Source: Micavibrio sp.
Lineage (GTDB): Bacteria; Pseudomonadota; Alphaproteobacteria; Micavibrionales; UBA9664
Direction: 5' to 3'
Length of the DNA: 64,000 nt
NCBI GenBank assembly: GCA_002699085.1
Contig: PAAR01000012.1
Span: forward strand, 1 to 64,000
The position numbers were made by a program, and so were the translations under genes. Each line of letters starts with the position of its first letter. The first letter of the stretch is position 1. The notes beneath the pieces were generated by a model that was not told the origin of the DNA, did not search any database, and saw nothing but the letters and a program-made list of their open reading frames with translations. This document shows positions 1-64,000 of the stretch, one piece after another.

Positions 1-824
<824 letters not shown>

Positions 825-1691
825 TTATTCGTGTAGAGAAGCGGCTATATCCGCCTCAATAGAAGCGTGCTCGTCATCGCCTGCTTCTTTGTCGTTATCA
901 TTGGCTGATTTGTCGGCAGGCATCGTACCACCCTGCTCTTTAACCCAAGCCGCAAAGTCCTCTTTACTGACAGCCTTAATCATAATTGGCATAAAGGCGT
1001 GATTAGTCCCGCATATCTCTGAACATTGGCCGTAATAGGTGCCTTCTTTTTCAATATAAGTCCAAGTCTCATTCAAACGGCCTGGTACTGCATCAGTCTT
1101 AACGCCAAAAGCTGGCATAGCGAATGAATGAAGCACATCGGCAGCTGTCACAAGAATTTGAATATTTGTCTCAATAGGCAATACAACTGCTTTATCTGTC
1201 TCAAGAAGTCGCAACTGACCTTCCTTAATTTCATCATCAGGAATCATATATGAAGAAAAACTAATATCGCCAAAATCAGGATATTCATAACCCCAATACC
1301 ACTGATACCCCGTTACTTTTAAAGTCATCTCAGGATCTGGTGTACGATCACCGTAAAATAATAATTTAAATGATGGCACAGCAATAACCATTAAGATAAT
1401 CACAGGAATAGCTGTCCAAACCACTTCAATCAATGTGTTATGCGTAAATTTAGAAGGGGTTGGATTGGCCTTTTTGTTAAAGCGAAAAATCACATATAAT
1501 AAAAGAAACAAGACGAATAAAACAATTGCCGTAATGATATATAAAAGCATTGTATGAAAATCATGCATCCGCTCTTTAACGGGCGAAAAGCTTGTTTGCA
1601 GATCCATTCCCCAGTTAACAGGGGCTTGTGCCGCCGCTGGCAATGAAGCAATGAATGTCGTGAAAAGCACAGTCAGAAAGGTTTTAATCAT
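825..1691 (-). CDS. ctaC: Cytochrome c oxidase subunit II
   Basis: The 288-residue CuA-carrying subunit that accepts electrons from cytochrome c in the periplasm. A signal peptide (about residues 1-21, ending AAAQA) is followed by two membrane helices (about 45-70 and 85-110), typical of the family. The aromatic electron-entry patch GYQWYWGYEYPD and the CuA site GQCSEICGTNHAFMPI, with both cysteines plus His and Met, are intact. The C-terminal tail is acidic and His-containing (DKSANDNDKEAGDDEH), which is a poorly conserved extension. It is the first gene of the ctaC-ctaD operon. The SCO-type protein at 18409-19029 is a plausible CuA assembly factor for it. Confidence 0.97.
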   Translation of the reverse strand: MIKTFLTVLFTTFIASLPAAAQAPVNWGMDLQTSFSPVKERMHDFHTMLLYIITAIVLFVLFLLLYVIFRFNKKANPTPSKFTHNTLIEVVWTAIPVIILMVIAVPSFKLLFYGDRTPDPEMTLKVTGYQWYWGYEYPDFGDISFSSYMIPDDEIKEGQLRLLETDKAVVLPIETNIQILVTAADVLHSFAMPAFGVKTDAVPGRLNETWTYIEKEGTYYGQCSEICGTNHAFMPIMIKAVSKEDFAAWVKEQGGTMPADKSANDNDKEAGDDEHASIEADIAASLHE

Positions 1692-1924
1692 ATTTTTTCT
1701 TTTACGTTATTTTTTTCGATGAGAACAGTATAGGCTCACCATCCAAATATTCAATAATCAATCTGCATTTAAACAGCAATGAAAATTTAAAAAAAATTAA
1801 ACCGCTCATTAATCTTTCACTAACTTTTTTGTTTTAGAACTACCGAAGGGGATCAAATAGGGGTTTATCTCTTACAGGCAATCGCCTACTATGTTCACAA
1901 TAGATTAAAAAAGGATATCACTTC

Positions 1925-2548
1925 ATGTATACAGATAAAAACTGGGTCAAAGTTACGGGCGAAGAAAAAGAAGGCTTTATTGAACAGGTTGATCCGATTG
2001 ACGGCAAACATAAAGCGTCTGTCGATACGACAAATGTTTCTTGGCGCCAGCTACCCTTCTATGAAAATATTGTCCTTATCCGTGTTCAAGATGATGCATG
2101 GGAGAAAAAAGGCCTTGTTGTTTATTATTTAGCCCGTGAAGGTCAACTATACCGTCTAAATGGCACAAGTCCGCCCATCCACGAAGTAAATGAAGTTGCG
2201 CCTATTAAGGTGACAGAAGATAATGTTTTAGACTATTTACGTTTCTTCTGCTTTTTCGTTCGTGGCGAAGAAGGACCATTCTTGATTGTTGAAGATATGG
2301 ACAATCCTTATTTACCATCCGCAAAACTTGATGAAGGTTCTTTAAAAGCGATTGAAGGCGCTATTCGTCCTGCGACTTATGAAGGTAAGAATGAAGATGG
2401 TCACTATATGTGTGACGGTATCGTTTATTATTCTAATGCGCTGTTCATTGCTAATTTTGCTATTCAACCAACCGGTATGATCGAAATGTTAGATGATGAT
2501 CCCGTTGTTGCTGATCTGCCTGCAAAAGTTGATGCGCCAGTAGCATAA
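1925..2548 (+). CDS. Hypothetical protein, 207 aa
   Basis: A soluble protein of 207 residues that I do not recognise. It has no signal peptide and no membrane helix. It is acidic and rich in aromatic residues, with a central segment LRFFCFFVRGEEGPFLIVED followed by a tail ending DLPAKVDAPVA. Alternating hydrophobic stretches suggest a mainly beta fold. The ATG at 1925 follows AAAAAAGGATATCACTTC, giving a usable ribosome-binding site (AAGGA). It stands alone: the oxidase operon diverges upstream and a strong intrinsic terminator follows 22 bases after the stop, so it is probably a monocistronic, expressed gene. No function is proposed. Confidence 0.85.
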   Translation: MYTDKNWVKVTGEEKEGFIEQVDPIDGKHKASVDTTNVSWRQLPFYENIVLIRVQDDAWEKKGLVVYYLAREGQLYRLNGTSPPIHEVNEVAPIKVTEDNVLDYLRFFCFFVRGEEGPFLIVEDMDNPYLPSAKLDEGSLKAIEGAIRPATYEGKNEDGHYMCDGIVYYSNALFIANFAIQPTGMIEMLDDDPVVADLPAKVDAPVA

Positions 2549-2569
2549 GCATACCGCATTAATGATTTC

Positions 2570-2598
2570 AAAAAAGCCAGCTTATCGCTGGCTTTTTT
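2570..2598 (+). terminator. Intrinsic terminator after the 207-aa gene
   Basis: A perfect 12-bp stem, AAAAAAGCCAGC and GCTGGCTTTTTT, around loop TTATC, ends in a T run. The symmetric A/T flanks mean it could work on both strands, but only the plus strand has a gene ending here. Confidence 0.92.
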
Positions 2599-2625
2599 CA
2601 TTTTATGCGATAGATTACTAGCATC

Positions 2626-3843
2626 ATGAAAACGGATTTTGATATTATTGTCGTTGGCGGTGGTTTAGCAGGACTTACAGCCGCTATTTTATTAGCTCAA
2701 TATAATTTTAAAGTACTATGTCTTGATGGACAAAAAGCCAAAGATGTCTTAACAGCTTCGCATGATGGGCGCACGACAGCTATTTCTTATGGTTCAAAGC
2801 TTCTACTTGAAAGCGGCGGATTGTGGTCAGACCTTGAAAAAGATGCCTGTCCAATCAAAGATATTCATATTCGTGACAGTAAAACGCCTACACTTCTACG
2901 ATTTCTATCAGAAGAAGTAGAAGGCCGCTCCTTTGGCTGGATCGTAGATAATCTGATCTTACGCCAACACCTTATACGCACAGCGCAAAATACGAAAAAT
3001 CTGACCTATAAAGACGGTATGGCCGCCACAGACTTTATCTTTGATATTAATAGCGCAACTGTCAAAACAGCTAAGAACAACTATACATCCAAGCTAATTA
3101 TCGGCGCAGATGGTCGAAACTCACCCACACGTCACGCCCTTGACATCCCTTCCAAATCTTGGAGTTACGGTCAATCCGCCATTGTCTTCTGGGTTACACA
3201 TACAAAACCACATGACAATATTGCTGTCGAACATTTCCGCGCTCAAGGGCCCTTTGCGATTTTACCAATGACCAGCACTGAAGACGGGCAATATAGATCA
3301 TCTGTCGTTTGGTCAGAGCACGGCGACTCACATTTTTTTAACGCAGATGATGAAAGTTTCTTAGCCGCTGTTCAAACCCGCTTTGGTGACTATTTCGGCC
3401 AAGTGCTTGAGACAGGCCAACGCTTCTCATATCCGCTCAGCTTTTCACATGCCGATTACTACATTGGTAAACGTGCTGTGCTTATTGCCGAGGCAGCGCA
3501 TGTTATGCACCCTATCGCTGGACAAGGGCTCAATATGTCTTTGCGTGATGTCGCCGCCCTCATTGAATGTGTCGTTGATGCCACAAAATTAGGACAAGAT
3601 ATCGGCCATACAGATATTCTTAATCGCTATCAGACATGGCGCAAAAATGATAACCGTATGATGGGCATGGCAACAGATGGCCTGAATAAGCTGTTCTCCA
3701 ATGATAATCCTGCGATACGTTTGATCCGCAATATAGGCTTAGAAGCTGTACGTCATTTCAAACCCGCTAAACAGCTTTTTATGCGTCAAGCCATGGGGCA
3801 TATGGGCAATCTCCCTAAACTCACCAAAGGTGAAAAACTGTGA
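2626..3843 (+). CDS. UbiH/UbiF-family FAD-dependent ring hydroxylase
   Basis: A 405-residue flavoprotein monooxygenase of the UbiH/UbiF/VisC family, which hydroxylates the aromatic ring during ubiquinone synthesis. The N-terminal dinucleotide-binding motif is VVGGGLAGLTAAILL. The central DG motif is GADGRNSPTRH. The second FAD motif reads AEAAHVMHPIAGQGLNMSLRDVA, where most family members have GDAAH; the acidic residue is Glu rather than Asp. Length is normal. It begins a three-gene run, with its stop overlapping the GTG start of the patatin gene by 4 bp. Which ring position it hydroxylates cannot be told from sequence alone, so no specific ubi symbol is assigned. Confidence 0.9.
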   Translation: MKTDFDIIVVGGGLAGLTAAILLAQYNFKVLCLDGQKAKDVLTASHDGRTTAISYGSKLLLESGGLWSDLEKDACPIKDIHIRDSKTPTLLRFLSEEVEGRSFGWIVDNLILRQHLIRTAQNTKNLTYKDGMAATDFIFDINSATVKTAKNNYTSKLIIGADGRNSPTRHALDIPSKSWSYGQSAIVFWVTHTKPHDNIAVEHFRAQGPFAILPMTSTEDGQYRSSVVWSEHGDSHFFNADDESFLAAVQTRFGDYFGQVLETGQRFSYPLSFSHADYYIGKRAVLIAEAAHVMHPIAGQGLNMSLRDVAALIECVVDATKLGQDIGHTDILNRYQTWRKNDNRMMGMATDGLNKLFSNDNPAIRLIRNIGLEAVRHFKPAKQLFMRQAMGHMGNLPKLTKGEKL

Positions 3844-4886
3844 GCGTTAAGACCATTAACATAGCCCTTCAAGGTGGCGGCTCACATGGTGCTTATACAT
3901 GGGGTATATTAGATGCGCTAAATGACGACGAGCGTATTGATATTGAAGGTATCTCAGCGACCTCTGCAGGCTCAATGAACGCTTGTGCTTATGCCAGCGG
4001 CAAACTAAAAAATGGCCGACAAGGGGCTAAAGATAATTTAGAAAAATTATGGGGTGCGATTAGTGATTACGGCCAAGTCTTTAACCCTATTCGCAAAAAT
4101 CCGCTGGATCAGGCCTTTCAACTCAACCCTCTCATGGCTGAATGGGATATGTCTGAAAGCATTGGTTTCTCAATGTTCGAGAGCTTAACGCATGTTGTCT
4201 CACCGTATCAGTTTAATCCACTTAATTACAATCCGCTCAGAGACATTATTAAGGATGTGATTGACTTTGATGCGCTCCATAATTGTCGTAACGAAAAACT
4301 TTTTATCAGCGCAACCAATGTCCGCAACGGTCAGGTCAAAATATTTGAAAATAAAGAGATTGATGAAGACGTGGTTATCGCTTCAACCTCGCTTCCTTAT
4401 ATGTTTCAAGCCGTTGAGATTGATGGCGAAGCCTATTGGGATGGCGGTTATATGGGCAACCCAGCGCTTTTCCCACTATTTTACAATGTGAAAAGCCGTG
4501 ATATTTTAATCGCTCATATTAATCCCATCGTACGAAACGAAATCCCACGTACCGCTATTGATATCCATAACCGCATTAATGAAGTGACGTTTAATTCCTC
4601 TCTTATAAAGGAATTACGCTCCATTGCCTTTGTTAAAAAACTCATTCACGGCGATATGATTAAAGATGAATTTAAAGATCAGTATAGAGATATTTTATTA
4701 CATTCTATTCGTGCTGATGAGACACTGAAAGATTTATCAATCGCCTCAAAATTCGATACCAGTTGGGACTTTCTTACTGATCTTCGTAATCGTGGCTATG
4801 TCGAGACACAAAATTGGCTGAAGAAAAATTTTAAACATTTAAACAAAGACTCAACGGTAGATTTAGTTGATACATTTTTAAATTAA
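3840..4886 (+). CDS. Patatin-like phospholipase
   Basis: A 348-residue serine acyl hydrolase of the patatin family, probably cleaving acyl esters of lipids. The oxyanion-hole motif GGGSHGAY lies at residues 12-19. The nucleophile elbow is SATSAGSM with Ser42 as predicted nucleophile; the first Gly of the usual GxSxG is Ala. The catalytic Asp is in YWDGGYMGNPALFPL (near residue 200). There is no signal peptide, so the protein is cytoplasmic or peripheral. The start is GTG at 3840, overlapping the end of the UbiH-family gene (GTGA), so translation is probably coupled. Physiological substrate is unknown; a role in membrane lipid or storage-polymer turnover is possible. Confidence 0.9.
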   Translation: MSVKTINIALQGGGSHGAYTWGILDALNDDERIDIEGISATSAGSMNACAYASGKLKNGRQGAKDNLEKLWGAISDYGQVFNPIRKNPLDQAFQLNPLMAEWDMSESIGFSMFESLTHVVSPYQFNPLNYNPLRDIIKDVIDFDALHNCRNEKLFISATNVRNGQVKIFENKEIDEDVVIASTSLPYMFQAVEIDGEAYWDGGYMGNPALFPLFYNVKSRDILIAHINPIVRNEIPRTAIDIHNRINEVTFNSSLIKELRSIAFVKKLIHGDMIKDEFKDQYRDILLHSIRADETLKDLSIASKFDTSWDFLTDLRNRGYVETQNWLKKNFKHLNKDSTVDLVDTFLN

Positions 4887-4901
4887 GTTACTCTCAAAAA
4901 T

Positions 4902-6068
4902 ATGAAATTATATAAAGGTGATGATCTATCTCGACTAACACATGTAAAAGCCAAAGACGTTTTGGCGTTTGTCGAAGACCTTAATGCTGTCCCCATCCGT
5001 GAATTACGTGACCAAAAACTTGTCGTAGCCGTTGGCACAGGCGGCACTATCTCAATGAAAATTACTGAAGATGGTAAATGGCTACCTGATCTTGATTTTG
5101 ATGACATCATGAAAAGAACTGACCCTACCTTGCAGGAAAAATTTGTCGTTAAAGGCTTTGACGCTTTTAAAATAGACAGCCCCCAAATGAATTATAGTCA
5201 TGTGCGTGACCTTGCTATCATCATGTCTTATATTTGGAACAATGCTCAAATCGCCTTCGCTGGATTTCTGATTCTACATGGTACAGACACTATGACTTAT
5301 TCATCCTCCGCTATTTCAATCATGATGGGACAAGGACTACAATTCTCCATTGTGTATACAGGCTCACAAAAACCGATCCAAGAACCGCTGAACGATGCCG
5401 CAGACAACGTTCGCAATGCCTTATACACACTCGAATCTTTGTATGATTGCAATATGGCCGAGGTCGTTGTTGTTATCGGCGATCATGCAGTCCTAGCGAC
5501 TGCTGCTGAAAAAATTGATGGCACACAGGCAAATGCATTTGGCGCACCCTTACATAAATATGTCGCTCGTTTCGACCGCTTAGAATATCCCGTTAAATTA
5601 GCCTCATGGCTTAAGCCTAGACGCACAGAAGCTTTTGTCCCTAAGATATGGGATGGCAATTACAGCCATACTTTGGTTGTTAAATCTTATCTTGGCTTAA
5701 ACCCGAATGTTGTTGAAGAACAAATGCGCCACAAAGATATAAAAGCCGTCATTTTATACTCTTATGGTGGCAATACGGCGGATGAAGCCGTCATTGATAT
5801 CATCATGCCTATCGCTAAAAAACGGCGCTTGAATGTCTATGTTGTCAGCCCTGTAGGTGCGGAGCTCAAAGCTACATATCCTTCTGTTCATCATATGCTT
5901 GCCGTTGGTATCACGCCTTTATATATGACCTTATCAGCAGCACTAGCGAAAATAGAATTATCTTTGCGCTTATTTCCCAAAAGCACAAAAGAGGCCGCTA
6001 AATTTATGATTGAAAACTATGTTGGTGAAATCCCAAATGAGAACTCTCGTTATATCGCCGAGAAATAA
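4902..6068 (+). CDS. Asparaginase/glutaminase family protein
   Basis: A 388-residue member of the L-asparaginase family, which hydrolyses asparagine to aspartate and ammonia. Both catalytic threonine motifs are present: VAVGTGGTIS (residues 42-51) and LILHGTDTMTYSS. The protein carries about 40 extra residues before the first motif compared with the usual type I enzymes and has no signal peptide, so a cytoplasmic location is expected. It follows the patatin gene by 15 bases and is probably the last gene of that operon; the downstream MFS genes run convergently, 1 bp away. Because the N-terminus and context are unusual, the exact amide substrate is uncertain. Confidence 0.9.
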   Translation: MKLYKGDDLSRLTHVKAKDVLAFVEDLNAVPIRELRDQKLVVAVGTGGTISMKITEDGKWLPDLDFDDIMKRTDPTLQEKFVVKGFDAFKIDSPQMNYSHVRDLAIIMSYIWNNAQIAFAGFLILHGTDTMTYSSSAISIMMGQGLQFSIVYTGSQKPIQEPLNDAADNVRNALYTLESLYDCNMAEVVVVIGDHAVLATAAEKIDGTQANAFGAPLHKYVARFDRLEYPVKLASWLKPRRTEAFVPKIWDGNYSHTLVVKSYLGLNPNVVEEQMRHKDIKAVILYSYGGNTADEAVIDIIMPIAKKRRLNVYVVSPVGAELKATYPSVHHMLAVGITPLYMTLSAALAKIELSLRLFPKSTKEAAKFMIENYVGEIPNENSRYIAEK

Positions 6069-6069
6069 A

Positions 6070-7299
6070 TCACGTCTCGACCATCACAGATAAAATAAGA
6101 AAAACTAAGCCCGTTATAATCGCCCCCATAAAAAATGCTAAGGGAGATATATATAACAGCGGTATCAAGACAAGTAGTAAAATTAACCGCCCTACGCCGA
6201 AACAAATCTCTCGACAAGCCATGCCCTCTAATGTTTTACCAGCATACCAACGACTATCTATCCCAACATTAATCATATGCGTGTACACTGCCCATAAAAT
6301 GACAGATGTCGTAAACGCAACGGGATAGGGCAAAAACAACCAAACAAGCCAACCAATCACAAAGATAAGACCCGCCAACATCAACTCATGCCCCTTACCC
6401 TTTTCGTAAAGCAATCCAGAAATCGGGCCGACAAAGAAACGAGCCACCACTTGCATACCCATCAAGAACCCCGTCATAAGAGCAGAAAACCCTAAAATTT
6501 TAAGCCAAATAGGCGCATAAAAGCTGACTAAGGCATTCATGCCGCCTTGCAACATTGTCAAAACAGATAAAGAACCACTTTTAATCATCAAGGCATAAGG
6601 TGCTACGAGAGAAGCTTTTGGATCAGCCACAAGCATCATCGCTGAGGGTTTCATATCAATGCCTGCTTGTGCCATATAGCTAAGCTTAGCATCCATATCT
6701 TGAGATTGAATAAACATCGCCGCCAATATAACCGCTGGTAAGATCAAACATATGCCTGCAAAAATTAAAAAAACAATCCCTGGCAGGAAAGTCAGCATAA
6801 ACCCTGCCGCCATTGACCCTGCGACAACACCAACTTTTAAACTAAGTTCTGACATACTCACTTCATGGCCACGGTTTTCATCAGTGGTCAAGCGGATCAT
6901 CATCATGTGATAAATGGCATAAAAGGGCTCAGTAATAAACGAGACGATAACCCCGACAGAAAAGGTAAGTATTGGGTCACCAGAAGTTGTGCTAAATAAA
7001 AACAACAACACCAAACCAATCCACTGCATCACAGTCAACATAGCAAAGACTGCTGTATTCATATAACGCCGTATCAACATCAAAATAAATGGTGCGACAA
7101 AGATGTTAGAGAACCCAAATTTTGCGATAAAGAAGCTAATAACAGGTGTCAGATCACTATCTGTGTAGTCAAATGCCAAATATATAAGCAAACCATAAAA
7201 GCCGAACGACCCCATAAAGGCACATATATAGAGCATACTACGCTCCATCGACATCAAAGGATCAATAAAAGATTTCTTTAAAAATGCGCCCAACCTCAT
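6070..7299 (-). CDS. MFS-like membrane transporter, second of a tandem pair
   Basis: A 409-residue polytopic membrane protein with about 12 hydrophobic segments, as in the major facilitator superfamily. It is clearly a paralogue of the gene immediately upstream: both begin with FLKKSFIDP, then MERxMLYxCAF, YGLLIYLAFDYT and LTPVxSFF. They also share MMIRLTTDxNRGHEVSMxELSLKVG, ARFFVGP-LYEKGKG and RWYAGKTLEGMACRE. The start ATG is 3 bases from the upstream stop, so the genes are co-transcribed and probably translationally coupled. Substrate is unknown. The conserved charged loop after helix 4 (RLTTDENRGHEVS) is characteristic of this pair and not a textbook MFS motif, so the superfamily call is tentative. 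Confidence 0.78.
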   Translation of the reverse strand: MRLGAFLKKSFIDPLMSMERSMLYICAFMGSFGFYGLLIYLAFDYTDSDLTPVISFFIAKFGFSNIFVAPFILMLIRRYMNTAVFAMLTVMQWIGLVLLFLFSTTSGDPILTFSVGVIVSFITEPFYAIYHMMMIRLTTDENRGHEVSMSELSLKVGVVAGSMAAGFMLTFLPGIVFLIFAGICLILPAVILAAMFIQSQDMDAKLSYMAQAGIDMKPSAMMLVADPKASLVAPYALMIKSGSLSVLTMLQGGMNALVSFYAPIWLKILGFSALMTGFLMGMQVVARFFVGPISGLLYEKGKGHELMLAGLIFVIGWLVWLFLPYPVAFTTSVILWAVYTHMINVGIDSRWYAGKTLEGMACREICFGVGRLILLLVLIPLLYISPLAFFMGAIITGLVFLILSVMVET

Positions 7300-7302
7300 A
7301 AT

Positions 7303-8559
7303 TTACTCTTTCACGACATTCCTTTTTGTATCCAATGATAGGGCGATAAGAAAGAACAGCAAACCAACCGCAGCAGAGCCCAAGAAAAAGATAAGGAATG
7401 AAATATTGAGAAGGGGAATAAGCCCAACTAATAAAGCCAAACGACCGATTCCAAAGCACACTTCTCGACACGCCATCCCTTCAAGGGTCTTGCCTGCATA
7501 CCAACGCCCATCTAAACCGACATTCATCATATGCGTGTAAATTGCCCACAGCACAACCGAGCCAACAAAAGCTGTTTCAGGCGGAAGGACTAACCACAAT
7601 ATCCAACTCGCACTAAAAATAAGAGATGACATGAATAGTTCTTGTCCCTTACCCTTTTCGTAAAGCCAGCCCGTTAAAGGCCCGACAAAGAAACGAGCCG
7701 TGATCTGCATTCCCAACACAAGAGAGGTGGCAAGGGCTGAGAACCCAACAAATTTTAGCCAGATGGGTGCATATATTGTCACCAGAGCCGACATCCCGCC
7801 TTGTAGAATTGTCAACAAAGTGATCGGTATATCTTTAAACAATAACTTAAAGGGCGCTAAGAAGGAAACATGTCGATCTGCCACTAATACAGTACCGCTT
7901 TGTTCCATCGGCATACCAGCCGTTTCCATGAAAGTTAATTTATCATCCATATTTTGCTTTTGCATGAACATGCCTGCCAAAAGGAAGGTTGGAATGATTA
8001 GGCAAATAGCCGAGAAAATGAGAAACACAATACCAGGTAAATAGGTCAGCATAAAACCAGCGGCGATACTACCTGACACAATACCCACCTTTAAACTAAG
8101 CTCTGCCATGCTCACTTCATGGCCACGATTTTTATCCGTAGTTAATCTAATCATCATCATTTGATAAACGGCAAAAAATGGTTCGGTAATCATTGAAATG
8201 ACCAAACCAATAAGAAATGTATGAACGGGATCCAACGGATTAATAAAGCCAATCGCAAAGGCTAGGCCTGCCATACCAGCCCATTGCAACACATTTAGAC
8301 CTGCAAAAACAAACCCATTTAAATAACGACGGATCAGAATAAGAATAATCGGCGCAATGACAATATGAGAGAGGACTATCTTACTCATAAAGAAACTTAC
8401 AACGGGGGTCAGATTGTCATGCGTGTAATCAAAGGCCAGATAGATCAATAAACCATACGACCCAAAGGCGCCTAAGAAAGCACAAAGATAGAGCATGGCA
8501 CGCTCCATCGAAGAAAAAGGATCTATAAATGATTTTTTTAAGAACTGACCAAAACCCAT
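7303..8559 (-). CDS. MFS-like membrane transporter, first of a tandem pair
   Basis: A 418-residue inner-membrane protein with about 12 hydrophobic segments, paralogous over its full length to the next gene downstream (6070-7299). The shared signatures include FLKKSFIDPFSSMERAMLYL, the charged loop RLTTDKNRGHEVSMAEL and WYAGKTLEGMACRE. It begins at an ATG at 8557-8559 and ends 3 bases before its partner. A divergent RimK gene lies upstream. The close similarity with conserved polar loops suggests duplication followed by retention, either for two related substrates or as a heterodimer. No substrate is inferred. Confidence 0.78.
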   Translation of the reverse strand: MGFGQFLKKSFIDPFSSMERAMLYLCAFLGAFGSYGLLIYLAFDYTHDNLTPVVSFFMSKIVLSHIVIAPIILILIRRYLNGFVFAGLNVLQWAGMAGLAFAIGFINPLDPVHTFLIGLVISMITEPFFAVYQMMMIRLTTDKNRGHEVSMAELSLKVGIVSGSIAAGFMLTYLPGIVFLIFSAICLIIPTFLLAGMFMQKQNMDDKLTFMETAGMPMEQSGTVLVADRHVSFLAPFKLLFKDIPITLLTILQGGMSALVTIYAPIWLKFVGFSALATSLVLGMQITARFFVGPLTGWLYEKGKGQELFMSSLIFSASWILWLVLPPETAFVGSVVLWAIYTHMMNVGLDGRWYAGKTLEGMACREVCFGIGRLALLVGLIPLLNISFLIFFLGSAAVGLLFFLIALSLDTKRNVVKE

Positions 8560-8669
8560 GACATAGAGCCTAGCATATTTGTATCGGTTACCATCTTATT
8601 TTTTCCTTGCGGAAGAGTGGGTTTCCTTATAGCTGTATTGCCTTACTTTTATATGGGAGGAGACTACAC

Positions 8670-9572
8670 ATGAAAATCGGTGTTTTATCACAGAATAAAG
8701 AACTATATTCGACAAAGCGTATTGCTGAAGCAGCGTTAGCCCGTGGACATGAGGTTAAAGTCATTGACGTGCTGAAAGGTTTTATGCGGATCAACTCGAC
8801 AAAACCTGAATATCACTATGAAGACGAGGTACTAGATTTTGATGCCGTAATTCCACGTGTCGCCGCAAGTGTCACATTCTACGGTACTGCAACGGTGCGT
8901 CAATTTGAGATGGCTGGCGTTTATGCACTCAATGGTTCACTGGCCATTACCCGTGCCCGTGATAAGCTGCGCGCACACCAAATTCTCTCTCAGAAAAAGC
9001 TTGGTATGCCAACAACAGTCTTTGCCCATTCGACAAGCCATGTTGATGAGTTGATTGAAATGGTTGGTGGTGCGCCTCTTATTATTAAATTACTTGAAGG
9101 GGCACAGGGTAAAGGTGTTGTTTTGGCAGAAACACGCAAAGCGGCACAATGTGTTATTGATGCCTTTCGTGGTCTTAATGCCCATTTCTTGGTACAAGAA
9201 TTTGTTAAAGAGTCAAAAGGTGCTGATATTCGTTGCTTTGTTATTGGCGATGATGTTGTCGCTACAATGATGCGCCAAGCCCAAGACGGTGACTTCCGTT
9301 CTAATTTGCATAGTGGCGGAGTAGGTATAAACGTAGAAATAACAGATGAAGAACGAAAACTAGCCCTCGCTGGTGCTCGAGCGATGAGTTTACAAGTAGC
9401 TGGGGTCGATATTATCCGCTCTGATCGTGGGCCAATGATCCTAGAAGTAAACTCTTCTCCTGGTCTTCAAGGCATTGAAGCGACATCTGGTTTAGACATT
9501 GCGACAATGATGATTGAGTATTTGGAAAAACAAGTAGGTTCAGATACGATAGATGACAGCAACAAAGGATAG
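8670..9572 (+). CDS. rimK: RimK-type alpha-L-glutamate ligase (ATP-grasp)
   Basis: A 300-residue ATP-grasp ligase of the RimK family, which adds glutamate residues to the C-terminus of ribosomal protein S6 in well-studied bacteria. The ATG at 8670 is chosen over upstream in-frame codons because GGGAGGAG ends 9 bases before it and the family N-terminus MKIGVLS starts there. Visible elements are [14 protein letters not shown], the ATP-grasp loop [15 protein letters not shown], the segment [20 protein letters not shown] and the metal-binding end [17 protein letters not shown]. It is followed after 11 bases by an aspartoacylase-family gene, so the two are co-transcribed. S6 is the likely but unproven acceptor. 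Confidence 0.93.
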
Positions 9573-9583
9573 AAGCGTCTCAC

Positions 9584-10600
9584 ATGGTAAAGCCCCTTGT
9601 CATTGGTGGTCAAAAAATAGCCGCAGGGTCTCGTAAATCGTTCTCTTTGGAGGTTGCTCAGCTCTATGATTTTACCAAATTGATGCTGCCGATTGAGGTC
9701 ATTCGAGGTACTGAAGATGGCCCAACGCTTTTCGTGAGTGCGGCCATTCATGGCGATGAACTAAATGGTGTCGAAATTATTCGCCGTCTTTTAGCCGACA
9801 AAGCTCTTAACAAGATTAAAGGAACACTCATAGCGGTACCAATTGTTAATGTCTTTGGCTTTAATAATAAAAGTAGATATTTACCCGATAGACGTGATCT
9901 AAATCGTTTTTTCCCCGGTAGTGCAGATGGCTCTATGGCTGCGCAACTTGCCTATGTATTCATGGAAGAAGTGGTTAAAAAATCAACACATGGTATTGAC
10001 CTCCATACCGCAGCCATCCACCGATCTAATTTACCACAAATTCGTGGCTGTCTTGAAGATCCTACTGTCATGGAAATGGCACAAGCCTTTCGTGTTCCTG
10101 TTATACTCAATTCAGATTTACGTGAGGGTTCATTACGTGAAGCCGCCCATAATTGCGGTATTCCCACACTCTTATATGAGGCGGGTGAAGCTACCCGCTT
10201 TAACGAAAATGCCATTAATATTGGCGTCCATGGCATTCTATCTGTGATGCGTGACATTGGTATGTTAGTGCGTTTTGTTAACCCCTTTACGCCTCGTAAA
10301 AGTTTTATTGCCCGTGACAGTCATTGGATCCGTGCGCCACAAAGTGGCATTCTATCAATACACAAACATCTTGGTCGTCGTGTTAAAAAAGGGGAGATTT
10401 TAGGGCAAATTTCAGACCCTTTCGGTCGCATCAAACATGACATTGAAGCAAAACGAACAGGCATCATTATCGGCCAAGCGACTACACCGCTTATTAATAA
10501 GGGTGAGGCAGCCTTCCATATTGCCACTTTTGAAAAGGACATCGCCCTACAAGACAATGTTGATTTTCTTATCAATACGCCTGACGGACTGTCTTCTTAA
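9584..10600 (+). CDS. Succinylglutamate desuccinylase/aspartoacylase-family zinc hydrolase
   Basis: A 338-residue zinc hydrolase of the AstE/aspartoacylase (M14-like) superfamily. Zinc-site candidates are the His and Glu of AAIHGDELNGVE and the His of GIDLHTAAIHRSNL; the substrate-arginine region RYLPDRRDLNRFFPG and the catalytic-Glu region PTLLYEAGEATRF are present. The C-terminal third, APQSGILSIHKHLGRRVKKGEILGQ, looks like a small beta-barrel appended to the peptidase fold. It sits 11 bases after rimK. Homologues beside RimK-like ligases are a recurrent arrangement, and a role in removing or trimming glutamyl additions is an inference. It could instead act on a small acylated amino acid. 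Confidence 0.88.
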   Translation: MVKPLVIGGQKIAAGSRKSFSLEVAQLYDFTKLMLPIEVIRGTEDGPTLFVSAAIHGDELNGVEIIRRLLADKALNKIKGTLIAVPIVNVFGFNNKSRYLPDRRDLNRFFPGSADGSMAAQLAYVFMEEVVKKSTHGIDLHTAAIHRSNLPQIRGCLEDPTVMEMAQAFRVPVILNSDLREGSLREAAHNCGIPTLLYEAGEATRFNENAINIGVHGILSVMRDIGMLVRFVNPFTPRKSFIARDSHWIRAPQSGILSIHKHLGRRVKKGEILGQISDPFGRIKHDIEAKRTGIIIGQATTPLINKGEAAFHIATFEKDIALQDNVDFLINTPDGLSS

Positions 10601-10996
10601 AAGCGACTCAGAAAATAGCGATTCGTCTCTTTGCCACAATTTTGGCGCAATTATATATCGCAAACACGAAAGAATCGCCAAAAGCTTCTCAAATGAAAAA
10701 ATTCAAGAAAAAAATTTATGTTTTTTTTCACAATTATTTTGATGCTGTATAACTCTATCATCATGGTTTCAACCGACTGATTTTTTTATAAATTTTACAC
10801 TTATACACGCTGTGGATGGATGTTTTTAGGTGTTTTTTCCTATTGCACGGCATACGATATCTAGTACCCTAAATGAGTAGGCACCACTAAACATTGTGTT
10901 TTTCGCCTCAGAAAAGCACAAATCGCATACCATAATAATCAATAAAGCTGTGATAGTGAGCGCAGCGTCGTATAAAGCGGGTAAAAGGAGACATAC
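10601..10996. other. 396-bp intergenic region upstream of nrdA
   Basis: No coding region is supported here. The first part contains a 7-bp inverted repeat GCGATTC (10618-10624) and GAATCGC (10672-10678) enclosing a weaker inner pairing, then an AT-rich tract. The second half carries the NrdR-like box pair annotated separately, then the nrdA ribosome-binding site AAAAGGAG just before the ATG at 10997. Confidence 0.6.
10852..10899 (+). promoter_or_regulatory. Pair of NrdR-like boxes upstream of nrdA
   Basis: Two 16-bp sites, ATACGATATCTAGTAC (10852-10867) and CCACTAAACATTGTGT (10884-10899), match 11 and 12 of 16 positions of the NrdR box ACACTATATATAGTGT. Their starts are 32 bp apart, three helical turns, which is the usual spacing for tandem NrdR boxes. 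NrdR represses ribonucleotide reductase genes when deoxynucleotides are plentiful. No nrdR gene is in this window. Confidence 0.75.
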
Positions 10997-12835
10997 ATGT
11001 TAGATAATAAAATAGTTCAGAGTGAAACTGGACCGAGAATCAAGGTTGATTTAACACGTAATGACAATCTCACCGAATTTGGTACAGCGACAGTCTATGA
11101 CCGCTATTTATTACCTGAAGAAAATCCTCAAGATATGTTTGCCCGTGTAGCACGTGCTTATGCCGATGATGATGCACACGCACAACGCCTTTATGATTAC
11201 ATGTCTAATTTATGGTTCATGCCATCAACACCTGTTCTATCAAATGGCGGCACGAACCGTGGTCTACCCATCTCATGTTTCTTAAACGAATGCCAAGACT
11301 CACTGAACGGTATTGCTGAACTATGGAATGAAAATGTCTGGCTAGCAGCACGTGGCGGTGGCATTGGCTCATATTGGGGCAATGTCCGCTCTATTGGTGA
11401 ATCAGTAGGTCGTAACGGTAAAACATCTGGAATTATTCCGTTCATCCGTGTGATGGACTCATTAACACTCGCTATTTCTCAAGGCTCTTTACGTCGTGGT
11501 TCTGCGGCGGTGTACTTGCCGATCTGGCACCCAGAAATTGAAGAATTTATTGAGCTTCGTCGTCCAACAGGCGGTGACCCGAATCGTAAAGCACTTAACC
11601 TTCACCATGGTGTTGTGGTTAATGACAGCTTTATGCGTGCCGTTGAAACAGATGATGAATGGGCATTACGCTCACCACATGACAATACTGTTATGGATCG
11701 TGTGAAAGCACGTGACCTTTGGATTCGTCTATTAACAACACGTATCGAAACAGGCGAACCTTACATCCTAAATATTGATCATGTAAACAAAGCCATTCCA
11801 GATCACCACAAAATGGCTGGTCTATCTGTAAAAATGTCTAATCTTTGTTCAGAGATTACATTGCCAACAGGAATTGATCCTGAGGGTAAAGAACGGACAG
11901 CTGTTTGCTGTTTATCATCTGTGAATGTAGAGAAATTTGACGAGTGGCAAGATCACCCAACATTCATTGAAGACATCATGCGTTTACTTGATAATGTTTT
12001 AGAAGACTTCATCAAAAAAGCACCAGATGACTTTGCCAATGCTAAATATGCAGCGATGCGTGAGCGTTCAGTTGGTCTTGGTGTAATGGGCTTACACTCT
12101 TTCTTCCAATCAAAAATGATTCCCATGGAATCAGTGATGGCGAAAGTTTGGAACCGTCGTATTTTCCAACATATTAAACGCCAAGCCGATGATGCTTCTG
12201 TGAAACTAGCCCATGAAAAAGGCGCTTGTCCTGATGCGGCTGATTACGGTGTAATGGAACGATTCTCGAACAAAATTGCGATTGCGCCAACAGCGTCTAT
12301 CTCAATTATTTGCGGTGGTGCGTCTCCAGGAATTGAGCCAATTGCGGCGAATGCGTACACACATAAAACTCTGTCTGGCTCTTTTGCTGTTAAAAACAAA
12401 TATCTGCAAAATGTTTTGGAAAGCAAAAACCTAACAGAAGAAGAAATTGAAGAGGTATGGTCATCTGTTTATACCAATGAAGGCTCTGTTCAGCATTTAG
12501 ATATTTTGACACAAGAAGAAAAAGATGTGTTTAAAACATCGTTCGAATTAGACCAAAGATGGTTGATTGAGCATGCTGGTGACCGTGCGCCGTTCATCTG
12601 CCAAGCGCAGTCACTCAATATCTTCTTACCAGCCGATGTTCATAAGAAAGATCTTCACGAGATTCACTACATGGCATGGAAAAAAGGCGTTAAGTCACTT
12701 TATTACTGCCGTTCTCGTTCGATCCAACGTGCTGAATCTGATGCCAGCTGGAAACGTACACAGGCAAATGATGCCTTAGAGGCTGCGAATACAGCAAGCG
12801 GCAACGATTATGAGGAATGCCTAAGCTGTCAGTAA
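10997..12835 (+). CDS. nrdA: Class I ribonucleotide reductase large (alpha) subunit
   Basis: A 612-residue catalytic subunit that reduces ribonucleoside diphosphates to deoxyribonucleotides with NrdB. The redox cysteine is in LPISCFLNE; NLCSEI holds the thiyl-radical cysteine and AVCCLSSVN its partner. The radical-transfer tyrosines are in KSLYYCRSRS, and the C-terminal reductant-exchange pair is ECLSCQ. It is much shorter than E. coli NrdA (761 residues) because the N-terminal ATP-cone is absent: the protein starts almost directly in the catalytic region with TEFGTATVYDRYLL. Overall activity control by dATP through a cone is therefore not expected. The ATG follows AAAAGGAG, a strong terminator follows, and NrdR-like boxes precede it. 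nrdB is not adjacent but lies 1.2 kb downstream. Confidence 0.96.
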   Translation: MLDNKIVQSETGPRIKVDLTRNDNLTEFGTATVYDRYLLPEENPQDMFARVARAYADDDAHAQRLYDYMSNLWFMPSTPVLSNGGTNRGLPISCFLNECQDSLNGIAELWNENVWLAARGGGIGSYWGNVRSIGESVGRNGKTSGIIPFIRVMDSLTLAISQGSLRRGSAAVYLPIWHPEIEEFIELRRPTGGDPNRKALNLHHGVVVNDSFMRAVETDDEWALRSPHDNTVMDRVKARDLWIRLLTTRIETGEPYILNIDHVNKAIPDHHKMAGLSVKMSNLCSEITLPTGIDPEGKERTAVCCLSSVNVEKFDEWQDHPTFIEDIMRLLDNVLEDFIKKAPDDFANAKYAAMRERSVGLGVMGLHSFFQSKMIPMESVMAKVWNRRIFQHIKRQADDASVKLAHEKGACPDAADYGVMERFSNKIAIAPTASISIICGGASPGIEPIAANAYTHKTLSGSFAVKNKYLQNVLESKNLTEEEIEEVWSSVYTNEGSVQHLDILTQEEKDVFKTSFELDQRWLIEHAGDRAPFICQAQSLNIFLPADVHKKDLHEIHYMAWKKGVKSLYYCRSRSIQRAESDASWKRTQANDALEAANTASGNDYEECLSCQ

Positions 12836-12867
12836 AATAACTTTTCTCCGTCTGGGGAATAGAGGGT

Positions 12868-12899
12868 AAAAGGGTGCTGTTTTCAGCACCCTTTTTTTT
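12868..12899 (+). terminator. Intrinsic terminator after nrdA
   Basis: GGGTGCTG (12872-12879) and CAGCACCC (12884-12891) pair around a TTTT loop, preceded by AAAA and followed by eight T. Confidence 0.94.
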
Positions 12900-12960
12900 C
12901 ACAAAGAATCTAACAGCCTTACATAAGGAACTAAAACCGCCCAAAATTTGTTAGTACGTT

Positions 12961-13566
12961 ATGAGCAAGGCAAGGAAAAAGCAGCCTCGTCATGCACGCA
13001 GTCTGTCAGATATGTTGTCAGAACTTGAGCAAGGATTAGGTACAGATAAAACAATTTATATAAAAGATATTCTCAATATCTTTTCCAGTGCTACTTTTGG
13101 CCCTTTAATTGTTTTGCCGATGTTATTAACAATCCTGCCAACTGGTGCCATTCCCTTTATTCCCGCCATTTGTGGTCTATTAACAATTTTTATCTGCACA
13201 CAATGGTTATTCGGGATGACACGACCATGGCTACCACAAAGGCTGACCGATATTCAGTTGCCTGAGAAAAAATTAAAGCAAGGCGTTCACCAAGCAAAAC
13301 CCTATGCCAAAAAAATTGACCAATGGATATCCGAGCGTTTCACATTTTTACTGAACCCGATTAGCCAACGTCTGATTGCGGCCATCTGTATTATTTTGTG
13401 TATTGGCATTGTTATTATAGGGGGCATTCCTGGTATTCCAGCCATATTGGCTTTGCCCGTTTTATTTTTTGGGACTGGATATATGGTGAGAGACGGTCTC
13501 GTTGTAGGTCTTGGGTTATTGATTACCGCCCTAAGCGGCATAATTTTTTATTATAATATGCCCTAA
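12961..13566 (+). CDS. ExoD-family membrane protein
   Basis: A 201-residue membrane protein of the ExoD family, first described in rhizobia as affecting exopolysaccharide production; its biochemical activity is not known. The N-terminal 40 residues are basic and cytoplasmic (RKKQPRHARSLSDMLSELEQG), followed by the family core IYIKDILNIFSSATFGPLIVLPML. Further hydrophobic helices are near 60-80, 135-160 and 165-200, with the proline/glycine-rich GGIPGIPAILALPV. It starts with ATG at 12961 with no strong ribosome-binding site visible. It lies between nrdA and nrdB but has its own space after the nrdA terminator, so it is unlikely to be functionally tied to them. Confidence 0.85.
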   Translation: MSKARKKQPRHARSLSDMLSELEQGLGTDKTIYIKDILNIFSSATFGPLIVLPMLLTILPTGAIPFIPAICGLLTIFICTQWLFGMTRPWLPQRLTDIQLPEKKLKQGVHQAKPYAKKIDQWISERFTFLLNPISQRLIAAICIILCIGIVIIGGIPGIPAILALPVLFFGTGYMVRDGLVVGLGLLITALSGIIFYYNMP

Positions 13567-13580
13567 AAACGAAAAGCAGT

Positions 13581-13775
13581 TTACTTTGTTTTTTTAAAGC
13601 CACCCATTTTAGCACGCATATCACGCGCAGCTTTATCGCCAGCAGAAATAACAACACGATCACCTTGATGATTCTTTATCATAAAATTATCCGTTGCCCC
13701 ATCAGGGCCAATAATGCGGCCATCTGCAGCTGTAAAAAAATCTTTTCCCAATGGTATGTTCAAACCCTTATCCAT
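13581..13775 (-). CDS. Small hypothetical protein, 64 aa
   Basis: A small basic soluble protein of 64 residues beginning MDKGLNIPLGKDFF and ending KMGGFKKTK; no family recognised. An in-frame ATG 18 bases upstream (13793) is possible, but a good extended -10 element, TGCTATAAT, lies at 13782-13790 on this strand and would put the transcript start at or next to the ATG at 13775. That favours the shorter start and a leaderless or nearly leaderless mRNA. The sequence has a Gly/Asp-rich middle (DGRIIGPDGATDNF) and a basic tail, suggesting a compact beta domain that might bind nucleic acid; this is speculation. It converges on exoD. Confidence 0.6.
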   Translation of the reverse strand: MDKGLNIPLGKDFFTAADGRIIGPDGATDNFMIKNHQGDRVVISAGDKAARDMRAKMGGFKKTK

Positions 13776-13781
13776 AGCTCC

Positions 13782-13809
13782 ATTATAGCACATAGGTTAT
13801 GAAAAACAA
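13782..13809 (-). promoter_or_regulatory. Candidate extended -10 promoter for the 64-aa gene
   Basis: On the minus strand, TGCTATAAT (13782-13790) is a perfect extended -10 hexamer, with a weak -35 TTGTTT (13804-13809) at 16-bp spacing. The start point would fall near 13775, on the proposed start codon. Confidence 0.5.
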
Positions 13810-13821
13810 AAGGCCGTTATT

Positions 13822-13870
13822 TTACTATATATTGTGGTTTTGTTGTTGAGGCCAGCACCATATGTGGTAA
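13822..13870 (+). promoter_or_regulatory. Pair of NrdR-like boxes upstream of nrdB
   Basis: TTACTATATATTGTGG (13822-13837) matches the NrdR consensus at 12 of 16 positions, and GCACCATATGTGGTAA (13855-13870) at 9 of 16. The starts are 33 bp apart. A possible promoter, TTGAGG (13846-13851) and TAAAAT (13868-13873) with 16-bp spacing, overlaps the second box, as expected for repression. The same layout occurs before nrdA. Confidence 0.68.
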
Positions 13871-13990
13871 AATAATTTTATCGACTCGGGGTTTATTTAA
13901 AAGCCTTGAGGATAAGTCTAAAAGAATCTTCGCATTCTGGCGCACATAACGTTTAAATAACACTATATAAGAAAAACTAAGGAGATACAC

Positions 13991-15070
13991 ATGTCTGAAA
14001 CAGCCGTTACAACACAAAAAGACTCAGGATTTGGCACATCAAATCTATTAAAAGAACGTCATGTGTATAAGCCGTTTTTATATCCTTGGTGCTATGAAGC
14101 GTGGCTGACTCAGCAGCGTATCCACTGGCTACCAGAAGAAGTGCCATTGGCTGAGGACGTGCGTGACTGGCGTAAAAATCTGACGCCTTCTGAAAAGAAC
14201 TTGGTGACACAAATTTTCCGTTTCTTCACACAAGCCGATGTTGAAGTGAATAATTGCTATATGAAGCACTATTCACAAGTCTTTGGCCCTGTCGAAGTGA
14301 ATATGATGCTTTCTGCCTTTTCAAATATTGAGACAGTGCATATTGCCGCTTACTCACATCTTCTTGATACGATCGGTATGCCTGAAACAGAATATTCAGC
14401 CTTCATGGAATATAAAGAAATGAAGGATAAATATGATTACATGCAGGGTGCTAATATGAGCTCTCGTCGTGACATTGCGAAGACCATGGCCATGTTTGGT
14501 GCTTTCACTGAAGGCTTACAATTATTTGCGTCTTTTGCGATTCTGATGAACTTCCCACGTTTCAATAAGATGAAAGGTATGGGACAGATCGTCACATGGT
14601 CAGTGCGTGATGAAACATTGCACTGTCTATCAATGATAAAATTATTCAATGCCTTTATTAATGAGAATAAAGATATTTGGGATGATGAGCTGAAACAAGA
14701 AATCTCTGAATGCTGCGCAACCATCGTATCGCATGAAGATGCCTTTATTGATCTTGCTTTTGAAATGGGCCCGATAGAAGGCACATCACCAGATGAGATT
14801 AAAGCCTATATTCGCTATATTGCCGATCGTCGTTTGCAACAGCTAAACCTGCCAGCCATGTACGGCATTGAGAAAAACCCACTGCCATGGATGGATCAGA
14901 TGCTAAACGGTATGGAGCACACAAACTTCTTTGAAAACCGTTCAACTGAATATGCGAAAGCCTCAACCAAAGGCTCTTGGGAAGAAGTATTTGCGGATGA
15001 TCTATTTTCTGGTAATTACAAAAAACCAAAAGAGGGTGATGCCGATAGCCTCGCTTCTGCGGCAGAGTAA
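13991..15070 (+). CDS. nrdB: Class I ribonucleotide reductase small (beta) subunit
   Basis: A 359-residue ferritin-like subunit that houses the di-iron centre and the stable radical. Iron ligands are recognisable in FFTQADVEVNN (Asp), NIETVHIAAYSH (Glu and His), FTEGLQLFASFAIL (Glu) and RDETLHCLSMIKL (Glu, His). The tyrosine in HIAAYSH sits four residues after the ligand His, the same spacing as the radical tyrosine Y122 of E. coli, so this looks like a conventional tyrosyl-radical enzyme and not a Phe variant. No N-terminal ATP-cone is present. The start follows CTAAGGAG; an intrinsic terminator follows. It has its own NrdR-like boxes. Confidence 0.95.
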   Translation: MSETAVTTQKDSGFGTSNLLKERHVYKPFLYPWCYEAWLTQQRIHWLPEEVPLAEDVRDWRKNLTPSEKNLVTQIFRFFTQADVEVNNCYMKHYSQVFGPVEVNMMLSAFSNIETVHIAAYSHLLDTIGMPETEYSAFMEYKEMKDKYDYMQGANMSSRRDIAKTMAMFGAFTEGLQLFASFAILMNFPRFNKMKGMGQIVTWSVRDETLHCLSMIKLFNAFINENKDIWDDELKQEISECCATIVSHEDAFIDLAFEMGPIEGTSPDEIKAYIRYIADRRLQQLNLPAMYGIEKNPLPWMDQMLNGMEHTNFFENRSTEYAKASTKGSWEEVFADDLFSGNYKKPKEGDADSLASAAE

Positions 15071-15091
15071 TAAATCCTATATACAATTAAG

Positions 15092-15119
15092 AAACAGCCT
15101 CTTTTGGGGCTGTTTTTTT
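15092..15119 (+). terminator. Intrinsic terminator after nrdB
   Basis: AACAGCC (15093-15099) and GGCTGTT (15108-15114) form a stem that leads into a T run. Confidence 0.9.
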
Positions 15120-15144
15120 ATTACTTCAATGTTAGCTTTACTCA

Positions 15145-16119
15145 ATGAAAAGAATTCCAGTTATTTACGATGGTGATATGGGAGGTGACGATTTATGGGC
15201 GATCACGCTCATGCTGGCTCATCCTGATATTTTCGATGTCAAAGGCATTACCACAGTTTTTGGTAATGTTGATGTGACCCAAGCCACCAAAAATGTATGT
15301 GATCTTCTGGCATATTTAGGCCATGAGGATATTCCTGTTTATGTTGGTGAAGACAGACCCATCCAAGGCGCACGCATGTTTGGCGATGATGCTTACGGTG
15401 AAGGTGGTGTTGGCGGCGTATTTTTTCCTGAAAATAACAAAAAAGCAGAAAGCCAATCCGCCATTAAATTCATCACGCAAACATTAAAAAACAGCAATGA
15501 GCCAATAACATTGATTGGCACAGGTCCGATGACAAATTTAGCACTTGTCATCAAAGATCACCCTGAGTTACATAGCAAAATTAAACAGGTTATTGTGATG
15601 GGTGGCGCTATCAAACCAGGTCCGCATCCCAATCCACCGCATCGTGTTGGTAACATAACTGAGGCTGCAGAATTTAACTTTTTTCAGGATAGTTTTGCAC
15701 CCAATATTGTTGCCCAAAGTGGTATTAAACTTACTGTAATGACGGCCGATGCTAACCAACAATATGCTTTAACTGATACTATAAAAGAGCGCTTTAGAAC
15801 TATTGGTTCATTTGGTGAGATGATGATTCAAATGACCTCAGCAGTTGAACATTTAGATCGTGAGAAATTTGGCATGGATGGCCCAGCCTTGCATGATCCC
15901 TGTGTGATTTTGTATTTACTCCAGCAAACGGGGCACGAAACCTATTACACACCCGCTAGAAAACAGGGTTTTCATACGATAGAAGAACCTGAAGATTGGG
16001 AAAAAAATGGTGCGGTCATTTTAAATGATGAGCTGATGAATACATGGATTATAACCGAAACAATTAATATTCCAGCCATTATAGACACACTTTACACCGC
16101 CATTAAATCTTTCGCATAG
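15145..16119 (+). CDS. Nucleoside hydrolase (inosine/uridine-preferring family)
   Basis: A 324-residue ribonucleoside hydrolase that splits nucleosides into base and ribose. The calcium-binding signature near the N-terminus is IYDGDMGGDD, with typical following motifs GTGPMTNLALVI, VIVMGGAIKPGPHPNPP, AEFNFFQDSFAPNIV and the C-terminal DGPALHDPCVILYLL. No signal peptide is present. It converges with a ribokinase gene and overlaps it by 28 bp at the 3' ends. The two enzymes would act in sequence, the ribokinase capturing the ribose released here, which supports a nucleoside salvage role. Substrate base preference cannot be read from the sequence. Confidence 0.93.
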   Translation: MKRIPVIYDGDMGGDDLWAITLMLAHPDIFDVKGITTVFGNVDVTQATKNVCDLLAYLGHEDIPVYVGEDRPIQGARMFGDDAYGEGGVGGVFFPENNKKAESQSAIKFITQTLKNSNEPITLIGTGPMTNLALVIKDHPELHSKIKQVIVMGGAIKPGPHPNPPHRVGNITEAAEFNFFQDSFAPNIVAQSGIKLTVMTADANQQYALTDTIKERFRTIGSFGEMMIQMTSAVEHLDREKFGMDGPALHDPCVILYLLQQTGHETYYTPARKQGFHTIEEPEDWEKNGAVILNDELMNTWIITETINIPAIIDTLYTAIKSFA

Positions 16120-16979
16120 GGCATAGAATTACCAGCCCCTGCTTTTTGAACTGATAAAGAGGCGGCCTTATTTGCACGCATAAGAGCCTGCTCAAAATTC
16201 TGACCAAGCGCTAAACCAGCCGCTAAAGAACCCACAAAACAGTCACCAGCACCCGTCGTGTCAACGACATTAACTTTATGCCCCGGCACGTCAAAAACCT
16301 TATCGCCGTGCAGAGCTAATAAGCCATCTGCCCCACGGGTTAAGATCAAAACATCTAAGCCCAATTTTCCTTTCAAGGCCTTTAATGCTTCTAATTCTAA
16401 GCTCACACCACCATAAAAGGCGCATTCTGTTTCATTGACGACCAGTATATCAACATTTGAAAATACATCTGACTTAATCCTTAAAGCTGGCGCAGGGTTA
16501 TAAATCGTCGTTGCACCTTTAGATTTTGCCTGCTGTAAAGCATAGGCAATTGATGCCGTTGGAATCTCATTTTGTAGCACAACAATATCGCCTGCATTAA
16601 TCGGGGCAGCATCAATATCCCCCTCATTAACTAAGCCGTTTGCCGCCGCAATCACTGTGATCGCATTTTCACCTGCATCAGAGACATTAATCATCGCTGT
16701 GCCAGTCAGCGCATCATCCGTTGAGACACAATATTTTGTATTCACTTTATTATCTTTTAAGAAAGAAGTCAGGAAATGACCTGCACCATCGGCACCTACT
16801 TTGCCGACCATAGAAGTTTTACCGCCCATACGAGAAGCCGCAATCGCTTGGTTAAGTCCTTTACCGCCTGCAAAAGTTTCCACATGTGATCCAATTAAAG
16901 TTTCTCCAGGACGTGGAATATGTGGCACACGCGCAACAATATCGTGGTTTAGACTTCCAATAACAATAACATCTGACAT
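16092..16979 (-). CDS. rbsK: Ribokinase (PfkB family)
   Basis: A 295-residue sugar kinase of the PfkB/ribokinase family that converts ribose to ribose 5-phosphate. The N-terminal signature GSLNHDIVARVPHIPRPGET and the sugar-binding FAGGKGLNQAIAASRMGG are close to ribokinase. The C-terminal signature VVDTTGAGDCFVGSLAAGLA contains the catalytic Asp. It overlaps the convergent nucleoside hydrolase gene by 28 bp. No ribose transporter gene is nearby, which fits ribose coming from nucleosides inside the cell. Confidence 0.92.
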   Translation of the reverse strand: MSDVIVIGSLNHDIVARVPHIPRPGETLIGSHVETFAGGKGLNQAIAASRMGGKTSMVGKVGADGAGHFLTSFLKDNKVNTKYCVSTDDALTGTAMINVSDAGENAITVIAAANGLVNEGDIDAAPINAGDIVVLQNEIPTASIAYALQQAKSKGATTIYNPAPALRIKSDVFSNVDILVVNETECAFYGGVSLELEALKALKGKLGLDVLILTRGADGLLALHGDKVFDVPGHKVNVVDTTGAGDCFVGSLAAGLALGQNFEQALMRANKAASLSVQKAGAGNSMPYAKDLMAV

Positions 16980-17057
16980 GGCCTAAACTTGCTTGCTTAT
17001 GTGCTTATTGTCAATTTATTTTGGACCACTAAAACATAAACTTTGCTAATTAAGGAT

Positions 17058-17088
17058 CGAATCACATAGACTATATTCAAGTGATTCG
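17058..17088. repeat. 8-bp inverted repeat flanking a possible -10 upstream of phoH
   Basis: CGAATCAC (17058-17065) and GTGATTCG (17081-17088) are perfect inverted arms separated by 15 bp. The spacer contains TATATT (17072-17077). It lies in the 291-bp gap between the divergent ribokinase and phoH genes and could be an operator for either. No good -35 was found. Confidence 0.45.
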
Positions 17089-17270
17089 TACAACATTAAG
17101 GTTCTCTTGATTATACAAATCTTAGCATTGCTAACCAGACTTCATTCAGCACGGTTTTTAGAACCTGCCCTTAAAAACTTTTCCCTTTTTTACAATATTC
17201 CAGACCTTATCAGGTCAGGTCCCCCGTTTCTACTCACTAAACCCAACCCCTAACCCAAGGAGATATCCCT

Positions 17271-18026
17271 ATGGCTAAAAAATCCCGTCGTCAGCTCAAA
17301 CAACAGCAACAAAAATTCGGATCAGGCCATAACGTATCGCCGATGTTCAAAGATAGTGAATGGGACCCATTAGGATCAAACATAGATAATAACCGTGACA
17401 AAAGTTACATGAAAACGGTTAAACCACGCTCTGATGGTCAAAAAGAATTTATGGAAGCTATTCAAGAACATAACTTAACAGTCGCCACTGGTCCCGCTGG
17501 TACTGGTAAAACATATTTAGCGATATGCGCTGCCGTAGATGCCTTGGAATCAGGCGAAATTGAGCGTATTATCCTTTCTCGACCAGCAATGGAAGCTGGT
17601 GAATCTCTTGGTTTCTTACCAGGTGATATGCACGAAAAAATGGCGCCGTATTTAAGACCATTATTTGATTGTCTTGGAGATCGTATGGGTGGCAAACGCG
17701 TAAAACAATATCTCGATGATGGCACAATTGAAATCGCCCCCGTTGGCTTTATGCGCGGCAGAACATTGAACAATGCCTTTGTTGTGATTGATGAAGCGCA
17801 AAACTGTACATATCAGCAATTAAAGATGCTGCTTTCACGATTAGGCTGGAACTCAACGATGGTTGTCACAGGTGATCCAGATCAATCAGACTTGTTGGAA
17901 GGTATTTCAGGCCTTGCAGAAATATCGAAGCGTCTTGATTATCTTGAAAATGTCGCCGTTGTAAGACTTGACCAAGAAGACATTGTCAGACATCCCCTCG
18001 TTGCAGAAATGCTAGAAGTTTTATAA
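17271..18026 (+). CDS. PhoH-family ATPase
   Basis: A 251-residue P-loop protein of the PhoH family, linked to RNA metabolism and stress in bacteria. An N-terminal basic tail (AKKSRRQLKQQQQKFGSG) precedes the ATPase core. Walker A is ATGPAGTGKTYLA and Walker B is FVVIDEAQNCTYQQLKML; VVTGDPDQSDLL and FMRGRTLNNAFV are further family motifs. It matches the short core without a KH domain. The start ATG follows AAGGAGATATCCCT. It is monocistronic: the downstream gene is convergent. In many alphaproteobacteria another PhoH/YbeZ lies with ybeY and miaB; the absence of those neighbours suggests this is a second type. Confidence 0.9.
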   Translation: MAKKSRRQLKQQQQKFGSGHNVSPMFKDSEWDPLGSNIDNNRDKSYMKTVKPRSDGQKEFMEAIQEHNLTVATGPAGTGKTYLAICAAVDALESGEIERIILSRPAMEAGESLGFLPGDMHEKMAPYLRPLFDCLGDRMGGKRVKQYLDDGTIEIAPVGFMRGRTLNNAFVVIDEAQNCTYQQLKMLLSRLGWNSTMVVTGDPDQSDLLEGISGLAEISKRLDYLENVAVVRLDQEDIVRHPLVAEMLEVL

Positions 18027-18054
18027 ATAATTTTCTTGGGTTTTCTATTAAGCT

Positions 18055-18339
18055 TTAAAGCTGTCGGTATACACCGGCAGCCACCAGTGCCACGCTAAAG
18101 CCAAAAATAATATTACGGATATACACATCATCTGTGGCAATGTCCCCGCCTGAATAGGGCTGCACGATAAATAGTATTAAAGCATGTATAGGTCCACCCG
18201 CATAATAGGCGATATGCTCAGATGTTTGACCTGGGTACATATAGAATACATAGAATGTTGAAGCGACTAGTCCTAACGTAAAAGCACCAACAATGACCGT
18301 AAATATAGCATAAGCAATCTTTTTCATACTAAGCAACAT
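18055..18339 (-). CDS. Small membrane protein, 94 aa
   Basis: A 94-residue hydrophobic protein, not recognised. Three membrane helices are likely: residues about 8-33, 45-60 and 72-92. Between them is a short polar loop with QPYSGGDIATDDVYIRN. A second in-frame ATG at codon 5 (MKKIAYAIF) is an equally good start; neither has a clear ribosome-binding site. It stands alone between convergent phoH and divergent SCO-like genes. Confidence 0.55.
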   Translation of the reverse strand: MLLSMKKIAYAIFTVIVGAFTLGLVASTFYVFYMYPGQTSEHIAYYAGGPIHALILFIVQPYSGGDIATDDVYIRNIIFGFSVALVAAGVYRQL

Positions 18340-18408
18340 ACCCTATTTTACTTTTTTGGAAAGAATTTTTTACTTGAGCGCCTCTAACAATGTCTTTAAC
18401 TTAAAATA

Positions 18409-19029
18409 ATGAAATATATCCTCTACATTCTTGCTATCGCTTTGGCCGTATTCACCTATACAGTTTTTCAATCACAACAAAGCTTACAAAGCGTTCAAAC
18501 TGATGCAAACCAACACTCTGCTTTTGCAGGATCTGATATTGGAGGGCCGTTTAAACTTGTTACACATACAGGTATTACAGTTGATGAGAATGATTTTTCA
18601 AAACAATTTAAACTGATTTATTTTGGTTTTACTTACTGTCCTTCTATCTGCCCAACAGAACTACAAAAAATGGCCGAAGCTTATGATGCGCTGCCAACAA
18701 AAATTCAAAAAGATCTACAAATGCTATTTATCACAGTTGATCCAGAAAGAGACACAGTACCAGTGATGAAAGAATATGTTGCACTCTTTCATCCAAACTT
18801 AATCGGCCTTACAGGCTCAGTCGAACAGGTCTCTGAAGCTATGGATAATTTCCGTGTTTATGCTGCCAAAGCACCCTCAGAAACAGGTAAAAGCGACGAT
18901 TATCTAGTGGATCACTCATCATTCTTATATCTAATGAGTCCTAAAAATAAAATATTAGATGTCTTTAAGGTCGATACCAGCAGTGAAGAAATGCGCGAAA
19001 AGATCGAACGCATTTATCACAGCTATTAA
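18409..19029 (+). CDS. SCO1/SenC-family copper chaperone
   Basis: A 206-residue thioredoxin-fold protein anchored by an N-terminal hydrophobic segment (residues 3-18). It carries the copper-binding CxxxC in FGFTYCPSICPTELQKM and the third ligand His in LVDHSSFLYLM. SCO proteins deliver copper or reduce the CuA site of cytochrome oxidase subunit II, and this window encodes that subunit at 825-1691, though not in the same operon. Length and motifs are normal. Confidence 0.93.
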   Translation: MKYILYILAIALAVFTYTVFQSQQSLQSVQTDANQHSAFAGSDIGGPFKLVTHTGITVDENDFSKQFKLIYFGFTYCPSICPTELQKMAEAYDALPTKIQKDLQMLFITVDPERDTVPVMKEYVALFHPNLIGLTGSVEQVSEAMDNFRVYAAKAPSETGKSDDYLVDHSSFLYLMSPKNKILDVFKVDTSSEEMREKIERIYHSY

Positions 19030-19048
19030 AATCTAAAAAAACGTATAT

Positions 19049-19375
19049 TTAGAACGGCAATTCGACATTCGATGGTAGACCCATTTTAGTCATCATCTTC
19101 TTGGTTTCATCTGCCAATGTATCATCTGCCTTTTTCTTCGCATCATTCATCGCTGCAACGATTAAGTCTTCTAAAGTATCTTTATCAGAAGCATCAACAA
19201 TTGAATCATCCAACTCAATTTTACGAGCCTGACCCTTACATGTCGTTGTGATCTTAACCAAACCGCCACCAGCTTCGCCGGTTACTTCAACATTACCGAG
19301 TTTGTCCTGCATTTTTTGCATTTCAATCTGCATTGCTTTTGCTTGATCCATAATTTGTTGAATATTCATGCCCAT
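19049..19375 (-). CDS. YbaB/EbfC nucleoid-associated protein
   Basis: A 108-residue DNA-binding protein of the YbaB/EbfC family, which forms a dimer with a tweezer-like shape. Family features are the N-terminal helix NIQQIMDQAKAMQIEMQKMQDKL, the core VTGEAGGGLVKITTTCKGQ and the C-terminal SNVELPF. It lies downstream of dnaX on the same strand, the usual dnaX-ybaB order; recR, which normally follows, is missing here and the next gene is convergent. Confidence 0.93.
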   Translation of the reverse strand: MGMNIQQIMDQAKAMQIEMQKMQDKLGNVEVTGEAGGGLVKITTTCKGQARKIELDDSIVDASDKDTLEDLIVAAMNDAKKKADDTLADETKKMMTKMGLPSNVELPF

Positions 19376-19453
19376 AATCGTTCTTCCTTTTTAAAAAATT
19401 ATTGCGTAACCCGAAACTTATTTAACACTCAAAAGGTTAATAAGCCCTTAGGA

Positions 19454-21133
19454 TTATTCTTTATCATCATATAGTATTTCTGCAACCTTGGAACCAGGGA
19501 AAAGTGACAAAACTTTTTTAATATCAGGTTGCTCAGCCGCTTCAGCCAAAGCATTAGCGATAGATTGTGCCTCTATAACAGCTAAAGTTGGCTTACGACG
19601 ATCGTCTGATGGTACAACCATGAAAGATTGGCCACTATGCTGTTTCAATGCTTTTGAAAGACGGTTAAAGAAGCCCTCTCTGATACCGTCCGACACTGCT
19701 AATTCAATATGACCCTTTTTAAACAACACAGGATGGGCATATTCATATATCTCACCAGCTAATAAAACCTCACGTGGCTTTAAGTAGTTATGCAATTCCT
19801 CTAAAGAGCTAAAGGCTACGGCCTCCTGTTGCACAGGCTGCACTGTGGGTTGTACATGCGCCTGCACATTGCCGCCATTTCCTTGTGCCACCATTTTGAG
19901 TTGAGCACCACCACCATTGCTTGTCGACACTGTCTGTTGAGCCGTCTCTGTATTAGCGATTGCACCACTTTCAATTTTTTTCAAAAGATCAGATGGATCA
20001 GGCATATCGGCTGCATAAATAAGACGGATCAGCACCATTTCTGCTGCCTTAAACGGATGTGTGGCTGTTTTAACTTCTGTTAGACCCTTTGTGAGTATCT
20101 GCCATGCACGATTTAAGGAAGGCATGGAAAGCTTAGCTGCCATATCACGACCTCGCTGTATATCACCTGCCGCAAGTTCTACCATATTGGCTTTGTCTTT
20201 TAAAACCTTTGCCTTAGTCATCATATGCGTTAGATCAAGTAAGGTTTCAATTGCTTGGGCTGGATCAACACCATTAGCATAAACCTCTCCGAATAGTGCC
20301 AAAGAGATTTCCGTTTTACCCCCCATAATGGCTTCAAAAATATCGAGCATCTTTGTGACATCAGACAGACCAAGCATGGAGGTAACAATTGCGCTATTAA
20401 CTTCACCATTACCCAACGCAATCGCTTGATCGAGAATACTCAGCCCATCACGTACAGAGCCATCCGCCGCACGAGTAATCATATCGATCGCTTCTTCATC
20501 AAAGCTGGCGCCTTCTTTTTGGCAAATCTTTTTATAATGTTGTTTCAACACATCAAAGTCGATACGACGCAGATCGAAACGCTGACAGCGCGATAAAACC
20601 GTGACAGGTATTTTACGAATCTCAGTTGTCGCAAAAATAAACTTCACATGCGCAGGTGGCTCTTCCAGTGTTTTCAACAACGCATTGAAAGCGTTCTTTG
20701 AAAGCATGTGCACCTCGTCAATAATATAGATCTTGTAACGTGCTGAGGCTGGTGCGTAACGTACGCCATCAATCAAATCACGCATATCATCGACACCCGT
20801 ATGAGAGGCCGCATCCATTTCTATAACATCAGGATGGTTGCCTTCGGCAATGGCATGGCAAACATCACAATCATCTGTATTGCCTGTGGTTGGGCCTGCT
20901 TTTCCATCAGCCCCTGTATAGTTCAATGCTTTGGCAATAATACGAGCAGTCGTTGTCTTACCCACACCTCTAATTCCCGTTAGCATAAAGGCATGTGCAA
21001 TGCGGCCTGTCTCAATCGCATTTTTTAATGTCCGCACGAGTGCATCTTGACCGATTAAATCTTCAAAACCTTGTGGTCTATATTTTCGTGCGAGAACTTG
21101 ATATTCTACTTTTTTATTTTCCTGCTCAGTCAT
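19454..21133 (-). CDS. dnaX: DNA polymerase III subunit gamma/tau
   Basis: The clamp-loader ATPase subunit. With the start used here (MTEQENKKVEYQVLARKYRP) it is 559 residues; an in-frame ATG at 21169 would add 12 residues, and neither start has a convincing ribosome-binding site. Walker A is GIRGVGKTTTARI; a cysteine pair CDVC belongs to the zinc module; DEVHMLSKNAFNALLKTLEEPP contains Walker B; and the SRC motif is LSRCQRFDLRRI. The C-terminal half, from about residue 400, is the less conserved tau region that contacts polymerase and helicase. It is followed by ybaB after about 80 bases. Confidence 0.95.
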   Translation of the reverse strand: MTEQENKKVEYQVLARKYRPQGFEDLIGQDALVRTLKNAIETGRIAHAFMLTGIRGVGKTTTARIIAKALNYTGADGKAGPTTGNTDDCDVCHAIAEGNHPDVIEMDAASHTGVDDMRDLIDGVRYAPASARYKIYIIDEVHMLSKNAFNALLKTLEEPPAHVKFIFATTEIRKIPVTVLSRCQRFDLRRIDFDVLKQHYKKICQKEGASFDEEAIDMITRAADGSVRDGLSILDQAIALGNGEVNSAIVTSMLGLSDVTKMLDIFEAIMGGKTEISLALFGEVYANGVDPAQAIETLLDLTHMMTKAKVLKDKANMVELAAGDIQRGRDMAAKLSMPSLNRAWQILTKGLTEVKTATHPFKAAEMVLIRLIYAADMPDPSDLLKKIESGAIANTETAQQTVSTSNGGGAQLKMVAQGNGGNVQAHVQPTVQPVQQEAVAFSSLEELHNYLKPREVLLAGEIYEYAHPVLFKKGHIELAVSDGIREGFFNRLSKALKQHSGQSFMVVPSDDRRKPTLAVIEAQSIANALAEAAEQPDIKKVLSLFPGSKVAEILYDDKE

Positions 21134-21218
21134 ACTATTATTTGTAACGATTTTAGTCTGAGCATGCAAAGGATAAAGGCGAATAAACCACCATTTATAT
21201 TAAGAAAGTTAATCTATC

Positions 21219-22178
21219 ATGCCTCGTATTACCGCCCTATGTCGTGCTTATGTCGATCTTATTGTCCCTATCTCATTCGACACACTTAAAGAGCACGGTT
21301 TTTTACCAGGGCAAGACTATTTAATTCCAAAGGAGAAAATAGCTGAATTAACAGCACAATATATTAATCAAGGGTCAATATATGCGGGCGGACCTGGGGC
21401 TAATACTATTGCTGGGTTCAAGGCCTTAGGTGGTCAAGCCAGTTTTATCGGGAAAGTCTCCAATGATGTTTTAGGTCAAAATTTCACTAAAGACCTAAAG
21501 CAACGAGACATTGAATTCGATACAGCGATCATTGAAAACGATATTACCGCCAGCTGCGTGATTTTTGTTATGCCCAATGGCACAAGAACAATTTTATACA
21601 ATCCCAGTATTGCCGATGATGTTACCCTTGAAGACATTATGCGTAATGAAAAACATTTAAAACAAAGTGCTATTTTTTATATGGGCTGGCTCAATCGTGA
21701 GCAGCATTGTAAAAAAGTAACCCAGAAATCTGTTGATCTGACCACTCATGCCAAACGTGTTTCATCACTACAAAGCTATGGATCTCGGCAAAATGACGAT
21801 TTCTCTTCTATTTCTGTTGCCGACATTATTTTAGGCAATGAAGATGAATACGGGCTTTTCATGGCTGATATGAAATTAGATAATTTAGAAGAGCTGGCAA
21901 ATGTCTATCCTGACAAAATACTGGCCTGTACCTTAGGCAAAAAAGGGGCAACCATCTATCACGGCGCAGAAAAAATAGATATATCCGCCAAAGAAACAGA
22001 TAAAGTTCTTGATACCACAGGTGCTGGTGATGCCTGGGCGGCAGGCTTTTTATATGGCATTGCTCATAATATACCCTTAGAGGAATCAGGCAAACTTGGT
22101 GCAGCCTGCGCTGCTGAAATTATTACACATCAAGGCGGACGGCCACAAAAATCATGGGCACATCTTTTACCACGATAA
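21219..22178 (+). CDS. PfkB-family carbohydrate/adenosine kinase
   Basis: A 319-residue kinase of the PfkB family. Motifs are YAGGPGANTIAGFKALGG near residue 45 to 65 and the C-terminal signature LDTTGAGDAWAAGFLYG with the catalytic Asp. The long insert after the N-terminus and the NGTRTILYNPSIADDV stretch resemble adenosine-kinase-like members more than ribokinase. Together with the nucleoside hydrolase and ribokinase at 15-17 kb it may serve nucleoside salvage, but the substrate is not determined. It lies just upstream of rpmH, which has its own promoter. Confidence 0.85.
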   Translation: MPRITALCRAYVDLIVPISFDTLKEHGFLPGQDYLIPKEKIAELTAQYINQGSIYAGGPGANTIAGFKALGGQASFIGKVSNDVLGQNFTKDLKQRDIEFDTAIIENDITASCVIFVMPNGTRTILYNPSIADDVTLEDIMRNEKHLKQSAIFYMGWLNREQHCKKVTQKSVDLTTHAKRVSSLQSYGSRQNDDFSSISVADIILGNEDEYGLFMADMKLDNLEELANVYPDKILACTLGKKGATIYHGAEKIDISAKETDKVLDTTGAGDAWAAGFLYGIAHNIPLEESGKLGAACAAEIITHQGGRPQKSWAHLLPR

Positions 22179-22183
22179 AATAT

Positions 22184-22212
22184 TTGACAGCCTTGTTTTT
22201 TTCGCCTAATGT
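22184..22212 (+). promoter_or_regulatory. Sigma-70 type promoter of the rpmH cluster
   Basis: A perfect -35 TTGACA (22184-22189) and -10 TAATGT (22207-22212) are separated by 17 bp. The leader to the rpmH ATG at 22277 is about 58 nt, with GGAG at 22265-22268. Confidence 0.85.
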
Positions 22213-22276
22213 GCGGCTCTCTGGCTCGAATAGAGAGCTTAGAAGTAAATAGAATTTTTGTTTTGGAGACATACTC

Positions 22277-22414
22277 ATGGTAAAACGTACTTTTCAACCA
22301 TCAAACCTTGTTCGCGCACGTCGCCACGGTTTCCGTTCACGTATGGCTACAGCAAATGGCCGTCTGGTTATTGCACGTCGTCGTGCCAAAGGCCGTAAGC
22401 GCTTAAGTGCTTAA
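22277..22414 (+). CDS. rpmH: 50S ribosomal protein L34
   Basis: A 45-residue, very basic ribosomal protein, unmistakable from [20 protein letters not shown] and the ending [12 protein letters not shown]. It was located by reading the sequence directly, because the gene is very short. The ATG follows TTTTGGAGACATACTC. It begins the rpmH-rnpA-yidD-yidC cluster, which in many bacteria lies near the replication origin. Confidence 0.97.
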
Positions 22415-22422
22415 TACTTGCT

Positions 22423-22791
22423 TTGACAGCAGAACAAGAAAATAAACCACCCATTTTAAAAACGCTTAAAAAACGCAGCGATTTTGTCGCTGCTAATGCT
22501 GTGAACCAAAAATGGATTTCACCCAGCGTTATCGTTCAGATTTTAAAACAAGAGGATCCCGACACAATTAATGTCGGCTATACCGTTACAAAAAAAGTGG
22601 GAAACGCTGTTACCCGTAATCGTATCAAACGCCGCCTAAGAGCTGCTGTCACTGCAGTTGTGCTCAAGCATGCCCAAGCAGGTTACGCCTATATTCTCAT
22701 AGGGCGTAAAGAAACCGAGACTATTGACTTTGACAAATTATGCAGTGATCTTAAATGGTGCCTCAAACGGCTTGATGTTTTAAAACCATGA
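22423..22791 (+). CDS. rnpA: Ribonuclease P protein component
   Basis: A 122-residue basic protein that assists the RNase P ribozyme in maturing tRNA 5' ends. The family signature is [26 protein letters not shown], and the N-terminal [13 protein letters not shown] fits. The start is probably TTG at 22423, 8 bases after the rpmH stop; no in-frame ATG occurs before the conserved region. Its last codons overlap the yidD start by 4 bp. Confidence 0.94.
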
Positions 22792-23075
22792 TACGCAAAA
22801 TTGCTCAGTTGCCGATCCATCTTTACCGTAAGCTTTCTTTTTTACGGATATTTTTTACCACACAACATGGTGGCCCGTGCTGTAGATATCATCCAACTTG
22901 TTCGAAATATGCCTTGCAAGCGATAGAAAAGCATGGAATCTTGGGCGGGACTTATTTAACCATAAATCGCTTGTTGCGATGCCATCCATGGGCTAAAAGT
23001 TTTGGTGAGGATCCTGTTCCTGAAAAAATAGCGCTTAATATAAGAAAAATAATCAAAAGAGAAGATACAGTATGA
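22788..23075 (+). CDS. yidD: Membrane protein insertion efficiency factor YidD
   Basis: A 95-residue peripheral membrane protein thought to assist YidC-dependent insertion. The family motif [20 protein letters not shown] is followed by [15 protein letters not shown], with the three conserved cysteines. An amphipathic N-terminal helix precedes it. It overlaps both rnpA and yidC by 4 bp (ATGA junctions), so translation is probably coupled. Confidence 0.96.
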
Positions 23076-24979
23076 CTTTCAATAATATGCAACGCCCTGA
23101 TGACCAGAACAATGATCGTCGTAATCTCATTATTTTCATGCTGGCAGTGTTCGTTCTCTTCATGGTTTATGATGTATTCATCAAACAACCTTATGTTGAT
23201 AAAGCTCGTGCATTACAAGAAGCGCAAAAACAAGAACAAACTTCGCAAGAAGCGCCTATCGCAAAAGCTCCCGCAGAACCTGTCATTATTGAGCGTAGTA
23301 AAGCCGTCTCTCAAGGCAATCGCCTTTCTTTTGAAAGCCCCACTATTTCAGGTTCAATTGCTTTAAAAGGGGCACGTTTTGATGATTTAACGCTGCATAA
23401 TTACTTTGAAACAATTGAAGATAAAATCGAAGTGTCCTTATTATCGCCATCTGGCACCGAACGCCCTTATTTTTCAAGCTTTGGCTGGTTGGCCACTGGC
23501 TCTTCAGCCAATAATATAGCCGTACCTGATAAAAATACTTTATGGCGCGTGAGCGGCAATAACAAACTCACACCAACCAGCCCTGTAACACTTTACTGGG
23601 TTAGCCCACAAAACATCCGCTTTGAGCTAACAATCTCTTTAGATAAACAATATATGTTCGCTATTGACCAGAAGGTTATCAACAATAGCGGAAAAGCCAT
23701 TTCAGTAGCACCCTATGCACTTGTTGCAGAGCATGGCTCTTTAGCATCACAAAAGCGCAAAGCTGTCATCCTCCATGAAGGCCCTATCAGTTATATTGAT
23801 GACGAATTATATGAGAAAAAATACAAAGATCTTTTCAAAAAAGGCCGCTTTGAAGAACAAGGCTCAAGAGGCTGGATTGGCTTCACCCAGAAATACTGGT
23901 TTGTAGGACTCATTCCTCAACAAAATGAAGAAACAAAATACCGTGTCATAGGTCAAAAAATAGACGACACACCTATCTATCAAGCCGACACAATTGGCAC
24001 AGAAACAATCGTCAATGCGGGTCAATCGACATCAAATACAACACATTTCTTTGCCGGCCCTAAACAAGTTCGTATGCTCGACTCATATGAGAAAGAACTT
24101 GATCTACCACATTTCGACCTTGTTGTTGATTTTGGGATGTTTTATTTCCTAACCAAGCCTTTCTACTACGTCTTGACATGGATATCGCACACAGTCGGCA
24201 GCTTTGCTATTGGCCTATTAATGTTCACCGTTCTGCTGCGTTTAATGGTATTTCCACTGGCACAGAAATCTTTCCGTTCTTTTGCGAAAATGCGTGTTAT
24301 TGCGCCCAAAATGAAAGAATTGCAGGAAACTTACAAAGACAATCGAGAAGGTATGCAAAAAGCCCTTTTCGAGCTTTATAGAAAAGAAGATGTCAATCCA
24401 GCGGCAGGATGTTTGCCGATGCTGATCCAAATTCCGATTTTCTTTGCACTCTACAAAGTTTTATATGTAACGATTGAGATGCGTCATACCCCGTTCTTTG
24501 GCTGGATTAATGACATGTCAGCGCCAGACCCAACAACAATATTTAATCTGTTTGGTATGATACCGTGGGATGTTCCTAGCTTCCTGATGATCGGCGCTTG
24601 GCCATGCATAATGTGTATCACATTATTGATCCAACAACGTCTATCACCGCCGCCTACAGACCCTTTCCAAAGCCAAATTATGCTGATGATGCCATTCATG
24701 ATGACGTTCATCTTATCTTCTTTCCCAGCAGGTTTGGTTATTTACTGGACATGGTCAAATACGCTTTCAGTCATTCAGCAATCGGTGTTGATGAAGTCAA
24801 TGGGTCAAGACATCCACCTTTTCTCTTTCTTTAAAAAATCCAAAGAAGACAAAATCTTAGAAGAGGTCGAACACCCTGGTGCTTTGGACATGATTGAGCA
24901 CGAAATTGAAGAGAATCTTGATGATAACGCGCCTATTACGCCAATCACGCCGCCAAAACGCAAACGCAAAAAGAAGTAA
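23072..24979 (+). CDS. yidC: Membrane protein insertase YidC
   Basis: A 635-residue inner-membrane insertase of the Oxa1 family. An N-terminal anchor (about residues 20-35) is followed by a large periplasmic beta domain (about 70-350). Five helices then form the insertase core, including [20 protein letters not shown], the cytoplasmic hairpin [21 protein letters not shown] and [20 protein letters not shown]. The positively charged groove residue is in LLRLMVFPL. The C-terminus is basic (PPKRKRKKK), typical for ribosome contact. It ends the rpmH cluster; the next gene is pirin, not engB. Confidence 0.96.
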
Positions 24980-25088
24980 CTTTCTCAGCACCCTTGGCGA
25001 ATATATAAGTACTCACAAAAATAAACAGTGATAGTTGTTTCCTCAACAAATGAGGGTGCAACGCTATTGGAAAGAAAAGAGGTCTGTC

Positions 25089-25784
25089 ATGTATAATGTT
25101 ATTAAATTTGAAAATTTAGGTCACAACCGTTTTGGTTGGCTAGATGCCCGCCATCACTTTAGTTTTGGCCGTTATTACAACCCTGATCGTATGGGTTTCA
25201 AAGATTTACGTGTCATTAATGATGATATCGTGGCAGCAAACACTGGCTTTGACCCACATCCTCACGACAATATGGAGATCATCACATATGTTCGTAAAGG
25301 AGCGATAACGCATAAAGACAGTATGGGCAATGAAGGCCGTACAGCAGCAGGTGACATTCAAGTGATGTCAGCCGGCACAGGTGTCACCCATTCCGAATAT
25401 AATTTAGAAGATGAAGAAACAAAATTATATCAAATCTGGATTATGCCGAATGAGCAAGATGTTGCCCCCCGTTGGGAAGCAAAGAGCTTTCCTAAACAGG
25501 AAGGTCAAACTGAGCTGAGCTTACTTGTCTCAGGTGATAAAAATGATAGCGATGCGCTTTTCATCCATGCCGATGCTAAAATCTATGGCGGTGTCTTTAA
25601 AGAAGGCCAAACTGTTACGCATCCAATTCCAGAGGCTGGTTATTTACTCGTCTCCTCTGGTGAAGTGTCACTTGATGGTCAAACCCTTCAAGCTGGCGAT
25701 GGTGTTGAAATCACTAAAACAGATCACATCACTTTAGCCATGCTAAGCGATGCTGAAATTTTGGTAATTAACCTAAAGAACTAA
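25089..25784 (+). CDS. Pirin-family protein
   Basis: A 231-residue bicupin metalloprotein. The start at 25089 (MYNVIKFENLGHNRFGWL) is preferred to an in-frame ATG at 25035 because GAAAAGAGG precedes it and the family N-terminus begins there. Metal ligands are in FDPHPHDNMEIITYV (His, His) and TGVTHSEYN (His, Glu). Family members include YhhW, which oxidises quercetin in vitro, and others act as transcription cofactors or redox sensors; the role here is not known. It overlaps the convergent coaE gene by 4 bp. Confidence 0.92.
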   Translation: MYNVIKFENLGHNRFGWLDARHHFSFGRYYNPDRMGFKDLRVINDDIVAANTGFDPHPHDNMEIITYVRKGAITHKDSMGNEGRTAAGDIQVMSAGTGVTHSEYNLEDEETKLYQIWIMPNEQDVAPRWEAKSFPKQEGQTELSLLVSGDKNDSDALFIHADAKIYGGVFKEGQTVTHPIPEAGYLLVSSGEVSLDGQTLQAGDGVEITKTDHITLAMLSDAEILVINLKN

Positions 25785-26389
25785 AGCTTTAAATCTTGCA
25801 AGACAGCCTTAACCTGCTGCCTTGCTTTTGCTATGCCCAACCCAGTATTGATAATAAAATCAGCACGGCGGCGTTTTTCTGCGTCGGTTATCTGGCTTTT
25901 CAAAATATGGTTGAATCTTTCTTGGGTCATACCGTCTCTGGCCATAACACGCTTTTTCTGAACTGATTTTGGGGCTGTCACAACACAAACAACATCACAG
26001 CGTTTTTCTGCGCCGACCTCATAGAGTAATGGAATATCAAGTACAACCGCCTTATAACCAGCCCGCCTTGCCTCGGCAATAAACGCAGATTGCGACGCTC
26101 GGACAAGCCCGTGCACAATCTCCTCTACTTGTTTCTTGAGACTCAAATCTTTAAAAAACATCTCCTTCAACTTAGTTCGATCAACAAAGAATCGGCCTTT
26201 ATTATCTTTCTTAACGGTTTTCCTTAGCGATGGGTTGAGCCTGAAAATTTCTGTCGCTGCACCATCTGCTGCATAAAGCTGATGCACGCATAAATCAGAA
26301 TCAAAAACAGCCAATCCTTGCTCTTCAAACAATTTAGCTGTTGTTGACTTACCCATGCCGATAGAGCCTGTTAACCCAATCACTAACAT
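25781..26389 (-). CDS. coaE: Dephospho-CoA kinase
   Basis: A 202-residue P-loop kinase that performs the last step of coenzyme A synthesis. Walker A is GLTGSIGMGKSTTA at residues 5-18; FDSDLCVHQLY and LDIPLLYEVGAEKRCD are family motifs; VMARDGMTQERFNHILKSQ is the lid region. It abuts the upstream ppsR gene, the usual alphaproteobacterial neighbourhood, though maf and aroE that often lie between them are absent. Confidence 0.96.
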   Translation of the reverse strand: MLVIGLTGSIGMGKSTTAKLFEEQGLAVFDSDLCVHQLYAADGAATEIFRLNPSLRKTVKKDNKGRFFVDRTKLKEMFFKDLSLKKQVEEIVHGLVRASQSAFIAEARRAGYKAVVLDIPLLYEVGAEKRCDVVCVVTAPKSVQKKRVMARDGMTQERFNHILKSQITDAEKRRRADFIINTGLGIAKARQQVKAVLQDLKL

Positions 26390-27232
26390 TTAAGCAATCT
26401 CCATCTCTGGTTTATGGCGCATCAATAATGTAATAATCTCACCAGCTGTTTCTTCGACAGACCGTCTGGTTACATCAATCACTGGCCAATTATATTTTGA
26501 AAATAGTTTACGGGCAGTACGGATCTCTTCTGAAATTGCTTCTTCATCCAAATACGCATTATCTTTAGCGAGCATATCAAGCTGACCTGTTTCATCTTTC
26601 AAACGATTGGTACGGATTTCAGCCAAACGTTTAGGGTTTTCTGTCAGGCCAATATAAAGCGGACCCTCAACCGTAAATGTCTCTGTTGGATAGGTAACAC
26701 TTGGCACGAGAGGGATATTCGCTGCCCTCACACCACGATTGGCTAAATACATACAGGTCGGCGTTTTTGACGTGCGAGACACACCGACAAGCACGACATC
26801 AGCTTCCTCAAGCCCATGCAGCACTTTGCCATCATCATGGTGAAGGGCAAAATCAACCGCTTCAATACGGTCAAAATATTGATCGTTAAGCTGATGTTGC
26901 AACCCAGGCATACCTTTAGGCTCTTGGTTCAAATGATGTGACAAACCTTTAATCAACGGATCAAGCACCGCAATGCAAGGCACTTTAAGATTACGGCAGA
27001 ACTGCGTTAGGCGTTTGCGCAAATCCTTATCGACCAAGGTATAAATGACGATCCCCTGCATATCCTCAATACTTTTGAGCACGATATCGAGCTGCTTCTC
27101 ATTACGGATCATATTCCAAAACTTTTCAACGGGGTGTACGTCTTCAAACTGCGCCAAACAGGCACGGGCAAGGCCGTGCAATGTTGTCCCTGTCGAGTCA
27201 GATACCAAATGAATATAGAATTTCTGTTCCAT
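26390..27232 (-). CDS. ppsR: Pyruvate phosphate dikinase / PEP synthase regulatory protein (DUF299)
   Basis: A 280-residue bifunctional kinase/pyrophosphorylase that switches PEP synthase or pyruvate phosphate dikinase by reversible threonine phosphorylation. Family signatures are LVSDSTGTTLHGLARACLAQF at the N-terminus and the P-loop-like VGVSRTSKTPTCMYLANRGV. The target enzyme is not in the window. It is directly upstream of coaE on the same strand with no gap. Confidence 0.94.
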   Translation of the reverse strand: MEQKFYIHLVSDSTGTTLHGLARACLAQFEDVHPVEKFWNMIRNEKQLDIVLKSIEDMQGIVIYTLVDKDLRKRLTQFCRNLKVPCIAVLDPLIKGLSHHLNQEPKGMPGLQHQLNDQYFDRIEAVDFALHHDDGKVLHGLEEADVVLVGVSRTSKTPTCMYLANRGVRAANIPLVPSVTYPTETFTVEGPLYIGLTENPKRLAEIRTNRLKDETGQLDMLAKDNAYLDEEAISEEIRTARKLFSKYNWPVIDVTRRSVEETAGEIITLLMRHKPEMEIA

Positions 27233-27252
27233 TTTTTCCTTTTTTGGAAAAA

Positions 27253-27837
27253 TTAAGCGCCAGTAATTAACATGCCATAGCCCTTAGCAACCTCTGCCAA
27301 ACCACCTCTAACAGGCTCGCCTAAGGCTTTAAAATACCAATCATTCCCTGCACGTTCCAGACTAGCGATTTTTACTGCCTGATGGCCTTTAAAATCTTCA
27401 GCCAAATCATAGCGCAATAACTCAACACGGTTTTCTTCATCCAAAACACGGATATAGCTGTTTTTCAACATACCAAAATCTTGTTTATTGACCGAACCTT
27501 CATAAATAGAAGCGACAAACACAATCGTTGCCACATCAAAATCAATTTTATCAAGCTCAAGAAAGATAATCTCATCATCGCCTTCACCCGCCCCTGTCCG
27601 ATTATCACCCTTGTAGCGTACCGCTTCATTTTTCGAGGTAGCATTATTGTAAAACACGAAATCAGAATCTTCTCTGGTCTGATCGGCGACGTTCAATAAA
27701 AAACACGATAGATCGACATCAACAGCGCCATCTTCATTCATTTGAATATCCCAACCCGTACCGACCATCAGCTTCTTCAAACCAGGTTGTAATTGCGTGA
27801 GGTTCTTACTCTCTTGTTTATTGATTGTTTCACTCAT
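27253..27837 (-). CDS. TerD-family calcium-binding stress protein
   Basis: A 194-residue TerD/TerZ-family protein. Such proteins bind calcium and are associated with tellurite, phage and other stress resistance. The diagnostic motifs are VDVDLSCFLLN, the acidic calcium-site segment YKGDNRTGAGEGDDEIIFLELDKI, and YIRVLDEENRVELLRYDLAED. About 15 residues precede the usual N-terminus. It is 12 bases downstream of a calcium/sodium antiporter gene and probably co-transcribed with it. No terA, terB or terC is nearby, so it is not a full ter operon. Confidence 0.92.
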   Translation of the reverse strand: MSETINKQESKNLTQLQPGLKKLMVGTGWDIQMNEDGAVDVDLSCFLLNVADQTREDSDFVFYNNATSKNEAVRYKGDNRTGAGEGDDEIIFLELDKIDFDVATIVFVASIYEGSVNKQDFGMLKNSYIRVLDEENRVELLRYDLAEDFKGHQAVKIASLERAGNDWYFKALGEPVRGGLAEVAKGYGMLITGA

Positions 27838-27849
27838 TTTTGTAATTTC

Positions 27850-28863
27850 CTAGATTGCTGGTACTGGCGCCCCATAGATGAAAAATATGCCCACCATATA
27901 GACTGTATATAAGAGTAGCATAATTAAGCCTGAAAGCCTGCCTATTTTACCTCTAAATAATAACATCGCTGCAAAAATCGCTGCGACACCTAACATCACC
28001 CAGACATCAACAGCTACCATTTGCGGTGTTACAGCACTAGCAGGTATCGCTTTTAAAATGCCTGTTGCACCCAAAATAAATAGAATATTAAAGACGTTTG
28101 AGCCCAGTACATTCCCCAGCGCAATCCCGCTTTCCTTTTTGAAAGCTGCGACAACAGAGGTTGAAAGCTCTGGCAATGATGTACCAATCGCAATGACAGT
28201 TAAGCCGACAACCGCATCTGGCACTTTCAAAATTGTTGAAATTGTTAAAGCCCCACGTACCAAAATTTCTGCGCCCAAAGCAACGCCTGTTAAACCTATA
28301 ACAACAGTAATAAGGGCTTTGGCCAAGGGTGGTTGTTCTAAATGACGGACATCATCAGCCATATGTTCGGTCAGTGCAGTTGGATGCTTGCGCGACTCAT
28401 TATACTGAAAATAGATATAACCAAATAAGACAATCAGCATTAAGCCGCCAATCATCGCTGTAATACCCATTTGGCCAACCAACAGCACAACTAAAACAAT
28501 ACTAGAGAGCATCATCGCTAATGTGTCATTGCGTATAGCCTTTCTATCCGTGATAACAGGGTAAATAAGGGCAGCAGCCCCGATCACTAATAAAATATTA
28601 GCCACATTCGAACCAATCACATTCCCCAGCGCAATCCCTGCTGAACCCTTAAAATTGGCATTTACCGATACCAACAATTCAGGCAAAGACGTGCCAAAAG
28701 CAACAATAGTAAAACCAATCAAGAGCGAAGGTATCTTGAAAATACGGGCAATTTGCGAGGCCGATTCAACAGTCATGTCACCGCCCTTAATCAACATCCA
28801 CATGCCAAAACCAATCGCACCAAGCGCCAACCAAATTAGATCATTTTGTAATATCTGTTCCAT
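27850..28863 (-). CDS. Calcium/sodium (K+-dependent-type) antiporter, YrbG family
   Basis: A 337-residue membrane exchanger of the CaCA superfamily with about 10 helices. Both inverted alpha-repeats are intact and strikingly similar: FTIVAFGTSLPELLVSV with GNVIGSNVANILLVIG, and LTVIAIGTSLPELSTSV with GNVLGSNVFNILFILG; these hold the ion-binding Glu and Asn residues. The central loop is short and acidic. It forms a two-gene operon with the downstream TerD gene, which binds calcium in other systems, so calcium handling is the probable theme. Confidence 0.93.
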   Translation of the reverse strand: MEQILQNDLIWLALGAIGFGMWMLIKGGDMTVESASQIARIFKIPSLLIGFTIVAFGTSLPELLVSVNANFKGSAGIALGNVIGSNVANILLVIGAAALIYPVITDRKAIRNDTLAMMLSSIVLVVLLVGQMGITAMIGGLMLIVLFGYIYFQYNESRKHPTALTEHMADDVRHLEQPPLAKALITVVIGLTGVALGAEILVRGALTISTILKVPDAVVGLTVIAIGTSLPELSTSVVAAFKKESGIALGNVLGSNVFNILFILGATGILKAIPASAVTPQMVAVDVWVMLGVAAIFAAMLLFRGKIGRLSGLIMLLLYTVYMVGIFFIYGAPVPAI

Positions 28864-28966
28864 CGCTACAGGGTAGAGGATACGCTAGTTTCTGACAATG
28901 GGTGAATTAAACCCTTCTAATAAAAAAGATTTTAAAGTAACTTAAAATCAGGAGTTCTATAAAAAT

Positions 28967-29725
28967 ATGAATAAAGTTTTGCAAACATCCCCATCATTTT
29001 TAATGAATACTATTGAAAAAATTGAGAAAAATCTTTGGGAAAAATTCCCAAACAATAAGTATAAAAATGTCTTACGTTATATAAAAAAATGGCATGCGGT
29101 TAACGAGAAAGAAGGAAACGCTTCCTTTTATATACAATATGACATGCATAATATAAATCTATCCGAAACGCTAGATAGCATGAGTGAAGAGCTTTTGTTT
29201 AGAGTTGCCTTAGATCTTGGCATAGAATTACCTAACGTCATACATGCGGTTCCAGAAATTAAGCGTATACTTGCTGACAAATACACTGATGCGCACACAA
29301 TTTTTGAAAATGCTAATAAGAAAATATATGAAGATCCTAGCGGCGCAATAATAATGGCTAATTCAGCTTTAGAAGTAATTATAAAAAGAATATGTGAAAA
29401 CCCACAAATAAATAGCGCTAATTCAAAAGATACTTTATATGGATTAACTCACCACATATTAAAACAATTTAATTTTTTCCAAGATCTTACACTTAATAAA
29501 AACATAAATAGTATCCCACAAGGCCTATTGAAAAGCTGTCAAGCTATAGAAAGTATCAGAAGTAATAACACCCAAGCACATGGTACGCTGGATGAAATTA
29601 TAAATGATCCAATTTATGCTATGTTAATCGTCAATGCAGTTTCAACTATAGGGATTTTTTTGCTGAACTATTACGAAAAGACATACCTACCCAAGAATCC
29701 TCTTTCAGATGATATACCTTTCTAA
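28967..29725 (+). CDS. Abi-C domain protein (abortive-infection-like)
   Basis: A 252-residue soluble protein whose C-terminal 100 residues look like the Abi-C (abortive infection C-terminus) domain: SGAIIMANSALEVIIKRIC, then LKSCQAIESIRSNNTQAHGT, ending in a hydrophobic helix IVNAVSTIGIFLLNYY. The RSNN-AHG stretch corresponds to the RNxxGxAHG motif of that family. The N-terminal 110 residues are not recognised. The gene is richer in A/T than its neighbours and is single, flanked by housekeeping genes, so recent acquisition is likely. It starts behind CAGGAG. Phage defence is an inference from the domain; no partner gene is seen. Confidence 0.72.
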   Translation: MNKVLQTSPSFLMNTIEKIEKNLWEKFPNNKYKNVLRYIKKWHAVNEKEGNASFYIQYDMHNINLSETLDSMSEELLFRVALDLGIELPNVIHAVPEIKRILADKYTDAHTIFENANKKIYEDPSGAIIMANSALEVIIKRICENPQINSANSKDTLYGLTHHILKQFNFFQDLTLNKNINSIPQGLLKSCQAIESIRSNNTQAHGTLDEIINDPIYAMLIVNAVSTIGIFLLNYYEKTYLPKNPLSDDIPF

Positions 29726-29741
29726 TTAAATATCGAAATAG

Positions 29742-29786
29742 CTATCTAGGATTTTCATTAACCGAAAATTCACTTATGCTAGATAG
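29742..29786. repeat. 8-bp inverted repeat upstream of the hydroxyacyl-CoA dehydrogenase gene
   Basis: CTATCTAG (29742-29749) and CTAGATAG (29779-29786) are perfect inverted arms 29 bp apart. The right arm overlaps TATGCT (29776-29781), a possible -10. A degenerate ATATAGATAG follows at 29791-29800. It may be an operator for the fatty-acid oxidation gene, or chance in AT-rich sequence. Confidence 0.4.
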
Positions 29787-29823
29787 AACTATATAGATAG
29801 AGACAAACGTATAAGGATTTTTT

Positions 29824-32220
29824 ATGAGCATTCAAAAAGTAGCTGTGATTGGTGCGGGTTTAATGGGGTCAGGGATTGCCGCCCAAATAGCCAATGCAGG
29901 TGTGCCTGTTGTTATGCTCGATATCGTGCCTGAAGGCGCAACTGATCGTTCAATTATTGCCAAATCTGCCATTGATAAAATGTTAAAAGCTGACCCTGCC
30001 GCCTTTATGACCAAACGTGCAGCGAAGCTCATTACTCCGGGTAATTTAGAAGATGATTTAGAATTAATCAGTGACTGTGATCTCATCATCGAAGTAGTGC
30101 TTGAGCGTTTAGATGTGAAAGAAGCGACCTACGCCAAGATTGACAAGCACCGTAAAAAGGGCTCGATCGTTTCATCAAATACATCAACAATCCCGCTTGC
30201 CCTGCTTGCGAAGAATCAATCAGCGCAGTTCAAAAAAGATTTCATGATTACGCATTTCTTTAACCCGCCACGCTATATGCGTCTTTTAGAGCTTATTACT
30301 GGCCCTGAAACAGATAAAAAGGCCGTTGAAACTGTCCGTGATTTTTGTGACCGCCAGCTTGGTAAAGGCGTTGTGGTTTGTCACGATACACCAGGCTTTA
30401 TCGTTAATCGTATTCTGACCTTTATGATGCAAACAGGCATTAACGAGGCGCTCAAAACAGACACATCTGTTGAAATTGCCGATGCGGTCATGTCTAAACC
30501 TGTTGGCCTGCCAAAGACAGGGGTGTTTGGACTGATTGATCTGGTCGGTATTGATCTCATGCCGCATCTATCAAAATCGCTACTTTCAACACTGCCAAAG
30601 ACAGACCAGTATGTTAAGAATCATGTTGATTATGGCTTTGTCGATCAAATGATTAAGGCGGGTTATACAGGGCGTAAAGGCAAGGGTGGCTTCTACCGCC
30701 TTGACCCAAACAGCACATCAAAGTCTAAACAAGCTCTGCAACTGCATAAGGATAGCTTTTCTGAAGATCATTACAAAGATGCCGATAAACCAAAATTAGC
30801 CTCTATGGATGCTGGGCGTAAAGGCTTAAAAGCTGTTGTCACAACAGATGACAAGGGCGGGGTGTACGCATGGAAAGTTCTAAGTCAGTCATTGGCTTAT
30901 GCCGCCTCATTAGTGGGTGAGATTGCTGACACTATTGCTGATATCGACCAAGCAATGCGCTTAGGCTGTAACTTCAAAAAAGGCCCGTTCGAGATGATCG
31001 ATGATATGGGCGCAAAATGGTTTGCCGACAAACTCACAGAAGAAGGCATTGAAATCCCAAAGATTTTAAAAGCTGTTGGTGAAGGCTCTTTCTACCGAGT
31101 CGAAAAAGGCCAACTACAATATTTTGGTACTGATTCTAAATATCACGATCTGAAACGTGCTGATGGCGTTATGTTACTAAGCGACATCAAGCTTTCCGCT
31201 GAACCATTAGAAAAATCATCAAGCGCTAGCCTATGGGATATTGGCGACGGCATTTTATGTGTAGAATTCACAGGCAAGATGAATGCGCTCGACCAAGATG
31301 TCTTTGCAATTTATGAGAAAGCCATCAAACATATTGGTGACGGATCTGGCGATTACAAAGCCTTGGTTATCTATAATGAAGGCTCACATTTCTCAGCTGG
31401 AGCTAATCTAGGTCTAGCGATCTTTGCGATGAATATTGCGATGTGGCCACAAATTGAAGAGCTCGTTTCGGGTGGTCAGAAAATCTACAAAAAGCTAAAA
31501 TATGCCCCATTCCCAGTTGTCTCTGCGCCAAGCGGTATGGCCTTAGGTGGAGGTTGCGAGATCCTGCTACATTCAGACCATGTACAAGCTCATGCTGAAA
31601 CCTATACAGGCCTTGTGGAGGTTGGTGTCGGCCTTATCCCTGGTTGGGGTGGCTGTAAAGAGATGATTCTACGCTATATGGCGGCAGAGGCTAAACAGTA
31701 CGATAAAACCACGGGTGGCGAAAGAGTCTGGTTCTCACCGAAAAACACACCGATGGGTCCTGTCCGTAAAGCCTTTGAGTTGATCGGTACAGCCACTGTT
31801 GCTAAATCAGCTATGGAAGCTAAAGAACTTGGCTATTTCAAAGAAAGTGACGGCGTAACAATGAATCGGGATCGTCTGCTTTATGATGCGAAACAAAAAG
31901 CTTTGGCTATGGCCAAAGATTATAAAGCACCACAGCCTGTTGAAGAAATCAGATTACCAGGTCCTTCTGGTAAGATGGCACTTGATATGGCGGTTGGTGA
32001 TCTGGCTAAAAGCGGTAAAGCAACGCCCTATGATGTCGTGGTCTCTGATTATCTCGCAAAAGTACTATCAGGAGGCGATAAAGCCGATTGGACAACACCT
32101 CTGCATGAAGATGATCTGCTCAAGCTAGAGCTTTCTGCATTCATGGAGCTTGTTAAACATGGCGGCACACAAGACCGTGTCACACATATGCTAGAAACTG
32201 GCAAACCACTCAGAAACTAG
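29824..32220 (+). CDS. 3-hydroxyacyl-CoA dehydrogenase / enoyl-CoA hydratase fusion
   Basis: A 798-residue multifunctional fatty-acid beta-oxidation enzyme. The order is dehydrogenase first, hydratase last, as in FadN-type proteins and opposite to FadB. The NAD-binding motif is VIGAGLMGSGIAAQIANAG (residues 7-25). NTSTIPLALLAKN and FMITHFFNPPRYMRLLELI carry the catalytic His region, and FIVNRIL is typical. The crotonase domain from about residue 470 shows HFSAGANLGLAI and PSGMALGGGCEILLHSDHVQAHAE, with oxyanion-hole glycines. No thiolase or acyl-CoA dehydrogenase gene lies beside it. The start follows ATAAGGATTTTTT. Confidence 0.93.
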   Translation: MSIQKVAVIGAGLMGSGIAAQIANAGVPVVMLDIVPEGATDRSIIAKSAIDKMLKADPAAFMTKRAAKLITPGNLEDDLELISDCDLIIEVVLERLDVKEATYAKIDKHRKKGSIVSSNTSTIPLALLAKNQSAQFKKDFMITHFFNPPRYMRLLELITGPETDKKAVETVRDFCDRQLGKGVVVCHDTPGFIVNRILTFMMQTGINEALKTDTSVEIADAVMSKPVGLPKTGVFGLIDLVGIDLMPHLSKSLLSTLPKTDQYVKNHVDYGFVDQMIKAGYTGRKGKGGFYRLDPNSTSKSKQALQLHKDSFSEDHYKDADKPKLASMDAGRKGLKAVVTTDDKGGVYAWKVLSQSLAYAASLVGEIADTIADIDQAMRLGCNFKKGPFEMIDDMGAKWFADKLTEEGIEIPKILKAVGEGSFYRVEKGQLQYFGTDSKYHDLKRADGVMLLSDIKLSAEPLEKSSSASLWDIGDGILCVEFTGKMNALDQDVFAIYEKAIKHIGDGSGDYKALVIYNEGSHFSAGANLGLAIFAMNIAMWPQIEELVSGGQKIYKKLKYAPFPVVSAPSGMALGGGCEILLHSDHVQAHAETYTGLVEVGVGLIPGWGGCKEMILRYMAAEAKQYDKTTGGERVWFSPKNTPMGPVRKAFELIGTATVAKSAMEAKELGYFKESDGVTMNRDRLLYDAKQKALAMAKDYKAPQPVEEIRLPGPSGKMALDMAVGDLAKSGKATPYDVVVSDYLAKVLSGGDKADWTTPLHEDDLLKLELSAFMELVKHGGTQDRVTHMLETGKPLRN

Positions 32221-32249
32221 TCTTTTTCTATTTATATAATGCGAATCAA

Positions 32250-32269
32250 TTAAGGCAGCTCTGCCTTAA
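32250..32269. other. Perfect hairpin after the hydroxyacyl-CoA dehydrogenase gene
   Basis: TTAAGGCAG and CTGCCTTAA form a near-continuous palindrome with a 2 to 4 base loop, 30 bases after the stop. There is no T run after it on the plus strand, so it is a weak or Rho-assisted terminator candidate, or a regulator site. Confidence 0.4.
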
Positions 32270-32326
32270 AATCACCGCGATCATTTCATTATTGTGCAAT
32301 ATTGCCGATACAAACAGCGACTAGAT

Positions 32327-32357
32327 TTATTCCTGTAACAACAAACCACAGGAGTAA
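32327..32357 (+). promoter_or_regulatory. Hairpin enclosing the ribosome-binding site of the 68-aa gene
   Basis: TTATTCCTGT (32327-32336) can pair with ACAGGAGTAA (32348-32357) over 10 positions with one G-U pair, around an 11-base loop AACAACAAACC. The Shine-Dalgarno AGGAG (32350-32354) lies wholly inside the right arm, 6 bases before the ATG at 32361. This could hold translation off until melted or bound by another factor. Confidence 0.55.
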
Positions 32358-32360
32358 CCC

Positions 32361-32567
32361 ATGCAACACACATATGATTTTGCTTTAACAGCCAAAAACA
32401 ACCCATTCGTTTCACCTTATATCCGCAATCTGACCACCAAAGTGGATGAGGCTTTTGCTGATGATTTTGAATTCACTGGTAAAGACCCACATATGACTCA
32501 GCTGATTCGTAACTTGAACAGCCTGAAAGAAAAAATCAAAGCGACTCGTCAAGCACGTACAGCTTAA
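32361..32567 (+). CDS. Small hypothetical protein, 68 aa
   Basis: A 68-residue soluble protein, not recognised. It begins MQHTYDFALTAKNNPF and ends in a basic amphipathic helix (MTQLIRNLNSLKEKIKATRQ). Start and reading frame are supported by a good ribosome-binding site (CAGGAG, 6 bases before the ATG). It shares the pattern DPxxxxxx-LNxLKxxIK with the second small gene at 32798-33019 (KDPHMTQLIRNLNSLKEKIK against NDPRIVRILNELKNIKDQ). Its 5' leader can fold over the ribosome-binding site, and a long hairpin follows its stop. No transmembrane segment is present. Confidence 0.7.
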   Translation: MQHTYDFALTAKNNPFVSPYIRNLTTKVDEAFADDFEFTGKDPHMTQLIRNLNSLKEKIKATRQARTA

Positions 32568-32584
32568 TGACGTCCTTAAAAGAA

Positions 32585-32647
32585 TTCCGGCCTGCTGCTC
32601 TCTCTCCCTCACTCTCTAACGAGAAAACCCCGAAAAGCAGGTCGGAA
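32585..32647 (+). other. Long 3' hairpin after the 68-aa gene
   Basis: TTCCGGCCTGCT (32585-32596) pairs with AGCAGGTCGGAA (32636-32647), 12 positions with a single G-U, around a 39-base pyrimidine-rich loop. It starts 18 bases after the stop codon. It lacks a terminal T run, so it may be a stability element or part of a small RNA and not a classical terminator. Confidence 0.55.
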
Positions 32648-32698
32648 CTTACTTTTATAAAAAATGGTCCGAAAATATGAAAAAACATTGTCTTTGAA

Positions 32699-32731
32699 CT
32701 GTCACAAATTATTACAAAACTGTTACAAAAC
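32699..32731 (+). promoter_or_regulatory. Three helical-phase direct repeats (Pho-box-like) upstream of the 73-aa gene
   Basis: Units CTGTCACAAA (32699), TTATTACAAAA (32709) and CTGTTACAAAA (32720) repeat every 10 to 11 bp; TTACAAAAC occurs exactly twice, 11 bp apart. The spacing and the CTGTCAC/CTGTTAC cores resemble a PhoB box (tandem CTGTCAT units with AT-rich 4-base spacers). It lies about 70 bases upstream of the small gene at 32798. Confidence 0.5.
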
Positions 32732-32797
32732 AGACATCATACGAATACAAAATGTCTCTAAACTTGGAAATGTAAGAACAGAATAAGGAGATAACAC

Positions 32798-33019
32798 ATG
32801 CTACCCAAATTTGTAAAACGTGCTTATAGAAAACGTGATAATTTCACAACTTATTACCCACAAGACGTTCTCATCGTAGAAGTTGAGATGCGTGAAAGCG
32901 AAGCGAATGCAAATGACCCACGCATTGTTCGTATCTTAAATGAACTAAAGAATATTAAGGATCAAGCTTTGACCACCATAGGACGGTTTGATCGGATTGA
33001 TATTCGTTACGCAAAGTAA
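32798..33019 (+). CDS. Small hypothetical protein, 73 aa
   Basis: A 73-residue protein, not recognised, starting MLPKFVKRAYRKRDNF, so the N-terminus is basic, with an acidic middle (VEVEMRESEANANDP) and a C-terminal helix RILNELKNIKDQAL. The ATG follows AATAAGGAGATAACAC, a strong ribosome-binding site, and a perfect terminator follows the gene, so it is a genuine expressed unit. It shares a short motif with the neighbouring 68-residue protein. The direct repeats upstream suggest control by a response regulator. Confidence 0.72.
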   Translation: MLPKFVKRAYRKRDNFTTYYPQDVLIVEVEMRESEANANDPRIVRILNELKNIKDQALTTIGRFDRIDIRYAK

Positions 33020-33090
33020 CTAATAGAATTCGGGGAGAATTACCCTTACGTTAAAAACCCTCTCTACTCACACACACCCTTTTACCCTCA

Positions 33091-33122
33091 AAAAACCCTC
33101 CATTCTCCCCTGGAGGGTTTTT
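33091..33122. terminator. Bidirectional intrinsic terminator
   Basis: AAAAACCCTCCA (33091-33102) and TGGAGGGTTTTT (33111-33122) pair perfectly around TTCTCCCC. With A runs on one side and T runs on the other, it can end both the 73-aa gene and the convergent hydrolase gene. Confidence 0.93.
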
Positions 33123-33126
33123 ACTT

Positions 33127-34014
33127 TTAAGCTAATTCAGCTGCACACCATCTTTGAAAATCATTATCTAACCATTCTTTAGCTGCCTTATGACCTTTGA
33201 GGTAATAATCCCACCAAGCGAGAGAGGCTATCTTAATAATATTCTCATGTAAGGGGATTTTATCATAACCCGCCAACTGACCACGTGATCCCGCAAACAC
33301 CATATGATCGCCATCATTCAATATAATGGCCTTTTTAGCCGTCGTTTCTGGCATTTGATTAAATACTTCCATACGAGCGGTATAATCATAGCCATCCACT
33401 GGGCTATCATCTTCTGTACCTGTCATTAATAAAATCGGTTGGTCCATATCGGCGTAAGGTGCTTTGCTATCATCACGGCACGGCATATGCGAATACGCTA
33501 TAAAGGCTTTAAAGGCACTCGATTTATAAGACTTGTTACGGAATTTCTGACCTGCCATCACTTGCGTAGTCATCGCACCCATTGAATGCCCCGACATACC
33601 AAGGCGATTGGTGTCAATCGGCGCATCAAGGCTGTCTAATTGCTTCAATACAAAATCAACATCATTAAATCTGGCGATTTTCACCTCATCCGTGATTTTT
33701 GTGGCACGAATAGCGTCCCAAGGGTGTCCTGACTTGCCCATCCATAAGCCTATATCCGTCCCTAAATGTTGGATATTTAGAACAGCATAACCATGAGAAG
33801 CAATAAAACGACTTAGAAAACCGGCGCCATCACGTCCGCCACCTAAACCATGCGACCAAATAACTAACGGCAATTCAACTTCAGTATTTTTAGGTACATA
33901 TAATTTATAAGGAATTTTGCGATTATCACGGCTGCTATCAACCCAATCACCACGAGTGATAAGGATATCCCCAGCATCCTGTTCGGGGTCTATGCCATCA
34001 CGCCAGAATGTCAC
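33127..34014 (-). CDS. Alpha/beta hydrolase (dienelactone/PAF-acetylhydrolase-like)
   Basis: A 295-residue alpha/beta hydrolase. The oxyanion segment is VIWSHGLGGGRDGAGF, the nucleophile elbow GMSGHSMGAMTTQ (Ser in GHSMG), the acid residue probably in LLMTGTEDDSP, and the histidine in NDGDHMVFAG. This resembles chlorophyllase, dienelactone hydrolase and PAF-acetylhydrolase-like esterases. No signal peptide is present. The start is GTG at 34014, 2 bases after the sspB stop; no ATG is available nearby. Substrate unknown. It forms an operon with sspB, probably by chance of position and not function. Confidence 0.85.
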   Translation of the reverse strand: MTFWRDGIDPEQDAGDILITRGDWVDSSRDNRKIPYKLYVPKNTEVELPLVIWSHGLGGGRDGAGFLSRFIASHGYAVLNIQHLGTDIGLWMGKSGHPWDAIRATKITDEVKIARFNDVDFVLKQLDSLDAPIDTNRLGMSGHSMGAMTTQVMAGQKFRNKSYKSSAFKAFIAYSHMPCRDDSKAPYADMDQPILLMTGTEDDSPVDGYDYTARMEVFNQMPETTAKKAIILNDGDHMVFAGSRGQLAGYDKIPLHENIIKIASLAWWDYYLKGHKAAKEWLDNDFQRWCAAELA

Positions 34015-34016
34015 GA

Positions 34017-34538
34017 TTAGTCTTTCTTACGGAATTGATCGAGAGAGATTACTTCGCCTTTAGGGGCGTCCTCTTTTTTATCAGCCTTCTTCTTAGGCTT
34101 TTTGCTGCCGCCATCATCATCTGGATCATGGTCATCATCACTATCATCGTCATCTTCATTACGAGATGTTAATGGCTGGAACTGAAGCGCAAAATTGACG
34201 GATGGATCAGCAAAAATTGTAATGGCTGGCATGGGTACAACCAAACGTTCTGGAATATTATTAAACGATAGAGTCACGCATAAAAATTCATCATCAACCG
34301 TTAAATCATAGAATTGATATTGCAGTACAATGGTCATTTCTGTTGGATAGCGATCCTTGAGGTAATCAGGAATATCAACACCAGGATGCTCGGTTAGAAA
34401 TGTAATATAGAAATGGTGATCGCCAGGCAGACCTTCATCACGCACCTCTTCCACCGCACGACGTACAACGCCACGCAATGCTTTTTCGACCATTTTGTCG
34501 TAGCGTAATATTTCTTTTTCGTCTTTTTTCTTACTCAT
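34017..34538 (-). CDS. sspB: SspB-like ClpXP adaptor (alphaproteobacterial type)
   Basis: A 173-residue protein of the alphaproteobacterial SspB family, which tethers ssrA-tagged proteins to ClpXP for degradation. The core DHHFYITFLTEHPGVDIPDYLKDRYPTEMTIVLQYQF is characteristic. A flexible acidic linker (DDDDSDDDHDPDDDGG) and a C-terminal tail GEVISLDQFRKKD, which corresponds to the ClpX-binding peptide, complete it. The tmRNA gene itself lies immediately upstream on the same strand, so tag synthesis and tag recognition are encoded side by side. Confidence 0.93.
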   Translation of the reverse strand: MSKKKDEKEILRYDKMVEKALRGVVRRAVEEVRDEGLPGDHHFYITFLTEHPGVDIPDYLKDRYPTEMTIVLQYQFYDLTVDDEFLCVTLSFNNIPERLVVPMPAITIFADPSVNFALQFQPLTSRNEDDDDSDDDHDPDDDGGSKKPKKKADKKEDAPKGEVISLDQFRKKD

Positions 34539-34633
34539 AAAAACTGCGTGCGTTAAAAATTCTTACCTACGAATCAATGTAATCATTCTAAGAGCGTAAG
34601 ACAAGAGCCGAATAGCCGAGGACGATATGTCAG

Positions 34634-34671
34634 GAAAATAAAAATGGTCCGTTCTGTTGCGAGGTGGACCA
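34634..34671 (-). terminator. Terminator hairpin at the end of ssrA
   Basis: On the minus strand TGGTCC and GGACCA (34645-34650 and 34666-34671) form a stem followed by ATTTTTATTTT. The hairpin may also define the 3' end of the coding RNA precursor. Confidence 0.7.
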
Positions 34672-35148
34672 GCCCCCACCTTATTGGTTTAGAATAAGGG
34701 ATTGATGCTGTAGCAAACTACACCGCCAAATTAGGCAGCAATAGCTTCTGATCCAACGAAGTTATCGTTAGACGCTACGAAACGAGAGTTATCGTTTGCA
34801 TTTATAAAAATGATCCATTACGGCGGATATCGTTCCGAGCGCCGAAAATTACCTTTATTACGCGTGTCGAAGCTATTTCGACCCCGCCATAATTCGTTAG
34901 TGAACGAGAAAGACGAGTGAACTTAAGAATTATGAGCGCCCTGCGTAGCTCCAAAAGGAGCGAAGGAGGGCTAATTCTGTCACACTCAGTCCCGCTTCGC
35001 CAAGGCTTCGCAGGACAGTTATTCTCGTAACGCTCAGGCTTTGCCTTCACTAACTACGAATTCTGGTGGAGTCGCCGGGTACTGCCCCCGGGTCCACGAC
35101 GCTTATTCCGTAACCACGTTTAGCGCCATATCTGGCCTAAGCCAGCAT
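34645..35148 (-). ncRNA. ssrA: Circularly permuted two-piece tmRNA (ssrA)
   Basis: On the minus strand the acceptor half comes first (about 35148-35064), ending in CGACTCCACCA with the CCA encoded (35066-35064). The coding half starts at 34885 with GGGGTCGAAATAGCTTCGAC, pairing as GGGGTCG with CGACTCC. The third pair is G-U, the alanine identity signal. The tag reading frame runs from GCA at 34799 to TAA at 34731-34733: 22 codons, starting ANDNSRF and ending GSEAIAA. CCTTATT/AATAAGG downstream is a likely pseudoknot stem. The two halves are separated by about 178 bp, which contains a palindromic element annotated separately. tmRNA rescues stalled ribosomes and adds the tag recognised by SspB-ClpXP. 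Piece ends other than the CCA are estimates. Confidence 0.93.
34891..35062. repeat. Palindromic element inside the ssrA intervening segment
   Basis: Outer arms AATTCGTTAGTGAA (34891-34904) and TTCACTAACTACGAATT (35046-35062) pair as 8 plus 6 bp with a 3-base bulge. Inside are nested hairpins: GCTCC-AAAA-GGAGC within a larger GCCCT/AGGGC stem, and the imperfect GTCCCGCTTCGCC/GGCTTCGCAGGAC. The style resembles the short palindromic repeats found in Rickettsia-like alphaproteobacteria. Outside this interval no second copy was noticed in the window. Confidence 0.65.
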
Positions 35149-35153
35149 CTATA

Positions 35154-35182
35154 AGTATAGGGCAAATAAAGCTGTTTTTCAA
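35154..35182 (-). promoter_or_regulatory. Promoter of ssrA
   Basis: On the minus strand -35 TTGAAA (35177-35182) and -10 TATACT (35154-35159) are separated by exactly 17 bp. Transcription would begin near 35147, matching the start of the acceptor half. Confidence 0.82.
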
Positions 35183-35193
35183 GATTAAAGGCA

Positions 35194-35895
35194 TCAACGT
35201 GCTATAAGCACCTTAACAAACTGATACGTTCCGCTACTTGATTTACGGCAATATACTGGCTTTCCCTCATATCCAACCCCATCATCATTAAGCGTATCTG
35301 CCACTGGAGCAGCAGCAAAGTTGCCTACAAAAGCAATACTAGCAGCCGTATTATCTTCCTCAAAAACATCACCGTCATCATTAGAAACACCCACAGATCT
35401 ATTAATCGCCATACAAACATCTTTTGTTATAAAATTAATCTGCAAAAGCAGCTCTGGTAAGGATTCATTGCCAATGCCAACCATTTGGTAACCTGATTGG
35501 ATATACGGAAGGGCATAAGTACTATTAGCTGAATATGCGGAATCCAATGCCTTAATATTGATAGATTTATAATAAATACCGCCACCATTCGGATGATAAA
35601 CACGATTCTTTGTATCCGCACATGACACATGCTCAAATGCTGCATTACCTCCTGGATACTGATCTATATCAAAACAAAGATCATTCTCGCTTACGCCACG
35701 TGCCATCATGCGCTGTATAGCTATCTCAACCGATTTAGCGTAATCCAGAATTTCATCGGCATAAAGACCCGCTTGATCTTTAGAAATATCACTACCACCA
35801 CTACGCATACCTTGTGTAACGGCATAGCTTAAGGCACCAAATAATGCCACAGCGATGAGAATAATAAACAGCACATTCCCTTTTTCTACTCTCAT
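35194..35895 (-). CDS. Pilin-like secreted protein, 233 aa
   Basis: A 233-residue protein with a pilin-like N-terminus: a short basic head MRVEKG, then NVLFIILIAVALFGALSYAVTQG, a single hydrophobic helix. It resembles class III or TadE-like pilins cleaved after Gly, but lacks the Glu at position 5 of classical type IV pilins. The remainder is a soluble, Cys-containing extracytoplasmic domain (cysteines in DLCFDI, VSCADT, KDVCMAI, VYCRKS). It is the last gene of the dotM-X-dotL operon, 2 bases after dotL. Proteins with this type of N-terminus are known only as hypotheticals to me. A role as a surface or channel component is an inference from position. Confidence 0.7.
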   Translation of the reverse strand: MRVEKGNVLFIILIAVALFGALSYAVTQGMRSGGSDISKDQAGLYADEILDYAKSVEIAIQRMMARGVSENDLCFDIDQYPGGNAAFEHVSCADTKNRVYHPNGGGIYYKSINIKALDSAYSANSTYALPYIQSGYQMVGIGNESLPELLLQINFITKDVCMAINRSVGVSNDDGDVFEEDNTAASIAFVGNFAAAPVADTLNDDGVGYEGKPVYCRKSSSGTYQFVKVLIAR

Positions 35896-35897
35896 AA

Positions 35898-38306
35898 TTA
35901 ACGCCCTTTCGGATTAATATTTTTAGCCGTAGGCATACCTGATTTCTTTTCTTGTTCTTGTGCCAATTTCGGCTCACCAAACAAGCCTTCACGAATATTA
36001 TCTGCCGCACCCATTAAAATATTCATCACATCATCATTCAACCCCTCGGGCAGCTGATATTCGCCATTTTGTGCTAATGCCTCAACAGCAGCTTCTGCAG
36101 AATATTGCCCTGCCTGCGCCATTTTAAGCTTACGGGCATCGCCGGCACCGCCTGTACGACCTTCTTCACCCTCTTCGTCATCCTCCCCAACAAGGTCATC
36201 CCAGCTCTCTGATTTTTCCTTGATTTCTTCACCATCTGGACCAACTTTCACAGCAGTCTTTTCTTTAACAGGGCTAGAGACTTGTTCTTTCTTCTCTGGC
36301 ACTGCTTCTATATCATCTAAATCAATATTATCTGTTTTCACATAGCTATGAATAACCGCCATAGCGGCAGAATCGGCCATATCCAATTGCTGACCTCTAG
36401 CCATCACAAAACCCTGCTCAAGAGCTTCTAACTCTGGAGAAATCTCATGTTTGCTTTCTGCATTCATCGCCGTCCAATTTTTCGATACCATGCGATCTCG
36501 TAAGGCCGTAATACCTGGAATTTTGCGTAAATCAGCATCTTGTGGCGCAGGCAAGGGTATTAGTTTTTGTACACGCATTGCGCGGGCAAAGCCTGGATTT
36601 GTATAAAGCCCACGCATCTCTACGGCTTCAGGGCCGAACATAATAACACTTTCACCTTCTTTGAAATATTTTAAACCATCATAAGAAGCTTTTTTACGGA
36701 ACTGGATGCTGGCGTTACGCGCATCTGAATACCCGCCTGTTAACGATCCCGCTTCAAGATTAAAGTTAGATGCCTCTGCGACAATAATATCAGGAACAGA
36801 GTTCTTAAAGAATTCTTGTGTTTGTGTAGGGTCTTCAAGTTTACCGAAGATCTTAATGTTACAGTTACCGGCAATAGAGCGTGCTTCTTCCTTCACACGC
36901 TTTTCTAAGGCTGGTAGATCCTGTGCTGAAAAAACAAGCGAGAAGCCCAATGAACGCGCTTGCGCCGCCATAACACCCATACCAGAGGCCACATAATAAC
37001 CCACCTCATCAAAAACAGACATAAAAGGGGTTATAGAATGCGTCGGTTTATTCTCAATAATCGCCGCTGCCGACCCTTCAACAGTTGACCCTAATGTCGA
37101 GCCCATCATCCCCTTTAGAGTTGCAGAAACGATCTTACCCAGATTGGCGATCTCATCTGATGATTTCTCCAGCGCAGGAATAAGCACAATCAAAATACGG
37201 CGATTAAGCACAATATCGACCATATCAATATCGGCATGGGGCGCATCAAAAATATAGCCGTAATCATCACCTAAAGATTGCAATGACCTTGTAAACTGCA
37301 TTGATAGGTAACCATGTTGTTGACGAACGACTTGAGTATCGACCATTGGTACATCTGGTCCAGCTGGCTTTTCTTGCCCATCATCATCAAAAGCAGCGTC
37401 AACAAATCCTGGTAATGTACGTAAATATCCTTTGAGTGAATCTGTTAGCTTTTCTGGCACAGCTTTGTCACGAGATAATTTAATAATCGCATCTAAATCT
37501 AAGCTACGGCGAATAGAACTGACAGACATCGGCACATCTTGATTATCACGCTTCCATGTCAAAATCGGCATGATCGAGCCAATTAATGACACTGCACGCT
37601 CTTTCCACATCGCATTATCGCCTTCGGCATCAGGCATCAATGAGACCAACATATTCGTTAAGTAACCAGCCGAACCAACAGAAAACGGGTTCATTGTATT
37701 TGACGGTGCTTTGGTATCGGAATTACCTGTCATATAGTTTAAAACAAATAAATCATCATCACGGCCAAAACGCCTTACCAGAGAAGATAGATTAGACCAG
37801 AGATCTGTGTCTGCTTTACCATCAATATAAACAAAACCAGAAGCCCAACAGAGCGCATTGGTAACCATTGACTTTAAGCCTTCTGTTTTACCAGACCCTG
37901 TCGTACCAAGATAAAGAATATGTGTTCTAATATCCGAATTAGTAAACCACACCTCTTCGTTGGTTTTTTTATCATTCCCCATAAAGAGAATACCTTCAGA
38001 TTTTCCAGAATGACCGCCACCTTCATTATTTTTATCTTTGATTTTATGATATAAAGACATCGGCAATTTAAACGGTAAATCAAAGCCTAAGCGCATAATA
38101 GCGATATAACTAATAAACATCACAATGAAGATAATATCTAAGAAATAAACCATTTGCGGCACTAGAAAGATCAGCGACACCAAAACAACACAGACCATGA
38201 GGAAATTGTCAGGCTTGGCAAACCAATCTCCCACACGCACATAAATTGACCGTGTATCGGCCAACATCCGTGTATAGCTCTGGGAGTATTTCTTATCGAT
38301 AGCCAT
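35898..38306 (-). CDS. dotL: DotL/IcmO-like type IVB secretion coupling ATPase
   Basis: An 802-residue type IV coupling protein. Two or three N-terminal membrane helices (about 35-72) are followed by a P-loop ATPase domain with Walker A GTTGSGKTEG at 134-143 and Walker B SVFDEVGYYVASG. Additional hallmarks are SAQDLPALEKRVKEEARSIAGNCN and GVMAAQARSLGFSLVF. The C-terminal 200 residues are acidic and flexible, as in Legionella DotL where this tail binds chaperones. The preceding operon genes are a DotM-like protein and a protein of unknown function. The specific DotL assignment, rather than TraD/VirD4 in general, rests on the architecture and the DotM neighbour. Confidence 0.85.
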   Translation of the reverse strand: MAIDKKYSQSYTRMLADTRSIYVRVGDWFAKPDNFLMVCVVLVSLIFLVPQMVYFLDIIFIVMFISYIAIMRLGFDLPFKLPMSLYHKIKDKNNEGGGHSGKSEGILFMGNDKKTNEEVWFTNSDIRTHILYLGTTGSGKTEGLKSMVTNALCWASGFVYIDGKADTDLWSNLSSLVRRFGRDDDLFVLNYMTGNSDTKAPSNTMNPFSVGSAGYLTNMLVSLMPDAEGDNAMWKERAVSLIGSIMPILTWKRDNQDVPMSVSSIRRSLDLDAIIKLSRDKAVPEKLTDSLKGYLRTLPGFVDAAFDDDGQEKPAGPDVPMVDTQVVRQQHGYLSMQFTRSLQSLGDDYGYIFDAPHADIDMVDIVLNRRILIVLIPALEKSSDEIANLGKIVSATLKGMMGSTLGSTVEGSAAAIIENKPTHSITPFMSVFDEVGYYVASGMGVMAAQARSLGFSLVFSAQDLPALEKRVKEEARSIAGNCNIKIFGKLEDPTQTQEFFKNSVPDIIVAEASNFNLEAGSLTGGYSDARNASIQFRKKASYDGLKYFKEGESVIMFGPEAVEMRGLYTNPGFARAMRVQKLIPLPAPQDADLRKIPGITALRDRMVSKNWTAMNAESKHEISPELEALEQGFVMARGQQLDMADSAAMAVIHSYVKTDNIDLDDIEAVPEKKEQVSSPVKEKTAVKVGPDGEEIKEKSESWDDLVGEDDEEGEEGRTGGAGDARKLKMAQAGQYSAEAAVEALAQNGEYQLPEGLNDDVMNILMGAADNIREGLFGEPKLAQEQEKKSGMPTAKNINPKGR

Positions 38307-38330
38307 TTAAATAATATACCTTATATTTGT

Positions 38331-38867
38331 TTATCTCTGGTTAAGGTATTCTTCTGCTGATAATGGTACACCAGCCTTTGGTTCATCTGCACTTGGAGGC
38401 ATTTGTTTTTCTGATTCCGCCATATCATTATTTTGCACTGACATTTCTGACAGAGCTATATTTGACTGCATTGCGTTCTTATATACAGCAACACCTACGA
38501 CGAGTAGCAGCAAAATAAAAAGGATTTTAAATACTGGAAATCCACCCATCCGATTTTGAATAATCACTGGACTCTGTTGTGTGCTCGTAACACCTTCAAG
38601 TGCCTTTGTTGTCTTCACTAGGGCACGTAAAGCTTTTCCACGATTATCATAGGTGGCAATTACTTTCTTTGCTCCCTTATCACCAGTCCGTACCAGATCA
38701 TAACACCCTAATGCCTTACTTTCTTCTATTTCAAACACACAGCCCGCCGATTCTGCCAGATCAAGTGACCAAACACTTGGCTTTTCCGCATCTGGGAAAG
38801 ATAAAACAAGCTGATTGCCAGCCACTTTTGCTGTTGTTTTATAACCACCTGTAATACATGCCAACAT
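38331..38867 (-). CDS. Unknown protein between dotM and dotL (single membrane helix, 178 aa)
   Basis: A 178-residue protein, not recognised. The N-terminal 95 residues are mostly beta strands ending in a helix (NRGKALRALVKTTKALEGV), which suggests a small PH-like domain; this is only a visual impression. A single membrane helix follows (about 112-130, FKILFILLLLVVGVAVY). The C-terminal 45 residues are polar, with a KAGVPLSAEEYLNQR end. It lies between the dotM-like and dotL-like genes, 24 bases from each, on the same strand, so it is probably part of the same coupling complex. A cytoplasmic N-domain with an outward tail is the likely topology. Confidence 0.68.
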   Translation of the reverse strand: MLACITGGYKTTAKVAGNQLVLSFPDAEKPSVWSLDLAESAGCVFEIEESKALGCYDLVRTGDKGAKKVIATYDNRGKALRALVKTTKALEGVTSTQQSPVIIQNRMGGFPVFKILFILLLLVVGVAVYKNAMQSNIALSEMSVQNNDMAESEKQMPPSADEPKAGVPLSAEEYLNQR

Positions 38868-38891
38868 ATATTGCTCCTTATTATCTTTAAA

Positions 38892-40154
38892 TTATTTACT
38901 ACCCGCAGGCTTTAAAACACCCTTAGTTTTTTGATTATCGTTACTTTTACCATAGTCTACTTCTGGAATTGGGCGAGAATTCGGACTCTCTATATACGCA
39001 ATCAAAGAATCTACAGCCTCATCAACTTTTGGTACAGGAATTGGACGTGATGTCCGTTTCTCATTCTTATAATGTGCCATCGAACCAAGGCTTTCCATAT
39101 GGAATGTCTGCTTGCCGATATTATTAAGGGCGTACCATAAAGCACGGTCGTATCCCCTAAGCCATAAAAACTGTGCTGGGGCTAAAACACCACCTTGAGA
39201 ACGTGCATAATCCAGCGCACGCATCATCGCCGTTGTTTCATACGCATGTTGGCGCATAATATTATATGTCCCTCTACTTTTTTGTTTATTACCAAGAATT
39301 TTATGTGCTTCCGCTTTCAAGGTTGGGTCTTTTAAGAAAGATAAGCCCCCTTTAAAAGACCAACAAGCCGCTAAGCGACCAAATAGCTCATCAGATTTTT
39401 CTCTTTGACGAGACGCTTTTAAGATAAACCCTGCCAATATAATCTGTTTATAGGGTGCCAAAGCTTTAGCACCACGCCACCTGCCGCCTAATTGTTTCGT
39501 AAAGGCCTTGATCGCTGCTTCACGGTCAATTTTTTTATCTGGCATTGGCACACGATTATACGCCACCCATTCCTCAGGACTCAGCGCTTCAGAAAAGCTT
39601 GGCAATTCAATCGGAACAGGATCCCCAGGTGAGCGTGCTGGTTGTTTCGCTGGATTAAATTCTATAAATGGCTTGATATGCGGGAAACTTTTCGCTTGTT
39701 CTTCCAGCAAGCCATCTAAATTGAGTTTTCGTCTATATTTTGTCCGTGGAGAGAACTTATAGACATGCAGTCCCATCAAAATAAGCATGACCATGACAAA
39801 ATATTTATACGGTGTTAACGCGACCTCTGTTAGAACAGTTAAGTCTTTAAACTTATAAAATTCGCCACGTGTTTTTGGTAAATAATCACGCCATGCACCA
39901 AAAAATCGTGGATCACCAATTTGCCCCCGATGGCGATTACGCAAATCAACCAAATCTTGCGTGACTGGCATATTAATTGCCGCATTATTTTCTGTCCAGA
40001 GTGAGGCTATTTCTATTTGACCTTGACGAAGATAGGCAACACCACGAGAAATTTGCGGATGAAAGAAAAACCACAATAAAAAGGCAAAACCAGCAACAGC
40101 CACCGCAAATAGCGTAACTGCAATTATCCCCTCATCTCCATTTTTATCTGCCAT
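38892..40154 (-). CDS. dotM: DotM/IcmP-like type IVB secretion protein
   Basis: A 420-residue protein with two N-terminal membrane helices (about 8-30 and 115-132) and a large cytoplasmic C-domain, the architecture of DotM/IcmP and of TrbA from IncI plasmids. Regions matching the family are LRQGQIEIASLW near residue 42, and LSPEEWVAYNRVPMPDKKIDREAAIKAFTKQLGGRW. In the C-domain HAYETTAMMRALDYARSQGGVLAPAQFLWLRGYDRALWYALN matches the segment that carries surface-exposed arginines for substrate recognition. It is the first gene of the operon and divergent from lptD. DotM works with DotL in the coupling complex; the core channel genes are not in this window. Confidence 0.85.
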   Translation of the reverse strand: MADKNGDEGIIAVTLFAVAVAGFAFLLWFFFHPQISRGVAYLRQGQIEIASLWTENNAAINMPVTQDLVDLRNRHRGQIGDPRFFGAWRDYLPKTRGEFYKFKDLTVLTEVALTPYKYFVMVMLILMGLHVYKFSPRTKYRRKLNLDGLLEEQAKSFPHIKPFIEFNPAKQPARSPGDPVPIELPSFSEALSPEEWVAYNRVPMPDKKIDREAAIKAFTKQLGGRWRGAKALAPYKQIILAGFILKASRQREKSDELFGRLAACWSFKGGLSFLKDPTLKAEAHKILGNKQKSRGTYNIMRQHAYETTAMMRALDYARSQGGVLAPAQFLWLRGYDRALWYALNNIGKQTFHMESLGSMAHYKNEKRTSRPIPVPKVDEAVDSLIAYIESPNSRPIPEVDYGKSNDNQKTKGVLKPAGSK

Positions 40155-40265
40155 CGTCTTTATTTACTTCATTTGTGTTTACTGTACCACCACTATATAA
40201 AAGCCTATCCTTAAAGGAAAACACTATTTAGACTGGATCAAAGCCGCACGAAGCAATAGTATAGC

Positions 40266-42521
40266 ATGATGTATCACCGTTTTTTCAATAATTTATTCTA
40301 TTTTCTTGCCGCATTATTTTTGTGTCATAGCGCATACGCACAGCAACAACAATCAATTATTGAACAGCCTGTCGCCCAAACAATCCAGCCTGCTATTCCC
40401 ATTCAGTTTTCTGCTGATGATTTAATCTATGAAAAAGAACAAGAGCTCGTAATCGCCAAAGGACATGTTGAAGTCGTCCATGAGGGTCGAACCGTTACAG
40501 CTGATGAAATACGCTATAGTTTAAAAAATGACAAAGTCGAAGCCACAGGAAACGTCACACTCACTGAAGCCAATGGCGATCAGTTCAAATCAAGTTATAT
40601 TGTCCTTAGAAATAATATGAAAGATGGGCTTATTCTCAAATTGAAAGGTCAGATCATTGACGATAGTCGTTTTTGGGCCGAACAAGGCGAACGTACTGGC
40701 CATATTATCCGCCTTAAAAATGCCCGCTACACGCCTTGTAAACCTTGTATCGAGTCGTTGAAAAATGAAGCAAAAGCAAAACGTGAAAAAGACCCAGCAT
40801 GGCAAATCAAAGCAAAAGAAGTGACTTGGAATCAAGAAGAACAAACAATTTCATATAAAAATGCCACCTTCGAAGTTGGTGGTGTACCCGTGTTTTACAC
40901 ACCTTACTTTGCGCATCCTGATGGCAGCGTCGATCAAAAATCAGGTGTTCTTCGCCCTACAGCAGGCTTCCGCTCCGAATTAGGGGCTTTTTGGGATCAA
41001 CGTTACTACAGTGCCTTATCACCCTCACAAGACCTAACGATAGGTGCTATAGGTACCACAAAGGAAGGCATCGCTGGTGTTGGGGAATACCGCCGCAATT
41101 TTGGTGTGGGTGACTTTAGCATTGAGGGCAGTGCCACAAAATCAAGCCGTACCGATAAAATTGCAGGTGTCAGCACCAATTTGGATAATGAGTTCCGAGG
41201 CCATGTTTTCGCCAAAACACGATGGGATATGAATGAGAAATGGCGCTCTGGTGCCGATCTCAACTTAACCACAGATGACCAATATTTGCGCCAATATGGC
41301 TTTGATGAGAATGGTATTGATGATGACGTTCTAACCTCACAAATATATGCCGAACGTTTTGATGATCGTGACTATGTACGCGCCCGTATGTTGGGCTTCC
41401 AAGATATTCGGGTAACTCAATTTGCTAATGACGACCAACCCTTTATTTTTCCATCTGTAGAGGCCAATTTCTATGGTGACCCAAATGCAACATTCGGCGG
41501 CAGGTGGGGCGTACAAGGCTCGGCACTAAATTTCGTACGTGAATCTGGTGGTCAAGATGTGACACGCCTTGTTGGGCAAGCCGAATGGGAGCGTCGTTTC
41601 ATTACGCCCATTGGTTTAGTAACGACTGCAACAACCTCCATACGAGGCGATAGCTTTTTTACACGTGACATAGACCCTGCAAAATTGGCGCCCGGTCAAG
41701 ATGACAATGACACAGCCACCCGTTTCTTTCCTCAAGCACATTTTGTGTCGCAATACCCATTAGCCAAACCCTATGAAGGTGGCGAATTTATGATTGAGCC
41801 AATCGCCTCACTCACCCTTGCGCCAAATCTGGATAACAATAATGCCATTCCTAATGAGGATAGTGGCGATACACAACTTGATGCCACAAATATTTTCCAA
41901 GCAAACCGTTTTACGGGTCTTGATCGTATCGAAGACCGCTCTCGTGTCACCTATGGTGTTAAAACAGGTTTTTACAATGATGATGCCAGTTACGGTGATA
42001 TATTCTTGGGGCAATCTTACCGTTTTGAAGCAAAAGACAATCCTTTTTCTCCAGGCTCTGGTCTGGATGAGCAAAACTCAGATTATGTGGGTGCCATTCG
42101 GGCTCAATATAAAGACATGTTTAATTTCAATTATCGTTTCCAATTCAATGGCGACAGTTTAGCAGCAGAACGACATGAAATTTATGCTGATTATACAGGC
42201 GATCGCTTTGGCCTTAATACAGGCTATTTCTCTTTAGATGAAGTATTATCAACTGGTTTTGTGGGCACAAGAGAACAGTTAAGTGTTGGTGGTTATATTA
42301 ATTTCACCGATGACTTCAGCATGAATTCGCAGAGTATTTATAACCTTGGTACAGATAAAGACGGACTGCTAAAGAGCAATATTGGTCTGCGTTATACACA
42401 TGAATGCTACACTTTTGCACTGAATGCAGAGCGTAACTTCACTGATGAATCATCAGGGGAGTCTGGCACTAGTGTAACATTCCGCGTGGGTTTAAAAAAT
42501 CTTAGTGGCTTCAACGATTAA
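40266..42521 (+). CDS. lptD: LPS-assembly outer-membrane protein LptD
   Basis: A 751-residue outer-membrane protein that inserts lipopolysaccharide at the cell surface. An N-terminal signal peptide (about 1-25, ending HSAYAQ) is followed by an OstA/LptA-like domain (about 45-140, with VIAKGHVEVVHEGRTVTADEIRY) and then the LptD barrel region. The characteristic junction TPCKPCIES, PVFYTPYFAHPDGSVDQKSGVLRPTAGF is clear. The cysteine pair CKPC and a C-terminal Cys (HECYTFALN) fit disulfide formation. It diverges from dotM, and the usual surA and pdxA neighbours are absent. Confidence 0.95.
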   Translation: MMYHRFFNNLFYFLAALFLCHSAYAQQQQSIIEQPVAQTIQPAIPIQFSADDLIYEKEQELVIAKGHVEVVHEGRTVTADEIRYSLKNDKVEATGNVTLTEANGDQFKSSYIVLRNNMKDGLILKLKGQIIDDSRFWAEQGERTGHIIRLKNARYTPCKPCIESLKNEAKAKREKDPAWQIKAKEVTWNQEEQTISYKNATFEVGGVPVFYTPYFAHPDGSVDQKSGVLRPTAGFRSELGAFWDQRYYSALSPSQDLTIGAIGTTKEGIAGVGEYRRNFGVGDFSIEGSATKSSRTDKIAGVSTNLDNEFRGHVFAKTRWDMNEKWRSGADLNLTTDDQYLRQYGFDENGIDDDVLTSQIYAERFDDRDYVRARMLGFQDIRVTQFANDDQPFIFPSVEANFYGDPNATFGGRWGVQGSALNFVRESGGQDVTRLVGQAEWERRFITPIGLVTTATTSIRGDSFFTRDIDPAKLAPGQDDNDTATRFFPQAHFVSQYPLAKPYEGGEFMIEPIASLTLAPNLDNNNAIPNEDSGDTQLDATNIFQANRFTGLDRIEDRSRVTYGVKTGFYNDDASYGDIFLGQSYRFEAKDNPFSPGSGLDEQNSDYVGAIRAQYKDMFNFNYRFQFNGDSLAAERHEIYADYTGDRFGLNTGYFSLDEVLSTGFVGTREQLSVGGYINFTDDFSMNSQSIYNLGTDKDGLLKSNIGLRYTHECYTFALNAERNFTDESSGESGTSVTFRVGLKNLSGFND

Positions 42522-42528
42522 TTAAAAA

Positions 42529-43317
42529 TCAAGGGCTTGGTGGCGTGGCTGGCTTAGCTACTGTCGGCGCTTTCAAAGGACGAACTTGTGCTTTAATATC
42601 CATCGTATAAAAATCATTTGCATAGCCTTGAGGTGTATAAGGTTTTGCTGTTTGACTATCATAATTACTTACCAAATACCTCACCGCACGCGCACTATTG
42701 TTGCAAAATTTTTTCGGAAAGTCTTCACCAATAGAATTATAACTATAATAGCAACGCTCACTATAAATGGTAGACTTAGTTTCTTCACCAAATCGATACC
42801 CAAACAACTGGTCGTCTGAACGTAGTCCGTCTGGGAAATATTCTATATGAATACTAAAATCATAACCTTTATGTGCAGAAATTGTCTGACCTTCAAGAAG
42901 CGCTCGTACAGCGATTGGAGTCACCTGACCATAGCGCATGACGGACGTCACTTCTCGCCCTTTATCTCGTGCAAAATCACGGATTAAATCGCCATTATAG
43001 CGATAGCCATCATAGTTCTTGGCAAAACCGCCTATAGCAGGTACGCCATTTTTATCACCCACATAGATTTCACCATCAACCGTATAATATAATGATGTGT
43101 TTTTTGGTAAATTAATTGCTTCATAGCCTGGAGAACCAGGTGGATTTTTCTCTAAATAAAGCAGGATGTAGCTGTTAGCGGTTTGGCCTGCATAAAAGAA
43201 TTCTTGAGGGTTGTTTGCCTCAACTGTATGGGGGCTAACCGTTGTACAAGCCGTGCCACTAGCGGCTAAACCAAAAACTGTTGCAGCACCTAATACACCT
43301 TTAAGCTCTTTAAACAT
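42529..43317 (-). CDS. Unknown exported protein, 262 aa
   Basis: A secreted or membrane-anchored protein, not recognised. The start at 43317 (MFKELKGVLGAATVFGLAA) is chosen because GAGGATGGA precedes it; in-frame codons 5 residues upstream are possible. The hydrophobic N-terminus ends SGTACTTV, which could be a non-canonical lipoprotein site because the position three before Cys is Gly. The mature part is rich in Tyr and Asn and has several cysteines (CYYSYN, KFCNNSA). The C-terminus is Pro-rich (APTVAKPATPPSP). It converges on lptD with 7 bases between, perhaps coincidental. Confidence 0.65.
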   Translation of the reverse strand: MFKELKGVLGAATVFGLAASGTACTTVSPHTVEANNPQEFFYAGQTANSYILLYLEKNPPGSPGYEAINLPKNTSLYYTVDGEIYVGDKNGVPAIGGFAKNYDGYRYNGDLIRDFARDKGREVTSVMRYGQVTPIAVRALLEGQTISAHKGYDFSIHIEYFPDGLRSDDQLFGYRFGEETKSTIYSERCYYSYNSIGEDFPKKFCNNSARAVRYLVSNYDSQTAKPYTPQGYANDFYTMDIKAQVRPLKAPTVAKPATPPSP

Positions 43318-43428
43318 CAATTCCATCCTCATAAAAATTTATTGTAAAATAATAAGCCATGAGCGGTATAATTGCAATAAATATATTATGAAAAATACTA
43401 TTTAACCCTGTTTTAAGAGGTTTAGCCC

Positions 43429-43459
43429 TATAATAGAAGTGCCACCAAAGGATTTGGTG
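43429..43459 (+). promoter_or_regulatory. Promoter and leader hairpin of usg
   Basis: A perfect -10 TATAAT (43429-43434) has no good -35 nearby. Immediately downstream CACCAAA (43443-43449) and TTTGGTG (43453-43459) form a 7-bp hairpin with a 3-base loop. A second palindrome, TGCAAATTTTGCA, follows. Confidence 0.55.
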
Positions 43460-43496
43460 CAAATTTTGCAACCTTCTTAGAAAAAGGAGAAAACAT

Positions 43497-43766
43497 ATGG
43501 TTGATAATAATTTTAGAGTGCAGTTAAATGATTATCGCCTCACAACGGCTGAGATCATCTATCATATGCCCGATCATCCAAACTTCTTGCAAAGTTATCT
43601 TTGGCAAAATTACGATATTGCCCCTAAATTTCCTGAATTGCGCAGGTTTTTAGACTTTTGGTCGCATAATCTTGATGGTAAATTGCATTCAATCTTACTA
43701 GCAAGCAAAGAAATTATTGAACCAGCAGCACTCACATTACGTGATACAGAATTTACACTGCATTAA
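43497..43766 (+). CDS. usg: Usg family protein
   Basis: An 89-residue protein that matches the alphaproteobacterial Usg family, known from a gene near trp genes; its function is unknown. Recognition rests on LTTAEIIYHMPDHPNFLQSYLWQNYDIAPKFPELRRFLDFW, which is highly conserved. It is preceded by AAAAAGGAGAAAAC, has its own promoter, and ends 1 base before the convergent ferredoxin gene. No trp genes are nearby. Confidence 0.93.
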   Translation: MVDNNFRVQLNDYRLTTAEIIYHMPDHPNFLQSYLWQNYDIAPKFPELRRFLDFWSHNLDGKLHSILLASKEIIEPAALTLRDTEFTLH

Positions 43767-43767
43767 T

Positions 43768-44085
43768 CTAGGCTTCTGAACCGGGTGCTAATGATACTTT
43801 AAGACCATCCAGCGCTTCTGACATCAATATCTGGCAGGATAAACGAGAATTATCCTCAACCTCGAAAGCACCGTCTAACATCTCCTCTTCATCATCTCTC
43901 ATTGCCTGTAATTTATCCAACCATTCAGGTGCTACATAAACATGGCAGGTCGCGCAAGAACATGCGCCACCGCATTCAGCCTTGATATTGAGGCCATGGT
44001 CTCGAATGATTTCCATGATACGCCAGCCCTCAAGCCCTTCCAGCTTGTGCTCAACACCATCATGATCTGTAACAAAAATATGCAT
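43768..44085 (-). CDS. 2Fe-2S ferredoxin (adrenodoxin type)
   Basis: A 105-residue ferredoxin for electron transfer. The iron-sulfur ligands are in AECGGACSCATCHVY (C-x5-C-x2-C) and the fourth in SRLSCQILMSEALDG, the arrangement of the adrenodoxin/Isc ferredoxin group. Its role may be iron-sulfur cluster assembly or a monooxygenase, but the partner is not in the window. It lies 5 bases downstream of the L,D-transpeptidase gene on the same strand and ends 1 base from convergent usg. Confidence 0.94.
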   Translation of the reverse strand: MHIFVTDHDGVEHKLEGLEGWRIMEIIRDHGLNIKAECGGACSCATCHVYVAPEWLDKLQAMRDDEEEMLDGAFEVEDNSRLSCQILMSEALDGLKVSLAPGSEA

Positions 44086-44090
44086 ATAAC

Positions 44091-45056
44091 TTAACGTAGC
44101 TCTTTATCTTCATATTGTGGACGTTCGAATATTTTCACTGGATAGCCTTTGCGTTCACGGATCACATCACGCACCAACGCCCAATCAATATCATAGGCCC
44201 ATTTACCCATTGCCTTACGAATATCGCTTAATTTACCCGCCTCAATATCATAAGAAGGTAAATAACCAGCCTCCATAAACGCATCCATTTCAGTAATATC
44301 TGGATGTGCCTCTAAGTAAAATACACCGTCCACCCATGCCATTTTCAATGGCTGGTTCACAACAGTGACTGGCATTTTATTTTGAGCGATGGCAAATACT
44401 TGTTTGATATCCTCAGGATACATGCGTATACAACCAGAACTAACACGGCGACCAATACCCCATGGTTTTGACGTACCGTGGATCAGATAATTAGGCCAGC
44501 CAAGATAAACAGCATGTGTCCCCAAAGGGTTGCCAGGACCTGGCTCTACAACCTTTGGTAAGTCTGGGTTCGCTTTGCGCATATCTGGTGTAGGTGTCCA
44601 TGTCGGGTTAGGGCGTTTCCAGCTCACATAGGTCTCACCCAATGGTGTTTCAAAACCTTCACGACCAATACCAATTGGAAAAGTCCGTATATCTTTATCT
44701 TTTTCATAGATATACATACGTAGCTCAGCCAAATTAATAACGATGCCTTCATGCTTGGCATCAGGCAATAGATTCCATAAGGGTAAAAGAATATTTGATC
44801 CCTCACCTGGTAACCATGGATCAATATCAGGGTTCGCTGCCCGCATTTCAATAAAGCCCATATCATACTTACGGGCAATTTCCAGCAATGTGTCGTCATA
44901 CTCACTTTTGACCGTTTTTAAAGATCCAATGGCCTGAGCATAAACAGTGGTTGAGACAGAAAAATAAACAAGACTAAGGACGACGAGAAACAACGCGCAA
45001 CGGGCTGGGTTGCGTGTTAGTGTGGTTCGCTGCAATTTGTTTAGAAACCGTTTCAT
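44091..45056 (-). CDS. L,D-transpeptidase (YkuD family) with LysM-like segment
   Basis: A peptidoglycan-modifying enzyme of about 321 residues, secreted to the periplasm. The signal peptide is near residues 18-42 (FLVVLSLVYFSVSTTVYA). A LysM-like segment follows (VKSEYDDTLLEIARKYDMGFIEMRAANPDIDPWLPGEG), then the YkuD catalytic core with LIHGTSKPWGIGRRVSSGCIRMYPED containing the catalytic His and Cys. It forms or remodels 3-3 cross-links, or attaches lipoprotein. The ATG at 45056 is preferred to TTG at 45068. The gene overlaps the upstream 150-residue gene by about 80 bp, so a shorter start inside the signal peptide is not possible. Confidence 0.92.
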   Translation of the reverse strand: MKRFLNKLQRTTLTRNPARCALFLVVLSLVYFSVSTTVYAQAIGSLKTVKSEYDDTLLEIARKYDMGFIEMRAANPDIDPWLPGEGSNILLPLWNLLPDAKHEGIVINLAELRMYIYEKDKDIRTFPIGIGREGFETPLGETYVSWKRPNPTWTPTPDMRKANPDLPKVVEPGPGNPLGTHAVYLGWPNYLIHGTSKPWGIGRRVSSGCIRMYPEDIKQVFAIAQNKMPVTVVNQPLKMAWVDGVFYLEAHPDITEMDAFMEAGYLPSYDIEAGKLSDIRKAMGKWAYDIDWALVRDVIRERKGYPVKIFERPQYEDKELR

Positions 45057-45426
45057 ATATCTGTCCAATATAGGTCAATACATCTTCAAAGCTATCATAG
45101 TTTAATGTACCGCCTTCAATATATTCAATTGCATACTGATTTTCACCTGTTCTTGCAACATGAAACTTCAAGTTTGGCTTAATGGCATCATAAAAACAAA
45201 ATACGACAGAAGAGCCATCAAATGAGGGGGCAGAAAATAGCCTTCCCCATGGCATAAAATCCATACCTGTTTTTTGTTTAAATGCTTCAACAAGGCTACC
45301 GACAAAGATACAAATTGCTCTCGATTGCTCTTGTTCAATATGCCAAACTTCTTGCTTGAAAGAGTTTGTGGCCGCTTTTGCTCGTTCGTTTTTAAATGCT
45401 TGTAAAGATGTAACACTGGCTGTCAT
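44974..45426 (-). CDS. Hypothetical protein, 150 aa
   Basis: A 150-residue soluble protein not assigned to a family. It begins MTASVTSLQAFKNERAK and has a central region with SRAICIFVGSLVEAFKQKTGMDFMPWG. The C-terminal 30 residues are encoded in the part that overlaps the L,D-transpeptidase start. Together with the DUF2794-like gene upstream and the transpeptidase downstream it forms a run on the same strand; such linkage suggests an operon, not a shared function. Alternative: the C-terminus could end earlier if the stop is a frame artefact, but the frame is open throughout. Confidence 0.62.
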   Translation of the reverse strand: MTASVTSLQAFKNERAKAATNSFKQEVWHIEQEQSRAICIFVGSLVEAFKQKTGMDFMPWGRLFSAPSFDGSSVVFCFYDAIKPNLKFHVARTGENQYAIEYIEGGTLNYDSFEDVLTYIGQIYETVSKQIAANHTNTQPSPLRVVSRRP

Positions 45427-45464
45427 GATTATGACTATAGACTAAGAAAAAAAGAATATGCAAA

Positions 45465-45857
45465 TTATTTTACGACGATCAATCGATCTTTTTGTGATTG
45501 CTTTCCTTTAGGGTCTTTGGCATTTACTGCACGGAACAGCGCCAAAACCTCTAAGAAACTCTCTGTACGCAATATTTGTGTTTCACGATAAAACAACCTA
45601 TAGAAAAAATCATTGCCTGATTTTTTAGCTTGAGAACGGTTCTTAGAAAGGCTGTATAAAGCCACAGAGCCTTGCCCGCCCTGATGATCGATAACTGAAA
45701 AAATACTTTGGCCGGATAGTGTATCGACTGCGTAGTCTTTCCACCCTTTTTTTAAAACACCTTCAGAATAACAAGATAAAATTTGCCTCAATTCAGAGGG
45801 TGAAAAAAGCATGACGTGCAACATGCCTTCTTTTCGTGTAAAGCCTTCAAAATCCAT
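45465..45857 (-). CDS. DUF2794-family protein
   Basis: A 130-residue protein that fits DUF2794, a conserved alphaproteobacterial family of unknown function. The supporting pattern is FSPSELRQILSCYSEGVLKKGWKDYAVDTLSGQSIFSVID near the N-terminus (family members show an ELxxILxLYxxxVxxGxWxDYAID-like run), then ALYSLSKNR and a C-terminal LEVLALFRAVNAKD. The YxxxVxxGxWxDYAxD spacing is preserved. Its last codons are Lys/Arg rich. It opens the run that includes the 150-residue gene, the L,D-transpeptidase and the ferredoxin. Confidence 0.75.
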   Translation of the reverse strand: MDFEGFTRKEGMLHVMLFSPSELRQILSCYSEGVLKKGWKDYAVDTLSGQSIFSVIDHQGGQGSVALYSLSKNRSQAKKSGNDFFYRLFYRETQILRTESFLEVLALFRAVNAKDPKGKQSQKDRLIVVK

Positions 45858-45982
45858 AACTTTATTGTACTATAAAAATAGTAATTTTTCCATTTTTAAA
45901 GACAATAACGGCTTTCTCTCTTGCGGTTTAAGCTGATACGTCCTAAATATGTTTAGAGTAAAAAAAGAAAGACACTAAGCCG

Positions 45983-46648
45983 ATGAACGATATCATTAAA
46001 GAAGCAGAAGAAGACTTACAAAAAGAACGTCTGTTGAATTTCTGGAATCAATACAAGTTTTTCATTATCGCAGCACTATCAGCTCTCATTTTAGGCACGG
46101 CGGCTGTCAGTCTGTACCAAGATTGGGCACTTAACCGTGACCATGCTGCAACGGCCAAAATTCGTGCAAGCTTGGTAGGTATCGCACCTGTTTCTCTCGA
46201 TGCACTTGAAAAGCTCGATCAAGAATTACCCAAAAAACACCGTGCAATTGCCGATATGTTGGCCGCTGATAAGGCAGTAGGCGGTGATGATAAAGCGACA
46301 ACCATTAAAAATTTACAAGCTGTTATTGATAATAATGTGGCAGATCCACTTTTACGTGATATGGCACGTGTTAACTTGGCGAGTGTCTATCTCAGCATTA
46401 AAGATACGGAGTTCAAGAAAATTGAAACAACATTATTACCTGTTTTAAAAGACCGTAAGAACGCATTTTATGTTCAGGCACTCCTTTATTTCTCAGTAGC
46501 ACAAGCCAATAAAGCTCAAGACTATGAGCAAGCTTTGGTGTCATTAGATAAAATTAAGAATGCTGAACAAAGTTCTTCTACAATAAATGAGCTGGCTCGT
46601 ATCTTAACGCTTGTTTATCAAAATGAACAAGAAAAGGCCGCAAAATGA
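45983..46648 (+). CDS. YfgM-like tetratricopeptide membrane protein
   Basis: A 221-residue protein with one N-terminal membrane helix (about 27-45, FFIIAALSALILGTAAVSLY) and a periplasmic TPR-like helical domain. It matches the YfgM-type family, which acts with the Sec translocon and periplasmic chaperones. It starts the typical yfgM-bamB-der cluster; its stop overlaps the bamB start by 4 bp. Confidence 0.88.
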   Translation: MNDIIKEAEEDLQKERLLNFWNQYKFFIIAALSALILGTAAVSLYQDWALNRDHAATAKIRASLVGIAPVSLDALEKLDQELPKKHRAIADMLAADKAVGGDDKATTIKNLQAVIDNNVADPLLRDMARVNLASVYLSIKDTEFKKIETTLLPVLKDRKNAFYVQALLYFSVAQANKAQDYEQALVSLDKIKNAEQSSSTINELARILTLVYQNEQEKAAK

Positions 46649-47976
46649 TTTCCCTCAACTATCGTTATTTTTTACTTATCTTAACCATGCTCACACTGAC
46701 GGCTTGTGGCTCGACATGGTTTGGTGAAAAAGAAGAGCCGCCCTTACCTGGTGAACGTATCTCTGTGCTTGAATTACAAAATAGCTTAGAGGCAGGGGAT
46801 GTCGCCCTAACAGCACAAGGTTTCATTGTCTCTGATGCTTGGGAAAATCAATTTTGGCCACAAAAAGGTGGTTACGCCAACCATAACATGCAGAATCTTG
46901 TCCTTAATACAGGTGCTTTGAAAAAAGCGTGGAGCGCAGATATTGGCGACGGCAATACAGATCGTCTTCCGCTGACATCACAACCAATTGTCGCTAACGG
47001 CATGTTATTTACCCTAGATAGTAAAAGTCATTTAAAAGCGATGAATGCCAAAACAGGTAAACAAATCTGGCAACGTAATCTAAAACCAAGCAAAGAGGAC
47101 TATGTTATTGGTGGCGGACTTGCTTATGGTGAAGATATGCTCTTTGCAACCACAGGCCGTGATGATGTTTATGCCCTAAACCCAGAAAATGGTGAACCTT
47201 ACTGGCGTGTACGCATTATTAGCCCAGCCCGTGCTGCACCGACAGTTCTAGATGGAAAGCTTTATATTACCACGCTAGATAACCGTCTCTTAACAATGGA
47301 TACAAAAACTGGTTCTGTCCTGTGGGATCATCAAGGCTTAGCAGAAACATCTGCGCTTCTTGGTGGAGCAAGTCCTGCAGCCAACAGCAACGTTGTTTTA
47401 ACTGCCTACTCTTCAGGCGAAATATTTGCGCTCCGCCCTGAAAATGGTTCTGTTGCGTGGTTTGATAATTTAACCTCTGTACGCAATGTGACTAATTTAT
47501 CCAAAATCAGTGACATCCGTGCACTGCCCGTCCTAGACCGTGGTCTTGTTGTAGCAGTTAGCTATGGTGGTCAAATGGTTGCTATCGATGAGCGTACGGG
47601 TGAACGTATTTGGCAACGTGATTTAAGCTCAGCTGAAACCCCTTGGATTGCTGGTAATCTTATTTTTGTTATCACCGCCGACAATAAAATGGTCGCCTTA
47701 GGTCGTGATAGCGGTACATATGCTTGGATCACACCTTTACGAGAATTTGAGAACCAAAAAGATAATATTGGCGCAGTGAGCTGGACAGCCCCTGTATTAG
47801 CTGGCGGACGCCTTATTCTATTCAACAGCCTTGGCGAAGCCGCAGAAATTAACCCTGAAAATGGCGAATTAATCCGCAATTGGGAAATTAAATCTGGCGT
47901 CTCAATAGCCCCTATTGTGGCAGGCGGTATGTTATATGTATTAGCCGATAACGGCACGATATACGCTTATGAATAA
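46645..47976 (+). CDS. bamB: Outer-membrane protein assembly factor BamB
   Basis: A 443-residue lipoprotein of the beta-barrel assembly machinery. The signal peptide ends with the lipobox LTACGST (Cys about 21). The body is a PQQ-like eight-bladed beta-propeller with repeated blades such as [49 protein letters not shown] and [17 protein letters not shown]. It is somewhat longer than E. coli BamB (392). It overlaps both neighbours (yfgM 4 bp, der 8 bp), so the three genes form one operon. Confidence 0.94.
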
Positions 47977-49405
47977 AAAATATTTTAAAGTCGCACTGAT
48001 TGGCCGTCCCAATGTCGGTAAATCCACCTTGTTTAATAAAATTATTGGCAAGCAAATGGCTATCGTTGATGATCGCCCTGGAGTTACACGTGATTTCCGT
48101 GAAGCTGATATTGTCATTCAAGGTAAAGCTGTAACGATGATTGATACGGCTGGTATGGAGAATGAACACGACCAATCAATGTTTGGCCGTATGCGCCAAC
48201 AAACAGAAAAAGCCATTGAGATCGCCGATCTTTTAGTCTTCGTCATGGATGGCCGTGAAGGCGTAACGCCTTTAGATGCGGCCTTTGCCAAAGAATTAAG
48301 AAAGATCAAGAAAGATAAAATCCTCGTTGTCAATAAATGTGAAAGCTCCAAAGGAGATTTCGGTATTGCCGATAGTTACTCACTCGGTTTTGGTGAGCCT
48401 TTACCTGTTTCTGCTGAGCATGGCTTAGGCATCGGCGAATTAAGTGGCTATATCGTCTCTTGCATTCCTGAAGAAAGTGCCAGCGACTATGACGTTGAAG
48501 AGGAAGAAAAAACCGATGAAGATTTTGATCGCTTAGATGCCCTAGAGGGCCAAGAAGAGGTTATCATTCCTGAAATTTCAGAAGAAGAAAAGAAAAAACC
48601 TATTAAACTGGCTATCGTTGGTCGTCCCAATGTCGGTAAATCAACACTGGTTAACGCACTTTTAAATGAGAAACGGGTGATGACTGGCCCAGAGGCGGGC
48701 GTCACACGGGACGCCATTGCCATTGATTGGGTCTATCAAGACACAGCATTCAAACTTGTCGATACCGCAGGCTTGCGCCGTAAAAGTAAAGTCGTTGATC
48801 CTATTGAGAAAATGTCGACAGCCGATTCATATCGAGCCATTCGCTTGGCACAAATTGTTGTATTGGTTATTGACGGGACATTAGGCCTTGATAAACAAGA
48901 TATACAAATTGCCGCCCATGCTATTGAGGAAGGCCGTGCGCTTGTTTTAGCAATTAATAAATGGGACGCTATGGACACACGGGCTGAAACCATGGATCAA
49001 ATCAAAGATCGCATTGAGCTATCTTTGGGTCAGATAAAAGACCTGCCGATACAGATGATTTCAGCACAAAATGCCCGTAATCTTGATAAATTGATGGATC
49101 GTGTATTAGAAGCTTATGATTATTGGAATCGCCGTACCTCAACAGGTAAAGTAAACAGATGGCTGGATGCCGTAGTCAGCCATCACCCGCCACCTCTATA
49201 CCGTGGTAAACCAAATAAATTGCGCTACATGACTCAGATAAATACACGTCCACCGACCTTTGCGATGTGGCTTTCAAGTCCAAAAGACCTGCCAGATAGT
49301 TATGTGCGCTATATGACGAATAAAATACGTGAAGATTTTGATCTGCCAGGTACACCTATCCGTATCCTGCTACGTAAATCTAAAAACCCTTACGCGGATA
49401 GATAA
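47969..49405 (+). CDS. der: Ribosome biogenesis GTPase Der
   Basis: A 478-residue double GTPase for 50S subunit assembly. The two G1 loops are [14 protein letters not shown] (residues 12-25) and [15 protein letters not shown], each with its G3 DTAG and G4 NKCE or NKWD. The G-domain linker is unusually acidic ([20 protein letters not shown]), as is common in this protein. The C-terminal KH-like domain contains [27 protein letters not shown]. The convergent ATP-grasp gene abuts its stop. Confidence 0.96.
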
Positions 49406-50257
49406 TTATACTCTTGAAAGCAAGCCACATTGATTAGCGATCTGGATTGAGATACCTGGGCGAGCGTTAATCTCTAGGATCATTGGGCCTTTATTTTTAT
49501 CAAGCACGATATCGACGCCAATATACCCCAAGCCAGACGCTTTTTGCATCTTGGTTGCCATATCAAGCATATCTTTCCAATAGGGAATTTGGCGCCCTGT
49601 CAGGGGTTTATTGGTTTCTGGATGTACGTCTATGTAACGATTACGTTGAATGGCTGTTGTGGTGATGCCTGTATCCATATCAATGCCGACCCCGACCCCA
49701 CCAGTATGTAGATTAGCCTTACCATCAGAGGCTTTAGAGGGCAGACGTAGCATACCCATCAATACTTTACCCTCCAACACGATAAGACGAATATCTGGAA
49801 CACCTTGATACGCAATCTCATCAAAGATTGGGTCAAACTCCACCATACGCTCAATGACAATTGTGTCATCATGGCCGCCAAGTGAATACATACCAGAAAG
49901 CATGTTTTGAAGATGGTAGCGGGTTTCTTGCCGTGACATGATGTTACCTGAAGCCTTTTTATACCCTGCCATTACTTTCTCGATAATGACCAAGATACCA
50001 TCACCACCAGAGCCACGATCAGGCTTAACGACAAATTTATCATAAGGCTGAACTATATCCTCAAACTGCTTCACTTCATATTGATAGCGAATATTGGCAA
50101 AAAGATCGGGCACATTAAGACCAAGACTCAAAGCGATCTCTTTAGTTTTTAACTTGCTGTCTGCGTTAGGATAAAATTTACGGCGATTATGCGCCAAAAC
50201 AAAATCAAGGTTTCGTTTATTAATGCCAACAATGCCTGCTTCTTTAAATCCAAACAT
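49406..50257 (-). CDS. RimK-like ATP-grasp ligase (alpha-L-glutamate ligase-like)
   Basis: A 283-residue ATP-grasp protein of the alpha-L-glutamate ligase-like family. N-terminal GINKRNLDFVLAHN and NADSKLKTKEIALSLGLNVPD precede the nucleotide-binding loop FVVKPDRGSGGDGILV. Substrate and metal regions are YQGVPDIRLIVLEGKVLMGMLRLPSKASDGKANLHTGGVGVG and the C-terminal GPMILEINARPGISIQIANQCG. It lies 9 bases downstream of the 7TM-transglutaminase gene and is the last gene of a three-gene operon with a retropepsin-like protease. The family is thought to make or attach peptides, but acceptor and amino acid are unknown. Confidence 0.87.
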   Translation of the reverse strand: MFGFKEAGIVGINKRNLDFVLAHNRRKFYPNADSKLKTKEIALSLGLNVPDLFANIRYQYEVKQFEDIVQPYDKFVVKPDRGSGGDGILVIIEKVMAGYKKASGNIMSRQETRYHLQNMLSGMYSLGGHDDTIVIERMVEFDPIFDEIAYQGVPDIRLIVLEGKVLMGMLRLPSKASDGKANLHTGGVGVGIDMDTGITTTAIQRNRYIDVHPETNKPLTGRQIPYWKDMLDMATKMQKASGLGYIGVDIVLDKNKGPMILEINARPGISIQIANQCGLLSRV

Positions 50258-50266
50258 GGTTTATTA

Positions 50267-51859
50267 CTAACCTTTTTGTTGCTTTTCAATCGCCCGCTTT
50301 AAAGCCCAAAAACGCTTATATTCAGACAATTTATAGCCATTATAACGGCCCAATACGAGTGACAAGCCAAACACTAAGAACAAGATTTCTGGGAAAGTGA
50401 AAACGAAATGTTTGATAAACGGATTAATCAAAATAAAGTAAATAATGCACGCAATTAGCATAGAACCGCAAGAAGCCGTCATCGCTTCTTTGCCACCAGA
50501 TTCATCCCACATAGTAGAAACACGCTCAATAAACATAGTGATAATAACAACGGGGAATAACGCAACAGAAAGACCAAGTTGTAAATGCATATCTTTTGAT
50601 AAAACCATAAAAGCGGCAATAAACAAAATCGTTACCGTTAAAATAGCCGATAAACGTGGCACCATCAGCAACCTTAAACGGTCTAAATTAGCACGCACAA
50701 CCATCCCAACAGCGATCAGACTACCAAAGAATAAAATGCCGTAGAACACCCCTGTTTCACGGAAAGCAACAGCAATCAACACGGGCATAAATGTACCAAT
50801 TGTTTTAACACCCACAACCTGTCGCAAAAAAGAAACAAGCAGTGCGCCAATAGGGAAAAGTAACAATACCTGCAAAACTAACTGCTGATCTAAAGGCAAT
50901 GTTTGCAGGGTAAATTTATAGATTAAAGGCTGCTTTTCTTCTGCCTGCCATAGGGCTCGTGTGAACGCACCATCTTGATTACCTTTTACAAGAATATTTA
51001 AACGAGCTTCTTTAAAATTCTTGATTTCATATAGAGGGCTATTCCCTGTCCACCAACGATAGATTTGCAAAGACTTACCCTGAAGCTCTGGATCTGTAAA
51101 AAAGCGCCGCCATACATCATCACTATCATCATTACTGCGAATTTCTACCCAGCGCAGAATATCAGCATTACGTACTTCATCAGCCAGTAAAATACCGTTG
51201 GCAGCACGGCTTTCATACCCTTCAACACGGGCTAATATAACCATCAGGGCGGCTAAATCCTTTGCCTTCATTTGATCCATCAGAAAGGCTGCTTTTTGCG
51301 TGTCTTCACTCAAAATAGCCTGAACTTCTTTTAAAAATGACAGCGGCGTTGATGAACGAGAATCCGCACGATCAATCACGAAATCAATTGTATCGTAGAG
51401 TGCTTGTGTCTCTGGCGATGGATTGGAAATACGGTTTTCAACTGTATAGCGGGTTTTTAAATAATCTGTCTTATCTGTTGCAGGTGCTGCCCCTTGGTTC
51501 GCATCTAAACCATAAATCAGAAAACGTGCATAAATACTTTCACGTGAATCTGGATTGCGCTTAGTTAACAAAAGTTCACGGCCTTTGTTTTGCTTGTCCT
51601 CACCAAAACCATTGGCAATTTTTTGGATGGAAACAACGGAATAACCTTCATTTTCTTCTGGAAGTGTTAATCTAAAAGTAGAAGCATCTTTAGATTTATG
51701 TCCACGCTCTAATGTCCCTTGCAGCTCAATATACCAACTATTTACTGTGGTTTCTGGCGTTACAGGATAGTTCAGCACGTTTATTTTGTAATAAATAATA
51801 CTTGCCGCTAATAAGCCGAACAAAATACAAATAATCAGCGAAATCCAGCTACGCACCAT
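50267..51859 (-). CDS. Inactive-transglutaminase-like protein with seven membrane helices
   Basis: A 530-residue membrane protein. An N-terminal anchor (about 5-25) precedes an extracytoplasmic transglutaminase-like domain (about 35-340). The C-terminal third has seven hydrophobic segments (from VLQVLLLFPIGALLVSFLRQV to ILFLVFGLSLVLGRYNGY). The transglutaminase-like part lacks an obvious Cys-His-Asp triad, since it has no cysteine at all, consistent with an inactive family member (Transglut_i_TM/7TM_transglut type). It stands between the retropepsin-like and ATP-grasp genes. A periplasmic peptide-binding and transport or signalling role is an inference from the fold and neighbours. Confidence 0.85.
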   Translation of the reverse strand: MVRSWISLIICILFGLLAASIIYYKINVLNYPVTPETTVNSWYIELQGTLERGHKSKDASTFRLTLPEENEGYSVVSIQKIANGFGEDKQNKGRELLLTKRNPDSRESIYARFLIYGLDANQGAAPATDKTDYLKTRYTVENRISNPSPETQALYDTIDFVIDRADSRSSTPLSFLKEVQAILSEDTQKAAFLMDQMKAKDLAALMVILARVEGYESRAANGILLADEVRNADILRWVEIRSNDDSDDVWRRFFTDPELQGKSLQIYRWWTGNSPLYEIKNFKEARLNILVKGNQDGAFTRALWQAEEKQPLIYKFTLQTLPLDQQLVLQVLLLFPIGALLVSFLRQVVGVKTIGTFMPVLIAVAFRETGVFYGILFFGSLIAVGMVVRANLDRLRLLMVPRLSAILTVTILFIAAFMVLSKDMHLQLGLSVALFPVVIITMFIERVSTMWDESGGKEAMTASCGSMLIACIIYFILINPFIKHFVFTFPEILFLVFGLSLVLGRYNGYKLSEYKRFWALKRAIEKQQKG

Positions 51860-51893
51860 GTAGGCAATGTCCTTTTAACAAGTAAAGATTGTA

Positions 51894-52487
51894 TTACTCA
51901 GAGGTCTCAAAACTAGGACAATTTGGTCTTGCTGTAAATGCCTTTGATGAATCAACCGCTAAATGGCCTTTAGCCAGCATATTACGCCCTACCAATAAAT
52001 CATAAATAAATACATCACGTTCAGCGAGGTTTACTTCTTCTTCAATTGCAACACCCGCAATACAAAGATTCATTTCAATGACTGGACGACGGAAATAACC
52101 CCCATCACGTTTTTTAATACGAACATAACGTTTAACAGGGTATTTCATCTGTTTCGTATTACCTTCTTTATCAATAATGAGTTTAAAGATGACATCATCT
52201 TTTTTACCCTTTTCTTCATATTCTTTGATCTCAATAATCTCTGCATGAATAGAAGAAGTCTTCGCACCTGTATCCAATTTAGCTTTTATTTTATTATCAA
52301 TTGCTTCAACAAAAACATTCTCAACATAACCAACAACAATAGAATCGGCGGCATTATCCTCAGCATTTGGCGCTGTTTCTTCAGTTAAGCCCGTTTCTGT
52401 TTTTGCATAGGCATGACTGTTCACAGCACAGCCAAGTACTATCAGAAAACATAAACCAATTATTTTATATATGTGCATTAGCTGCAT
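51894..52487 (-). CDS. Retropepsin-like (RimB/DUF785) aspartic protease, exported
   Basis: A 197-residue protein with a signal peptide (about 1-27, ending SHAYAKT). The aspartic protease loop is IKAKLDTGAKTSSIHA, with the DTGA motif, and the body has VKRYVRIKKRDGGYFRRPVIEMNLCIAG and DLLVGRNMLAKGHLAVD. This matches the RimB/DUF785 family of retropepsin-like proteases, which act as dimers. It is the first gene of the operon with the 7TM-transglutaminase-like and ATP-grasp proteins, so a periplasmic trimming of a peptide modification is possible. An N-terminal acidic segment (ETGLTEETAPNAEDNAADS) links the signal peptide to the domain. Confidence 0.85.
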   Translation of the reverse strand: MQLMHIYKIIGLCFLIVLGCAVNSHAYAKTETGLTEETAPNAEDNAADSIVVGYVENVFVEAIDNKIKAKLDTGAKTSSIHAEIIEIKEYEEKGKKDDVIFKLIIDKEGNTKQMKYPVKRYVRIKKRDGGYFRRPVIEMNLCIAGVAIEEEVNLAERDVFIYDLLVGRNMLAKGHLAVDSSKAFTARPNCPSFETSE

Positions 52488-52557
52488 CTTATCCTCTTTA
52501 TCATCTTATTTAGGGGGACACTAATGCATAAAAACGTCTTTAGAATCAATGATAAAA

Positions 52558-53277
52558 TTAATGGGCACGAATGATTTTTCCGTGCTCAACAAAATCTGGT
52601 AGACAACAATCGACGATCTTGTTTGCAACCACCTTAATATCTATAAGATCCTGTTCATCAGGATAGCCACCTGGATACGCTTCTTCCAGCATTTTAGTGT
52701 TCACCGTACCAGGATCAAAAAGATTAGCCTTTAAATTTGGTGACACAGTTTCAGCAGCATATGTTAGAACCATAGCGTTGAGTGCTGTTTTCGTTGCGGC
52801 ATATAACCCCCAAAATGGTTCCGCAAACTGCGCCATTTGAGAACTTATAAAAACAGCACGACCTGCCTCAGATTGCCTCAACAATGGATCTAATGTACGT
52901 ATTAAGGCGTAGTTTGCATGAACATTTACTTTAAACGTATCCTCCCAGACTTTTGGACTTGTGTGGCCAATCGGTCTCAAGCCTCCTAAACTGGCAGCGT
53001 TTCCAATTAAAATATCTAATTGCCCAAAACGTTCAAAAATCGTTGGACCCAAAGCGTCTAAATGCGCTTCTTTTTTGAAATCAAGCGGCATAATCGTTGC
53101 CGCACCGCCGGCTGCCACAATCTCATCATGCGTTTTTTCTAAACCACTAATCGTTCGTGCCGACAATATAGCATGAGCACCCTTAGACGCTAAAGCTTTG
53201 GCCGTTGCAGCACCGATCCCACGAGAAGCACCGCTAATAAACGCTATTTTGTCTTTTAAAGGAAGTGTATCAGGCAT
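52558..53277 (-). CDS. Short-chain dehydrogenase/reductase
   Basis: A 239-residue SDR oxidoreductase. The cofactor motif is ISGASRGIGAATAKALASKG (Rossmann TGxxxGxG with Ser replacing Thr), followed by NAASLGG. The catalytic Ser is in AVFISSQMAQ and the YxxxK motif in YAATKTALNAM. Substrate unknown. An SDR directly after purF is a usual alphaproteobacterial arrangement; here a 281-residue gene has been inserted between them. Its start overlaps the stop of that gene (TAATG). Confidence 0.91.
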   Translation of the reverse strand: MPDTLPLKDKIAFISGASRGIGAATAKALASKGAHAILSARTISGLEKTHDEIVAAGGAATIMPLDFKKEAHLDALGPTIFERFGQLDILIGNAASLGGLRPIGHTSPKVWEDTFKVNVHANYALIRTLDPLLRQSEAGRAVFISSQMAQFAEPFWGLYAATKTALNAMVLTYAAETVSPNLKANLFDPGTVNTKMLEEAYPGGYPDEQDLIDIKVVANKIVDCCLPDFVEHGKIIRAH

Positions 53278-54118
53278 TACTGGTTCGCACTCGCCTTTTC
53301 ACGTTCACGCATGGCCTTCATTACAATGCGTCGCATCTGCATATTTGTTTGCAGTGCTGGATCATCTGCCTTTTGCGCTAAATACTCATAAACATCATTA
53401 TATTGAACGGCCGCATTAATTAACAGACCCTCTAACAATTCGTTTAAGGCACGCTTCATAAAGCTACCATATTCACCCTTATTGATTTCAACCTGATTAA
53501 GAGGCACATCTGTAATGAGCAATGTATCAAACAAACGATCCAAATATACTTTCTCGCCACTTACCGCATAGCCGCCCCAAATTCTTTGTACAGCTTCTGC
53601 TGTATCAATATCATCTTCTATAGGTAGTGTTAAATTTGAGAATGGGCCATCTTCCCCTTCCTTTGGCACGCCGTAAGACCATTGCTTTGTTGTTGCCCAG
53701 TCTTTAGCGATTGAACCAAGCCCTGCGTAACGAGCCGCACGAATAAAAGCGCCAGCTTGATACTGTGTCACATTTAACTGATCTAGCCAGCCTCTTAGAG
53801 CCTGAGGATTCTGTTTAAATAACACCGCAAAAAAGCCTATCGCATAATTCTGCTCTTCTGGTTTTTGATCCATATAGCCCAGTTCAACAAGGCGTGCCAT
53901 CATTTGCGGTGTCAGGTATACAGGCTTATTGAGATAATAATAATTTAAATAGCGTTGTAGCTTTAAGTCTTTTTTCCAAACGGACGAGGCTGAATCTAAT
54001 TCATATTTTTCACCATAAATCTCATTCAGATTATTCAATATAGAATTGCTTTTGCCTTCTTGGGCAAAAACAGGTGATGCACTCAACATCGACAAGGCTA
54101 CAATAAGTGTTAAATATT

Positions 54119-54122
<4 letters not shown>
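53277..54122 (-). CDS. Unknown exported protein, 281 aa
   Basis: A protein of 281 residues, not recognised. It has a signal peptide (about 1-20, ending SPVFAQE), so it is exported to the periplasm. The rest is mainly helical with repeated aromatic/leucine patterns (AIGFFAVLFKQNPQALRGWLDQLN, GLLINAAVQYNDVYEYLAQK). A highly charged C-terminal end (MRRIVMKAMREREKASANQ) completes it. It overlaps purF by 4 bp (ATGA) and the SDR gene by 1 bp, so it is fully embedded in the purF operon. No catalytic motif is obvious; a structural or scaffold role is possible. Confidence 0.72.
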
Positions 54123-55599
<1,477 letters not shown>

Positions 55600-55600
<1 letters not shown>

Positions 55601-56328
55601 TACTCATTAACTCCATCTATAAGATTTTCCATACTCTTACGCTGCTCATCATCATAAGCAGGCGTTGGTGCTTCTGGCTCACCACCATTGCGTTTTGGCT
55701 GTGCTTCACGGATCATACGCTCGATATTTTGCTTGCCTTCTTCGGCAATGCCCTCAACGGCTTTGTCTTCAAGCTTCGTTGTATTCGGGATAAAATCATC
55801 AATAAATGAAGCCGTCCACTCTAAATAAGGATAGGAGTAACTTTTAGAAAACCAACTTTCTTTTTCATCGCCAGACATGAAGTAATAAAACGGTAAGTAA
55901 AATAGCCCAATCAATAATGCGCCACGGACAAAACCAAAGACTGCGCCCAGACTACGATCCACCGAGCCAAGACCTATTTTTTCAGCACCTTCAGATAAAA
56001 CATGCGATAAAATCGACAGCCCCACCATAAAAACAACAAACACACCGCCATAAGCGACGAGTGTTGCTAATAAAGAAAATGGAATGACACCAAAAAGCTT
56101 TTGTTCCACTTCAGCATTTGGGTCGATTAAAAAACTGGCAATAGATGGTTCAATCGCTGGGCCAATGTAAAAGGCTGCAAACGCAGCACCAGCAAGACCA
56201 AAAATGGTCAACACTTCACGAATAAAACCACGGAAAAGCGATATAAGCACCGATATAAGCAAAACCGCTAAAACAAGAATATCTATAATCATGGTATTGA
56301 AATTAGATGGGTTATGCCGCTTTTGCAA
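55600..56328 (-). CDS. cvpA: CvpA-family membrane protein
   Basis: A 242-residue CvpA-family protein, associated with colicin V production and envelope function in other bacteria. Four hydrophobic helices occupy about residues 10-155. The family motif is IDILVLAVLLISVLISLFRGFIREVLTIFG, with LGSVDRSLGAVFGFVRGALLIG near the middle. The C-terminal 60 residues are hydrophilic and probably cytoplasmic. It sits between radA (8 bases) and purF (1-bp overlap), the standard arrangement. Confidence 0.93.
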
Positions 56329-56336
56329 GACAGCAA

Positions 56337-57752
56337 TTAATCATCCATAAAATCATTTTTGCGTTTTACTTTAGGACGACCAAGCATATCCAGCAGGTCA
56401 TGCAATGACTTCATCTTGGTAATCGTCATACCTTCTATTTTATCGGGCAAGGCTTTTTTACCTTTCCCCTCTGGAATGATAGCATGTGAAAACCCGAGCT
56501 TGGCCGCCTCTTTCAAGCGTTGCTCAGCTTGTGCTACAGGACGAATCTCGCCTGCCAAACCAATCTCGCCAAACAATACGGTATCTTTAGACATTGGCTC
56601 ATTATTCAGTGAGCTAATCAGGGCTGCTGCTACAGCTAAATCAACAGCTGTTTCAGTAATACGCAAGCCACCAGCAATATTGAGATAAATATCATTGGCA
56701 CTTAATGATATCCCAAAACGGGCTTCCATCACCGCTGTCAGCATGGATAAGCGATTTGAATCCCAACCAACAACCGCCCTTTTGGGGGTTGGGTAGACCG
56801 TTGGTGCAACGAGCGCTTGCACTTCAACTAATATCGGGCGGGAGCCTTCCATACCAGCCAAAATAGCTGTGCCTGGCGTGCGGTCTTGGCGTTCATTGAG
56901 GAATAATTCAGATGGATTAGCCACCTCAATTAATCCTTCTTGTGCCATTTCAAACACACCGATCTCATCTGTTGGGCCAAAACGGTTTTTAACAGCCCGC
57001 AAAATTCGGAATTGATGGCCACGATCCCCTTCAAAATACAGCACTGTATCCACCATATGCTCTAGCACACGTGGCCCAGCAATCGCCCCATCTTTCGTCA
57101 CATGCCCAACCAGAATAATGCTGATATTACGCTTTTTGGCTAAACGGATCAGCTCAGAAGAAGACGCACGCACTTGCGTTACCGTGCCTGAGGTTGAGTC
57201 AATCGTATCGACATACATTGTCTGTATTGAGTCAATAATAACCAAAGAAGGTTTCGTCTCAGCTTTTTCAATTGAGGTAATAATATCACGAATTGATGTC
57301 GCTGCGGCCAATCCAACAGGGGCGTTCTCTAAGCCGAGACGCTCAGCACGCAAACGCACTTGGTCAACTGCTTCTTCACCTGAAATATACAGACATGGCT
57401 TGCCGCTTTCAGCCATTTTACACACCGCTTGCAATAAAAGTGTAGATTTACCAATTCCAGGATCACCCCCCAAAAGAATCGCCGAACCAGGCACAAGACC
57501 ACCACCCAGAACACGGTCAAATTCTTTTACAGATGAAGAAATACGGGGTAGTTTCTCCGCCTTGCCGTGTAATGGAACAAATTGAATCACTTGCCCAGAA
57601 TTTTTAGAGACATTCAAACTTTTCGCTGGGCCTGACTCGATTAATTCTTCTTGGATCGTATCCCATTCCCCGCACTCATCGCATTTCCCTGCCCATTTTG
57701 AATAGACGGAACCGCAAGATTGACATGCAAATGATTTTTGAGATTTGGCCAT
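56337..57752 (-). CDS. radA: DNA repair protein RadA
   Basis: A 471-residue DnaB-like/RecA-like helicase that promotes branch migration in recombination. A zinc finger at C10, C13, C24 and C27 (ACQSCGSVYSKWAGKCDECGEW) precedes the ATPase domain with Walker A GGDPGIGKSTLL (about 93-104), the RadA signature KNRFGPTDEIGVFEM, and a C-terminal Lon-like domain with GLAGEIRPVAQAEQRLKEAAKLGF. Length is normal. It opens the radA-cvpA-purF run and diverges from the ABC exporter gene. Confidence 0.96.
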   Translation of the reverse strand: MAKSQKSFACQSCGSVYSKWAGKCDECGEWDTIQEELIESGPAKSLNVSKNSGQVIQFVPLHGKAEKLPRISSSVKEFDRVLGGGLVPGSAILLGGDPGIGKSTLLLQAVCKMAESGKPCLYISGEEAVDQVRLRAERLGLENAPVGLAAATSIRDIITSIEKAETKPSLVIIDSIQTMYVDTIDSTSGTVTQVRASSSELIRLAKKRNISIILVGHVTKDGAIAGPRVLEHMVDTVLYFEGDRGHQFRILRAVKNRFGPTDEIGVFEMAQEGLIEVANPSELFLNERQDRTPGTAILAGMEGSRPILVEVQALVAPTVYPTPKRAVVGWDSNRLSMLTAVMEARFGISLSANDIYLNIAGGLRITETAVDLAVAAALISSLNNEPMSKDTVLFGEIGLAGEIRPVAQAEQRLKEAAKLGFSHAIIPEGKGKKALPDKIEGMTITKMKSLHDLLDMLGRPKVKRKNDFMDD

Positions 57753-57786
57753 AGAATTACTGTAAAATATATCTTATCCTTACACA

Positions 57787-59604
57787 ATGGGTGAACAAAA
57801 CAGCACAAAAAATATAGATACGAATAAAGGACTACAAAAAAGACTGTTCTGGTTCTTTATGATGTACCAGTTTCGCCCTAAATACCGATGGTTTCGAATT
57901 ATTGTTCTGCTTTGTGCGACAATATCCACCATCGCTTGGGATGTGTTTGTTCCTTATCAATTTAAAAATCTCGTTGATTTTATCACGCCGCTTTCTACGC
58001 CTATTAGTGGCACTATATGGGCAGATGTCTTTACTATTTTTATAGCCATGGTTGCAGGGTACCTCGTCGGCTTGGTCTGTGAAATCCTTTTAACCAATAT
58101 GGTTTATCTATCTACGCCCCTTATAATGCGAGATTTAGAAAATGATGCTTTTAGGAAACTACAAAGCTTCTCTTATGATTTTTACGCCAATAGCTTTGTC
58201 GGCAGTCTCGTTGCTCAATTAAGACGTTATGGTGATGCCTACCTCAATTTAGAAGTTGAGATCACAGAAAATATTTTACGTCTTGGGGTGAAAGTCATCG
58301 CTGTCGGCACAGCTATATACGTGTTTTCTCCATCTGCCTTTTTGCCTGTCATAATATGGGCCATCACTTTTATTGCAGCCATTAGCTATTTACTAAACCG
58401 CAAAATGACCCATGACAGGCGACACTCTCTGTTAGATTCAAAAGTAACAGCAACATTGGCTGATAGTGTCTCAAACTTCCTAACGGTTAAAGTGTTTGGT
58501 CGTGAAAACGATGAATTCGATGCCTTCAAAGACATTAATCATCGCAAAACACGCTCTATGCAATATGGCTGGGCATGGAGCTCAGCGACTTTTACAGTAC
58601 AACATACGCTCAATGTGATTATTCAAATCATGGTGCTTTATTTCGCTCTGACGCTTTGGTCTAAAGGAGAAATGAGCTTAGGAACGGTTGTGTTCTTACA
58701 AATGCTTTTGGCTAATATCAGTAAATCTCTCGTTGATATCGGCAATACGATGAAAAATGTTTTCCGTGCGCTCGCCAAAGCAGAAGAAATGTTTGAACTG
58801 ATGGAGCTCAAGCCAGATCTCCTTGATCCGAAACGACCCCAAAAATCAAAGATCAGCAAAGGGAAAATCGTTTTTGATGATCTGACTTTTAAATATGGTG
58901 AAGGGCATGATGTTTTTTCCCATTTTGACCTAACGATCAAAGCAGGGCAGCGTGTTGGTTTGGTTGGCCATTCTGGTGCAGGGAAAAGCTCCTTCGTAAA
59001 ACTGCTCTTGCGCTTTATGGATCCGCAATCTGGTGAAATTAAAATAGATGGGCAAGCCATTCACAAAATCACCCAAAAATCGTTACGAGAAGCTATCAGC
59101 TATGTCCCGCAAGAACCTACTCTATTCCACCGTTCTTTATGGGATAATATCGCCTATGGTGCTCCGAATGCGTCAGAAGCTGCTATCAAGAAAGTCATTA
59201 GAGATTCTTACCTGACCGAGTTAATCGAACGCTTACCCAATGGTGTTCAAACGATGGTGGGCGAGCGGGGCGTCAAATTATCAGGCGGTGAACGTCAACG
59301 TGTGGCCATTGCCCGTGCCATGCTCAAGAAATCGCCTATTCTTATTTTAGATGAAGCCACCAGCTCACTGGATAGCACCAGCGAGATCTATATCCAGAAA
59401 GCCTTTGCTACGCTGATGAAAGGGCGCACAACAATCGTCATAGCGCACAGGCTTTCGACCATTGCTGGTCTTGATCGTATTTTAGTGCTTGATGATGGAA
59501 AAATTGTTGAAGACGGCACGCATAGTGATCTGGTTAAAAAGCGGGGCGGCCATTACGCCAAGCTTTATAAAAATCAACGTGACGGCATGCTCATTGATGA
59601 TTAA
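57787..59604 (+). CDS. ABC exporter (fused permease and ATPase)
   Basis: A 605-residue half-transporter of the ABCB/MsbA-like type. About six membrane helices occupy residues 30-330. The nucleotide-binding domain has Walker A GHSGAGKSSFVKLLL, the Q-loop YVPQEPTLFHRSLWDNIAYG, the signature KLSGGERQRVAIARAM, Walker B ILILDEATSSLD and the switch VIAHRLSTIAGLDRI. It is a homodimeric exporter of unknown substrate; its family often exports lipids or drugs. It starts 35 bases from radA on the opposite strand and overlaps the heparinase-like gene by 4 bp at the 3' end. Confidence 0.91.
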   Translation: MGEQNSTKNIDTNKGLQKRLFWFFMMYQFRPKYRWFRIIVLLCATISTIAWDVFVPYQFKNLVDFITPLSTPISGTIWADVFTIFIAMVAGYLVGLVCEILLTNMVYLSTPLIMRDLENDAFRKLQSFSYDFYANSFVGSLVAQLRRYGDAYLNLEVEITENILRLGVKVIAVGTAIYVFSPSAFLPVIIWAITFIAAISYLLNRKMTHDRRHSLLDSKVTATLADSVSNFLTVKVFGRENDEFDAFKDINHRKTRSMQYGWAWSSATFTVQHTLNVIIQIMVLYFALTLWSKGEMSLGTVVFLQMLLANISKSLVDIGNTMKNVFRALAKAEEMFELMELKPDLLDPKRPQKSKISKGKIVFDDLTFKYGEGHDVFSHFDLTIKAGQRVGLVGHSGAGKSSFVKLLLRFMDPQSGEIKIDGQAIHKITQKSLREAISYVPQEPTLFHRSLWDNIAYGAPNASEAAIKKVIRDSYLTELIERLPNGVQTMVGERGVKLSGGERQRVAIARAMLKKSPILILDEATSSLDSTSEIYIQKAFATLMKGRTTIVIAHRLSTIAGLDRILVLDDGKIVEDGTHSDLVKKRGGHYAKLYKNQRDGMLIDD

Positions 59605-61241
59605 CCTTCACGCTGTAAAGCCCACTTAACCGTCGTCTCTTTGACATTGCTTTTAGTACGGCCTGTTAGGACAATCTGCTGTGTTTTACGTGGGTTACAG
59701 CCATCACCCAGATAAATACTATCCTCCACAGTCAAGATGGCGCCTTTTGTAAAGAATCTCCAGCCAATCCCTGTCCGTGTCTTAACGAGTACTTCTGTCC
59801 CATTATTAACCAGTGAAGCCTTCACTGTTGGATGTAAATGGAACCGTATCGCAAAATCATGTGAATATTCGGTTTCAATCGTCTGTGTGAGCGTATCCTC
59901 GCCCCGTAAATCATCACCCGTTTGATCTAAAAACAAACTTCTATGATGAATTAACCCATTTACTGTGTAATAGCCATCATGGCTAGCGGATACCAATGTA
60001 CCTTGCTTGATATCTTCACGGTGAACTTTTGTTTCCAACGCCATACGACCAATATAATTATTCTCTTTAATTTCAAAGGCATTACGATGATCGACAGTTA
60101 ATGCCGTATGTGCGGGTGTACTTCTCAATGCGTACTGCCAGTTTTTATCGGTTGGATGGGCACCACAATTGCTAAAAATACGGTCTTTACCATATGAAAA
60201 TTCAAAAGCCAAAGGACTGGCGTGCAGGCCACGTGTATCAGCACTATGTGGTGCCTTACCTGTATCCAAAATCGCTACCGCCTTGCCTAAATTTAATCTC
60301 TCATAACCCGTTACAGGCAACGAATTCCATGTTTTTCCTCGCACGCCGCCTCTGGTAATAACGAGACCTAAGCTGGCTTCATTGCCTTCTTGGGTATTTT
60401 GGAACAAGGCCAATTTATTGTCGTTATGACGGAAAAAACGAAGTGCCGGGATACCACGATCAAGAGCATGCTCTATAGCAGCGGGCAATGGATAATTCGC
60501 CGATTTTAACGCCGTTTTTAAATCCAAAATGATTTTCAATGCCTCAACAAGGTCTTGCGGTGAACGTGTCACAAAGCCACCATCCGACAAAATTAATTTT
60601 GGCAGTGCCTCATCAAGCAAGCTTAAGCCTTTTTCGAGCTTTGTTTCTTGGCTTTGAAGGGCAATACCACCGTAAATATAGCCAATCAACGCATGTAAGT
60701 GCTCAAATGAGTAGTAATTCTCAGGTAAACAAGCACCTAGATGCTTGAATTGCTTATTAAGGCTATTAAAAAACAGGTCTTGGAAGTGATCGTCTGCACT
60801 GGCCCCAAAAAAGCTGTAAAGTTTAATCCAATTCGTAATTCTGGCACCGAGTAAATCAGACCGCCATGCAAAACGGTTGTATTTTGGATGACGCTCGATC
60901 CAGCTCCGCACTGAGTCACGTGCTTTCAAACGACCCATATCACCGCCCAGTGCCTTTAAATCACGTAACCAGTCAAAACTTTGCAAATGTTCGGCATGTT
61001 TTTCAAAAGGGATGTCTTCATCCCACAAACTGTCTTGGGCTTGCCACAGTGCACCCTTGCAATCAAGCGCATTATTGCAAAACCAGCGGCCACGCCCAGA
61101 ATCACCTGGCCAATTATCACTTAAATCCACGACAAAACGGGCGCATTCCTGTTGTGATAAAAACCAATCATAGACAGGACTACGCTGTACAACTTGTAAG
61201 GCGTGTTCTTTAATATTTTCAATGAACCCCAATTTTAACAC
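59601..61241 (-). CDS. Heparinase II/III-family protein
   Basis: A 546-residue protein of the heparinase II/III-like family found in most alphaproteobacteria. The N-terminal alpha/alpha-toroid half shows WLRDLKALGGDMGRLKARDSVRSWIERHPKYNRFAWRSDLLGARITNWIKLYSFF. The C-terminal beta half contains SPLAFEFSYGKDRIFSNCGAHP and TPAHTALTVDHRNAFEI. No signal peptide is visible. It may act on a polysaccharide, but no substrate is known. It is 3 bases after rpe on the same strand, which is the usual rpe-heparinase pair. Confidence 0.9.
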   Translation of the reverse strand: MLKLGFIENIKEHALQVVQRSPVYDWFLSQQECARFVVDLSDNWPGDSGRGRWFCNNALDCKGALWQAQDSLWDEDIPFEKHAEHLQSFDWLRDLKALGGDMGRLKARDSVRSWIERHPKYNRFAWRSDLLGARITNWIKLYSFFGASADDHFQDLFFNSLNKQFKHLGACLPENYYSFEHLHALIGYIYGGIALQSQETKLEKGLSLLDEALPKLILSDGGFVTRSPQDLVEALKIILDLKTALKSANYPLPAAIEHALDRGIPALRFFRHNDNKLALFQNTQEGNEASLGLVITRGGVRGKTWNSLPVTGYERLNLGKAVAILDTGKAPHSADTRGLHASPLAFEFSYGKDRIFSNCGAHPTDKNWQYALRSTPAHTALTVDHRNAFEIKENNYIGRMALETKVHREDIKQGTLVSASHDGYYTVNGLIHHRSLFLDQTGDDLRGEDTLTQTIETEYSHDFAIRFHLHPTVKASLVNNGTEVLVKTRTGIGWRFFTKGAILTVEDSIYLGDGCNPRKTQQIVLTGRTKSNVKETTVKWALQREG

Positions 61242-61244
61242 GCT

Positions 61245-61898
61245 CTACCCCCGCAGTGCCTTAATGGAGTCAGCATACTTATCTGGCCCATTCTTGAAAA
61301 CAGCAGTGCCGGCAACCAATACATTTGCCCCGGCTTGAATAACTTGCTTGGATGTTTCTGGTGTTATGCCACCATCAACTTGCAAATCAATGTCACGGCC
61401 AGTGGCCTGTATGCGGGCACGTACATCTTTAATTTTATCGAGCAAATGAATAAATTTTTGACCGCCGAACCCTGGGTTTACCGTCATAACCAAAATAAGA
61501 TCAACCATATCCATTACATGATCCAATACCGATGTCGGTGTGGCTGGGTTAAGCGCAATACCTGCCTTTTTACCCATTGCTTTTATACTTTGGATTGAGC
61601 GATGATAATGCGACCCTGCTTCTGGATGGATTGTAATTATATCTGCCCCTGCATTAGCAAATTCTTCCAAATACGGATCAGCAGGTGATATCATCAAATG
61701 CACATCGAAAATCTTTTTGCTATAAGGACGAATGGCTTTCACCACATTTGGTCCGATGGTTAAGTTCGGTACAAAATGCCCATCCATTACATCAACATGG
61801 ATATAATCTGCGCCCGCCGCATCAATGCTACGTATTTCTTCGCCCAGACAAGCAAAATCAGCGGATAATATCGATGGTGCAATTTTTATTTGTGACAT
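61245..61898 (-). CDS. rpe: Ribulose-phosphate 3-epimerase
   Basis: A 217-residue TIM-barrel enzyme that interconverts ribulose 5-phosphate and xylulose 5-phosphate in the pentose phosphate and Calvin pathways. Motifs are [56 protein letters not shown] and [13 protein letters not shown], including metal-binding His and Asp residues. It heads the rpe-heparinase operon. Confidence 0.96.
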
Positions 61899-62019
61899 GA
61901 TGAGACCTAAAAAAGACGATTCACTTAATAAAGTAAAGGATTCGCCCTATCAATACCATTGCTTTTCTATGCAAATATTTACCGTTTTGTCATTAGTCAA
62001 AATGCGCTAAGCTGCTTAC

Positions 62020-63738
62020 ATGGCTGATAAAACCCAAAAACTCTATGAAAAAGCCTTAGAACACTATCATTCTGGGCAAGTTGACTCAGCAGAGAAGATC
62101 TTTAAAAAAATCGTGATCCAGAATCCAAAACACGGAGAAACTCTTTTTGCCTTAGGCAAAATAGCGATGCAGAAACAACGTTTTGTTCTAGCTGACCAAC
62201 ATTTTAAAAAGCTGCTTTCTTATTATCCTAATCATGCCGATAGCTGGACAAATTTAGGGCTGATTTATTATCAATATTCAAAAAATATCCCAGAAAGCAT
62301 CAGTGCTTTCAAAAAAGCCTTAGAATTGGGGGCAAATCCAGCCCCGATTTATCTGTATCTAGCAGATATATTTAAAAATTCTGGCGATTTAAATGATGCA
62401 CGTGAGATGTACGAAAAAGCTATCGAAACTCAACCTACTATGGCACAAGCCCATCTAGGTTTGGCAAATGTTTTGATTTCACTTCATGCGCTTGAATCCG
62501 CTAAAAACCACTTTATTCAGGCCTTAACACTCACTCCACATAATGCGGATATCGTTCTTAATCTTATAACTTTGGCAGAGCTACAGAATCTAACAATTGC
62601 TTCCTATATTTCCGAAGATTTAAGAACAAAACTTTCTGGCTTAGGACAACAGTTTTTAAAGGCACATTTGGCGCAAAAGAACGGAGATATAGAAGCAGCT
62701 ATTAGTATCTTTAAAGATTTAGCGCAAAACGACTATCTAGGGGTTGAAATTTACCGTTGTTTCACATTAGCCGAGCTCTATGACAAGACAGCACAATATG
62801 AGCTAGCTTTTGAGTATATGACACGCGCTAATGAGCTTCAAAGCCTCACACAACGTGCGCAATTAATTAACGCCACATATTACCCTGCACTGCTATCAAC
62901 CATTGATACAGCGGTAAGCAATGCTCAATTTATTCAAGACGTACAGGCACGTACACAAAATAAATCTGTCACAAAACAACCTATTTTTATTGTGGGCTTC
63001 CCTCGCTCTGGAACAACATTGACGGGGCGTATTCTCTCTATGATTAAGAATGTCCATGTTAATGATGAGAGGTCGGTTCTAGGCCAATTAAGCCAAACAA
63101 TCCAACATGATTATAATCTTAATTACCCTCAAGATTTACCAAAACTTTCAGCACAGCAATGTGATGATCTAAGACAACAATATTGGCAAGCACATCAAAA
63201 GGCATCTAGCTGGGTTGATACACCGATTTTTATTGATAAATTTCCTTTAAATCTTATCCATCTACCTTTGATTTACACGCTTTTTCCTAAATCAAAAATT
63301 ATTTTTGTCAAACGACACCCACTTGATTCAATTCTTAGCGCCTTAATGCAAAATTTTCATCTTAATGAAGCGATGATTCACCTTATGAAACCAGAACAAG
63401 CCGCTTCATTATACAAAGAGGTGTTATCAATATGGTTTAAAGTAAGTGAAGTTTTACCGCTAGAAATTCATATCATTACCTATGAGAATATCGTCGATAA
63501 TTTTGACGACGAGGTCAAAGCGCTTTTGTCATTCTTAGGCCTAGAATGGGAAGAAAATATCAAAGATTTCTATAAGAAAAAGCAGGATAGCTTCCAGACC
63601 ATTACACCAAGTGCCACGCAAATAAGCCAAAAGCTATATAGCTCTTCAAAACAACGTTGGCGACATTACAAACAACAATTAGAGCCAGTTGTACCAATCT
63701 TAAGCCCTTTAATTAAGAAATTAGGCTATACGGACTAA
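62020..63738 (+). CDS. TPR-repeat protein fused to a sulfotransferase domain
   Basis: A 572-residue fusion. Residues about 1-200 form at least five tetratricopeptide repeats (YEKALEHYHSGQVDSAEKIF, FALGKIAMQKQRFVLADQHF, SWTNLGLIYYQ, APIYLYLADIFKNSGDLNDA, AQAHLGLANVLISLHALESA). The C-terminal half is a sulfotransferase with the PAPS 5'-phosphate loop IFIVGFPRSGTTLTGRIL and the 3'-phosphate site FPKSKIIFVKRHPLDSILSAL. It would transfer sulfate from PAPS to an unknown acceptor. It runs against its neighbours, lying between rpe and rsmB, which are normally adjacent, and overlaps rsmB by 18 bp. There is no signal peptide. Confidence 0.9.
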   Translation: MADKTQKLYEKALEHYHSGQVDSAEKIFKKIVIQNPKHGETLFALGKIAMQKQRFVLADQHFKKLLSYYPNHADSWTNLGLIYYQYSKNIPESISAFKKALELGANPAPIYLYLADIFKNSGDLNDAREMYEKAIETQPTMAQAHLGLANVLISLHALESAKNHFIQALTLTPHNADIVLNLITLAELQNLTIASYISEDLRTKLSGLGQQFLKAHLAQKNGDIEAAISIFKDLAQNDYLGVEIYRCFTLAELYDKTAQYELAFEYMTRANELQSLTQRAQLINATYYPALLSTIDTAVSNAQFIQDVQARTQNKSVTKQPIFIVGFPRSGTTLTGRILSMIKNVHVNDERSVLGQLSQTIQHDYNLNYPQDLPKLSAQQCDDLRQQYWQAHQKASSWVDTPIFIDKFPLNLIHLPLIYTLFPKSKIIFVKRHPLDSILSALMQNFHLNEAMIHLMKPEQAASLYKEVLSIWFKVSEVLPLEIHIITYENIVDNFDDEVKALLSFLGLEWEENIKDFYKKKQDSFQTITPSATQISQKLYSSSKQRWRHYKQQLEPVVPILSPLIKKLGYTD

Positions 63739-64000
63739 GCGGGCGGCATAAAAGCCGTCCATTCCGCCTTGATCTTTTAAATAATGTGGCAAACAACGTA
63801 AATCACCTAAAGGTGTTATAAGCTGTGTTAAGCCGCCTAATTCAATCGCTTCAATTTTTTGTCGCTTGAAAGATTTATTTTTGGCTAGAAATGCCTCAAT
63901 AACATCTTCGCCTTCTTGTTTTTGTAAAGAACAGGTCGCATAAATAAGCATGCCGCCATCTTTTACAAAAGTTGCGGCTTTTTCTAAAATCTTATGCTGT
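63721..64000 (-). CDS. rsmB: 16S rRNA (cytosine-C5) methyltransferase RsmB-like, partial (5' part beyond window)
   Basis: About 92 C-terminal codons of an m5C methyltransferase of the RsmB/Sun family. The catalytic region is GGMLIYATCSLQKQEGEDVIEAFL, with the catalytic Cys in YATCS, and the C-terminal end GGMDGFYAARLVRIA is characteristic. The start is off the window. It is normally adjacent to rpe in alphaproteobacteria. The specific target cytosine cannot be confirmed from this fragment. Confidence 0.88.
   Translation of the reverse strand, partial: QHKILEKAATFVKDGGMLIYATCSLQKQEGEDVIEAFLAKNKSFKRQKIEAIELGGLTQLITPLGDLRCLPHYLKDQGGMDGFYAARLVRIA

Follow-up and report, generated by a model that had tools for sequence, protein, structure and literature searches.

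A conserved single-pass membrane protein encoded between dotM and dotL in a probable type IVB coupling operon of the Micavibrio order

A four-gene operon with a proposed third membrane subunit

The operon described here probably encodes the coupling complex of a chromosomal type IVB secretion system that extends across the Micavibrio order. Its second gene, X, would supply a third membrane subunit tying this complex to the channel, and the transported substrates would more likely be proteins. The group is here called the Micavibrio order, which we take to correspond to the formal name Micavibrionales. The window, that is, the whole 64,000-nucleotide stretch analysed, represents contig C12 of a 1.89 Mb genome (97% complete, 31 contigs) of a Micavibrio-type alphaproteobacterium. 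The four same-strand open reading frames proposed by the initial annotation are all present on the minus strand, at the coordinates listed below and with lengths of 420, 178, 802 and 233 aa. They follow the order dotM-X-dotL-pilin-like gene with intergenic gaps of 24, 24 and 2 nt, and the operon is flanked upstream by a divergent gene for LptD and downstream by that for SspB. The features of the operon are as follows.

38892..40154, minus strand: dotM (icmP/trbA type), 420 aa; DotM_C domain at residues 213-384, two N-terminal membrane helices by eye
38331..38867, minus strand: gene X, 178 aa; lies between dotM and dotL, proposed as a third membrane subunit
38583..38834, minus strand: X residues 12-95, PH-like domain predicted to be cytoplasmic; modelled by AlphaFold with six strands and a helix
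38472..38534, minus strand: X residues 112-132, single membrane helix; model helix, hydropathy maximum, positive-inside charge in most of 76 sequences
38343..38372, minus strand: X residues 166-175, C-terminal motif GVPLSAEEYL; family form GxPxSA[DE]x[FL][LF]
35898..38306, minus strand: dotL (icmO/trbC type), coupling ATPase, 802 aa; Walker A GTTGSGKT
35979..36041, minus strand: DotL residues 756-776, partly conserved helix-like stretch; candidate adaptor docking site
35194..35895, minus strand: pilin-like gene, 233 aa; hydrophobic N-helix without the GFxxxE signature, invariant C161 and C216

DotM and DotL are divergent members of the type IVB coupling protein families

By their sequence matches, the first and third proteins of the operon are true type IVB coupling proteins, which bears out the reading of this locus as a type IVB coupling operon. 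The 420-residue protein matches the Pfam family DotM_C (PF23127) at 7.3e-49, with 166.7 bits against a gathering score of 27, and the solved Legionella DotM (PDB 6sz9_B) at 2.8e-27. Its match to NCBIfam NF033890, the equivalog for Legionella-type DotM/IcmP, has an E-value of 3.4e-52 and 177.7 bits, under the cut-off of 230; judged by these profiles, it is a member of the DotM family but lies outside the NF033890 equivalog. DotL aligns through residues 3-634 with the solved Legionella DotL (PDB 6sz9_A, 2.9e-135, 632 residues aligned) and has Pfam TraG-D_C and TrwB_AAD_bind matches above cut-off. It also matches NCBIfam NF041447 at 1.2e-112, yet below the cut-off. Since both proteins stay under their NCBIfam equivalog cut-offs, they are divergent family members.

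These profile searches agree with the earlier DotM/IcmP-like and DotL/IcmO-like calls. As for the contrary picture that had been raised, a TraD-type ATPase next to a 420-residue protein unlike DotM, the latter protein is DotM-like, and in blastp the ATPase scores 457 bits with Piscirickettsia DotL and 212 bits with R64 TrbC, the match to F TraD having a non-significant E-value of 2.2. Only pairwise DotL scores are used here, because in the DotL tree R64 TrbC, F TraD and Teredinibacter sit on long branches and many forks are open.

Legionella DotM has been described as binding acidic effector tails, with a highly conserved R314 (PMC5802825). In an alignment by eye, this residue corresponds to R337 of the present protein, and arginine occupies the position in all 71 DotM rows. 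The remainder of the Legionella basic patch is only partly retained: by eye, R196 is replaced by D210, R217 by A231 and R315 by A338. Conservation of R314/R337 together with replacement of R196, R217 and R315 suggests that the receptor is kept but that its specificity is probably different. The DotL tail, compared in 73 DotL sequences plus that of the window (tails of 30 listed), is variable past approximately residue 660, except for the partly conserved stretch 756-776. This stretch could be where an adaptor different from IcmW docks.

Gene X keeps a fixed position next to dotM and dotL

X has no Pfam or NCBIfam family above cut-off. A DotL search limited to one genome per species yielded 79 named loci, from assemblies that are Micavibrio-named or unplaced and mostly alphaproteobacterial; the nearest DotL locus is that of Micavibrio sp. 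SAT33 (PALX01000005.1). DotM, X and DotL are collinear in 75 of these 79 loci, which excludes a chance origin of the arrangement and speaks for X as a part of the coupling complex, a role that had been suggested for it. Among the four remaining loci, three lie on contigs that begin inside X or DotL (L076, L108 and L111), and the fourth (L100) has X and DotL, with DotM absent within about 5 kb. The median gaps, measured over 74 loci after leaving out L062 with its split X hits, are 21 nt from DotM to X and 24.5 nt from X to DotL.

The association is also found beyond the order. In a class-wide draw of 385 genomes, DotM was present in 14, ten of them outside the order, and in nine of these ten the open reading frame directly after DotM matched the X profile. 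The E-values were 2e-20 to 5e-8 in five genomes, then 2e-6, 2e-4, 0.007 and 0.03; the search was small, and the position after DotM was counted together with the score. In the other genome (G359) X is absent and, by eye, DotM adjoins a parB-like gene. Taken at the level of sequence and gene order, X is a real, undescribed family that accompanies DotM and DotL in the Alphaproteobacteria covered by the sampling. A tblastn search with one X sequence against 72,556 plasmids, which is a weak test, gave no match at E 1.

X combines a PH-like model domain, a membrane helix and a conserved C-terminal motif

The AlphaFold model of X (mean pLDDT 81) contains a domain of six strands and a helix at residues 12-95, mostly with pLDDT 94-97, after which come the membrane helix (112-132), a tail of low confidence and, at the C-terminus, a short helix. 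The layout anticipated from the sequence, with a PH-like N-domain, one membrane helix and a polar tail, is thus recovered in the model, though weakly for the PH part. Indeed, the best Foldseek matches are PH and PTB domains, the first of them a PH domain with a non-significant E-value of 0.023. With VIA, the best Z of 5.8 is to a PTB domain (rmsd 3.6, 79 aligned) and a PH, PTB or FERM domain is named in the titles of 23 of 50 rows, Z values of such size being able to mirror a common arrangement. A search of the X profile against solved structures gave nothing under E 0.17. PH domains have seven strands. The predicted domain of X shares its strand and helix layout with PH, PTB and FERM-F3 domains, but it has six strands in the model, Z values below 6 and no sequence relation to PH-like domains. 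The PH likeness of residues 12-95 therein amounts to a weak fold resemblance of the model.

Conservation was counted in an alignment (A2) from which rows shorter than 151 aa or starting past model position 24 were left out. W33 and A171 are each found in 75 of the 76 rows and G166 in 68; A171 is followed by D or E in 74 rows, and position 175 is L or F in all of them. Column counts are given here, as searches by pattern (37/76, and 48/76 with a looser form) were too strict. The ending is kept outside the order, for instance as SADDVL or ADDYL. Furthermore, in 59 of the 76 sequences the net charge is higher before the membrane helix than after it; in 12 the two are equal, and in 5 it is lower before the helix. 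This pattern favours an orientation with the N-terminus inside and a periplasmic tail.

Most of the machine is encoded on another contig

The claim that the window holds no core channel genes agrees with the open reading frames inspected, a subset of those in the window, and a search elsewhere in the genome, which had been proposed, located core genes on contig C1. DotH (first located by Pfam), DotI, DotC, IcmT and DotN are above curated cut-offs there, and DotB, DotD and DotG are best matches below cut-off, as is the match to DotF. The DotB candidate scores 405 bits as DotB against 251 as TraJ. DotN has 105.2 bits with NF038221 against a cut-off of 100 and matches PDB 5x1h at 8e-23. A 995-aa VirB4-like protein is called DotO chiefly from its position, because its named-family score is weak. 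Inspection by eye showed no obvious candidate for DotA/TraY. DotN and IcmW had both been considered unrecognisable in the window; for DotN this is true of the window only, given its match on C1, but it stands for IcmW (NCBIfam NF038222), which is over cut-off in none of the 142 order genomes, the weak matches resembling those in 6 of 14 control genomes. A DsbG-like protein is also encoded, on contig C1 rather than at the TrbB position between DotM and DotL.

In the source genome, the type IVB core locus (C1:20001-60000; L034, L035) is split in two by a set of R64-type pilus genes. This set encodes PilS-, PilR-, PilQ-, PilO-, PilN- and TcpQ/PilL-like proteins, and the PilS-like protein carries a prepilin motif. 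At C1:39051-43995, in the place of R64 PilV, three genes in a row encode large, long-tailed proteins whose N-termini are pilin-like; by eye, these look like minor pilins. R64-type pilus genes also occur in genome G122, and were unmatched in the stretches taken from G047 and G124. Adjoining DotI are proteins of unknown family with signal-peptide-like N-termini, of 627 and 523 aa (L034:14542-17993 and L178:5017-14700), and five related large open reading frames stand in a row in genome G112. It is possible that these large DotI-adjoining proteins are secreted parts of the machine.

The type IVB system is a core trait of the Micavibrio order

A chromosomal type IVB system is a near-universal, core trait of the Micavibrio order. 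DotL and DotH were each found in 132 of 142 order genomes and DotM_C in 125, covering all 54 of 54 genera; the pilin-like family was found in 116 and X, with a single-sequence query, in 115. Among the best 98 genomes, the counts are 94 for DotL, 93 for DotH, 90 for DotM, 86 for X and 83 for the pilin-like family. NCBI taxonomy (taxid 213485) places Micavibrio under Bdellovibrionota; most assemblies used here are labelled alphaproteobacterial, and Micavibrio is called alphaproteobacterial in the available text of a review (PMC10482364).

Genome G047, a single contig of 2,481,983 bp presumed to be that of M. aeruginosavorus ARL-13, carries DotM, X, DotL and the pilin-like gene at 407,779-413,076. 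Homologues of the source-genome proteins assigned to DotO, DotN, DotF, DotG, DotH, DotI, IcmT, DotB, DotC and DotD lie at 2,422,381-2,446,771, a region that also holds a DsbG-like homologue. Most of a type IVB system is therefore encoded in the presumed ARL-13 genome, contrary to the ARL-13 genome paper, the accessible text of which states that there was no evidence of a type IV system (PMC3189940). A link between the type IVB system and GMV0902/0903, pili genes given in the same paper as highly expressed, was considered and rejected, their position, estimated from the genome size and the numbering of the genes, being about 0.9 Mb against 2.43 Mb for DotH. In the literature searched, mostly outside subscription journals, we found no report of a type IVB system in the Micavibrio lineage.

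A model for the coupling complex and its alternatives

In the reading that we favour, DotL would be the motor and DotM a membrane-anchored substrate receptor, and DotN, supplied from the other contig, would complete a Legionella-like coupling complex. The PH-like domain of X would lie in the cytoplasm beside DotM and DotL, where it may bind either of them. The single helix of X would cross the inner membrane with its two ends on the predicted sides, and the conserved motif at the end of the periplasmic tail could dock on a periplasmic part of the channel. Since X would then span from the PH-like cytoplasmic domain to the docked periplasmic motif, the coupling complex would be tied to the channel. 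Substrates, for which proteins are likelier than DNA, would be chosen by DotM, DotN and an adaptor at the DotL tail instead of IcmW, and the pilin-like protein would be an accessory drawn from a larger paralogous family. The DotL motor, the DotM receptor and DotN are common to the source genome and the Legionella Dot/Icm coupling complex (DotL-DotM-DotN-DotY-DotZ-IcmSW). The latter, in the descriptions available, is without an X-like membrane subunit, whereas X would be an additional, membrane-anchored component here; DotY and DotZ have been described as unique to Legionella (PMC7280309).

It is unlikely that the operon instead serves conjugative DNA transfer in the manner of the IncI proteins TrbA-TrbB-TrbC, with X as the counterpart of TrbB. 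The trbA-trbB-trbC order of IncI/R64 is the same, a single gene separating the homologues of DotM and DotL, the C1 locus carries the R64-like pil gene set described above, and X resembles the N-terminal part of TrbB by eye in the layout of domain, helix and membrane segment. However, TrbB of the related plasmid pCTX-M3 has been described as carrying a thioredoxin-like domain (PMC6112013), which X lacks, and sequence comparison did not support X as a TrbB homologue, at hhalign probabilities of 2.3 (TrbB N-terminal profile) and 0.3, even though the two match in position and layout. DotL is far closer to a Piscirickettsia DotL than to R64 TrbC, DotN is present, and, in contrast to a mobile element, the machine occurs in almost all genomes of the order and nearly always as a single copy. 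Furthermore, the PF03432 (MOBP) relaxase is absent from the source genome and was found in only 55 of the 142 order genomes, or 41 of the 98 good genomes against 93 for DotH. With this relaxase missing here and limited to such a subset, and the machine nearly ubiquitous, export of proteins is more probable than conjugation.

The place between DotM and DotL is variously filled elsewhere. A Pseudomonas plasmid encodes there a 263-aa protein, rejected as a homologue of X (hhalign 0.3); Piscirickettsia has the order DotL-ORF-DotM with an unrelated 167-aa protein, and in a Teredinibacter plasmid DotM and DotL are adjacent with nothing between them. Five alphaproteobacterial plasmids have an unnamed open reading frame in this place. 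In the MPF_I-type plasmids of this class (Komagataeibacter, Roseomonas, Methylocella, Methylosinus) it is 86-201 aa long and has one hydrophobic stretch by eye, as well as an ending of its own, FGL plus a few residues, in four cases (L153-L156). Unlike X, these proteins show no PH-like domain by eye, and there is no detectable sequence homology between them and X. Since varied, non-homologous proteins sit between DotM and DotL in these systems, placing a single-pass protein there may be a recurrent solution.

We regard as quite improbable the idea that X is an assembly or stability factor, a chaperone for DotM or DotL that is not itself incorporated into the completed machine. It is common for assembly-factor genes to adjoin those of their clients, and X is indeed small and single-pass. 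On the other hand, the tail-end segment of X is predicted to be on the periplasmic side, and since this far end is as conserved as the domain core, a fixed docking site for X, as in the favoured model, fits better than client folding.

The pilin-like gene, a probable optional accessory

Pfam and NCBIfam gave no family for the pilin-like protein up to E 1, and TIGR02532 did not find a prepilin motif in it. Its model (pLDDT 88) has a broken N-helix and a small sheet, and the top two Foldseek matches are Vibrio TCP pilin chains, with non-significant E-values of 0.084 and 0.13. The hydrophobic N-helix and four cysteine regions recognised earlier were found again, as an N-helix and four cysteines, two of which (C161 and C216) are invariant in a 52-row alignment that leaves out L072, a near-copy of L070. 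Of 74 loci, 48 have the gene after DotL and 26 lack it there, loci with less than 700 nt after DotL being left out of this count. Counting the gene itself, the source genome has six related places, one of which contains an internal stop. We regard the operon's pilin-like gene as an optional accessory, a paralogue within a larger family.

That a surface fibre is the main product of the operon, with the pilin-like protein exported or assembled by the machine and X helping to load it, is very improbable: the position after DotL in 48 loci, the best Foldseek matches being type IVb pilin chains, and the R64-type pilus locus of the source genome and G122 are in its favour, but the gene is missing beside DotL in the other 26 loci, X is retained in loci without it, five related places exist elsewhere in the source genome, and the prepilin motif that TIGR02532 does not find here is present in the PilS-like protein of C1. 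The earlier suggestion of a fibre delivered by the machine thus received no direct support. In the source genome, members of the pilin-like family occur at 35194-35895 of the window and on contigs C21, C17, C31 and C1. The family, which is without the prepilin glutamate, is often represented 6-9 times in a genome of the order, and a few genomes have about 20 copies.

Implications for predation and for the study of coupling complexes

A more tentative and rather doubtful extension is that epibiotic predators of the Micavibrio lineage inject proteins into their prey through the type IVB machine, X being an ancestral alphaproteobacterial subunit whose periplasmic motif locks the motor onto the channel. 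If true, a Dot/Icm-like system directed at prey would exist in a lineage with a model genome that, as reported, shows no type IV secretion system. Since the presumed ARL-13 genome encodes a type IVB system, there is now a testable candidate for the means by which these predators reach into their prey.

Little is understood of the way in which a coupling complex contacts its channel. According to the available text of a review (PMC12857230), just one contact of the coupling protein with the machine has been characterised for R388, and without molecular detail. X, an unnamed protein family whose short and strongly conserved motif is predicted to lie in the periplasm, offers a genetically simple handle on this question.

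Near the end of the window, a heparinase-like protein (59601-61241) and a TPR-sulfotransferase (62020-63738) are encoded, perhaps as parts of a polysaccharide locus.

Follow-up and report, generated by a model that had tools for sequence, protein, structure and literature searches.

The three-gene operon analysed here is, judged by its sequence, a divergent alphaproteobacterial member of RloABC, a system that has already been described: a study of the rloABC genes of Pseudomonas aeruginosa appeared in 2025 (PA14_41690/41710/41730; PMC12239564). The operon lies in a stretch of 64,000 nucleotides from Micavibrio sp. (contig PAAR01000012.1), which is called the window hereafter. The best model, to which we assign a probability of about 0.5, is that poly-glutamate would be made inside the cell, that RloB would present or move it, and that trimming would take place outside. 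This model is supported by the linkage of the genes, by the conserved catalytic and substrate-binding residues, by a natural fusion of RloB with RloC, and by the gain or loss of the genes as a unit.

The operon and its three products

Three open reading frames on the minus strand, in the order rloA-rloB-rloC, coincide exactly with the span 49406-52487 that a first-pass annotation had called a three-gene operon (Table 1). The three genes run in the same direction with gaps of only 34 bp (rloA/rloB) and 9 bp (rloB/rloC), and it is thus very likely that they are transcribed as a single operon. In the region before rloA, a search for a sigma-70-like site found none, and one terminator-like hairpin is located at the end of the SDR gene. 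The stop codon of rloC abuts that of der, TAA being followed directly by TTA at 49403-49408; this arrangement and the short C-terminus of RloC were absent from the first-pass annotation.

Table 1. Coordinates of the rlo genes, the block that contains them and the genes on either side (positions in the window).
Feature	Position	Strand	Description
rloA	51894..52487	-	exported retropepsin-like aspartic protease, 197 aa
rloB	50267..51859	-	inactive transglutaminase-like domain plus 7TM, 530 aa
rloC	49406..50257	-	cytoplasmic ATP-grasp, alpha-L-glutamate ligase-like, 283 aa, lacking the C-terminal tail of its relatives
3.15-kb block between the der and SDR stops	49406..52557		precisely missing from the same-genus genome G240
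der (EngA), convergent neighbour	47969..49405	+	TIGR03594, 526.6 bits
SDR-family oxidoreductase, located upstream in the same orientation	52558..53277	-	PF00106, 140.4 bits; outside the system

The functional classes proposed by the first-pass annotation, namely a periplasmic DUF785/RimB-type protease, an inactive transglutaminase-like domain on seven helices and a cytoplasmic RimK-like ATP-grasp ligase, are borne out by profile searches and by the residues at the active sites. RloA matches PF05618 with 90.2 bits (cut-off 27), and its N-terminus, read by eye, carries a signal with a lipobox-like VLGC and an AYA|K site. The nearest solved structures are 9g58, 9g59 and 2pma. The catalytic Asp72 lies in a DTGA motif, and a pair of cysteines (C142/C190) is present as in periplasmic members. 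Counted from the active-site Asp via the alignment with 9g58, K70, R120, R134 and R157 take the places of K46, R92, R114 and R137, the residues through which P. aeruginosa RloA contacts poly-Glu. All of 41 RloA-type sequences have Asp72, Gly74, Ala75 and the three Arg, and either Lys or Arg at position 70. The genome also bears an unlinked lipoprotein-type retropepsin paralogue (L003:1387-1968, contig C3).

RloB matches PF14402 with 272.5 bits and PF14400 with 51.1 bits (cut-offs 25), and consists of an N-terminal helix, a periplasmic transglutaminase-like domain (about 38-297) and a 7TM domain (about 318-520). The catalytic triad is degenerate, with Ala199 and Leu235 at the positions of Cys and His, and Transglut_core scores 21.2 bits, below its cut-off of 23. 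In the structural model (pLDDT 88.7) the periplasmic part is closest to 3isr (Z 12.6, 220 residues, 4.2 A). About 37 columns of the RloB alignment are invariant, mainly in the membrane domain, and many of them are charged. Neither fold nor profile comparison found a convincing solved relative of the 7TM domain. The fold matches with NqrD/RnfA-type subunits are weak (9eri_A, Z 8.7, 128 residues, 3.2 A; 8acy_D, Z 8.0, 116 residues, 3.3 A) and have no profile support (E 0.36); profile comparison also detected no internal duplication within this domain. Our literature search found no paper on PF14402 or PF14400 by name.

RloC exceeds the cut-offs of both PF14397 (271.5 bits, cut-off 31.4) and TIGR02291 (374.4 bits, cut-off 314.2); its score with the RimK family model is 57.5 bits, below the cut-off of 143.4. 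Its ATP-grasp residues (K35, K78, R157, R171, N182-L-H184, D249, E262 and N264) are intact and are shared by all of 43 sequences. In the alignment with RimK, R157 and N264 fall on R189 and N262, which hold the terminal Glu in a RimK structure. The model of RloC (pLDDT 91.9) is closest to ArgX with LysW/Glu (Z 18.4, 208 residues, 2.6 A), followed by RimK (Z 17.3, 205 residues, 3.0 A). RloC lacks most of the N-terminal domain of RimK, which carries several of the poly-Glu contacts. The missing part comprises the region with R64 and S68, and the acceptor side of RloC therefore differs from that of RimK. At the other end, the window RloC stops 5 residues after Gly278, where 42 aligned relatives have a C-terminal stretch of 28-53 residues. 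Reading through does not restore a real tail, because the profile passes two stop codons for only about 4 extra bits.

The narrower NCBIfam models leave the window copy outside: RloA scores 94.9 bits against the RloA3 cut-off of 210 and falls in none of the groups RloA1/A2/A3, with 42.5 bits against the RimB model (cut-off 200), and RloB scores 248.1 bits against NF052267 (cut-off 900). Since RloA1/A2/A3 and NF052267 name close orthologues, these scores place the window copy within the RloABC system but outside its narrow groups.

Linkage across loci and origin of the block

The first-pass annotation had held that a joint pathway would be unlikely if the three genes were not found together in relatives or if the ATP-grasp catalytic residues were lost. 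Neither turned out to be the case: the residues of RloC are kept, rloC is directly downstream of rloB in 87 of the 88 loci with RloB, and rloA is directly upstream of rloB in 75 of the 84 loci with enough upstream sequence (74 by script and L036 by hand, where the rloB frame is split and the gap is just over the limit). The single exception for rloC, L012, has an RloB whose C-terminus is oddly extended and which no RloC adjoins, and its genome (G206) is absent from the genomes with a TIGR02291 match. Among the nine loci without an adjoining rloA, eight are beside ubiH-type or gcv housekeeping genes and one (L041) is beside an MscS-type gene; six of their genomes have no PF05618 protein at all, two have only cytoplasmic RimB types, and one has an unlinked exported RloA. 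Six gammaproteobacterial genomes (loci L056, L059, L065, L070, L096 and L037) combine a dead triad and rloBC with no PF05618 protein found, indicating that RloA is not strictly needed for RloB and RloC to be retained. These six also break a strict rule that a dead triad requires RloA.

It had also been proposed to look for constant extra partners. Clustering of all neighbours in 92 loci revealed no constant fourth partner, the 88 loci with RloB included, and the recurrent neighbours are accounted for by Pseudomonas synteny or by a ubiH-gcv housekeeping block. Similarly, the SDR gene was rejected as a partner, because it adjoins der without any rlo gene in G240 and the SDR-like neighbours elsewhere are only 21-28% identical. 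MscS-type genes are found 30-49 bp upstream of the rlo genes in two loci (L041:5052-5900 and L044:2556-3386) and about 2 kb away in two others (L042 and L047), which weakly fits an osmotic role.

RloB is sporadically distributed, being present in 12 of the 240 genomes of the class and in 2 of the 38 near relatives. The sole genome of the same genus, G240, has orthologues of SDR and der at locus L116, with 61% and 69% identity to those of the window. They converge with 22 bp between their stop codons, and the region is otherwise syntenic. The exact absence of the block shows that rloABC is gained or lost as one unit, and because the operon is rare, a gain in the lineage of the window is the simpler reading. 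Base composition was also considered as an argument for horizontal gain; the GC contents of rloC, rloB and rloA (42.4, 39.8 and 35.7%) against 43% in neighbouring genes are not decisive. In the RloB tree, the window sequence has a long branch (1.82) and is grouped with other Alphaproteobacteria and two Cyanobacteria (support 100/99).

Two further observations concern the same genomes. G240, which lacks rloBC, carries an unlinked exported lipoprotein-type retropepsin (L134:2136-2702), and 54 bp separate its gene from a downstream gene for a Kef-like transporter (Na/H-exchanger plus TrkA_N). The window also encodes a 281-aa protein with a signal sequence (53277-54122), located between purF and the SDR gene; it has no match in Pfam or NCBIfam and is kept in synteny in G240 with 48.8% identity.

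Variants in relatives

In G220, RloB and RloC are joined in one open frame of 845 codons (L161:6823-9324, G220:C44). In this natural fusion RloC follows the last membrane helix, which fits its expected place in the cytoplasm and suggests that RloB and RloC act in contact. The fusion also means that RloB and RloC could be purified as one chain.

The fusion has moreover an intact Cys-His-Asp triad, as does the RloB of five genomes in family f178, which belongs to another class of the same phylum. The motifs are ASCNGKG, SHQWVE and WVPxD, and Transglut_core scores 67.5 and 55.8 bits on the two such RloBs tested. Among 98 aligned RloB rows, the triad Cys occurs only in these six, and none of the six genomes (87-98% complete) shows an exported RloA, four being without a PF05618 protein and two having only RimB types. 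The five f178 loci (L163, L164, L165, L166 and L167) have the intact-triad RloB followed by RloC, without rloA, and in four of them a PepSY_TM-like membrane protein of 185-187 aa is encoded ahead of rloB. Because a single branch (SH-aLRT 97) separates the six RloBs from the rest of the tree, they count as a single evolutionary contrast, which gives a hint that periplasmic cutting can be the task of either RloA or RloB itself.

This contrast leads to a more specific proposal, which is tentative and which we consider to have the odds against it: RloB-RloC would be a membrane machine that makes and exports a glutamate polymer, and the outside trimmer would have been swapped. One clade would use the intact cysteine domain of RloB, and most others would rely on the separate retropepsin RloA, their RloB domain having become a dead binding platform. 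The intact-triad RloBs may also reveal the ligand of the usually dead domain. A different arrangement is seen in G145 (L162:7963-10958), where a 7TM domain without the transglutaminase part is followed by an RloC-like ligase, and where an exported protein of 315 aa that belongs to no Pfam family is encoded ahead of the 7TM gene.

Proposed mechanism and alternatives

The first-pass annotation stated that no substrate had been established. This needs correction, as the RloA proteases of P. aeruginosa are dimeric retropepsins that cleave stretches of at least eight glutamates in vitro, so that a substrate class is known for the named system (PMC12239564). These proteases are redundantly required for growth in low salt, and the hypo-osmotic lethality of losing all of them is fully rescued by deletion of rloB or rloC (PMC12239564). 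Mutation of the poly-Glu contacts of RloA abolishes its function in vivo, and a published search found no convincing poly-Glu substrate encoded in the genome (PMC12239564). An earlier suppressor screen hit PA1766-PA1768, the same operon in PAO1 (PMC7314104), and disruption of an RloB-type gene in another bacterium alters the production of membrane vesicles (PMC12096838).

In the model that we favor, RloC in the cytoplasm would ligate glutamate with ATP into a glutamate-rich adduct, probably oligo- or poly-alpha-Glu. RloC would act where RloB faces the cytoplasm. The 7TM domain of RloB may pass or present the product to the periplasm, or couple its appearance on that side, and the dead transglutaminase-like domain could hold it there. 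The exported RloA would then cleave poly-Glu and limit its length or amount, and the balance of synthesis and trimming could tune envelope charge and osmotic behaviour. The Pseudomonas epistasis fits this model, since without the cutter the product of RloB and RloC would harm cells in dilute medium. The outline of a product made inside and trimmed outside, already put forward in the first-pass annotation, agrees with the P. aeruginosa genetics (PMC12239564) and with residue conservation; the more specific parts are inferred, namely the poly-Glu nature of the RloC product, its transport by RloB, a Pseudomonas-like behaviour of the window copy and a role of the system in envelope charge. Counting against the model, the lack of the RimK N-terminal domain possibly points to a different acceptor or product, RloA is not universally needed, the 7TM domain has no convincing solved relative, and the RloC tail is lost in the window.

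The main rival is a reading in which RloB is a sensor or regulator and not a carrier: RloC would modify a cytoplasmic target or RloB itself, RloB would signal the state of the envelope by means of its periplasmic domain, and RloA would act on an independent glutamate-rich periplasmic target. A catalytically dead periplasmic domain often indicates that a protein binds or senses something, RloB has no evident transporter fold, and RloA-like proteins stand apart from rloBC both as the unlinked paralogue in the same genome and as the exported protein of G240. However, removing rloB or rloC suppresses the defect of cells without RloA, which is consistent with a single pathway in which RloA acts last, and the many charged residues among the invariant columns of the membrane domain also speak against a sensor role, which we regard as fairly unlikely. 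It is likewise conceivable, and in our judgment unlikely, that RloC adds another amino acid or caps a small molecule or an envelope polymer, the cleavage of poly-Glu by RloA in vitro reflecting only its kinship with RimB. The missing region of R64 and S68, the Z scores of ArgX (which ligates onto LysW) and RimK being tied within about 1, and the Pfam family name "sugar-transfer associated ATP-grasp" are in favor of such a product, but the RloA poly-Glu contacts are needed in vivo in P. aeruginosa (PMC12239564) and are invariant in the RloA proteins linked to RloC.

That the block in the window is an acquired passenger, decaying and not fully functional, appears improbable. Its absence from the only genome of the same genus, its presence in so few relatives, the lost RloC tail and the long RloB branch could be explained in this way, whereas the three frames are open, the invariant residues are kept and the ATP-grasp core is modelled with high confidence. 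Should RloABC prove to synthesise and shorten a glutamate polymer or adduct in the envelope, bacteria would have a so far unrecognised means of adjusting envelope charge and osmotic behaviour. Very little is known of poly-glutamylation in bacteria, the named poly-glutamylated bacterial proteins being only RpsF and a Legionella ubiquitin ligase (PMC12239564). In Pseudomonas, RloABC affects antibiotic sensitivity and biofilms. What makes the present analysis of interest is the set of comparative variants, through which the role of RloB can be put to the test.

Comparison with known systems

The window operon is like RloABC of P. aeruginosa in gene order and domains, in the signal, the DTGA motif, all four poly-Glu contacts and the Cys pair of RloA, in the dead transglutaminase domain on a 7TM protein, and in the ATP-grasp ligase. 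It differs in that its RloB is only about 30% identical and its RloC has no C-terminal tail.

The RimB-RimK system, which glutamylates ribosomal protein S6, similarly combines a retropepsin with a RimK-type ATP-grasp ligase; however, RimB is cytoplasmic whereas the window RloA has a signal, and the rim system has no counterpart of RloB. The window has a RimK of its own (8667-9572, NF007764 410.1 bits) followed by an AstE/AspA-type hydrolase, the two together spanning 8667-10600, and a second RimK-family ligase (211.7 bits) is encoded elsewhere in the genome (L005:1486-2457, contig C3). Because the only PF05618 proteins of this genome are the two exported ones, RimK is here without RimB. Relatives from the same order, as well as G220, encode RimB and RimK as a single fused protein (L124, L125, L126 and L194), a type of hybrid protein that has already been described (PMC11957791).

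TgpA-type membrane transglutaminases (6g49) resemble RloB in having a periplasmic transglutaminase-like domain on a multi-helix protein, with a weak profile match (E 0.033). Unlike TgpA, RloB is without the Cys and His and has a separate PF14402 membrane domain.
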